Source: a virus. Taken from it: a DNA stretch of 31,253 nt. Position numbers and translations under genes: made by a program. Positions within the stretch are counted from its first letter, which is position 1; the number at the start of each line of letters is the position of its first letter. The stretch is taken from positions 1 to 31,253 of the IMG/VR virus record IMGVR_UViG_3300022187_000132. One strand, 5' to 3'. Below the pieces are notes generated by a model, which saw only the letters and a program-made list of their open reading frames with translations, had not been told where the DNA came from and did no database searches. Shown here one piece after another: positions 1 to 31,253 of the stretch.

Positions 1-360
1 TTGTATAGAGTATCTGGTACAGCGTTCTTGCCTGTCAGTAATGCTATCAAAAGTTTAAAAGATAGTGGTAAGTTAATGTTTAAATGCACATTAAAACTTG
101 ATACTGAGAGACAGAAAAGAGGTGGTAATACTTTCTATGTACCTGTCATCACTCCTAACTCAAATACTCAAATAGAGTTTACTTCTAAAGACAATGATAT
201 TTTAACTGTCTTTAAAGATGCAATCGACAAAGAGAATCAAGAGGTAATCTCAGCATATAAAAAAGCTAGAGATAAATCACCTAACGACTCTGATGCTGAA
301 TCAGCAAAGATTGTTAATGAGTTAGATGATCAACTTCCAGAAGATGTATTATCAGCATAA
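1..360 (+). CDS. Possible ssDNA-binding protein, 5' end cut by window
   Basis: The reading frame is open from the first base and stops at TAA 358-360. The apparent TTG start at base 1 is only where the window begins, so the gene is probably cut at its 5' end. The visible 119 residues are mixed beta/charged (GTAFLPVSNAIKSLKDSGKL near the N-terminus), followed by an Asp/Glu-rich tail ending in DDQLPEDVLSA. An acidic tail after a beta-rich core, next to a recombination-type nuclease, is typical of phage single-stranded DNA-binding proteins. That assignment is inference from shape and neighbour; I do not recognise the family from the residues. The stop overlaps the start of the nuclease gene (TAATG), implying translational coupling. 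It could equally be an unrelated accessory protein. Confidence 0.45.
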   Translation: MYRVSGTAFLPVSNAIKSLKDSGKLMFKCTLKLDTERQKRGGNTFYVPVITPNSNTQIEFTSKDNDILTVFKDAIDKENQEVISAYKKARDKSPNDSDAESAKIVNELDDQLPEDVLSA

Positions 361-1262
361 TGAATAATATACTAGATAAAGTAAAAATATATCTGGATAA
401 AGTATCTACTAGTCCTGTTGAAATCTCTGAGGATTTGTTAAATGAGTTTGGCGAGGCATGTAAAAGTGCCTTGCGAAAACAGTTCTCAGAGAAACGACAG
501 GATAAGTTTGAGCCTAGAATGTCTAACATTGGCAGACCACTATGCCAATTACAAATGGAGGCTAAGGGTATCAAGGGTGATGGGCAACCATACAATAACA
601 AAATGAGAAATACATTTGGTGACTTGATAGAAGCCTTAGCTATATTTGTTTTAAAATCTGCAGGAGTTAAAATTGATAGTGAACAAAAACAAGTTGAGTA
701 TAAATTTGACAAAGAAAATATCTCTGGAAGATTGGATGTTGAGATTGATAACAAAGTTTGGGATATTAAAAGTGCATCTCCATATTCCTTTGAGCACAAG
801 TTCGGAGAGAAGGGAGGGTTTAGTGAAGTAGTTGATAATGATTCCTTTGGTTATGCCTCACAGGGTTTCCTCTACGCTGAAAGCGAGAAGAAACCTTTTG
901 GTGGTTGGATAGCTATTAATAAATCTACAGGAGAGTGGGCAGTATGTGAAACGCCACAGATTCAAGATGAATACAGAGATAGATTTATTAAACAAGCTAC
1001 TGATAACTACAAAGCATTAAAAGATAAAGTACCTTTTAAAAAATGCTTTGATGATGTAGAAGAAACATTTAGAGGTAAACCTACAGGCAATAGAGTTTTG
1101 GATAGAGTATGTTCTTTCTGTCCATACAAGGTACCTTGTTGGGGTAACAATTTAAAACATTTACCACAACAACAATCTAAGGGAAAGAATCCTAAGTGGG
1201 TATGGTATACCCAAGTGAATAATCCTAAACAGGAAGATTCACAGGGAGATAGTGGGGAGTAG
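360..1262 (+). CDS. Cas4/RecB-like PD-(D/E)XK nuclease with four-cysteine Fe-S signature
   Basis: A 300-aa protein with the ordered motifs of the Cas4/AddB-type exonuclease branch. These are a motif-I helix with G87 and E91, GRLD with D126, the catalytic pair D135-x-K137 in VWDIKSAS, and a QxxxY motif at Q168-Y172. Cys62 lies ahead of the nuclease core, and C251-x2-C254-x5-C260 follows it. One upstream plus three downstream cysteines is the arrangement that binds a 4Fe-4S cluster in this family. The expected role is end-resecting or DNA-processing nuclease in phage recombination, replication or host DNA breakdown; which of these cannot be told here. The C-terminal tail (265-300) is Gln/Lys/Asp-rich and probably disordered. 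Its start overlaps the stop of the upstream possible SSB gene, a pairing that suggests a recombination module. Confidence 0.85.
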   Translation: MNNILDKVKIYLDKVSTSPVEISEDLLNEFGEACKSALRKQFSEKRQDKFEPRMSNIGRPLCQLQMEAKGIKGDGQPYNNKMRNTFGDLIEALAIFVLKSAGVKIDSEQKQVEYKFDKENISGRLDVEIDNKVWDIKSASPYSFEHKFGEKGGFSEVVDNDSFGYASQGFLYAESEKKPFGGWIAINKSTGEWAVCETPQIQDEYRDRFIKQATDNYKALKDKVPFKKCFDDVEETFRGKPTGNRVLDRVCSFCPYKVPCWGNNLKHLPQQQSKGKNPKWVWYTQVNNPKQEDSQGDSGE

Positions 1263-1285
1263 TTTGAGGGGTCTGCTCCCCACTA
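1250..1285 (+). other. Hairpin over the nuclease stop codon
   Basis: A perfect 10-bp stem pairs 1250-1259 with 1276-1285 (TAGTGGGGAG with CTCCCCACTA), enclosing a 16-nt loop. It covers the TAG stop of the nuclease gene and ends seven bases before the next start. No T-run follows, so it is not a standard intrinsic terminator. A competing smaller hairpin can form between GGGG 1268-1271 and CCCC 1278-1281, using the same 3' arm. It may set the relative expression of the two genes or protect the upstream mRNA end. Confidence 0.55.
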
Positions 1286-1291
1286 GTATAT

Positions 1292-1489
1292 ATGCATTTA
1301 TACTTTGTTTTATATAAAAAAAAGAAAGATGAAGACTATAAAATATTTACAAATGTTTTATTTGATGCTGAAGATAAAGCAGAACTCTTTGGTAAAAAGA
1401 GTATGAAGAGAGGCTACGAACATAAAGTAGTAGAATATAATAAAGAAAACGTAGACAGGTATTGGTATAAACATGGCAAAGAAAACTAA
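1292..1489 (+). CDS. Small charged hypothetical protein (65 aa)
   Basis: I do not recognise the family. The 65 residues begin with a short hydrophobic beta-like strand (LYFVLY), then a Lys run, and are rich in Lys, Asp, Glu and Tyr; no membrane segment or metal motif is visible. The ATG at 1292 follows a GC-rich hairpin and has no clear Shine-Dalgarno, so translation may depend on ribosomes arriving from the nuclease gene. Its 3' end overlaps the next gene by 17 bases, which supports it as a real operon member. Such small proteins in phage early regions are often host-takeover factors, but nothing here shows that. Confidence 0.7.
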   Translation: MHLYFVLYKKKKDEDYKIFTNVLFDAEDKAELFGKKSMKRGYEHKVVEYNKENVDRYWYKHGKEN

Positions 1490-1814
1490 AAAAGAAGATT
1501 TTAATAATGCAATCAAGGTATTAATTACGCCTTGGGAAAGAGGATTTACTTGTGGTATTGTAATGGAAAGCAAAGCAAAGATGACCACAGAACAATATGA
1601 ATTATGCTCTACAATAGCTAGAGGCATGATAAAGGCAGCAACTCAAGACCCCCAAACTATTTTTGTTTATGGGCTCAAAGGTTTTGCTGATGATAAACGA
1701 GACCCCAATAAAGAAAATCTTACAATCAATTCTGTTGCAGAGTTTGATGAAGAAGATAATGTGATTGACTTTATTGAATACTTAAAACAAAAACGTGAAA
1801 AGGAGTTAAACTAA
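1473..1814 (+). CDS. Hypothetical early-region protein (113 aa)
   Basis: Unrecognised. The N-terminus is lysine-rich (AKKTKKED), followed by a mixed alpha/beta body with the stretch ELCSTIARGMIKAATQDP, then an acidic segment (EFDEEDNVIDF) and a basic C-terminal helix. It resembles small hypothetical proteins of marine phages in composition only. The gene starts inside the preceding one and its stop overlaps the phosphoesterase start (TAATG at 1812-1816), so it is embedded in the same transcript. It carries the AAGGAG Shine-Dalgarno (1800-1805) of the next gene within its own 3' end. Confidence 0.8.
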   Translation: MAKKTKKEDFNNAIKVLITPWERGFTCGIVMESKAKMTTEQYELCSTIARGMIKAATQDPQTIFVYGLKGFADDKRDPNKENLTINSVAEFDEEDNVIDFIEYLKQKREKELN

Positions 1815-2557
1815 TGGCAACGCACTTAGTTATAGGTGACCCTCATTGCACACCTAAAGTAAGCAATGATAGATTTCTGTGGGCAGGTAGACTAGCCGCA
1901 GATATAAAAGCTACCCATGTAATATGTATGGGTGACTTTTGTAGTATGGATTCTCTATCAACATATGATAGAGGTAAGAAATCTTTTGAAGGAAGAAGAT
2001 ACCAACAAGATATGGATCATTCACATCATGCTTTATCTTTATTTAATAAAGGTCTAGGCAAACATAAACCTAGAAAGATTATGTTGCATGGGAATCATGA
2101 AGATAGAATAGATAGATTTGTAGAAGAGAATCCAGAGTTAGAAGGTACTATGAAAATATCTGATCTGCAATTTAAAAAATATGGTTGGCAAGAAATACCA
2201 TACAAACAATTTAAAGTTGTAGATGGTATATATTATGCACATCATTTCCCATCGGGTATTATGGGTTCAGCTATATCTGGTGAAAATATTGGTAGAACAC
2301 TCTTGACAAAACATAAAGTTTCTGCTACAGTAGGTCATAGTCATTTATTAGATTATGCTGTATCTACTTTACCAAGTGGTAAAAAGATTCATGGGCTATC
2401 TGCAGGATGTTATTTAAATCATTCTGAACACTTTGCTAGAGATACTCAACACATGTGGTGGAGAGGTGTGATAGTTAAGAGAGAAGTAAAAGATGGTGAC
2501 TATAATCTAGAGGCTATAGATATTAAAACTATTAGGAGAGAATATGGCAAACGTTAA
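1814..2557 (+). CDS. Calcineurin-like metallophosphoesterase
   Basis: A 247-aa protein with all signature motifs of the dimetal phosphoesterase fold: GDPH (D9, H11), GD (D41), GNHE (N94, H95), a histidine pair at H143/H144, and GHSH (H175, H177). These residues hold two metal ions and hydrolyse phosphomonoesters or diesters. The substrate is unknown; related phage enzymes include nucleic-acid end phosphatases and cyclic-nucleotide phosphodiesterases. No signal peptide is seen, so it should be cytoplasmic. The start is fixed by the Shine-Dalgarno AAGGAG at 1800-1805. The C-terminus overlaps the DUF3310 gene by 14 bases. Placed among early genes, it may serve nucleotide or nucleic-acid metabolism or host takeover. 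Confidence 0.9.
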   Translation: MATHLVIGDPHCTPKVSNDRFLWAGRLAADIKATHVICMGDFCSMDSLSTYDRGKKSFEGRRYQQDMDHSHHALSLFNKGLGKHKPRKIMLHGNHEDRIDRFVEENPELEGTMKISDLQFKKYGWQEIPYKQFKVVDGIYYAHHFPSGIMGSAISGENIGRTLLTKHKVSATVGHSHLLDYAVSTLPSGKKIHGLSAGCYLNHSEHFARDTQHMWWRGVIVKREVKDGDYNLEAIDIKTIRREYGKR

Positions 2558-2837
2558 AAAAGAAATAAAGTATAATGGTAATACTTATGTTCTTAGCAAT
2601 GATATTAATACCATTGCTGATACACATGATAATGTAAATTCACCTAATCATTACAAGCAAGGTAAGAAAGAAACTATTGATGTTATCCGAGATTGTATGA
2701 CAGATGATGAGTATCATGGTTATTTAAAAGGTAATGTATTAAAGTATGTTGCTAGATATAAATTTAAAGGTGAGCCTTTACAAGATTTAGAAAAGGCTAA
2801 CTGGTATCTTAATAGACTAATACAGGAGGTTAAATAA
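2544..2837 (+). CDS. DUF3310 family phage protein
   Basis: A 97-aa protein whose residues 31-95 match the DUF3310 pattern seen in many phages: NSPNHYKQG, then a short acidic helix, GNVLKYVARYKFKG, and DLEKANWYLNRLI. The family is often labelled nucleotide kinase-like in phage annotations, but no P-loop is present and the activity is not established. It lies between a phosphoesterase and small early genes, in keeping with the replication/nucleotide regions where the family is usually found. The start at 2544 has AGGAG upstream (2534-2538) and lies inside the phosphoesterase gene. The first 30 residues are a less conserved extension. Confidence 0.85.
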   Translation: MANVKKEIKYNGNTYVLSNDINTIADTHDNVNSPNHYKQGKKETIDVIRDCMTDDEYHGYLKGNVLKYVARYKFKGEPLQDLEKANWYLNRLIQEVK

Positions 2838-3025
2838 TGTCTGCAATGAAACAAGCACATATTGAAGTTGTTGATTTAGTATGTGGATGCTTACAACAAA
2901 ATAAAACATTATCTCAAACAGTTAATGAACTTAAAGAACTACAAGGATTAAAGATGAATCATAATCCTTATCTTAGTGATGAAGAGTTTATTGAAAAAAC
3001 TTACTATGAATATAGAGGTTACTAA
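2837..3025 (+). CDS. Small hypothetical protein (62 aa)
   Basis: Unrecognised. It is mostly helical and amphipathic (IEVVDLVCGCLQQNKTLSQ), with a C-x-C pair near residues 15-17 and an acidic/aromatic C-terminus. A strong Shine-Dalgarno AGGAGG at 2824-2829, seven bases before ATG, argues that it is translated well. It overlaps both neighbours by one base (TAATG at each side). No function can be read from it. Confidence 0.75.
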   Translation: MSAMKQAHIEVVDLVCGCLQQNKTLSQTVNELKELQGLKMNHNPYLSDEEFIEKTYYEYRGY

Positions 3026-3237
3026 TGGATACTAAACTATTACTTATAGATGCATTAAGAAAGAGGTATGAAGCCGAAATAGCTGATGCTTATGCAAGTG
3101 CATTGGTATACTTTAATGCATCTGTGGGTATTGGGGAGCACCCACAATTTATAAATGAATTAGATAAATTAATAACTAAAATATCTAGTGCAGAAGAAAA
3201 CTTAGATACCCTCAATAAATATTTTACTGATAAATAG
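3025..3237 (+). CDS. Small hypothetical protein (70 aa), helical
   Basis: Unrecognised. The sequence is almost entirely helix-forming, with heptad-like hydrophobics at the N-terminus (LLLIDALRKRYEAEIADA) and a second helix near residues 45-65. It looks like a small two-helix, possibly dimeric, protein. It follows the preceding gene with a TAATG overlap, so coupling is likely. Its size and place suggest an early accessory gene; no catalytic motif is present. Confidence 0.75.
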   Translation: MDTKLLLIDALRKRYEAEIADAYASALVYFNASVGIGEHPQFINELDKLITKISSAEENLDTLNKYFTDK

Positions 3238-3246
3238 GGAGGGAAT

Positions 3247-3456
3247 ATGAGTAAAGAAACAAACAAACCTAGTCCTAAGACTTATCTTATAACATCTGAA
3301 CAGTTAATGGATATTATGAGATACTTAATGACTAGACCATATGGTGAAGTAGTTAAACTAATGAATGTGTTATCAGCCTTGAGTCCACTAGATCCAAGAA
3401 TTGGTGCAGATTTTATAAAAGCAAGCGAGGAAAAAAATGAAAGAAGAAAAGGATAA
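3247..3456 (+). CDS. Small hypothetical protein (69 aa)
   Basis: Unrecognised. It starts at ATG 3247 after a GGGAGGG Shine-Dalgarno (3237-3243), only a few bases away. A disordered Pro/Lys/Ser start is followed by a helical core (SEQLMDIMRYLMT, EVVKLMNVLSALSP) and a charged, basic end. It overlaps the next gene by 20 bases. Confidence 0.7.
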   Translation: MSKETNKPSPKTYLITSEQLMDIMRYLMTRPYGEVVKLMNVLSALSPLDPRIGADFIKASEEKNERRKG

Positions 3457-3694
3457 GATAAAAGAGCCAGACGATATATCAAAGTATACTGGTATATTAT
3501 TTGAATTGAAGATTGGTTTAAATAAAAACAATGCTGTTGTTATAGACTATGGTGGAAAGCCTGTTACTAAAATTAGAGAGGCACTTAAAGGCTATCCGTT
3601 TCATGCTAATCTTTGTGCATCAATAATTAATCATGCTAACACTATTGGTAAAAAACTACAAGAAGATGTTAAACAGATTATACAAAAAATTTAG
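3437..3694 (+). CDS. Hypothetical protein (85 aa)
   Basis: Unrecognised. A charged N-terminus (KEEKDKIKEPDD) precedes a compact alpha/beta body with TGILFELKIGLNK and NAVVIDYGGKPV, ending in a helix. The start lies inside the preceding gene, with AGCGAGGAA upstream as a probable ribosome binding site. It is the penultimate gene of the rightward operon. Confidence 0.65.
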   Translation: MKEEKDKIKEPDDISKYTGILFELKIGLNKNNAVVIDYGGKPVTKIREALKGYPFHANLCASIINHANTIGKKLQEDVKQIIQKI

Positions 3695-3830
3695 ATATTA
3701 CTTTTGGCATAACTGTGTTATGGATAAACTAGAAGGTTATGCTGTTAAATTAAGTAGCTGGTTTTGGACTAAGCGATGGGGTGATAGATCACTGTATCGC
3801 AAGGCCCAAAAAAAAAGGAACCCAAGATAA
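3666..3830 (+). CDS. Small basic aromatic protein, last gene of the rightward operon
   Basis: A 54-aa reading from ATG 3666, rich in Lys, Arg, Tyr and Trp (FRYYFWHN, SSWFWTKRWGDR). It looks like small Trp/Lys-rich proteins that end early operons in marine phages, though I cannot name a family. The frame is open upstream to ATG 3633; a later ATG at 3720 is also possible, and none of the three has a good Shine-Dalgarno. The start overlaps the upstream gene by 29 bases. Its stop lies inside the hairpin of the leftward terminator, so the coding sequence and the terminator share bases. Confidence 0.5.
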   Translation: MLNRLYKKFRYYFWHNCVMDKLEGYAVKLSSWFWTKRWGDRSLYRKAQKKRNPR

Positions 3831-3840
3831 CTTAGGTTCC
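3808..3840 (-). terminator. Intrinsic terminator of the leftward late transcript
   Basis: Read on the minus strand, a stem pairs 3840-3831 with 3826-3817 (GGAACCTAAG and CTTGGGTTCC, one A-C mismatch) around a 4-base loop. Nine T residues follow at once (3816-3808). This is a standard rho-independent terminator placed just past the last leftward gene. The same hairpin read rightward has no T-run, so it works in one direction only. Confidence 0.9.
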
Positions 3841-3861
3841 GAGTCGTGTTGCCTTGCTGTG

Positions 3862-3889
3862 GGGGAGTCTTTATGGCTCCCCTTTTTTT
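3862..3889 (+). terminator. Intrinsic terminator of the rightward operon
   Basis: An 8-bp stem (3862-3869 with 3875-3882, GGGGAGTC and GGCTCCCC with one G-U pair) and the loop TTTAT are followed by seven T residues (3883-3889). It ends the rightward operon. The T-run reaches into the stop codon (3888-3890) of the convergent 786-aa gene, so this terminator lies between the late genes' end and their own terminator. Confidence 0.9.
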
Positions 3890-6248
3890 ATGCAAATAAT
3901 CTATCTGTTTGCTGTTTAGCTTTACTTAGTTTGATAGGCTTGCTTAATATATCTTTCTGTAATTTTTTAGGTAATTTCATTTTTATAATTTCATGTTTAT
4001 AACCTATGTCAGAACTTTTTTCTCTCATCTTATCAAAGTATTCTAATATATAAGAGTTGTAATTATTTATATCAGTACCACCACTAGGCATTACTGATGA
4101 TATTGGCATTTGTAAATTAATATCAGCAATATCCCATACTCCCGATAAAGAAGAATAGTTTGGTTGTGATTGTAATGCATTGTCTATTGGTGTATTAGGC
4201 ACTACCCACATATAATATTTTTTATCATTATCAATATCTGGATTATCCGCAATTAAATTATCTATTATACTTTCTCCAGATGCTCTACCTGTTTCAGTAA
4301 ATATAGTGGTATAATCGGGAAGTGTTACTGCAGGATTATCTGCTCTTTCTGGATCCTCAAATCTACCTGTAACTAAATCATTTATTGTATTAGCTAATAA
4401 ATTACCAGATACTTCACGTAATACAAATCCATCTCTTAATGCTCTTGTAGTTCTACGAGTTATACTTCTTGCATCTGATTCTTCTGTAGGTTCATTTAAA
4501 CCAACATCATCAAATTCTTTTAATTCACCTTTACCAGGAAGTTCAACTGTTTCTAGTTTTACATTATATTTATCTGCAATTTTTTCTAATTGTTTATATA
4601 CAATTTCATCATAAAATTTTTTCAAACCTTCCTTATCTTCCATAGGCTGACCTTCATATCTATCAAATTGTATTTGACCATTAGTTATACCTATACTATC
4701 TAAATCTTTTTCCACTGCTTTTTTTATCATAGCATTTAGTATTAACTCTACATACTTTTTAGATTCAGTTACTGGTAATGCTTCGTAACCTCTCAGATCT
4801 ACCTGTTTCTGTGCTTGTTCTTTTGTTTTATAAGAACCTTTAGTAACTAAAGTGTTTTTATCAAATACATAAAAGTTATTATCCATTAATCTAACTTCAG
4901 GCACACCACGTTCACTTGTTATATCTCTATCTGGATCTACAGAATACAAAACGTTATTATTATCTCTAGCAGCTATTAAACCTTCATCTTTAAGTTCTTG
5001 ATTAGATTTACCCTCAAGTATACTTACTGGTGTAGACCTAACAGCATAATTAGGATAATTTTTTTGTAAAAAATCTTGAGTAATATCTTTACCTTTTATT
5101 ATAACAAAATCGTCTTTTGTACCATATTTTTGTATATCTTGTATAGCATCAGATTGTATCTCATCTACGATAAAAGTATCTTCTAGTTGCCTAGATGCGT
5201 TTTTTAAAATTTTATCTTCATTACTTAATGCTGTCCCTTCGGCTTCTTTTTCATCTAATCTTTTTTCTACAGCATCAGCATTAAAGTATCCTGTTTGTGC
5301 TCTAGCATGGGCTATAGCATTCCTTGCATATTTTTCAGAAAAGTGTGCAGAATCAGCTGACCATTGTTTAGGCCCATCTACTTGAAAAACATATTGTTCT
5401 ACAGAAGATTTATATCCTTCCATAGTAGGAAGTTTAACATCACCTGCACCTAGTACTTCTCTAGTACTTTCACTAGCACGGGCCCTTTTACCCCCTGCAC
5501 CTCCAATTGAAAAAGCTGTAAAATCATATTGATCTTCTAAAGGTACTTCAACTACACTTAGTTTATCTGCAATATTTTTTTGCTCTACAAAATCTAATAA
5601 GTCTTGTTTAGTTATAGATTCATTACCTTGTAAATAATCTGATAAACCAAGGTAATCCATTTCTTCTTTAGTAGAATTACTCTGTACAATACTTTTCCAT
5701 TTACCTTTAGTAAATTTATTTTGTTTAGCATTTTTAATAGCGTCTACAGCACGAGAATAGAACTCTGGTTTATCACCCATAAGTGCCTGTGCTGTTTGCT
5801 TTTCTGTTTCTGTCAGTGTGCCAAATTCTACTTTGGGTTCTAATGCTTTTTGTGTTTGAGATTTAATATCTTCTTGCTTGGATAAGTTTTTTGAGATTTG
5901 TAATGCAGCTTCGGTAGCTACTTCGGTACCAAGGTTTGGCCCTTTATCTTCTGGAGGTTCTTGTTGTGGTTGGTTAGACTTCTGCTGATCTTGTACCATC
6001 GGTACATTAGTGTCATCATCATCACTACCACTAGACATATAATTAGGATTAACCATTGGCATAGCCTCTGGTTTAACCATAGTAGTATTTTTGTTTAAAC
6101 TTTCTAAAGTATTAAATGCACCTTTGCCATAAGTTGAAACAAACTTATTCATGCCCAACTTACCTAACTCTTTGGCTAGGTAAGGTGCAGCAAACCTACC
6201 TGCTGCTGTTATTATTGGAATAGCTGCAAGTGCGACTGGTGCGGGCAT
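3888..6248 (-). CDS. Large polyvalent-type phage protein (786 aa), probably ejected with DNA
   Basis: The N-terminus is hydrophobic and amphipathic (residues 1-35, Ala/Ile/Pro-rich), then comes a disordered Asp/Gln/Pro-rich linker (70-110). A core follows with motifs I recognise from large phage polyvalent proteins. These are a small domain KGKWKSIVQ...LGLSDYL (181-206), an AHF...NAIAHARA box (301-317), DEIQSD (362-367), and ITNGQIQFDRY (521-531) with YDEIVY just after. About 120 residues between DEIQSD and the later motifs form an insertion. The C-terminal third (about 590-786) is unassigned. The activity of this core domain is not established to my knowledge. The placement at the end of the late operon, beside structural genes, suggests a virion protein delivered into the host. 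Start ATG 6248; its stop codon overlaps the opposing terminator. Confidence 0.7.
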   Translation of the reverse strand: MPAPVALAAIPIITAAGRFAAPYLAKELGKLGMNKFVSTYGKGAFNTLESLNKNTTMVKPEAMPMVNPNYMSSGSDDDDTNVPMVQDQQKSNQPQQEPPEDKGPNLGTEVATEAALQISKNLSKQEDIKSQTQKALEPKVEFGTLTETEKQTAQALMGDKPEFYSRAVDAIKNAKQNKFTKGKWKSIVQSNSTKEEMDYLGLSDYLQGNESITKQDLLDFVEQKNIADKLSVVEVPLEDQYDFTAFSIGGAGGKRARASESTREVLGAGDVKLPTMEGYKSSVEQYVFQVDGPKQWSADSAHFSEKYARNAIAHARAQTGYFNADAVEKRLDEKEAEGTALSNEDKILKNASRQLEDTFIVDEIQSDAIQDIQKYGTKDDFVIIKGKDITQDFLQKNYPNYAVRSTPVSILEGKSNQELKDEGLIAARDNNNVLYSVDPDRDITSERGVPEVRLMDNNFYVFDKNTLVTKGSYKTKEQAQKQVDLRGYEALPVTESKKYVELILNAMIKKAVEKDLDSIGITNGQIQFDRYEGQPMEDKEGLKKFYDEIVYKQLEKIADKYNVKLETVELPGKGELKEFDDVGLNEPTEESDARSITRRTTRALRDGFVLREVSGNLLANTINDLVTGRFEDPERADNPAVTLPDYTTIFTETGRASGESIIDNLIADNPDIDNDKKYYMWVVPNTPIDNALQSQPNYSSLSGVWDIADINLQMPISSVMPSGGTDINNYNSYILEYFDKMREKSSDIGYKHEIIKMKLPKKLQKDILSKPIKLSKAKQQTDRLFA

Positions 6249-6254
6249 AGGTTA

Positions 6255-6587
6255 TTATGTACCTTTAGTATGTTTCTGTGATTTAGGTGGTGACTTTTTA
6301 GATCCACCTGGGCCTGCCCAGAACATCTTATCTGCCCAATAGGCAGCACTTTCTTTTCCTTTAGATATGTTCTTAGCATGTCTAGCTTTGAAACTTTTTC
6401 TAGCCTCATCACTATAGTTATGACCCATCTTCTGGTCACCGAATCTAATAATTTTAATATCCCCATCACCTTCTCTAACAGCAACAATACCTTTTTTAGT
6501 TGGGTGTCCTGGGGTTCTTTTAGGTTTATTTAAACCATCAAGATTATATCTATCTAGTTTTTTCTTTTCTGACTCTGTTAGTGCCAT
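6255..6587 (-). CDS. Small basic protein of the marine-phage KSFKARHAKN type (110 aa)
   Basis: A Lys/Gly-rich protein with a central beta-like piece (GDGDIKIIRFGDQKMG), then RKSFKARHAKNISKGK and a Trp-rich AAYWADKMFW segment, ending in a Pro/Lys tail. I recognise the KSFKARHAKNI...SAAYWA pattern as recurring in marine phage structural regions. The function is unknown; the charge suggests nucleic-acid binding or packaging inside the virion. The start is ATG 6587, five bases after the stop of the 46-aa gene, with AAGAAGG upstream (from 6601). Confidence 0.75.
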   Translation of the reverse strand: MALTESEKKKLDRYNLDGLNKPKRTPGHPTKKGIVAVREGDGDIKIIRFGDQKMGHNYSDEARKSFKARHAKNISKGKESAAYWADKMFWAGPGGSKKSPPKSQKHTKGT

Positions 6588-6589
6588 TA

Positions 6590-6730
6590 TTATACCTTCT
6601 TATTATTTTGTTTTAATTTTTTAAAATCTGCTTTTTCAATTTTCTTAGGGTCACCAGCGACTGATGCAATCTTTAGTTGATTAGCAGTTAATGTTTTGTT
6701 ATTTTTTTTAACTTTACTTTTGTAAGCCAT
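6590..6730 (-). CDS. 46-aa lysine-rich protein
   Basis: A short gene read in the gap between two larger ones. The product begins MAYKSKVKKNNK, has one helix (TANQLKIASVAG) and ends KLKQNNKKV; about a third of residues are Lys. The start overlaps the upstream stop (TAATG at 6728-6732), and the stop at 6590 lies two bases from the next gene's ATG. Its neighbours are likewise small, basic and unassigned, so it probably shares their role, perhaps virion DNA condensation; that is inference. Confidence 0.65.
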   Translation of the reverse strand: MAYKSKVKKNNKTLTANQLKIASVAGDPKKIEKADFKKLKQNNKKV

Positions 6731-6975
6731 TATACACTCCTATATTTTCTAACTTTACTAGCTATGTTTTTTGGTTGTTTAACAAATTGTTGTCCTGCTG
6801 ATTTGCCTTTTCTTTTAGCAGCTGTCGTTGCTGCATATTCCTGTGGGGAGAGAGCCTTAATTGCTTTAGATGGTAAATATCTTTCACCTGTTTGTGATGA
6901 AGGTTTACCAGACTTTGTTCTCCACTTTTGTTTGCCCCATGCCTTGAGTGATTTTTGTTCTTGTGTTAGTGCCAT
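6730..6975 (-). CDS. Small basic DUF5872-like protein (81 aa)
   Basis: A Lys/Arg/Ser/Gln-rich protein with the ordered features WGKQKWRTKSGKPSS, then GERYLPSKAIKALSPQEYAA and KRKGKSAGQQFVKQP. I recognise this layout from the family called DUF5872, seen in phage and large-virus genomes; the link is by eye. Its function is not known. ATG 6975 has AGGAG upstream (TAGGAGATAATATG). No Cys or His metal motif is seen. Confidence 0.75.
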   Translation of the reverse strand: MALTQEQKSLKAWGKQKWRTKSGKPSSQTGERYLPSKAIKALSPQEYAATTAAKRKGKSAGQQFVKQPKNIASKVRKYRSV

Positions 6976-6983
6976 ATTATCTC

Positions 6984-7325
6984 CTAGCTAAATTGCTTTG
7001 GTACATATTCTTCTGCAACATTTATACTGATATGGACTGAAGTGTTTGCACTAGCTAGTCCTCTTATCTTATCTGATTTTAATAACCAGAATCCTTCTGT
7101 TATTTGAATAAGACCATTAGGTTTTAATGTGGTTGCCTCTGCTATAGTATGATATGTAGTGTTTGCACTATCATACCAATCTAAACTGAATGTAACTGTA
7201 TTGCCAGATGTATTACTAATAAAAATACTTTTAATATTAGATTTATAGTTGGCAGGTACAGTATAAATATCTTGATTGCTTGTGGTTAAATCTAAACCGA
7301 CTGTTCTTTTTTTAGTTATTATCAT
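6984..7325 (-). CDS. Small beta-rich virion-type protein (113 aa)
   Basis: The protein is a succession of beta strands (DIYTVPAN, IKSIFISNTSGNTVTFSLDWYD, GLIQITEGFWLL), ending VHISINVAEEYVPKQ. Strand order resembles the 109-aa protein at 23979-24308 (N-T-x-x-x-x-V-T followed by a G-rich plateau and a GLASA element), so the two may share a fold. ATG 7325 comes one base after the upstream stop and is my choice; an ATG at 7337 in frame would add four residues and overlap the upstream gene by 11 bases. It is a likely tail or head accessory protein of unknown role. Confidence 0.7.
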   Translation of the reverse strand: MIITKKRTVGLDLTTSNQDIYTVPANYKSNIKSIFISNTSGNTVTFSLDWYDSANTTYHTIAEATTLKPNGLIQITEGFWLLKSDKIRGLASANTSVHISINVAEEYVPKQFS

Positions 7326-7326
7326 G

Positions 7327-8106
7327 TTAATATCCATCCTGTACTAATAATAAATCAAATGAAGCAGAAGCAGAAGAGTTAGAACTTGCCTTTCCAGAAA
7401 CATAGATATCTGACTTTTGAGGTATTACATTGATTGCATTAAAGATAACTGTTGTTTGACCACCTCTGACATCTAAAAATTGTTTTGTTTGAAACGCTGC
7501 GTTAGCAACACTATTATCTCTTTGTATAAATTTAAATTCCATTTCTTGATCTTTACCTGATGATATATTTATAGATAATAAATAACCAGTATAACCTGCA
7601 GGTATGGTATATAGTGTCATAAGTGTTTGACCGTTTCCTTCCGATATAGTTGCTGCTACATCCGAACCACCTGTATAGGTTACAGTAATTGTTCCTTCAT
7701 TATTTCCAGATGAACCTGCTGTTTCTACAGACATTCTAAATACTCTTAAAAAAGTTTGTGTAGTTGTAACCGTAGTTGTTCCATCCATATCAACTGTCTC
7801 TTCAGCCAAATTATAAGAACCATCCAAACCTTGTATTCTTAAAGTTCTAGCACCTGTTCCAGCTACATCGTCATTAGTATCATCACTTACTACATCAACA
7901 GTAACTGCCGAAGATTGCCAAGGATAGTTGTTTCCTGTTTCCCAAATAGTTTCAAAAGAACCTGAACCGATACTAGGATTATATCCAAATTTATTAATCA
8001 TAGAGTAACCAGGAACTTTACCTTGTTGCACCTCTAGATAAAAAGGTATTCCAGATTCACTACCACTAGAGGTAGTAATTAGCATTGGATAGTGGGTTAT
8101 ACTCAT
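7327..8106 (-). CDS. Beta-rich virion structural protein (259 aa)
   Basis: Ser/Thr/Gly-rich with repeated strands throughout, including TLRIQGLDGSYNLAEETVDM at 88-107 and TFLRVFRMSVETAG at 118-131. The C-terminal half (about 160-259) has a jelly-roll-like look. No cysteine, signal peptide or membrane segment is present. Proteins of this kind occur among the structural genes of marine podoviruses and are usually labelled virion protein. Its start overlaps the stop of the 60-aa gene (TAATG at 8104-8108). Position after the lysis block, with small basic proteins on both sides, gives no exact role. Confidence 0.7.
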   Translation of the reverse strand: MSITHYPMLITTSSGSESGIPFYLEVQQGKVPGYSMINKFGYNPSIGSGSFETIWETGNNYPWQSSAVTVDVVSDDTNDDVAGTGARTLRIQGLDGSYNLAEETVDMDGTTTVTTTQTFLRVFRMSVETAGSSGNNEGTITVTYTGGSDVAATISEGNGQTLMTLYTIPAGYTGYLLSINISSGKDQEMEFKFIQRDNSVANAAFQTKQFLDVRGGQTTVIFNAINVIPQKSDIYVSGKASSNSSASASFDLLLVQDGY

Positions 8107-8288
8107 TAAGATCTATATCCCCCACCTGCCTTCTTATATGCTTTAGCTAATGCTTGTGCTTTTCTAGCAGACCATTGGCCTGCACCTGTACCATGTGATG
8201 CCTGTGATTTTATTCTATTAAATATAGTTTTTCTTAATCCAGGTTTAGTATAATTACCTGCTTTATTTACTGTACTTTTATTACTCAT
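8106..8288 (-). CDS. Small basic protein with QWSARKAQxLAKxYKxAGGGY motif (60 aa)
   Basis: The C-terminal half is a helix followed by a Gly-rich end (GQWSARKAQALAKAYKKAGG), a pattern I have seen in many marine phages without an assigned function. The N-terminus is polar (SNKSTVNKAGNYTKPGLRK). The net charge is strongly positive. It overlaps the 216-aa gene by eight bases and the next gene by one base. Confidence 0.75.
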   Translation of the reverse strand: MSNKSTVNKAGNYTKPGLRKTIFNRIKSQASHGTGAGQWSARKAQALAKAYKKAGGGYRS

Positions 8289-8931
8289 CTTTTAACTCCT
8301 TAAAATGATAATCGTAGCTGCCTTCCTCATGCTCATCAGTTATCCATTTAGAACTAGTCTCAACTGACCATCTTCTGCTACTAACTAATCTATTAATAAC
8401 AGGTTTTTCATTAGGGTCAGTGCCCATAGATGCATCAAATACTCTTAATCTATTGTTAGGTTGAATAGCATAATTACCATCTTCTAACTCAAGTACATGA
8501 CCACATTTATGTTGATCTGGTTTTTCTGAATAACCAAAATTTAATTCGTTATAATCTCCACCACACCAATCAATAGTAAATAAGTAAGTACCTTTTCTTT
8601 TTACTTTACGTCTTGATATGTATTGCATTTTACAACCTGCTAATTCATAGAAAGTTGTAACAGCTACATTGTAGCTAAAGCTATCCCACATTACTAATTC
8701 ATTTAGGGGTAATTCTTTTACACCAGGCTCCTTACAAAATGCTGATATAGGGGATCTCCACCATAACCCACCATCTTCCATCATGTAATGAAATAAAGGT
8801 ACTTGATTTGGTATAGAACTAAAACCAAATATAGCACAACCAAAGTATTTATCGTGTGAATCTTTCTGGTCTCTTAAGTAATTACCTCTAACATAGCATT
8901 CTATTATAGGTATGTTAGCATTTAAATACAT
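8281..8931 (-). CDS. Conserved marine-phage protein of unknown function (216 aa)
   Basis: The sequence begins with ANIPIIECYVRGNYLRDQ, includes GCAIFGFSSIPNQVPLFHYM and GGLWWRSPISAFCKEPG, and has LFTIDWC and NYAIQPNNRLRVFD further on. These boxes are a set I recognise from a protein recurring in cyanophage and other marine phage genomes; no function has been settled. It carries five cysteines and many aromatic residues, and looks like a folded cytosolic alpha/beta protein with no signal peptide. In this window it follows the lysis genes with almost no spacer. Confidence 0.75.
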   Translation of the reverse strand: MYLNANIPIIECYVRGNYLRDQKDSHDKYFGCAIFGFSSIPNQVPLFHYMMEDGGLWWRSPISAFCKEPGVKELPLNELVMWDSFSYNVAVTTFYELAGCKMQYISRRKVKRKGTYLFTIDWCGGDYNELNFGYSEKPDQHKCGHVLELEDGNYAIQPNNRLRVFDASMGTDPNEKPVINRLVSSRRWSVETSSKWITDEHEEGSYDYHFKELKDE

Positions 8932-9150
8932 TTATTTTTCACTTATAATTTTGTTTATACTAATACTTCCATCAATATTTTTTTCAAGTTCTGCCTCTAC
9001 TTCGCCACACATAAATCTTTTATTGTTCATTTCTATGTTTCTAGATGCCTCTCTCTTCATCTTTAAACACGTAGATATATCTGGTTGAATACGATGTTCA
9101 ACTAACTGGCCATTTATAAATAAACAAAGTGCAATAACTGTTTGTACCAT
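8932..9150 (-). CDS. Small two-cysteine secreted-type protein (72 aa)
   Basis: A short hydrophobic N-terminus (VQTVIALCLFINGQ) could be an export signal or anchor. The rest is polar and contains a spaced cysteine pair (STCLKMK and RFMCGEV) that could form a disulphide outside the cytoplasm. It overlaps the coiled-coil membrane protein gene by one base (TAATG at 9148-9152). A small exported protein next to a membrane coiled-coil protein is where an outer-membrane spanin subunit would be expected, but there is no clear lipobox. The call stays tentative. Confidence 0.6.
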   Translation of the reverse strand: MVQTVIALCLFINGQLVEHRIQPDISTCLKMKREASRNIEMNNKRFMCGEVEAELEKNIDGSISINKIISEK

Positions 9151-9524
9151 TAATGATCCCCATTTAATTTACCTATATTAGCTCTAACGCTATCTTTTAG
9201 TTTCTCTACATCTATTCGTAGTCTTTCTACATCTGTTTGTAATCTTTCAATATTAACTCTATTGTTCATCATACCATCAACTCTTATCGTTAATTTCTCT
9301 AACCCTTCTGCAATATGTTCTAATAACATAAACTGTTCTTGGTCGATTGGTTTTTGAGCAGATGCCTCTAGTAAATCTTGTTCAAATAATTTGTTAGCCG
9401 TTTCTAATTGATTCAGTCTTTCAATAACCCCAAAGGCAAACCATGCACCAACAACTATTGCAGTTATTAGGCCCAAAAGGTTACGTAAGGGTAACCCTAT
9501 ATTAGTACTTTCATTTATTTTCAT
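9150..9524 (-). CDS. Membrane-anchored coiled-coil protein, inner-spanin-like candidate
   Basis: One N-terminal membrane segment (about 13-34, LRNLLGLITAIVVGAWFAFG) is followed by a long helical region with heptad repeats (35-118, e.g. NRVNIERLQTDVERLRIDVE). This is the layout of an inner-membrane spanin (Rz-type): cytoplasmic start, anchor, periplasmic coiled coil. It sits within the lysis block, downstream of amidase and holin candidates, overlapping neighbours at both ends (ATGA at 9524, TAATG at 9150). I recognise similar N-termini in cyanophage proteins. Function as spanin is inference; a virion or signalling role is possible. Confidence 0.65.
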   Translation of the reverse strand: MKINESTNIGLPLRNLLGLITAIVVGAWFAFGVIERLNQLETANKLFEQDLLEASAQKPIDQEQFMLLEHIAEGLEKLTIRVDGMMNNRVNIERLQTDVERLRIDVEKLKDSVRANIGKLNGDH

Positions 9525-9655
9525 TCTTTATCATGCTCACATTTTTCACATGTACATTCATCACATGTGCATATACCATACTCATCTGCATGGAGTTCAC
9601 CATCAGCATGACAATTATGGTGGCAAGTTTTACATGTTAAATCTAATTCAATCAT
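9521..9655 (-). CDS. 44-aa cysteine-rich miniprotein, probable metal binder
   Basis: The product has eight cysteines (positions 8, 11, 15, 29, 31, 34, 36 and 39) and five histidines in 44 residues. CxxC at 8-11 is followed by HHNC, then a second cluster CTCDECTCEKC. The spacing suits two zinc (or Fe-S) sites. No membrane segment is seen. The frame is bounded by ATGA overlaps on both sides (9655/9652 and 9524/9521), strong evidence that it is a real coding gene despite its size. It lies between the holin candidate and the coiled-coil membrane protein. I do not know a function; I have a weak recollection of comparable Cys-rich mini-ORFs in marine phage lysis regions. Confidence 0.75.
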   Translation of the reverse strand: MIELDLTCKTCHHNCHADGELHADEYGICTCDECTCEKCEHDKE

Positions 9656-9741
9656 TTCTTTTTTCTCTTAAAAAAACTTTCTATCTTTTCAAAAAATAAA
9701 TCTATATATTCAAAAAATTTATATAGTACTTTATCTATCAT
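9652..9741 (-). CDS. 29-aa amphipathic peptide
   Basis: A very short frame starting at ATG 9741, inside the holin-candidate stop (TAATG), and ending at TGA 9652, which overlaps the next ATG. The product is Phe-rich and amphipathic (KFFEYIDLFFEKIESFFK) with a basic KRKKK end, resembling a membrane-binding helix. Its exact fit between two overlap junctions supports translation. It might modulate the holin or simply couple translation to the next gene. Confidence 0.55.
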   Translation of the reverse strand: MIDKVLYKFFEYIDLFFEKIESFFKRKKK

Positions 9742-10118
9742 TATTTTCTTTTAATTAAATCTGTTGCTTTAAGACCATAAACACTAGCTATGACACCTAC
9801 AAAAATTGTTTGATACCAAAAAGGTAACTGAGAAAAATACTCAAAGAACAATTGCATCTTTTCCATAGCTGCTGGATCATCTGAAAATACTGCCCACGCA
9901 AGGAGTACTATGGGAGCCGAGAGTAATAATAAAATAAACTCATCTTTCCAGTCTGAATTTCTAGACTCAAGTAGCTTACCTTGATACTCTGCCTCTCCAT
10001 TTGCCATCTTCTCTGCATGCCTCATTTGTGCATCAGACATTAGCATTTTAGTTTTCTGTCTATTTTGATATATATGGCTACCTGCTTTGAAAGCCATTCC
10101 TAATAAATTAAACCACAT
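9741..10118 (-). CDS. Holin candidate with two membrane segments (125 aa)
   Basis: Residues 1-55 form an amphipathic, polar helix region (SDAQMRHAEKMANGEAEYQG). Two hydrophobic segments follow at about 60-78 (FILLLLSAPIVLLAWAVF) and 99-117 (QTIFVGVIASVYGLK), ending in KRK. I recognise this WKDEF...YGLKATDL layout from marine phage proteins annotated as holin-like or of unknown function. It overlaps the amidase gene by 11 bases, the usual holin/endolysin pairing. It would make the inner-membrane lesion that releases the amidase; the role is inferred from topology and position. Confidence 0.7.
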   Translation of the reverse strand: MWFNLLGMAFKAGSHIYQNRQKTKMLMSDAQMRHAEKMANGEAEYQGKLLESRNSDWKDEFILLLLSAPIVLLAWAVFSDDPAAMEKMQLFFEYFSQLPFWYQTIFVGVIASVYGLKATDLIKRK

Positions 10119-10536
10119 TGTTTTCCTTTAACCATTTTGGCACATCAAATGATGGACATTCTTTTTTGTCATCAACTTGATAGTGACCTATTACTTTTTT
10201 TACTCTATAATCTGACATTAGTTTTTCTAATAATTCTTTTAAAGATTCAAATTGTCTTTCAGTAAAATTATTTTCCCAGCCCATATCTTTAGTACCACCT
10301 CCGACTAATGCCACACCTATTGATGTACCATTAACTGCTACTGCATGGGCCCCAACATAATTAATATCACGACCTTTATCAACATGACCATCCCTTCGTA
10401 TCACAAAGTGATAGCCTATTGTATCAAAGCCTCTATTCTTATGCCATTTTTTTATTTCATCTGCACCAATATCCATAGTATCTGGAGTTTGTGTGCAATG
10501 AATAACTATTGTATCTGTATCTTTTCTAATCTCCAT
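10108..10536 (-). CDS. N-acetylmuramoyl-L-alanine amidase (T7-lysozyme type endolysin)
   Basis: A 142-aa amidase_2 domain with the T7 lysozyme zinc and catalytic set: H13 (VIHCTQTP), Y42 (IGYHFVIRRDG), H118 (GHYQVDD), K125 and C127 (KKECPSFDV). H13, H118 and C127 should bind zinc; Y42 and K125 are catalytic. It cuts the amide bond between muramic acid and the stem peptide. No signal peptide is present, so release needs a holin, which the overlapping downstream gene may supply. I take ATG 10536 as start; a TTG at 10545 would add three residues (MIL) but has no better ribosome site. In T7 the same protein also inhibits the phage RNA polymerase; no such polymerase is visible here. Confidence 0.93.
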   Translation of the reverse strand: MEIRKDTDTIVIHCTQTPDTMDIGADEIKKWHKNRGFDTIGYHFVIRRDGHVDKGRDINYVGAHAVAVNGTSIGVALVGGGTKDMGWENNFTERQFESLKELLEKLMSDYRVKKVIGHYQVDDKKECPSFDVPKWLKENNVV

Positions 10537-10594
10537 AAGAATCAAATAGCCAATCTACGTATCTTTTCCATAGTTTTTTTATAAATCTTAACAT
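10526..10594 (-). CDS. Possible 22-aa basic/aromatic peptide
   Basis: Minus-strand ATG 10594 has GGAG seven bases upstream and opens a 22-codon frame (MLRFIKKLWKRYVDWLFDS plus three residues). It ends at TAG 10526, overlapping the amidase start. The peptide is amphipathic with Trp and Lys, like a small membrane peptide. Evidence is only the ribosome site and tight fit; it may be just a leader that couples translation to the amidase. Confidence 0.35.
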   Translation of the reverse strand: MLRFIKKLWKRYVDWLFDSYGD

Positions 10595-10608
10595 AGGCAC
10601 TCTCCATA

Positions 10609-10821
10609 TTATGATCTTTCCATTGGTTTGCATGCAAAACTAAGATAGATTCTGTCTGCATTTACTCTTTCTTTTCCTAAGTTTTTTATTATGTCAGCAC
10701 TAAGTGTATAACCTTCATGAGCACATTCATAGTGATTATTAAATATCTCATCAACCTGTACTGGCGGCATACAATTTTTATATATGCTAGAGCACATTGT
10801 AATTATTAATAAAAATTTCAT
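10609..10821 (-). CDS. Small secreted-type cysteine protein (70 aa)
   Basis: A hydrophobic N-terminus (KFLLIITMCSS) is followed by a polar body containing spaced cysteines (NCMPPV, YECAHEG, SFACKP). The layout is much like the 72-aa protein at 8932-9150: short export-like start, then a cysteine pair about 30-45 residues apart. The start overlaps the upstream stop (ATGA at 10818-10821). It could be a periplasmic lysis accessory; the family is not recognised. Confidence 0.6.
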   Translation of the reverse strand: MKFLLIITMCSSIYKNCMPPVQVDEIFNNHYECAHEGYTLSADIIKNLGKERVNADRIYLSFACKPMERS

Positions 10822-11036
10822 TTAATAAAATATGTTAATAGAGTTAATAAAACTGCACCCATTCCTGCCATAATTAGATATAACAGTTTATCAACTTTAC
10901 CATGTATTTTATCAATGTCTTCATGCATATGTTTTAAATGATTATTCTTTATAGTGTTGACTTCTTTTTTTAAGCCTGTAATATAACCATAAAGTGATAT
11001 TAAGTGTTCACTGGTTGTTCTAGGCTTCTTAGTCAT
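10818..11036 (-). CDS. XhlA-like membrane protein (72 aa)
   Basis: A polar, helical N-terminal half (about 10-48) ending HLKHMHEDIDKIHGKVDKL leads into one C-terminal membrane segment (51-70, LYLIMAGMGAVLLTLLTYFI) and two final residues. A coiled-coil-like region followed by a C-terminal tail anchor is the pattern of haemolysin XhlA-type proteins found beside phage holins. Position just upstream of the amidase fits lysis. The function is inferred from topology. Confidence 0.65.
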   Translation of the reverse strand: MTKKPRTTSEHLISLYGYITGLKKEVNTIKNNHLKHMHEDIDKIHGKVDKLLYLIMAGMGAVLLTLLTYFIK

Positions 11037-11039
11037 AGA

Positions 11040-14000
11040 TTAATTCTTTCTTTCGAATAGACCTTTAATCTCTTCGAATGGTTCTTTTGGTTGTGAGTAT
11101 GTAGCTTTTTCAAAGTACACCCCATATTTTTTTGAAAGTTCTCTCATTTTTTTAGCAACAACATCTATTTCTTTTTTAGCTGTTTCTCTATTAATTAATC
11201 CTTTTCTATAATCATTTCTATATTTATTTATTTGTTCTTCAAAACCTTTTAATTTTCTTTTTAATTCATAAACTTTACCAGCTTTTAATTTATTTAATTC
11301 TGCTCTTTCAATTTTAAATCCAAGAGTTTGCATTAAAGATACTAACTCACTTTGATCAGCAGTGAATGGTGAATCTAATCCTTTTCTAGTTCTTTCTAAT
11401 TTTTCACTAGAGTATGATCCAGGTAAGAATGGTATGTTAGGAGTTAGTTTATCTAATACTGTATTAAGTCTTATAGGTAAATCTTCTTTAAACATACCTG
11501 TTTGACCTTTTATTTTTTCTGCTCTAAATAAATCATAACCTAACATAGGAAATAGTATTTCACCACCTAAACCAAATGATGGTTGAAATGGTGCAGGTAA
11601 TCCAGGGATCCCTGGTGAACCTAAATCTAATACATCACCACCTGGTACAAATCTTGTTAAGTCTGCATAATAAGATTTTTGCTCATCACCTATTTGTGGC
11701 ATAGGTAATTTAATATTTCTATATGGTAAGAATGGCATACCAAAAAAGCTACCTTGTTTTCTTTCTGGCATAACTGCTCTCTCAGCTTCTTCATCACCAC
11801 CACTAACAAGATCACCCATCTTATTTAAACCATAACCAAGCCCTGCATATTTTGCATACTTCCATGGTCTTACTATTGCAGTTTCTGCAAGTATAGGTAT
11901 AATTCTATATGTGTATGCTAAGAATGGAGTTACTGTATTTCTCATCCAGTTAATAGCAGGAGCATCAATATTGTAATCAATAAATGCTCTTCTAGCATCT
12001 AATGCAGCATCTGCATAACTAAATCCTTTAGCAATTCTATCTTGAAATACTGATAATCTAAATACTGCATCTTCAAACTGATAGAAGTTTGTAAGACTTG
12101 TTAGTATGTTTTTATTTTTAACATCATCAAAAATACCTCTAGCAGCATTAACAGAATTATTAAATGGATCTAAATCATCTGTAAAATTATAAGGAAATGA
12201 AGATCCTACTTTAATATTTTTTAATTCTTGATTTACAAATCCAGCATCAAATACACCATACTTAGTAGCAGCTTCTACTAATTTAGATTTTTGAATAGTA
12301 GCTTTACCATTTTTAGTAATTGCTTTTCCATGTGTAGTTAAAGCAGTCCAAGCAGGTTTTAGATATTTAAAATCTGCATCAATTAAATCATGTAACACAA
12401 AGTTACTCATAACATTGTTTACATGAACTGTTGGATTCCAAGCAGTTTTAGATAGCTTCCAATATGAATTTAAATTTCTATAACCTTTATAAAAAGTATT
12501 AGACTCTGCTCTTACATATCTATTAGCAGCAACTAAATTTTTGTATACTTCTTCTGGTACATATTTACCTGCTAATGCACCATATCTTTGTTTGCTATCA
12601 GTTTTACTGATAACAGTTGTTGGCATTTTTCTGTAATTAATTCTTTCAGCAGCAGGTATATTTCTTATACCGTCATAAACATAATCTTGTTTAGCTATGT
12701 TTTGATAAAATCTATATTGACTTATAGTTTCTGCAAAACCTCTACCTGTTTCAGCTATAGCAAATGATGCATCTTCTATTTCACCTAAGCCTACTCTTTG
12801 TGGTTTAGTATACTCCCATCTTATTTGTACATCATCTGTCTTTTTTAATTTTTTAAATTCTTTTTGTGATGTGCCTAATAATTCCCAACCTCTATGACCT
12901 TTAATTAATTTCTTTTTACCTTCTACTTGTCTAAATAAACCAGTCTTTTTATCTGCATCTAATGAAGTAGTTGTATATGCTTTTTGATTTTTATATATTT
13001 TATTGTATTCTTCTTTACTTACTGTAAGTGTAGCACCTCTGTTTCTTAGTTCTTCTCCAAATGGTCTATCTTCTAACTTACCTTTATATGATCTTTTTAA
13101 ATATATATTTTTATTTCTTTGGAATGTCTGTGGGGATATTAATCCCATATCCACGTACTCTTGTGCAATTTCTGTAATTAAGTCTCTAGATTCTTTATTT
13201 AATTTATTTAACGTGCCTGGCTTAAGACCATACTTAATATCACCTTCAAGCATATTAAATAATATCTTTTGTTCATCTGGCTGTAATTGTAATTTAATTT
13301 TATTAGCAAGAAAAGAAAATCTCATGCCAATATGATTAGCAAAACCTTGTGCTTCACCTTTTAATTTTTTAAAATCTTTAGGTAATTTATAACCATCAAT
13401 AAAGTTTCTACCTAAAATATCACCAATACTTTCAGTAACTTCAATTGCTTCTTCTTCTTTACCAAAAGTTCTTTGTACTTTAATTCTTTTAATACCGCCT
13501 AAACCTACAGCACCTGCAACAGCACTAGTAAATGCAACTCCTAATTTAGTTCCAATAGGTGCTTCCTCATCTGTAAATGCATAACCTGTTACACCACCTG
13601 TTAATGCACCCCCTGCTTCTGCACCATATTCACCATTAGTAATATAATTTAATGCAGGTTTACCAAACTTTTGCTCATATGGTTTTAATATATTTTCTCT
13701 AAAAAATAATCTAGGGCCTCTTAATAATTTACTTTTATCTTGAGGTAAATCTTCTAAATCTTCTATTTTTACATCTGTAATTTTTTTTCTAGCAAAAGCA
13801 TCTCTATCTTTTTTACCTGCTTCATTAGTTAATTTAACTTTTTGATATTGTGCATCTGCTTGTGATTTAATACTAGGTGCATCTAAACCAGGAATACCTA
13901 AGGATTCTCTAGTAAATACTTTTTCACCTTTTATTTTTTTACCAACACCTGCTATGATAGGAGATACAATAGTACCACCAATAGCACTAGCTGCAGCTTG

Positions 14001-14561
14001 TTTTGCTCTAGTATCTAATAAAGATTCTTCATCTACATAACCTAATCCACCTGCAATACCAGAAGATACAAAACCATACTTAGCAGCTTTATATAATGTT
14101 CTAGCTTTTGTTACAGGTATTAACCATCCTGCAGGATCTAATAATGCACTACCAAAATATGCAGCAGCAACCATATAGTTAGTACTACCATCTGGGTCTT
14201 GCATATATTCATATAGCTTCTTTTGATCTGCTTTCATTTGCTCAGCATCAATTCCAGCTATTTGTTTTACACCTCTATAAGTATCTGTAAAACCTAATTT
14301 AGTAGCAAACTTTACTTTTTCCCAAAGATCTTGATCATCATCAATATCTTCTTTTTGTACATTTGGTTTTAAATCATCAAACATTCCTGGTTTATCTATA
14401 TCAGAAAAATCTATTTTTTCACCAGGATTACCTTGTGTAGTTAATTTAAATTTTTGTTGTTGATTTTTAGGCAATAGGTCACTAAACATTCCCTGATTAA
14501 TTTCAATATTATCAGGTAGCTTAGGGCCTTTAGCCTTTATATCATCAAACAATCCAGCCAT
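11040..14561 (-). CDS. Giant internal virion / DNA-ejection protein (1173 aa)
   Basis: By far the largest gene. The N-terminus repeats a short motif three times (GLFDDI at 3-8, GMFSDL at 24-29, GMFDDL at 59-64) in a disordered acidic region. Hydrophobic or glycine-rich stretches follow at about 128-150, 163-176 and 188-206, and again near 300-355 (GGALTGGVTGYAF, LGVAFTSAVAGAVGLGG). The middle is Lys- and Tyr-rich and helical; a membrane-like piece occurs near residue 890 (NTVTPFLAYTYRIIPILAETA). The C-terminus is a charged helix. Size, membrane-active segments and place between structural and lysis genes match internal core proteins such as T7 gp16, but I see no transglycosylase motif. Some features resemble large polyvalent phage proteins. 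ATG 14561. Confidence 0.65.
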   Translation of the reverse strand: MAGLFDDIKAKGPKLPDNIEINQGMFSDLLPKNQQQKFKLTTQGNPGEKIDFSDIDKPGMFDDLKPNVQKEDIDDDQDLWEKVKFATKLGFTDTYRGVKQIAGIDAEQMKADQKKLYEYMQDPDGSTNYMVAAAYFGSALLDPAGWLIPVTKARTLYKAAKYGFVSSGIAGGLGYVDEESLLDTRAKQAAASAIGGTIVSPIIAGVGKKIKGEKVFTRESLGIPGLDAPSIKSQADAQYQKVKLTNEAGKKDRDAFARKKITDVKIEDLEDLPQDKSKLLRGPRLFFRENILKPYEQKFGKPALNYITNGEYGAEAGGALTGGVTGYAFTDEEAPIGTKLGVAFTSAVAGAVGLGGIKRIKVQRTFGKEEEAIEVTESIGDILGRNFIDGYKLPKDFKKLKGEAQGFANHIGMRFSFLANKIKLQLQPDEQKILFNMLEGDIKYGLKPGTLNKLNKESRDLITEIAQEYVDMGLISPQTFQRNKNIYLKRSYKGKLEDRPFGEELRNRGATLTVSKEEYNKIYKNQKAYTTTSLDADKKTGLFRQVEGKKKLIKGHRGWELLGTSQKEFKKLKKTDDVQIRWEYTKPQRVGLGEIEDASFAIAETGRGFAETISQYRFYQNIAKQDYVYDGIRNIPAAERINYRKMPTTVISKTDSKQRYGALAGKYVPEEVYKNLVAANRYVRAESNTFYKGYRNLNSYWKLSKTAWNPTVHVNNVMSNFVLHDLIDADFKYLKPAWTALTTHGKAITKNGKATIQKSKLVEAATKYGVFDAGFVNQELKNIKVGSSFPYNFTDDLDPFNNSVNAARGIFDDVKNKNILTSLTNFYQFEDAVFRLSVFQDRIAKGFSYADAALDARRAFIDYNIDAPAINWMRNTVTPFLAYTYRIIPILAETAIVRPWKYAKYAGLGYGLNKMGDLVSGGDEEAERAVMPERKQGSFFGMPFLPYRNIKLPMPQIGDEQKSYYADLTRFVPGGDVLDLGSPGIPGLPAPFQPSFGLGGEILFPMLGYDLFRAEKIKGQTGMFKEDLPIRLNTVLDKLTPNIPFLPGSYSSEKLERTRKGLDSPFTADQSELVSLMQTLGFKIERAELNKLKAGKVYELKRKLKGFEEQINKYRNDYRKGLINRETAKKEIDVVAKKMRELSKKYGVYFEKATYSQPKEPFEEIKGLFERKN

Positions 14562-14572
14562 GTAATTAAGTA

Positions 14573-15547
14573 TTAAAGATTATAATCTCGAATATCGTAG
14601 CCAGCGTTAATTAATCTTTGTTTAATTATCTTTACAGTATCTTCATCACCAATAGATCTATATTGATTAATTAATGCTTTTGCTTCTACAATATCTGAAG
14701 GTAGGGTTTTTGTGTATGTGTATCCAGAGCTTGGTAGGAATCTATTTTTAAAAAAGTTATCAAATGCAAACTGTTCTATAGTTATACTTTTTTGTTGTGT
14801 TTCTGGTAGATTTTTATATGCCTCTTGAACTGCAGGTTCAATTTTAGTATCCCCTGTTAATTCATCTTTGTATATACCATTAAATTCTGCTAGTGCTCTA
14901 GTTCTTAAAGACATTTGATCTTCTCTACCTAAACTAGTATACGTTCTATCTACACCTTCTTCAACTCCAAATATGTCTTCAAAGCTAGGAAGTTTAGTTG
15001 TAGTAGTATCTTCAGTAGGTGCAGCAGCTGCAGGCATTTCACCTTCTACTTTAGGTGCCTCAGCCATCATAGCTTTTTCTTGTGGCATACCTAAACCTAA
15101 TTGATTCTTAAGAGTGTTAGAACCAAAACCATTCTTAGTCATATTATTCATAATAAAGTTTTGTTGGTCTTCCATAGTCTTAAATCTTTTTTCTGCTCTT
15201 TCACCATAGGTACCTGCTTGTGTAGCTTCTAAGTATGCTTTTAATTTAGCTTCATTAAAACTATCACCTTCTGATAATACAGAAACAACTTCATCATAAT
15301 CAGTAAAGTTATTTTGATCCATATAGTTTGCTATATCAGCACCATATCTTGCTTTTACTTTATTATATGTATCTTGTCTTTTTGTTTCATTCTTTTGAAA
15401 TTCTGGTAAAGTATTTGTATAAAAATTACTACCAGCTTGTTTTACAATATCTTCTTTTAATCTGTCATTAGCTTCTGTGTTTGCTATCTTTGCACTTAAA
15501 TATCCAGTAGCAACACCTCTTGCCATTCTTCCAAAATCTATAGCCAT
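14573..15547 (-). CDS. Virion-associated protein, probable internal protein (324 aa)
   Basis: The N-terminal part (1-115) is helical and polar, beginning AIDFGRMARGVATGYLSAKI. A low-complexity Ala/Pro/Thr linker occupies about 160-185 (GEMPAAAAPTEDTTTTK), after which the C-terminal part (190-324) is again helical with many charged residues. No enzyme motif is present. It is coupled to the upstream gene by a one-base overlap (TAATG) and precedes the 1173-aa protein, so a core or ejection role is probable. I do not recognise a named family. Confidence 0.6.
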   Translation of the reverse strand: MAIDFGRMARGVATGYLSAKIANTEANDRLKEDIVKQAGSNFYTNTLPEFQKNETKRQDTYNKVKARYGADIANYMDQNNFTDYDEVVSVLSEGDSFNEAKLKAYLEATQAGTYGERAEKRFKTMEDQQNFIMNNMTKNGFGSNTLKNQLGLGMPQEKAMMAEAPKVEGEMPAAAAPTEDTTTTKLPSFEDIFGVEEGVDRTYTSLGREDQMSLRTRALAEFNGIYKDELTGDTKIEPAVQEAYKNLPETQQKSITIEQFAFDNFFKNRFLPSSGYTYTKTLPSDIVEAKALINQYRSIGDEDTVKIIKQRLINAGYDIRDYNL

Positions 15548-16062
15548 TACTCAATCTCCTCTGCTTGTTCTGGTTGTGCCATTAAACCTGTCATTTTAGG
15601 TTCAGCTGTAATATCTTTAGCAATACCTTTAGCTATTGTTTCAAATTGTTTTCTATTTTCTTTAATTTGTATAATAGATTGTAAAGATTTTTTATTAGTT
15701 AAATCTTGCATAGACATTCTAATTTTTTTAACACCACCATGGATTCCTACAGCAGCAATCATTTTCATTACAGGTTCAGTAATAATAAATGCTACATCGG
15801 GTGTCCATTTACCTTCTGCAAATCCTGTAAAAATAATAATACGACCAATAGCTTCTACAGGTATACCTGCATCAAGCATAGCAATAACTTGTTCTGCAAA
15901 TTGTGGTTGAGTTAGTTTATCCCAAACATAATCAGCAGCCTCTGATGTATCTGTATATTGTGGTGGATGTTCCCATGGGTAATTCCCTGGTTTATCAGTT
16001 AGCCCTTGGCCAGGTACTGGGGCATCAAAAGGATTGTTATCTGCTTCTTTAAATTGATCCAT
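15547..16062 (-). CDS. Conserved marine-phage structural-region protein (171 aa)
   Basis: Begins with a Pro-rich segment (NPFDAPVPGQGLTDKPGNYP, then WEHPPQY), followed by a helical body with VEAIGRIIIFTGFAEGKWTP and a charged C-terminus. I recognise the PGQGLTDKPGNYPWEHPP start and the GFxxGKWTPD box from proteins in marine phages of several morphologies. The exact function is not known; the gene sits among internal virion proteins here. A Shine-Dalgarno AGGAG precedes ATG 16062. Confidence 0.7.
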   Translation of the reverse strand: MDQFKEADNNPFDAPVPGQGLTDKPGNYPWEHPPQYTDTSEAADYVWDKLTQPQFAEQVIAMLDAGIPVEAIGRIIIFTGFAEGKWTPDVAFIITEPVMKMIAAVGIHGGVKKIRMSMQDLTNKKSLQSIIQIKENRKQFETIAKGIAKDITAEPKMTGLMAQPEQAEEIE

Positions 16063-16069
16063 GATTCTC

Positions 16070-16417
16070 CTATGTAAATAAATTTCTGTTTCTTAAACCT
16101 TTAGTAAGTCTGTATTCCCATTCTGCATTTAATGTTTCTGCATCTACAGTTTTCATTCTAACATCTGGGGCTTGAGCAGCACCTGCTTTATATGAAGTCA
16201 TTCTTCCACCATAGCTTGGCATACTTACTGAAGTATCTATGGGTGACCATGGTTGTTCAGATGCACCTGGTAATTTAGTAAATAAACCACCTACTTTTTC
16301 TCCAATACCTTTACCTATAGCTGCACCTGTAGGCCCACCTATAGCACCACCAATGGCTCCACCAACCCATCCAGCAGCTTTTGATACAGCACCTTTAAAT
16401 ATATTTCCAATACTCAT
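16070..16417 (-). CDS. Small glycine-rich membrane-active virion protein candidate (115 aa)
   Basis: The N-terminal 50 residues hold a Gly/Ala-rich stretch (GAIGGAIGGPTGAAIGKGIG) typical of membrane-inserting or flexible helices, flanked by KAAGW and EKVGG. The C-terminal half is polar with an arginine-rich end. A strong AGGAGG ribosome site precedes ATG 16417. Neighbours are internal virion proteins, so a small pore- or channel-forming ejection protein is possible; this is inference. Confidence 0.6.
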   Translation of the reverse strand: MSIGNIFKGAVSKAAGWVGGAIGGAIGGPTGAAIGKGIGEKVGGLFTKLPGASEQPWSPIDTSVSMPSYGGRMTSYKAGAAQAPDVRMKTVDAETLNAEWEYRLTKGLRNRNLFT

Positions 16418-16425
16418 TTATCCTC

Positions 16426-17805
16426 CTATGGACTAGTTAATAGATCAAATCCAAACTTACCGATCATTTGATACATTGCATCTTTAGATGATTGATCTTG
16501 TAAGTCTATAGCAGTAGATCTTTCTAAAGCAGCCATAGCTAAATTATGATTTCTATTAGCTTCATTTTCAGATGCAGTATTTACCCATGATGCTTCATCT
16601 CTCCATTGTTGCCATGCAGCAGATAAAGCCCAGTTAGATAAGTTTAATAAGTTCTGAGCATTCGCTTGGTTAGCAGCATTCGTAGCAGCAGTGTTTGCTG
16701 TATTGATTGCTCTTCTCCAAACTACATTTGATTGATCTATTTCTCTTTGATTGTTTACATTAAATTGTTGTCTTTGACTTTCTAATGTTGCATTAAACTG
16801 ATTAATAGCAGCTTCTCTAGCAGCATTAGCTTCATCAACAGCAACTTGATTTTGTGCATTAAGTGCAGCTATTTTATTAGCTTCACTAGTTGCATATTGA
16901 TTCATAGCATCAGCTCTAACAGCATTTTGTTCTGCCATTTGTGCTGACATATTGTCATAAAATTGATTAACTTGATTCTGACTTTGTGCATTAAATTGTA
17001 ATGCAGCATTCTGTGCAGCTTGGTCAGATAATAAAAATGTTTGTCTTGCATTTAGATTAGCTAAACTTGTTTGTTGTCTATTAGACAAGTTAGCCATATC
17101 CATTTGTAAATATGATTGTGCATTAACTATATTAGCTTGTTGATTGTTTGCTAAGTTTTGGAATATCATATCCTTATACGTAGCAGCATCTTGAGCAGCA
17201 ATAGGTACAGCTGCATTCATAATACCTTCAGCTAATGCCTCAGCAGCCATAGAACTAGCACTCATGCCTCTTCTATTCATGGCAGCTTCAGTAGCTTTAG
17301 CAGCACCTCTAGCCCATACAGGTAAAGGATTACCCGATTGGATAGCTGTACTTACTTCTTGTTGTAAAGATTGTAGTTGGCCCTTAACTGTAGCATCAGC
17401 AGTAATAGCACCTGTAGCAGCTTGTGCAGGTGCAGTTAAAGTACCTTGTGCAGCAGTAGCTGTAGGAGTAACCCCTGCTACTTGAGCAGCAGTCATTTGT
17501 GCTGCAGCTTGTGCAGTTGGTGCAGTTGTAGTTGTAGCAGTTGGAGCCGTAGCAGCTGTTATAGTTGGAGCTGTAACAGCAGTTGGAGCAGCAGCAGTCA
17601 CAGGTGCTTGAACACCTGGCGTAGCCATTAACTCCCCAGTACCTAACTGTTGTAATTGAGGTGATACAGTTGTGCCTGTAGGAAGCGTTGGCTGTGCTAC
17701 TATATTTTCAATTAAGGTAACAGCTTTTTGACTTCCTGTTTGCTCAGCTTGAGCAGGAGCTATTGCACCTTTTTGTAATTGAGTATCATCTGGTGTAGTT
17801 GCCAT
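16426..17805 (-). CDS. Ala/Gln/Asn-rich internal virion protein (459 aa)
   Basis: Residues 1-140 are low-complexity Ala/Thr/Pro/Val (repeats such as TAAAPTAVTAPTITAATAPT). A conserved-looking patch WARGAAKATEAAMNRRGMSA at 163-182, followed by SSMAAEALAEGIM, leads into about 200 residues of uninterrupted polar helix full of Gln, Asn and Ala. A Trp-rich C-terminus follows (NWALSAAWQQWRDEASW). The MNRRGxxASSMA patch is one I know from cyanophage virion proteins in the same place. A long alpha-helical body fits a core or ejection protein. The start lies just after the small basic gene, whose 3' end holds the AAGGA ribosome site. Confidence 0.7.
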   Translation of the reverse strand: MATTPDDTQLQKGAIAPAQAEQTGSQKAVTLIENIVAQPTLPTGTTVSPQLQQLGTGELMATPGVQAPVTAAAPTAVTAPTITAATAPTATTTTAPTAQAAAQMTAAQVAGVTPTATAAQGTLTAPAQAATGAITADATVKGQLQSLQQEVSTAIQSGNPLPVWARGAAKATEAAMNRRGMSASSMAAEALAEGIMNAAVPIAAQDAATYKDMIFQNLANNQQANIVNAQSYLQMDMANLSNRQQTSLANLNARQTFLLSDQAAQNAALQFNAQSQNQVNQFYDNMSAQMAEQNAVRADAMNQYATSEANKIAALNAQNQVAVDEANAAREAAINQFNATLESQRQQFNVNNQREIDQSNVVWRRAINTANTAATNAANQANAQNLLNLSNWALSAAWQQWRDEASWVNTASENEANRNHNLAMAALERSTAIDLQDQSSKDAMYQMIGKFGFDLLTSP

Positions 17806-17807
17806 AA

Positions 17808-17936
17808 TTATCTTCCTTGTCTATTATATTTTTTATAACTTCTTTTTTGTGATTTATTTAATTTTTTCTTATGAACCCCTGGTCTTTTTCTAGGTTTTGG
17901 TCTTGGTACAAAGTGTAAAAAATTTACTTTTGCCAT
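17808..17936 (-). CDS. 42-aa highly basic protein (RPGVHKKK type)
   Basis: A short gene in the gap upstream of the 459-aa protein. It reads MAKVNFLHFVPRPKPRKRPG, then VHKKKLNKSQKRSYKKYNRQ, GR; 18 of 42 residues are Lys or Arg. I recognise the PRPKPRKRPGVHKKK core as recurring in cyanophage podovirus genomes near internal virion genes. The charge suggests DNA or RNA binding. The stop at 17808 is two bases before the next start, and no good ribosome site precedes ATG 17936. Confidence 0.7.
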   Translation of the reverse strand: MAKVNFLHFVPRPKPRKRPGVHKKKLNKSQKRSYKKYNRQGR

Positions 17937-17959
17937 ATAAAATTAAAGTATCAACTTTG

Positions 17960-18538
17960 TTATTTAAACTGTTTTCCAGTTACCCAAGCAACCAAAGAAT
18001 TTCTTTCTCCTTTTGTTACAGGTTTTACCTCATGCAACATATAAGATGGAAATAAAACTAATGTTCCTTGTTCTTTTTTCATTTCTGTACCTTTTTCATC
18101 TTCATATAAGATTAATTCTCCACCCTCATATTCTTTAGAATTAGTAAGTTGAATTGATAATGATAATTTTCTTATTACCATATTTAATGCTCTATCAATG
18201 TGTTTTTCATATTTATCAGATGGTGCTTTATAGTTTGTAAATTGTAATCCCTCATTTAAACCATGAAGATCAAATTGAAAAAATCTATCATTAAGATTTA
18301 AAACTATATCTGTAATTCTTCTATACACCCAATCTAAATTATCATTAGGATTTAACCAAGTTATTTGACTTAATCTAGCATCTGTTTTACCTTTAGTTTT
18401 TCCTTTAATTAAACCTTTATCTTTTCCAATTTTAATTATTTTTTTACATTCTTCAGGAGTAAATGCTTTTTCCCAATAAGCATAGGTACAAACTTTATCT
18501 AACTTAAAAGACCAAGATGGATTATTAAATTTTTTCAC
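17960..18538 (-). CDS. 2-oxoglutarate/Fe(II) dioxygenase (prolyl-hydroxylase-like)
   Basis: A 192-aa double-stranded-beta-helix oxygenase. The iron-binding triad is visible as H113-x-D115 (KYEKHIDRA) and H169 (LHEVKPV), with R179 (GERNSLVAWV) placed to bind 2-oxoglutarate; EYEGGELILYEDE at 136-148 is the usual strand between them. Such enzymes hydroxylate protein side chains, nucleic acids or small molecules with O2 and 2-oxoglutarate. Phage and cyanophage copies are common but their substrates are mostly unknown. Here it lies within the adhesin/fibre cassette, so a fibre or host-surface substrate is a possible inference. The start is GTG 18538 with no clear ribosome site. Confidence 0.88.
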   Translation of the reverse strand: MKKFNNPSWSFKLDKVCTYAYWEKAFTPEECKKIIKIGKDKGLIKGKTKGKTDARLSQITWLNPNDNLDWVYRRITDIVLNLNDRFFQFDLHGLNEGLQFTNYKAPSDKYEKHIDRALNMVIRKLSLSIQLTNSKEYEGGELILYEDEKGTEMKKEQGTLVLFPSYMLHEVKPVTKGERNSLVAWVTGKQFK

Positions 18539-18553
18539 ACCACTAATTTAATT

Positions 18554-18931
18554 TTATTCTATTAAATCCCAAGATTGATTAGTTTCATTCCAATTATATC
18601 TTTGACCATCTGTAGGATAAGCAACTGGTGCTTCCCAAAGACAAGTTGTTTCATTTAATATCCAACTATTATAAGTTTTTGGTGGAATAAAAGCATCTCT
18701 AGTTTGGTCATAAGTATAACCAATTCCAGCATAATTTTTTCTAAATGGTGTACCATCTAATTTATGAATACCACCATGTGTATTATAAGATGTTTGTTTC
18801 CAAACTGCTCTATCTTTATATAGGTTTTGTAAAAATTCAACACCAGCTTGTTCGGTTGTTGCAATATCATTTGATACTACTTCAACTCTTTGAATTATAT
18901 TTCCTACTCCTAATTTTGCAAAATGTGCCAT
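18554..18931 (-). CDS. Conserved fibre-region protein (125 aa)
   Basis: The N-terminus MAHFAKLGVGNIIQRVEVVS and the later boxes FRKNYAGIGYTYDQTRDAFI and YNSWILNETTCLWEAPVAYP are characteristic of a protein I recognise from many marine cyanophages and pelagiphages. Its function is not established; in those genomes it sits near tail fibres. It is aromatic and beta-rich, with a C-terminal Trp-rich segment (RYNWNETNQSWDLIE). It could be a fibre tip, chaperone or substrate of the neighbouring oxygenase. Confidence 0.75.
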   Translation of the reverse strand: MAHFAKLGVGNIIQRVEVVSNDIATTEQAGVEFLQNLYKDRAVWKQTSYNTHGGIHKLDGTPFRKNYAGIGYTYDQTRDAFIPPKTYNSWILNETTCLWEAPVAYPTDGQRYNWNETNQSWDLIE

Positions 18932-18934
18932 AAA

Positions 18935-20239
18935 TTATCCTGTATAAGTTCCACTTCCTGTAAATGTTAATATTGTATCTGAACCAGATGTTCCTACTGT
19001 TGGACTTCCTGTTGTAGTACCAGAATAACTTGCAGTTGGCATTCTCAAAATTACAACTCCACTTCCTCCATCTCCACCAGTACCAGGAGAGCTTGATTGA
19101 CCTCCACCACCACCACCACCTGTATTAGCAGTTCCGTTTCCTGGTAAAACACCTCCTGTAGTACCACCATCTCCTCCACCACCATCTCCTCCTGGAGGTT
19201 GAGTTGGACTTTCTATATTTCCACCTCCTCCACCACCTCTTGTAACAGCAGAACCTGTTATTGAAGATGATAAACCATCTCCACCATATGCTTGTCCATC
19301 TGTATTGCCAGCTTCTCCAGCACCACCACCACCTCCAGCTTCTAAAGCTGGAGAATTTCCATTTCCTCCAGCATAACCTTGATTAGCAGTTCCAGGCTGA
19401 CCTCCACCAGTAGTAGTAGCACTACCACCTCCACCAGAACCACCTGAATCTCCACTAGTAATAGGGCCATTTCCATTACCACCACCTCCACCACCATTTG
19501 ATGTGATTGTAGTAATATCTGAACCAGAAAGTGAAGAATCTGTACCAGCAACACCATTAGCTGGACTTCCTGTTGCACCAGCACCACCAGCACCTACTGT
19601 AATTGTATAAACTGTACCACCATTAAAAGTTAAAGAACTTTCTGAAGAACCTCCACCACCAGATGTTTCTGTAGAGTAAGAATTTCTATATCCTCCAGCA
19701 CCGCCTCCGCCTCCTCTATCAAATCCTCCACCACCTCCTCCAGCGATAACTAAAAAATCTACTGAATAAGTCTGTGGAGTTTCTAAAGTAACATCATCAT
19801 CAACACTTGGAATCCAACCTTGTGTTGCACCAGAATAAACTATTCTTACTGATTGACCATTAACATCATAGACAGGATTAGGAGATGAGTTTCCTTGAAA
19901 ATTTAAACTGTTAGGGTTTATTGTAACATTATTTGTTGCCCAATTTCTTGCATAATCTGAAAATTCTATTGTATCTCCAACACTTGCTGATCCTGGAAGT
20001 GTAACAGTACAAGCATTTGATGTTGTATCAATCCAATAACCATTACCAGCTACCGCTGATAAAGTTGTTCCTGTAACAATACTTGATTGCCATTGAATAC
20101 CACCACCTACAAATTCTGCACCTGAAGCAACTTGTACGGTATCCCCAGATTTACCAATAGTAATAGTACCAGCACTCTCGTTGATAATATTATTACCATC
20201 TTGATCTTGAATTGTATCTACTTTAAGTATACTAGCCAT
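18935..20239 (-). CDS. Polyglycine-rich fibre/tip adhesin (434 aa)
   Basis: The first 40 residues carry the N-terminal module shared with two other proteins here (SILKVDTIQDQDG, IGKSGDTVQV). A beta-rich segment follows (40-160). From VDFLVIAGGGGGGF near residue 160, about 230 residues are Gly-rich blocks separated by Ser/Thr/Asn loops, closed by GGSGVVILRM and a short beta end. This VxFLVIAGGGGGG...GSGVVIxR frame is typical of glycine-rich phage adhesin domains; in T-even gp38-type adhesins such blocks form polyglycine-II helices that present receptor-binding loops. An AGGAG ribosome site precedes ATG 20239. Likely the host-range-determining tip. Confidence 0.8.
   Translation of the reverse strand: MASILKVDTIQDQDGNNIINESAGTITIGKSGDTVQVASGAEFVGGGIQWQSSIVTGTTLSAVAGNGYWIDTTSNACTVTLPGSASVGDTIEFSDYARNWATNNVTINPNSLNFQGNSSPNPVYDVNGQSVRIVYSGATQGWIPSVDDDVTLETPQTYSVDFLVIAGGGGGGFDRGGGGGAGGYRNSYSTETSGGGGSSESSLTFNGGTVYTITVGAGGAGATGSPANGVAGTDSSLSGSDITTITSNGGGGGGNGNGPITSGDSGGSGGGGSATTTGGGQPGTANQGYAGGNGNSPALEAGGGGGAGEAGNTDGQAYGGDGLSSSITGSAVTRGGGGGGNIESPTQPPGGDGGGGDGGTTGGVLPGNGTANTGGGGGGGQSSSPGTGGDGGSGVVILRMPTASYSGTTTGSPTVGTSGSDTILTFTGSGTYTG
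19055..19745 (-). repeat. Low-complexity polyglycine-coding tract
   Basis: Repeated GGN codons (seen on the plus strand as CCACCACC and CCTCCACC runs) encode the polyglycine blocks of the tip protein. Runs of five to eight glycines alternate with six to twenty variable residues. Such tracts recombine easily and so can shuffle loops. This is a coding repeat and not a separate element. Confidence 0.7.
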
Positions 20240-20240
20240 A

Positions 20241-20501
20241 TTATACTCCTATTAATGCTTTTACTTCGGATTCTGTCAATCCTAAGTCTAAAAGTTTTTG
20301 TTTGCCAGATGCTTTTTTATTTATTGCGTCTTGCTTTTCTTGTTCTATTTCAGCTTCAACAGTTGGTATCATAGCTTTAATATCTTCTTTAGAAATAGGT
20401 GTAGTATTTTTATGCCATTCTATTTCGCAAGTATCAATATCATTTCCTCTTACAGTTACGATTGCACTAGGATTTATTTTAAGTATTGCTTCTATAATCA
20501 T
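20241..20501 (-). CDS. XkdW-like fibre-chaperone candidate (86 aa)
   Basis: A small protein with an N-terminal alpha/beta part (AILKINPSAIVTVRGNDIDT, then CEIEWHKNTTPI) and a long charged helix (EDIKAMIPTVEAEIEQEKQD). It ends in a short second helix (LTESEVKALIG). The pattern of a small beta unit with IEW followed by a P-I-S-K-E-D-I-K helix resembles XkdW-like and other fibre-associated proteins of marine phages. It is translationally coupled to the upstream fibre gene (ATGA at 20498-20501) and followed directly by the Gly-rich tip gene, which suits a folding helper. Confidence 0.6.
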   Translation of the reverse strand: MIIEAILKINPSAIVTVRGNDIDTCEIEWHKNTTPISKEDIKAMIPTVEAEIEQEKQDAINKKASGKQKLLDLGLTESEVKALIGV

Positions 20502-21253
20502 GCTTCTATCTCCATAATAGTTAAACTTACATTCCAGTTACCACCATCTGTTGTATTAAAATAAACTGCATTTGCTGTTTCACTTCTAAAATATGGTGTA
20601 TATGTAACTGCACTTGTAGTGTTAGGAGTATCTAAAAAACTGAAACTGTGTGGTAATTGCATTTGACCAGCAGCACTAATTGCATTCATTACATAACCTA
20701 CTTGTGATGTATTACTATCAACATCTGTTACACTCATACCACTATATGAACCAGCACCAATTTTTCTATGCATTCTAACTTTCATTTCTCTATTTTCGCC
20801 TACATAAGCATTTCCACCATTCATAAGAATTAAAATTTTATTACTTGCTGATGATGGTGTTAAAGAAACCTCAAAATCTGAATCTGCTTGTACATAACTA
20901 CCACTACTTGTATTTACATCTCCACCCCAATTAACAGTAGCAACTTGTAAAACTTTACCACCACCAGCTTCTGCAAAAGTATTATCTCCTCTTAAAAAGG
21001 TTGTAGCATCTTTAGTTCCTGTTGCTGATAAATCTGCTAATGCAATATTTCCAGTTAAATTTAATTTAGAATAATCTATAGCTGCTGAAGCATTTACTTT
21101 AGCATTAGTAACTGTTCCATCAGGCAATGTAACTGTACTATTAGAAGTATCTAAAGTTACTCCAGTAGGTACTGTAAATGTATCACCACTATCACCTAAA
21201 GTGACATCAGTTCCTGAACGTGGACTTATTTTATTTACTTTTACTTCTGACAT
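20498..21253 (-). CDS. Tail fibre/adhesin protein with shared N-terminal module (251 aa)
   Basis: Residues 1-60 match the module of the fibre proteins at 23390-23800 and 18935-20239 (SEVKVNKISPRSGTDVTLGD, STVTLPDGTV). A short repeat region with DYSKLNLTGNIALADLS is next, and from about residue 95 a beta-sandwich-like domain begins GGGKVLQVATVNW and runs to the end (NWNVSLTIMEIEA). I have seen this last domain on many marine phage fibres. The module probably docks the protein to the tail; the C-terminal domain would contact the host. Confidence 0.75.
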   Translation of the reverse strand: MSEVKVNKISPRSGTDVTLGDSGDTFTVPTGVTLDTSNSTVTLPDGTVTNAKVNASAAIDYSKLNLTGNIALADLSATGTKDATTFLRGDNTFAEAGGGKVLQVATVNWGGDVNTSSGSYVQADSDFEVSLTPSSASNKILILMNGGNAYVGENREMKVRMHRKIGAGSYSGMSVTDVDSNTSQVGYVMNAISAAGQMQLPHSFSFLDTPNTTSAVTYTPYFRSETANAVYFNTTDGGNWNVSLTIMEIEA

Positions 21254-21255
21254 AA

Positions 21256-21543
21256 TTACGGTTTAGTTGGCCATGTAACATTATTTACATCGTCAACATT
21301 TGTTAAATTGTTAGTAATATCTCTTAAACTTTGTCTATAAATTTCCCAAGATGTTTTATCTGCTATTGGAGAATCTGACATCATAACCCAATCGCATGAT
21401 GCAAGAAGTCTATCTCTTTTACTTCTTAAATCTGCCATAGCTCTATCGAATGCACCTGCATTCCAAGCAGCTTCTTCAGCTTGTCTTTGTGCGATTTCCT
21501 CTGGTGTTAGAGGTACTTGTATTCCATTTACTAATTTGTGCAT
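21256..21543 (-). CDS. Tail-fibre assembly chaperone-like protein (95 aa)
   Basis: It matches the compact phage tail assembly chaperone pattern: an N-terminal EEIAQRQAEEAAW helix, then SKRDRLLASCDWVMMSDSPI and WEIYRQSLRDITNNL, ending in a short VTWPTKP tail. The family helps fibre proteins trimerise and is usually encoded next to them. Here it lies between the three paralogues and the 251-aa fibre. Which of these is its client cannot be decided from sequence. Confidence 0.8.
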   Translation of the reverse strand: MHKLVNGIQVPLTPEEIAQRQAEEAAWNAGAFDRAMADLRSKRDRLLASCDWVMMSDSPIADKTSWEIYRQSLRDITNNLTNVDDVNNVTWPTKP

Positions 21544-21560
21544 AATGTTCTCCTTATAAA

Positions 21561-22160
21561 TTAATTTACTCCGAATAGCAATATTTCTCCACTATCTATG
21601 TTTCCACTAGACATTTGGAATTTGATAGCATCTATTGCTGATGTAGTGTTCCCATACCCAGCAGTATATACATTTTTTGTAGCATTATCATCAGTACAAG
21701 TATTAGAATTGGAAATAAAATGTTTAACATAAGTAGTAGAACTTGGATTAAACAAATGTAAATATCCACTAACATTTTGATCTGCATCTGAACCAACACC
21801 ATCAACTATATTTGCAAAAGCAGTTGATTGAGCTAAATCTTGTCCTGTTGAATAAAGCAAACCAGCAGAACTATCACTTTCATAGTGTACTGCTCTAAAA
21901 AATGTAGTAGTTTTTGTAACATTATAATTAGAACCAGAATCTGTAGAAAAGTTAAATTGAAATTTAGGATTATCTACACTTGGATGTATGTTTACAAAAT
22001 AAAAAACATATTCCTTATATGTACTATCAATACCAGATGTGAACTCTATACTAGCAGATGCACTAGCAGTAGCTTTTGAGATAAATTTTAAATCTGCACC
22101 AAAGCCAGATGCCATTGAGCCATTGTCGAATATTGTTGTGCCGTTAGATATTAAACCCAT
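21561..22160 (-). CDS. Tandem adhesin paralogue 3 (199 aa)
   Basis: Third of three tandem relatives. It shares an N-terminal tag (ISNGTTIFDNGS), the core ASASIEFTSGIDSTYK, GSNYNVTKTTTFF, the block LFNPSSTTYVKHFISNSN and the end GYGNTTSAIDAIKFQMSSGN. The middle (about 90-130) is unlike the other two. It is beta-rich with no membrane segment. The stop of the previous paralogue overlaps its start (TAATG at 22158-22162). Related proteins occur in cyanophage and pelagiphage fibre regions; a receptor-binding or fibre-decorating role is inferred. Confidence 0.7.
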   Translation of the reverse strand: MGLISNGTTIFDNGSMASGFGADLKFISKATASASASIEFTSGIDSTYKEYVFYFVNIHPSVDNPKFQFNFSTDSGSNYNVTKTTTFFRAVHYESDSSAGLLYSTGQDLAQSTAFANIVDGVGSDADQNVSGYLHLFNPSSTTYVKHFISNSNTCTDDNATKNVYTAGYGNTTSAIDAIKFQMSSGNIDSGEILLFGVN

Positions 22161-22774
22161 TATTTTACTCCATACATTTTGATTATGCCATCATCTATGT
22201 TGCCAGATGCATATTTAAAATCAATTGCATTGATGGCACTAGTAGTATTCCCATACCCAGCTACATAAGCATTTACTGTGTAAGCAACAGAACTATTATC
22301 AACAAAATTACTATTTGAAATAAAATGTTTTACAAAAGTGGTATTACTTGGATTAAAAAGAATTAAAGTTCCTGAAAAAGACCTATCAGCTTGATTTGCA
22401 CCTGCAGCACCTCCCATAGTTAAATTTTGGTAGGCAGTTGATTGTGCTAAATCTTGGTTAGTATCATAAGCTAATATATTATCATTATCACCTTCAGTAT
22501 GATAAGCACCAAAATTTGTGCTTGTTTTTGTTACATTGTAATTACTTCCACCATCTGTACTTAAATTAAAAGTAAAATTAGAATTTGTTGATGGGTGTAT
22601 GTTTATTAATTTAAAAACATAAACATCATAAGTAGAATCTATCCCAGATGTAAATTCTATAGATGCACTTGCACTTGCTGTTTGAGTTGAAAGTAATATT
22701 AAACTTCCTGTTGGTACTCCAGCATCTAAAGCACCATTGTCTATTAAAGTTGTTCCACCTGATACTACTGCCAT
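22160..22774 (-). CDS. Tandem adhesin paralogue 2 (204 aa)
   Basis: Middle copy. It has the same order of conserved blocks as its neighbours (SGGTTLIDNGA, SASASIEFTSGIDSTYD, GGSNYNVTKTSTNF, LFNPSNTTFVKHFISNSNF, AGYGNTTSAINAIDFKYASG). Its middle is distinct (EGDNDNILAYDTNQDLAQST, then a Gly/Ala-rich stretch). It is closest by eye to copy 3. It starts just one base from the stop of copy 1. The codons of the shared blocks differ from those of the neighbours, so the duplication is not recent. Confidence 0.7.
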   Translation of the reverse strand: MAVVSGGTTLIDNGALDAGVPTGSLILLSTQTASASASIEFTSGIDSTYDVYVFKLINIHPSTNSNFTFNLSTDGGSNYNVTKTSTNFGAYHTEGDNDNILAYDTNQDLAQSTAYQNLTMGGAAGANQADRSFSGTLILFNPSNTTFVKHFISNSNFVDNSSVAYTVNAYVAGYGNTTSAINAIDFKYASGNIDDGIIKMYGVK

Positions 22775-22775
22775 T

Positions 22776-23387
22776 TTAACTGTCCTTTATTCCATATAAT
22801 TTTATTGTGCCAGAATCTATGTTTCCAGAACCAAATTTAAATCTTACACCATTTACTGCTGATGTTGTGTTACAATATCCACCAGAAAATTGTTCTTCAG
22901 TGTATGGTGGACTAGATGTATCAAATGAATTTGCAATAGTCATATAATGTTTTACAAATGTTGTACTTGATGGATTAAATAATTCTAAAGAACCACTTAC
23001 TCCACTATCATTATCATTAACAACTGAACCACCAGCTATCATTTGTTCTCCAGTAGATTGTGCAGTATGTAATGAAGTAGCATAACCTAAAAATGGACTT
23101 GTACCATTTTCCCTATGATAGGCTTGAAAACCAGCAGAAGTTTTAGTTACATTGTAGTTAGAACCTCCATCACTAGAAAAATTAACTTGAAATGGAACTG
23201 TACTATTACTTGGGTGGCAGTTTATAAACTCAAAACGATATATTGGATAGGTGCTATCTATTCCACTTGTAAATTCTATTGAGGCTGAAGCTGATGCGGT
23301 TTGTTCAGATATTAAAACTAAATTTCCTAGACTAGCTTGAAATGCACCAGCATCTAAAATTGTAGTGCCATTGGAGATAAAAGCCAT
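22776..23387 (-). CDS. Tandem adhesin paralogue 1 (203 aa)
   Basis: First transcribed of the three. Blocks are ISNGTTILDAGA, SASASIEFTSGIDSTYP, GGSNYNVTKTSAGFQAYHRE, LFNPSSTTFVKHYMTIANSF and CNTTSAVNGVRFKFGSGN. It departs most from the other two in the C-terminal half (one Cys in GGYCNTT, and a longer acidic loop SGGSVVNDND-like). A GAGGAG ribosome site precedes ATG 23387. Having three versions of one scaffold with different middles suggests alternative or mixed receptor contacts. Confidence 0.7.
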   Translation of the reverse strand: MAFISNGTTILDAGAFQASLGNLVLISEQTASASASIEFTSGIDSTYPIYRFEFINCHPSNSTVPFQVNFSSDGGSNYNVTKTSAGFQAYHRENGTSPFLGYATSLHTAQSTGEQMIAGGSVVNDNDSGVSGSLELFNPSSTTFVKHYMTIANSFDTSSPPYTEEQFSGGYCNTTSAVNGVRFKFGSGNIDSGTIKLYGIKDS

Positions 23388-23389
23388 TT

Positions 23390-23800
23390 CTAAATCTCCT
23401 CTAGTTTAAACTTATATTTTTTACCTGATTTTCTATTTATTAAGAATAAATCTTCTGATCCTTCTTGAATAGTCCAAGAACCTTTAGTGCCATCAACATC
23501 ATTACCTGTTTTTGATTCATTATTTAAATTTAAGTCTCCAGTATATATGTTAGCCCAAACTTTAGATGATGAACCTAAATCGTAAGTATCTGTAGTAGAA
23601 GGTATTAAACTTCCTGTAATTTCTTTTGAGTTAATATCTAAGTTACCACCTAATTGTGGCGTAGTATCACTTACTAAATCTACTGCCCCTGCTGGAAGAG
23701 TTACTGTTGCATTCGATAAATCTACTGTATCTCCAGATTCACCAACAGTTAATGTTGTGCCAGATTGTGGTGCGACTGTATCGACTTCAATTTTACTCAT
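23390..23800 (-). CDS. Short fibre protein with shared N-terminal module (136 aa)
   Basis: The first 45 residues (SKIEVDTVAPQSGTTLTVGE, SGDTVDLSNATVTLP) are the module also found on two longer adhesins in this cassette. The rest contains PQLGGNLDINSKEITGSLIP and TDTYDLGSSSKVWANIYTGD, patterns typical of phage fibre shafts, and ends with a compact charged piece KKYKFKLEEI. It lacks a large C-terminal receptor domain, so it may be a connector to which other adhesins bind. Its start overlaps the stop of the 56-aa gene by one base (TAATG). Confidence 0.75.
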   Translation of the reverse strand: MSKIEVDTVAPQSGTTLTVGESGDTVDLSNATVTLPAGAVDLVSDTTPQLGGNLDINSKEITGSLIPSTTDTYDLGSSSKVWANIYTGDLNLNNESKTGNDVDGTKGSWTIQEGSEDLFLINRKSGKKYKFKLEEI

Positions 23801-23970
23801 TAAATTATTACCAATGTTCCTGTTACTGTCACTGTTTCAGTAAAAGTAACTGGGCCTGCAAGTACTGCAGATTCAATTTCCATTTTCTTATCCATCACTT
23901 GTGCATGATGGTAAATATCTTCTGACGCAGGTTTATCCCCTACATATACTGTTCCATTTACTTCACTCAT
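23800..23970 (-). CDS. 56-aa fibre-region protein
   Basis: A short gene with an excellent Shine-Dalgarno (AGGAGA, 5-6 bases before ATG 23970) and a TAATG overlap with the next gene. It reads MSEVNGTVYVGDKPASEDIY, then HHAQVMDKKMEIESAV, and ends in a beta stretch AGPVTFTETVTVTGTLVII. I recognise the SEVNGTVYV start and the VTVTG end from small proteins near marine phage fibres. It may be a fibre-trimerisation or capping subunit. Confidence 0.75.
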   Translation of the reverse strand: MSEVNGTVYVGDKPASEDIYHHAQVMDKKMEIESAVLAGPVTFTETVTVTGTLVII

Positions 23971-23978
23971 GTTGTCTC

Positions 23979-24308
23979 CTATGTACTAATACTATCAACT
24001 CTGCTTAACCATGCATCAACACTTGTTGCTGCACTAGCTAAACCATACAATACATCACCAGATTGTAATACAATTTTAGCACCACCTTGAATTAGTTCAA
24101 CTGAACTAGCAGGTGGAATACTTAAATCTTTTGCTACATATCTGTCTGTACCTACTCCACCTTTATCAATATAAACATCTACAGTTACTGAACTAGCTGT
24201 AGTATTGGTTAGTCTTAAACCAATAATAGCATCGTCAGAATCTGCAGTTAATAGAGTAGTTTCAGAGTTTGTGATTTGTGTGCCAGTTGATTCAAAATCC
24301 TGTGCCAT
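23979..24308 (-). CDS. Small virion protein, first gene after the internal promoter (109 aa)
   Basis: The protein is beta-rich: DDAIIGLRLTNTTASSVTVD, VYIDKGGVGTDRYVAKDLS, IPPASSVELIQGGAKIVLQS, GDVLYGLASAA. Such small beta-sandwich proteins are frequent in marine phage tail regions; the role is not defined. A similar strand order is seen in the protein at 6984-7325. An AAGGAG ribosome site (24319-24324) lies ten bases before ATG 24308 and only a few bases after the predicted transcription start, giving a very short leader and probably strong expression. Confidence 0.7.
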   Translation of the reverse strand: MAQDFESTGTQITNSETTLLTADSDDAIIGLRLTNTTASSVTVDVYIDKGGVGTDRYVAKDLSIPPASSVELIQGGAKIVLQSGDVLYGLASAATSVDAWLSRVDSIST

Positions 24309-24318
24309 TGTTTATTTT

Positions 24319-24361
24319 CTCCTTATTTATAATATTATACTCGTTTTTTTAAAAATGTCAA
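24319..24361 (-). promoter_or_regulatory. Sigma70-type promoter with ribosome site for the adhesin cassette
   Basis: On the minus strand a perfect -35 box TTGACA (24361-24356) and a perfect -10 box TATAAT (24339-24334) are separated by 16 bases. The predicted start point is near 24327, followed by AAGGAG at 24324-24319. It lies in the 55-base gap between the main fibre gene and the 109-aa gene, one of the few gaps in the late region. Two exact hexamers at near-optimal spacing make chance unlikely even in AT-rich DNA. Confidence 0.8.
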
Positions 24362-24363
24362 CA

Positions 24364-25881
24364 TTAAAGTGCAATCGCCATAGCTACAGCAAAACCTGCA
24401 CTAGCAGCACTATCTATTTGTGTTTGTATAGCAGATGTTACACCAGATAAATAGCCTAATTCTGTATCTGTTACAGTTGATACAGCTACTTTTCCAGAAC
24501 CATTAGCTATTAAAGCTCTAGATGCTGTTAAATCTGATGAAGTAATAGTTGTTGCAGCACCAGTAATTGTATCTTCTTTAGCATTTATTTGTGTTTGAAT
24601 AGCAGATGTTACACCATTTAAGTATCCAAATTCTGTATTTGATATTGACCCATCATGAATTTTAGTTGCATCAATTGCAGCACTAGCATTAATATCTGCA
24701 TTAACAATAACACCAGATCCAATAGCAGCAACACCTGTATCTGCAATAGTAATATCTCCAGATACTACATTATCAATCCATTTAGATGTACCTGTATCAT
24801 AAAATAATAATGATCCATCTGCAGGAGTTGTAATATTAACATCTGTTAATTCTGATAATTCATTAGCTGTTGCAACTTGAGTATCTACATAATCTTTTAC
24901 AGCTGCACTTGTAGGTAAAGTTGTATCATTATCATTTGAACTAATACCTTCTGATTCAAGTATAATTGCTGATCCAGCAAAGTCTGCTACTTCTAAATTT
25001 GTAATACTATTTCCAGTACCATTAGCATCAATAGTTTTATTAGTTAAAGTATCTGTAGTTGCTCTACCAACTAATGTATCTGTAGATGTAGGTAATGTAA
25101 TTGTACCAGTATTTGAAATTGTAGATATAACTGGTGCAGTTAAAGTTTTATTTGTTAAAGTTTGAGCTGTTGATAAATCAACTGTAGTTCCTGTATCTAT
25201 GCTTAAAGTTACATCACCAGTTGTACCTCCACCTGATAAACCTGTACCAGCATTAACTGCAGTAATATCTCCTACAGGTATTGTAGCAACTTGAGTATCA
25301 ACATATGCTTTAATAGATTGTTGAGTAGCTAATGCAGTTGCACTATCAGATGACATTGTATCTTCATCTAATATCGCTGTAACTGTTGCACCTGATGCTA
25401 AAGCTAAACTTGTATTTGCAGTTAATGTAGTAAATGTACCAGCAGCAGGAGTTGTACCCCCAATAACTGCATCTACTGTACCTGCATTAATATCAGCAGT
25501 ATCTGCTACTAAGCTATCAATATTAGCAGTACCATCAATATATAAATTTTTAAATTCTAAACTAGCTGTACCTAAATCAATATCATTATCTGTTATAGGT
25601 ACAATAGCACCATCTTCTATTCTTAATTGTTGTACAGATGAAGAAGATACATTTACATAAAATTCTAAATGGTTATTAGAAGTATCTAATAAAATTCTAT
25701 TATATGCATTGCTATCTCTTAATACAGATACAGGCCCACCATCACCCGCAGTACCATCATGCGTGTGTCCTGTGCTTGCATTAAAGGCAGATATTAATTG
25801 ATTAAATTCATCATTAGTATCTGCTGCTGCAATAACGTCACCTGTTGTATAAGTTGACTGTCGTGTTGAGTATCCTGCCAT
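24364..25881 (-). CDS. Main tail fibre protein (505 aa)
   Basis: Residues 1-60 form the probable tail-binding part, with the pattern YTTGDVIAAADTNDEFNQLI and HTHDG seen on many podovirus fibres. The shaft is repetitive: AYVDTQVAT and DYVDTQVAT segments, TNKTLTAP and TNKTIDANGTG units, and the pair EFGYLNGVTSAIQTQINA / ELGYLSGVTSAIQTQIDS near the C-terminus. Ser/Thr/Ala/Asp-rich composition suits a trimeric beta shaft. It has no enzyme or peptidase motif. The end lacks a large receptor domain, so host contact may be made by the adhesins encoded downstream. AGGAGG lies 11 bases before ATG 25881. Confidence 0.85.
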   Translation of the reverse strand: MAGYSTRQSTYTTGDVIAAADTNDEFNQLISAFNASTGHTHDGTAGDGGPVSVLRDSNAYNRILLDTSNNHLEFYVNVSSSSVQQLRIEDGAIVPITDNDIDLGTASLEFKNLYIDGTANIDSLVADTADINAGTVDAVIGGTTPAAGTFTTLTANTSLALASGATVTAILDEDTMSSDSATALATQQSIKAYVDTQVATIPVGDITAVNAGTGLSGGGTTGDVTLSIDTGTTVDLSTAQTLTNKTLTAPVISTISNTGTITLPTSTDTLVGRATTDTLTNKTIDANGTGNSITNLEVADFAGSAIILESEGISSNDNDTTLPTSAAVKDYVDTQVATANELSELTDVNITTPADGSLLFYDTGTSKWIDNVVSGDITIADTGVAAIGSGVIVNADINASAAIDATKIHDGSISNTEFGYLNGVTSAIQTQINAKEDTITGAATTITSSDLTASRALIANGSGKVAVSTVTDTELGYLSGVTSAIQTQIDSAASAGFAVAMAIAL

Positions 25882-25882
25882 T

Positions 25883-27433
25883 TTATCTTCTTCCTCCTGG
25901 AGTAAATTCTAATTGAAATCCTTTAACTGAAAATGAGTCTGCTTGGTTTCTATCATCTATTTTTAAAGCGACTGCAAATCCAGAGCCTTCTACTGTTTGT
26001 CTTATAAGTGGTGTTCCTGATGCACCATATAAACCACTACCATATAATGCTGTACCATATAATGCAGCACCCCCTGCAGATTGAATACTTATTGCGTTTG
26101 GTTGTGGGGTATTTGAGTCATCATAATTATATCTTACAGCTAACTCAGCATCAACGGTTGTACCTTCTCCTTCATAGTTTAGATTAACCCTTTGCATATA
26201 TTTTCTTAAACCAGGATCACCCATAACCATATCTGGAGATCTATAAGTAGCTACAATTGTATTATTTGCAGTTCCATTAGCAAATGTATTACCTACTTCC
26301 ATTTTATAAATATAACCATCATAGCCACCAAATACTTGAGTTTCTACTGCACTTATAAAATCTGAATCTGTACATGATGGTTTAATACCAATCATATCTG
26401 AAAACTCAAAACCAATTTGTCCTGTATTAACATTTGCTTTTAATACACCAATAACTCCTTTTGCTGAACCTTGTGCTCCTGCAGTTGTTGGATAAAACAA
26501 TCTGTATTGAGATTTATCTCTAATAACTAATGATGATACTCTATCTAAAGTTATCTCATCAATTCTAGCTTGTATTTGTCTAGAAATAGAACCTAGTTCA
26601 ACGTCACCAATTCTAGCTGTACCAGCAATAGTTCTTAATCCATCTGGTGCTAAAAATATAACATCACCACCAATCTCTTGAATACTACCACCATCTCTGC
26701 AACCAATATTTCTAGTTACTTCTTGTACTGCAAAATCAGCAGAAGAAGAACCTAATAATTTATAAATTCTATCTTCACAAAATATAAATAATTCATTTCT
26801 AAATACTCTTAATCCTACAACATTAGAGTCAACTTTAAATGAACCTGCACCATCAGCAGTAGTAAAATCATCTTCTGCAAAAGGTGCACTAAATAAAACT
26901 TCTTGTGGATTAGTAGCACCAGCATAAAACATATGGTTTTGAAATGCTTTTACAAACTTAGGATTTGTAGGTGCAGTTCCACCATCTGTTGCGTTTATAG
27001 GATCTACAGTCCAACTAGTATCTATTGTTTGTGCAGCTGAATGTCCTGTAGCAATTATAACTTTGTCTGTTCCATTAAAGTTATATTTTTCAAAATCATA
27101 TGTTCTAGTTGATGTACCTAAACCTGTAGCAATTGTAGTCCAACTTCCAGATGTTGTACCATAGTGAATATCACCACCCATTGCTACAATAACTTGATCG
27201 TTAAATATAATTGAACAATCTACAATAGTATTTGAATTACTTGAGCCTGTAGGTATAATTGTTGAATTAAATAATGCTGTACCATTTACTCTTCTATAGC
27301 CACCTTTAATATCTGGTTCAAAATTACGTAATATAAGTGCTTCACCTGGGGCCATTGAAAAAACATCTTTGTTTAATACTAGACCTCCTGCACAACTAAC
27401 TACGTATGGGGATATTAAATCAGTAGCTGGCAT
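25883..27433 (-). CDS. Tail nozzle / stabilisation protein (P22 gp10-like, T7 gp12 role)
   Basis: A 516-aa, strand-rich protein. The N-terminus has the pattern GGLVLNKDVFSMAPGEALIL, RNFEPDIKGGYRRVNG, followed by successive beta repeats with NDQVIVAMGGDIHYG, NHMFYAGATNP, and RVFRNELFIFCEDRIYKL. This layout, a short start then a propeller-like body, is that of the podovirus stabilisation (nozzle) family. It closes the tail below the adaptor and retains DNA. A small triple repeat ALYGTALYGSGLYG at 457-470 stands out. It directly precedes the fibre gene in transcription, the usual podovirus order. Confidence 0.8.
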   Translation of the reverse strand: MPATDLISPYVVSCAGGLVLNKDVFSMAPGEALILRNFEPDIKGGYRRVNGTALFNSTIIPTGSSNSNTIVDCSIIFNDQVIVAMGGDIHYGTTSGSWTTIATGLGTSTRTYDFEKYNFNGTDKVIIATGHSAAQTIDTSWTVDPINATDGGTAPTNPKFVKAFQNHMFYAGATNPQEVLFSAPFAEDDFTTADGAGSFKVDSNVVGLRVFRNELFIFCEDRIYKLLGSSSADFAVQEVTRNIGCRDGGSIQEIGGDVIFLAPDGLRTIAGTARIGDVELGSISRQIQARIDEITLDRVSSLVIRDKSQYRLFYPTTAGAQGSAKGVIGVLKANVNTGQIGFEFSDMIGIKPSCTDSDFISAVETQVFGGYDGYIYKMEVGNTFANGTANNTIVATYRSPDMVMGDPGLRKYMQRVNLNYEGEGTTVDAELAVRYNYDDSNTPQPNAISIQSAGGAALYGTALYGSGLYGASGTPLIRQTVEGSGFAVALKIDDRNQADSFSVKGFQLEFTPGGRR

Positions 27434-27436
27434 TAA

Positions 27437-27685
27437 CTACCCCTGCATTTTACGTGCTTTCTCTGCTTCGTATAATTGTCTTAATTTTTCTAATTCAAAA
27501 ATTGATTTGTCTGGAAATACTTCCATGACATTATCTTTTTCAACAGCTTGTTTGTATTTGTTATAATCACTTAAACTAAACACACCACCTGCCATTTCCA
27601 TATTATTATTTTTTTGCATTGCATTTTTTTTGGATTTATAATCCATATTATCTTCTGCGTATTTTGCATCATCTCTTATAGCCAT
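27437..27685 (-). CDS. Small charged protein between adaptor and nozzle genes (82 aa)
   Basis: Helical and highly charged: AIRDDAKYAEDNMDYKSKKN at the start, a middle FSLSDYNKYKQAVEKDN, and a C-terminal helix SIFELEKLRQLYEAEKARK. No membrane segment or metal motif is seen. An AGGAG ribosome site precedes ATG 27685. Its place in the tail-assembly segment suggests a small structural or assembly factor; the family is not recognised. Confidence 0.65.
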   Translation of the reverse strand: MAIRDDAKYAEDNMDYKSKKNAMQKNNNMEMAGGVFSLSDYNKYKQAVEKDNVMEVFPDKSIFELEKLRQLYEAEKARKMQG

Positions 27686-27693
27686 AATATCTC

Positions 27694-28782
27694 CTATACT
27701 ATTTGTACTCTAGTTCCTTGGTTAATTCTTGAGTCTCTCATATACTCTTGTCTTGAAGAGTAATCTACTCTTAATAATCTTAATTTTCTTTGATAATCTC
27801 TTTCTGCCATAGATGCATGTTGAGCATCAGACCTTAACATATAAGTATAATATTTAGATCTATCTATTACTAGTGGTGCAAATCTATCTGGTAATGACAT
27901 AGTATCTGTATATGTAGATAAATCTGTATGAGTTATAAAATAATCATACTCAATAGTATAGTCATCTTTATCTGGTATTGGGCTTAATCCAAAGTATCCA
28001 TAGTCTGGTTTTCTGTATACAAATTCTGGAGTAGCATATACACCATCATCATTTTTAGAATCTCTTTCTTTAAAAGACTGTAACCAATTATCATATGAAA
28101 TATATTTTAACTTTCTAGGAGTTATATCTTGTCTTGATACTCTTACATAATCTACAGTAAAATCTCCAGATGTAGATAAATGTACATAGCTAGTTATACC
28201 TGTAGCAGTAAATGTAGATTCAAATATTTTACCTTTGCCATAATCATCTACAGTTAAAGTAGCATTTAAATTATCTGTTCCACCTGCAGAAGTTCCAACT
28301 TTAATTGCTAAAGTATCTCCATCAGCATTAGTATCAAATGCTCTTATTTGAATTTTATATTGTTTATTTACTATTGTAGATATAGCTTGATAAGAAGATG
28401 CGTTACTTAAACTTAATCTACCATTTCCTAAACTTGAATGTGCAGGAGAACCTGTATCTGTTGTCCAGTTATCTATTGTTGTAGCAAATTCACCATTACT
28501 AATTAATTCACTAGGTTTTAAGAAAAAAGAATCCCAATCTACTTTTCTCATATCTGATTCTAACGAATACTCTTGAGTTCCTGTATTTGTAGTTTTAGTA
28601 GTAGTACTATGCAGTAATGGTATTTCACCAGATTCATTATAAATATCATGAATTGATTTATTTACAAAATCTTTTACTGCAGTTTGTATACCTCTACTAG
28701 AACTAAAATTAGCTGAAGTTAATTCAGTTTCATTTAATTCTCTAAGAGTTCTATTAGTTAAAGTTAAATATGTTGTAGCCAA
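27694..28782 (-). CDS. Tail adaptor protein with inserted carbohydrate-binding-like domain (362 aa)
   Basis: The N-terminal 90 residues (LTLTNRTLRELNETELTS, FVNKSIHDIYNESGEIPLL) and the C-terminal 140 (TPRKLKYISYDNWLQ, PEFVYRKPDYGYFGLSPIPD, LVIDRSKYYTYMLRSD) are the two halves of a podovirus adaptor, the ring between portal and nozzle. Between them, about 92-217, lies a beta-sandwich that starts ELISNGEFATTIDNWTTDTG and ends TVDYVRVSRQD, the form of CBM4/9-like sugar-binding modules. The start must be TTG 28782: a TAA lies in frame four codons upstream and no other start codon fits. AGGGGA sits six bases before it. The inserted domain probably lies on the outside of the tail. Confidence 0.8.
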   Translation of the reverse strand: MATTYLTLTNRTLRELNETELTSANFSSSRGIQTAVKDFVNKSIHDIYNESGEIPLLHSTTTKTTNTGTQEYSLESDMRKVDWDSFFLKPSELISNGEFATTIDNWTTDTGSPAHSSLGNGRLSLSNASSYQAISTIVNKQYKIQIRAFDTNADGDTLAIKVGTSAGGTDNLNATLTVDDYGKGKIFESTFTATGITSYVHLSTSGDFTVDYVRVSRQDITPRKLKYISYDNWLQSFKERDSKNDDGVYATPEFVYRKPDYGYFGLSPIPDKDDYTIEYDYFITHTDLSTYTDTMSLPDRFAPLVIDRSKYYTYMLRSDAQHASMAERDYQRKLRLLRVDYSSRQEYMRDSRINQGTRVQIV

Positions 28783-28805
28783 TGTATTCCCCTGTTAAAT
28801 ATCAA

Positions 28806-28823
28806 GGGGGGATTGCTCCCCCC
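28806..28823 (-). terminator. GNRA-loop hairpin after the capsid genes (leaky terminator or mRNA stabiliser)
   Basis: On the minus strand, GGGGGGA and TCCCCCC form a perfect 7-bp stem around a GCAA tetraloop (GNRA type). It starts 13 bases after the stop of the 147-aa gene. TTGATATTTAA follows, a weak U-tract at best. The position, right after the capsid genes and before the tail genes, is where T7 has its late terminator. A partial terminator or 3'-end stabiliser would give more capsid than tail mRNA. Confidence 0.6.
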
Positions 28824-28836
28824 ATGAATATATTTA

Positions 28837-29280
28837 TTAACTAAAAGTTACTGTTTGTGAGTCTGTGTCAGCGTCTGATCCACCTTTATCAAGTGAAATC
28901 ATAGTTGCCCATACTCTAACTTTTGCATTAATTGCACCAGTACCAACTGTGATTCTGATAGCATCAGCAGAACTGTTTGCAAAAGGTGCAGCTAAAATAG
29001 CCATTTGGCCAGCAGCAGCTACAGTTGCAGCAGCTACATATTGGTCAGCGTCTGCACTATCACCTAATGCGATTGTTCCACTGTTTCCAGCAGAGTCAGC
29101 AGTTAATACATCAACGCCTGCAGCAAGTACCATTGTGTTTGCTGGAATAGCAATAACATCAAAAGTATCAGTAGCAGCGTTAGTTGTAGAAGAGAAATCT
29201 ACAACTTCTGATGCGATTCTTACAGTATCACTAGATGCTTTGATCTGAGTGTTTGTATTTGAACTATCATAAGCAGTCAT
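28837..29280 (-). CDS. Small capsid-associated protein, decoration candidate (147 aa)
   Basis: Ala/Ser/Thr/Asp-rich and strand-forming, with no cysteine: TVRIASEVVDFSSTTNAATD, IPANTMVLAAGVDVLTADSA, YVAAATVAAAGQMAILAAPF. It lies directly behind the major capsid gene and has a strong AGGAGG site nine bases before ATG 29280. Size, composition and place suit a capsid decoration or head-fibre protein, but I have no family match. Codon use is richer in GC than in the tail genes, as in the adjacent capsid gene, which points to high expression. Confidence 0.65.
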   Translation of the reverse strand: MTAYDSSNTNTQIKASSDTVRIASEVVDFSSTTNAATDTFDVIAIPANTMVLAAGVDVLTADSAGNSGTIALGDSADADQYVAAATVAAAGQMAILAAPFANSSADAIRITVGTGAINAKVRVWATMISLDKGGSDADTDSQTVTFS

Positions 29281-29299
29281 AATTTATTTCCTCCTACTA

Positions 29300-30238
29300 T
29301 TAACCGATTGTTATAACACCAGAGTATACAGCGTCATCTCTTAAGATTTTTCTTCCGAAAACGTGTAATCCTCTTACGATGTCAGCGAATGAATCAGGGT
29401 CTCTGATTAATTCTGTTTTTGCAATGTGGTTAGCTGTAGCTACAGCAGACATATGTCCATATAAGAATGCATATTCGTTTGCACCTGATGAACCAAATGT
29501 TTTGTTTGCAGCACTTCCGCTAGACACAGCAATTGCGTTAGTCATGTACATGTTAAAACCAAATAACGGTTTGTCAGTAACCATACCGTTTCTGATTTGT
29601 GATACACCACCATCGTTCAAGATTGATTGGTCTGAAAGTTTAGCACCAGCTTTTCTTAATTGTTGAAAAAAAGCAGGCGGTGCTACTAACCATCTATTTT
29701 CTTCTGGTACGTCATTCCCATCAAGAACTGTTTTAGCAGCTGAAACTACATCTGCTAAAGTATCTACAGCAGCATCACCATCAATTGGTGAACCATCAGT
29801 ACCTGTGTTAGCAGCTGATGTTGCAGCATTGTCGTAGATGTGCTTCAACACGTTGAAGTCATAGTTTCTTTTTAATGAGTATGCACCTGAAGAGGTTGCA
29901 AGAGCTTCAAAGTTTACATGAGATTGTCTTTCTTCAATGTCATCTACTTTGAAAGCAAAGTATGAACCTTGATCAACTGTCATAGTGATTTGGTCATCAG
30001 CTAAGTCTTGTGTAGAAACAGCTGTACCTCTTGCATAATCTGCAACAGTGATTGTAGGTTCTTTTATTATTTTAACAGTATCGCCAAAATTTTCAATTTC
30101 TCCAGCATAATCAGTGTTAGTAATGTCTTCTACCACTGATGCTCTTCTGAAGAATTTTTGAACCTTCTGACTAAAAATTTGTGGAGTGAAATTACCTGAA
30201 GGTAAGTTTCCGTATCCACCAGCACTTCCAAAAGCCAT
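29300..30238 (-). CDS. Major capsid protein (312 aa)
   Basis: The Gly-rich start (AFGSAGGYGNLPSGNF) is followed by an extended charged arm and VEDITNTDYAGEIENFGDTV. The body has the alpha/beta make-up of HK97-fold capsid proteins, including LVAPPAFFQQLRKAGAKLSD, MVTDKPLFGFNMYMTNAI and a C-terminal LHVFGRKILRDDAVYSGVIT. The length is right for podovirus capsid proteins. It sits immediately after the scaffold gene. The AGGAGG ribosome site at 30247-30252 is eight bases from ATG 30238, in keeping with very high expression. No -1 frameshift product like that of T7 gene 10 is evident. Confidence 0.9.
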   Translation of the reverse strand: MAFGSAGGYGNLPSGNFTPQIFSQKVQKFFRRASVVEDITNTDYAGEIENFGDTVKIIKEPTITVADYARGTAVSTQDLADDQITMTVDQGSYFAFKVDDIEERQSHVNFEALATSSGAYSLKRNYDFNVLKHIYDNAATSAANTGTDGSPIDGDAAVDTLADVVSAAKTVLDGNDVPEENRWLVAPPAFFQQLRKAGAKLSDQSILNDGGVSQIRNGMVTDKPLFGFNMYMTNAIAVSSGSAANKTFGSSGANEYAFLYGHMSAVATANHIAKTELIRDPDSFADIVRGLHVFGRKILRDDAVYSGVITIG

Positions 30239-30246
30239 GGTTGTAC

Positions 30247-30252
30247 CCTCCT
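30247..30252 (-). promoter_or_regulatory. Strong Shine-Dalgarno of the capsid gene
   Basis: A complete AGGAGG on the minus strand, eight bases before the ATG at 30238. The 35-base gap upstream also contains AACTAAACTAAACT, an unstructured A-rich leader that keeps the site open. It fits the need for the most abundant virion protein. Confidence 0.7.
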
Positions 30253-30273
30253 TAGTTTAGTTTAGTTGATTGT

Positions 30274-31209
30274 TTAACTTTGTTCAATCCTACCTTCTAA
30301 ACGAGCAAGATCAATATCCTTTTCATGTTTCTCAAATTCATGAGGTTTCATTCTAGATATTTCACTTACAGTCCAAACTTTCTTTTTAGGAATTTCAGAT
30401 TCAGTACTTTTTCTAGTTTTAGAAATTGCTTTAGCAGCTTCTTTCTTAACATCCTTTTCTTCTTTCTTAGATAACGTACTAATGCCACGATCCATTTTAT
30501 ATAAATCAATAGCTCTAGCAGCTAACTTAGAATTGGAAGTATTTTCATACAACCAACTTTGAATAGTAGGATCTTGTAGTTGAGCCCATTCATGAAAATC
30601 ATCTTTTTGACGAAGATCATTAAAGTCTGGGTGAACCTTAAGAAGTTCTACTTCAGCTTTTTCTCTAGCAATTTGTTCCTGTTGCTTTTGCAAGTTTTGA
30701 TATTTTTCTTCAACATCTTTTGCTCTAGCATCAGCCTTTGTCATGGCAATTGTTTCTACCATGTCATAGACATCTGGATACTCCCTTTTCCAAGATTCTA
30801 ATTCCTCTTTAGATTTAGGAGGTGTAAATTGCTGAGTACTTGATTCTAATTGTGTCCGTAAAGAAGAAAGCTCTTCCTTATGTTTTTGAATAGTAGAATC
30901 ATAGTGTCTTTTCAAATCGTCATAACGTTTTTTAAAGACACGGTCTTCAGCGTTAGCAGGGCGTTCAGCGATAGGAGTAGCCTGATTATCTGTTTGATCT
31001 GCAGTCTCTTCAGATGCATCGGTGTCCTTCTGTTCGGTTGCTGCGGTTGCTTGTTTGTCTCTTTGTTCCTGATGATATTTAGATAATTTACCTGTTAGAA
31101 ACGCTTTTGTTTCTTCATCATCCTCACCTCTATCTTTATGATATGGGTTTGCATTTGGTACACTAACTTTTTTCTCTTCAGTTTCAGAGACTCTGTTTTC
31201 TTCTTCCAT
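30274..31209 (-). CDS. Scaffolding protein (311 aa)
   Basis: Extremely charged and helical: acidic N-terminus (EEENRVSETEEKK), a Thr/Glu/Asp-rich disordered section (about 50-90), then a long coiled coil (DRVFKKRYDDLKRHYDSTIQ, KYQNLQKQQEQIAREKAEVE). A basic segment near 240-275 (KEEKDVKKEAAKAISKTRKS) could bind the capsid protein or nucleic acid, and a helix-turn-helix-like C-terminus (SEISRMKPHEFEKH) ends it. This architecture, placed directly before the capsid gene, is typical of phage scaffolds. The ribosome site is modest (AGGT, eight bases before ATG 31209). Confidence 0.88.
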   Translation of the reverse strand: MEEENRVSETEEKKVSVPNANPYHKDRGEDDEETKAFLTGKLSKYHQEQRDKQATAATEQKDTDASEETADQTDNQATPIAERPANAEDRVFKKRYDDLKRHYDSTIQKHKEELSSLRTQLESSTQQFTPPKSKEELESWKREYPDVYDMVETIAMTKADARAKDVEEKYQNLQKQQEQIAREKAEVELLKVHPDFNDLRQKDDFHEWAQLQDPTIQSWLYENTSNSKLAARAIDLYKMDRGISTLSKKEEKDVKKEAAKAISKTRKSTESEIPKKKVWTVSEISRMKPHEFEKHEKDIDLARLEGRIEQS

Positions 31210-31218
31210 TATTTTTAC

Positions 31219-31251
31219 CTATTGGTTGAGTGCCTTATGGATAAGGGTAGC
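31219..31251 (-). CDS. Possible 3' end of the gene upstream of scaffold (portal expected)
   Basis: The last 44 bases of the window come from the region before the scaffold gene. One frame reads ATLIHKALNQ and stops at TAG 31221-31219; a second stops at TAA near 31238 and a third at TAA 31217-31215. The first is the best fit to tight packing. In podoviruses the portal gene usually precedes the scaffold, but nothing here identifies it. Confidence 0.3.
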   Translation of the reverse strand, partial: ATLIHKALNQ

Positions 31252-31253
31252 TC

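Follow-up and report, generated by a model that had tools for sequence, protein, structure and literature searches.

Polyvalent proteins, a class described together with 40 uncharacterized domains by Iyer et al. 2017 (PMC5512222), are predicted to be injected and include GNAT and ParB-like domains. They are recognized by the presence of at least two domains of different activity, by domains shared with other members of the class, and by a late-gene neighborhood, the phage forms lying near late or virion genes. The gene analyzed here encodes a 786-residue protein that carries an EIQSD/GxxQxxRY module also present in polyvalent proteins, some of the large ones having LPD22 or GGDEF domains in addition. 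The protein shares this domain with the class and is encoded in an operon that runs down from scaffold-like and major head proteins, but it contains one module and a helical pre-domain rather than two different activities. In the polyvalent proteins the variety lies within one long chain, whereas in this gene a single module stands behind a constant N terminus and the variety is found between phages; the GNAT and ParB-like domains reported for the class occupy the same slot in relatives of the gene, one of which (L326) has two domains.

Three other systems invite comparison. (i) The gp34 protein of the Pelagibacter phage HTVC028P (954 aa, MW273921) has, like the protein described here, the pre-domain, an EMQSD sequence, an RY motif, and the module ending, but it differs in its N-terminal half, has KGELA in place of TGxxQ, and comes from a different phage group. 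(ii) Polymorphic toxins similarly combine a constant N terminus with exchangeable C-terminal effector cores. They differ in that the C-terminal tail of the present gene is also constant and toxic activity is not known for it. It is also the last gene on its strand, and the gene that follows it on the opposite strand is common to backbones with other cores and is not an adjacent immunity gene. (iii) Hypervariable regions are known in other pelagiphages, one of them including an internal virion protein (PMC10504331), so the novelty of this locus lies in its cassette form and its domain and not in variability itself.

The window is the whole stretch of 31,253 nucleotides of IMG/VR record IMGVR_UViG_3300022187_000132. 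It comes from a pelagiphage of the HMO-2011 type, whose major head protein and a tail structure protein share 84% and 80% identity, respectively, with those of the isolate HTVC033P. The late genes are on the minus strand, beginning with the scaffold-like and head proteins at 31–29 kb and ending with the 786-aa ORF (6248..3888, ATG to TAA). The initial annotation had placed this ORF at the end of the late operon, and it is the last minus-strand gene before it converges with plus-strand genes of replication type (a Cas4-like exonuclease and a metallophosphoesterase). Relatives were found at a total of 37 viral loci, and the position of the gene is conserved: the order is 216-aa, 60-aa, 81-aa, and then the 786-aa-type gene, wherever the contig extends that far, and the gene converges with the same plus-strand genes as in the window. 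A few relatives have no recognizable 60-aa or 81-aa gene, and the closest relatives gain a 110-aa gene. The isolate HTVC033P does not have the EIQSD gene, which is therefore not essential. The neighbors of the slot are as follows.

3437..3694, plus strand: 85-aa gene, the convergent neighbor that marks the other edge of the slot
6255..6587, minus strand: 110-aa gene directly upstream, matching phrog_7595 and, more weakly, phrog_220 (minor head protein and DNA pilot); found only in the closest relatives of the window
6730..6975, minus strand: 81-aa gene matching phrog_14910, a conserved neighbor that marks the slot

Two other parts of the window, 6588–6729 (between the 110-aa and 81-aa genes) and 7100–8100 (the 259-aa/117-aa region), are also variable; both differ in L008 though the neighbors there are 90–100% identical. 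Another late gene (11040–14561, minus strand) encodes a protein of 1173 residues with three N-terminal copies of a short motif (GLFDDIKAKGP, GMFSDLLPKN, and GMFDDLKPN), repeats in its N-terminal linker that may be docking or loading motifs. The only named relatives of this protein are Helicobacter and environmental phage proteins, at 22%.

The length of 786 residues and the motif positions given in the initial annotation are correct (AHF at 301–303, AHAR at 313–316, DEIQSD at 362–367, and ITNGQIQFDRY at 521–531), and the hydrophobic N terminus and acidic linker that it described are both seen in the sequence. The protein has the following layout.

3888..6248, minus strand: the whole 786-aa protein, a constant N-terminal segment followed by the EIQSD/GxxQxxRY module with two insertions and a constant tail
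6036..6248, minus strand: constant N-terminal segment (codons 1–71), hydrophobic and amphipathic, with TAxGRFAxPYLxKELxKxGxNKFxxxYG; retained when the remainder is exchanged
5841..6035, minus strand: linker (72–136), acidic and Gln/Pro-rich (about 72–104 by sequence), ending in KSQTQKAL and differing among relatives
5544..5840, minus strand: helical pre-domain (137–235), KWKS..KEEMDYLGLSDYLQ..ITKQDLLDFV, with conserved columns and helices in the model; it accompanies the module in canonical copies too
5301..5345, minus strand: HF...AHAR (302–316), with an invariant R316 that sits on a core strand in the model
5148..5165, minus strand: DEIQSD (362–367), placed at the end of a central strand; D362, E363, Q365, and S366 are invariant in the family
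4779..5126, minus strand: insertion between the motifs (codons 375–490), hypervariable and swapped independently of the rest
4656..4688, minus strand: ITNGQIQFDRY (521–531), a strand and then a helix in the model; G524, R530, and Y531 are invariant
4605..4628, minus strand: GLKKFYDE (541–548), where a long helix begins; Y546 is invariant in the family
3993..4538, minus strand: second insertion (about 571–752), between the last two core strands, with 14–20% identity between alleles of close phages
3891..3992, minus strand: constant C-terminal tail (753–786), IIKMKLPKKLQKDILSKPIKLSKAKQQTDRLFA, 82–100% identical between alleles in close pairs

A QTxxL-like motif is present three times in the protein, near residues 131, 151, and 780 (SQTQKAL, KQTAQAL, and QQTDRLF); the 47 genes of the window contain eight loose matches, including these three.

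The initial annotation made its case for an enzyme depend on the retention of the motif residues in relatives. In an alignment of 25 relatives with identities down to about 37%, His302, Ala315, Arg316, Gln318, Asp362, Glu363, Gln365, Ser366, Gly524, Arg530, and Tyr531 are invariant, whereas Asp367 varies (Ser or Gln in some relatives) and Gln527 is His in one. The Glu, Gln, and Ser of DEIQSD are also present in the canonical copies, and the conservation of the motifs, as judged from these alignments, is not due to chance. Pfam gave no match for the protein or its relatives, and NCBIfam gave none for the protein. Some relatives match a single PHROG, phrog_7348, a 2564-aa profile labelled "endolysin," with E values down to 3e-6. 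Taken at its word, this label would make the protein a cell-wall enzyme, and 48 of 66 wider relatives have in this place a 192-aa protein that is kin to the amidase-domain protein gp35 of HTVC033P. However, the match has strength only at about positions 1900–1970 of the profile, which are the polyvalent module itself; no lysozyme or amidase model matches the 786-aa protein; and a separate amidase is already encoded in the window (10108–10545). Since the label comes from a single polyvalent profile, matched in its EIQSD module, it was rejected as a guide to function, and a role as an endolysin is extremely improbable.

The wider distribution of the module was obtained by searches that used one motif at a time. 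A DNA pattern for WTTGxxQxxRY alone retrieved at least about 80 viral loci; among the matches listed, 77 ORFs had enough upstream sequence, and E[IVLM]QS was found upstream in 67 of these, as compared with a chance of about 1.4% per ORF. Cellular genomes searched for the EEIQSD motif alone gave at least 80 loci, and [TPN]GxxxxxR[YF] follows downstream in 66 of the 80 listed, 54 of them with the Gln (the chance of the form with Gln is 0.04%). In view of the variants in the cellular loci, the motif is better written [TPN]GxxQxxR[YF]. The module-bearing viral ORFs among the matches listed have 357–4747 residues (median 1807, partial ORFs included), and the full module in them comprises PGGxNYRE, AHxR, EEIQSDWHQ, WTTGxQQxxRYDLS, GGEGMKxFYDK, and ITPxMRxSVxxGQPLF. 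Plasmid copies were also found, one of them inside a protein annotated as LPD23. The statement in the initial annotation that the domain belongs to very large polyvalent phage proteins is thus borne out in both viral and cellular proteins, and the module is, on sequence grounds, a real, widespread, and strongly conserved domain. The Pfam LPD models do not cover the module in the proteins scanned; in these, no Pfam or NCBIfam model lies over it, and a literature search for the EIQSD motif returned no paper that names it. The statement that the domain stands almost alone is true of the 786-aa protein, but this is not peculiar to it, since single-copy ORFs of about 560–750 residues exist (L102, L106, L118, and L125). 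Similarly, the insertion of 120 residues between the key motifs is real, with an inter-motif spacing of 153 residues near the long end of the range in the canonical viral set (51–201, median 105), but it is not unique. In one module-bearing ORF (L117:1151-2296 and upstream), a LAGLIDADG/intein-like region lies just 5′ of the module.

Structures were predicted for a compact canonical copy of the module (pLDDT 91.2, pTM 0.83) and for residues 137–786 of the window protein (pLDDT 79.9, pTM 0.71). The first half of the modelled core consists of three strands (NYRE/EQYVFQ, AHxR, and EIQSD), the insertion, a helix, and a strand (SIGIT); the second half consists of a helix (GQIQFDRY), a long helix (FYDE), a strand, the second insertion, a strand, and a helix. 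In both models the paired motifs are placed at the tips of neighboring core strands, as they would be in the active site that the initial annotation proposed. There is a hint in this strand and helix order, with both key motifs ending adjacent central strands, of the order in GNATs. When the canonical model was compared with the PDB by Foldseek, the top matches were SSAT, Eis2, and AtaT-type acetyltransferases (best E value 2.5e-3, probability up to 0.84). The window model also drew many GNAT-fold matches, all of them non-significant, and neither model had a fold match in the PDB at E ≤ 1e-3. Because the TM-scores are very low (0.1–0.2 of the query), it is the topology and the recurrence of the matches that support the GNAT reading. 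When the module was compared with a profile of 38 aligned GNAT sequences, helix 3 and strand 5 aligned in register; the score was 22–24, as against 17.5 or less for shuffled columns, but the probability was only 10–22%. If the fold has been read correctly, Tyr546 would stand in place of the tyrosine at the start of helix 4 in GNATs, and a true GNAT domain takes the place of the module in one relative (L322). In contrast, the classic Q/RxxGxG/A acetyl-CoA loop of GNATs is absent before helix 3, where VPxxPFKxxW or LPxxESKKxVEL is found instead; large insertions occur at the position of this loop and between the final pair of strands; EIQS and GxxQxxRY are the invariant sequences of the module; and no match to the superfamily is significant. 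A search of the window with PF00583 found nothing, and a GNAT profile did not match the window protein. From the models, we consider a GNAT-like fold for the module somewhat more probable than not, and no membership of the superfamily is claimed. Among other candidates, an ADP-ribosyltransferase, raised by the polyvalent context, found no hint in the models or fold searches, and PDB sequence matches to glutathione transferase, NAD-binding, and aldehyde dehydrogenase proteins were non-significant. Neither A3 nor A5 gave a match when used as a profile against the PDB.

Phages that are nearly identical in the flanks (about 97–98% at the DNA level) have the first 70–225 or so codons and the last codons of the gene in common, and differ in the middle, which may be another EIQSD allele, the same core with only the insert swapped, or a true GNAT domain. 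L016 and L017, which are contigs of two different metagenomes, have cores that are 96–100% identical to each other and flanks about 98% identical to those of the window. The first 136 residues of L016 are 97% identical to those of the window protein and the last 34 residues of both are 94% identical to it, whereas the identity falls to 24% in residues 236–382, 12% in residues 383–488 (the insert), and 14% in residues 571–752. L010 and L008 match the window up to codon 374/377 and again from codon 491 (95% for L010; 95% and 89% for L008), and nothing aligns in codons 378–490, although L008 differs further down too. The pattern in these two indicates that the insertion between the motifs is a swapped unit by itself. 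On the tree of the cores, clades A and B are separated by one change, as compared with nine on the tree of the flanking genes. Comparison of these contigs shows that the core, and the insertion alone, have been exchanged at one locus between near-identical phages, and the gene is, by its sequence relationships, a recombination or cassette slot, a feature absent from the initial annotation. All of the relatives at this locus are metagenomic contigs, which can be chimeric, and it could be supposed that the differing cores are assembly chimeras of two co-occurring phages, particularly for L322 and L326, each of which is a single observation. However, the A allele is present on the window backbone in four further contigs (L001–L004), the B allele was recovered from two metagenomes (L016 and L017), the reading frames are open across every junction, and the nine allele changes are distributed on the flank tree; artifacts of assembly are a very unlikely source of the exchange.

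A query with the N-terminal 63 residues found three proteins with other cores, L321, L322, and L326. L322 has flanks about 97% identical to those of the window and DNA homology that extends to codon 71 and resumes at codon 777, the part between being unrelated; its N-terminal segment, which also begins L321 and L326, is 94% identical in amino acid sequence to that of the window protein, and about the last 10 codons are retained even with the GNAT core. The middle of L322, common to all three, aligns with 80 of the 86 columns of a GNAT profile at an HH probability of 88.7% (shuffles at most 1.1), although no GNAT match was reported by Pfam. L326 contains, together with the GNAT-like domain, an extra region with a ParB-like GHEGRHRA motif (a weak match to Pfam ParB_N, E value 0.053). 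Besides the 192-aa protein, the last late gene of the 66 wider relatives encodes the EIQSD protein (10 relatives), a 183-aa unknown (four), or the N terminus with GNAT (one). The 183-aa protein (MADIYKQTANMFGMDEYTSAYRTKP...FADQSY) occupies the slot in L348, L359, L366, and L400.

Three unrelated slot proteins (L331–L410) have similar C-terminal tails, QQTDRLFA, EQTDNLLKNK, and EQMDSLQ, that conform to Q[TM][DN]xL; among the proteins of the window, this tail is found only in the 786-aa protein (expected, 0.035). That the tail could be a loading peptide is a weak idea; it may only mark the edge of recombination, because the DNA that encodes it in the GNAT-like form is homologous.

Our best reading of the gene is a polymorphic effector, probably delivered by the virion, with a GNAT-like transferase core. 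In the mechanism that we propose, the conserved Glu, Gln, Ser, Arg, and Tyr would line a cleft between the two central strands of an α/β GNAT-like fold in the models, and these polar residues, judged by the fold and their conservation, may form the active site of an enzyme that transfers acyl or other groups. The two swapped insertions may shape the recognition of the target; in GNATs, the equivalent positions lie near the substrate. The protein would be made late, packaged through its constant N terminus, which may serve in loading or targeting, and injected with the DNA, and its diversification may reflect an arms race with the targets or defenses of the host, both suggestions being drawn from the genomic context and the biology of polyvalent proteins. 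Delivery with the DNA is plausible by analogy, given the polyvalent association and the context of the module-bearing gp34 of HTVC028P, which lies between gp35 ("internal protein A") and gp33 ("internal virion protein").

The same context would suit a structural or ejection-apparatus protein, that is, a domain of the internal core that serves as a scaffold or in binding, without catalysis, and in which variation reflects neutral drift or the matching of partners. T7-like phages keep their internal virion proteins at a place comparable to that of HTVC028P gp34, and the late-operon position and the conserved hydrophobic N terminus of the gene agree with such a role. We regard it as unlikely, since HTVC033P lacks the gene and the slot may be occupied instead by a peptidoglycan hydrolase-like protein, a GNAT, or a ParB-like domain, or by none of these. 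Furthermore, invariant polar residues within so divergent a domain are more readily explained by an active or ligand site than by packing, and the neighboring genes are 95–100% identical where the identity of the core is only 14–24%. Slightly less unlikely is a late intracellular factor that is not packaged, acting for example in superinfection exclusion or interference with competing phages and diversified by competition among them, as might be expected of an accessory gene that is last among the late genes and highly polymorphic within one phage type. Against this, the copy in HTVC028P sits among internal virion genes, and elsewhere the module is found mostly in giant proteins of polyvalent type that are predicted to be injected (PMC5512222).

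The reading that we prefer, a slot for host-directed effectors with constant ends and exchangeable polyvalent-protein cores, here a single EIQSD/GxxQxxRY module acting as a GNAT-like transferase delivered by the virion, has in our judgment about an even chance of being correct as a whole. A more far-reaching form can be put forward only tentatively: the abundant pelagiphages of the ocean would have a true polymorphic-effector locus, in which a virion-loading N terminus is recombined with a series of injected enzymes (a GNAT-like transferase with interchangeable target inserts, a GNAT, and a ParB-like domain with a GNAT), and EIQSD would define a new enzyme family in hundreds of giant proteins of phages and mobile elements.

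The EIQSD/GxxQxxRY module is widespread in such giant proteins yet uncatalogued, and the lone PHROG that contains it is labelled "endolysin," a label that will mislead the annotation of proteins matching only the EIQSD part of phrog_7348. Here the module has little beside it in a protein of manageable size, and the natural swaps of its core and insertion come near to a natural domain-swap experiment; because they are on nearly the same phage background, function and target specificity can be tested. Few bacterial groups on Earth are as abundant as SAR11. If the constant N terminus is a loading signal, the locus would provide, in SAR11 phages, a simple model of how phages choose the proteins that they inject.
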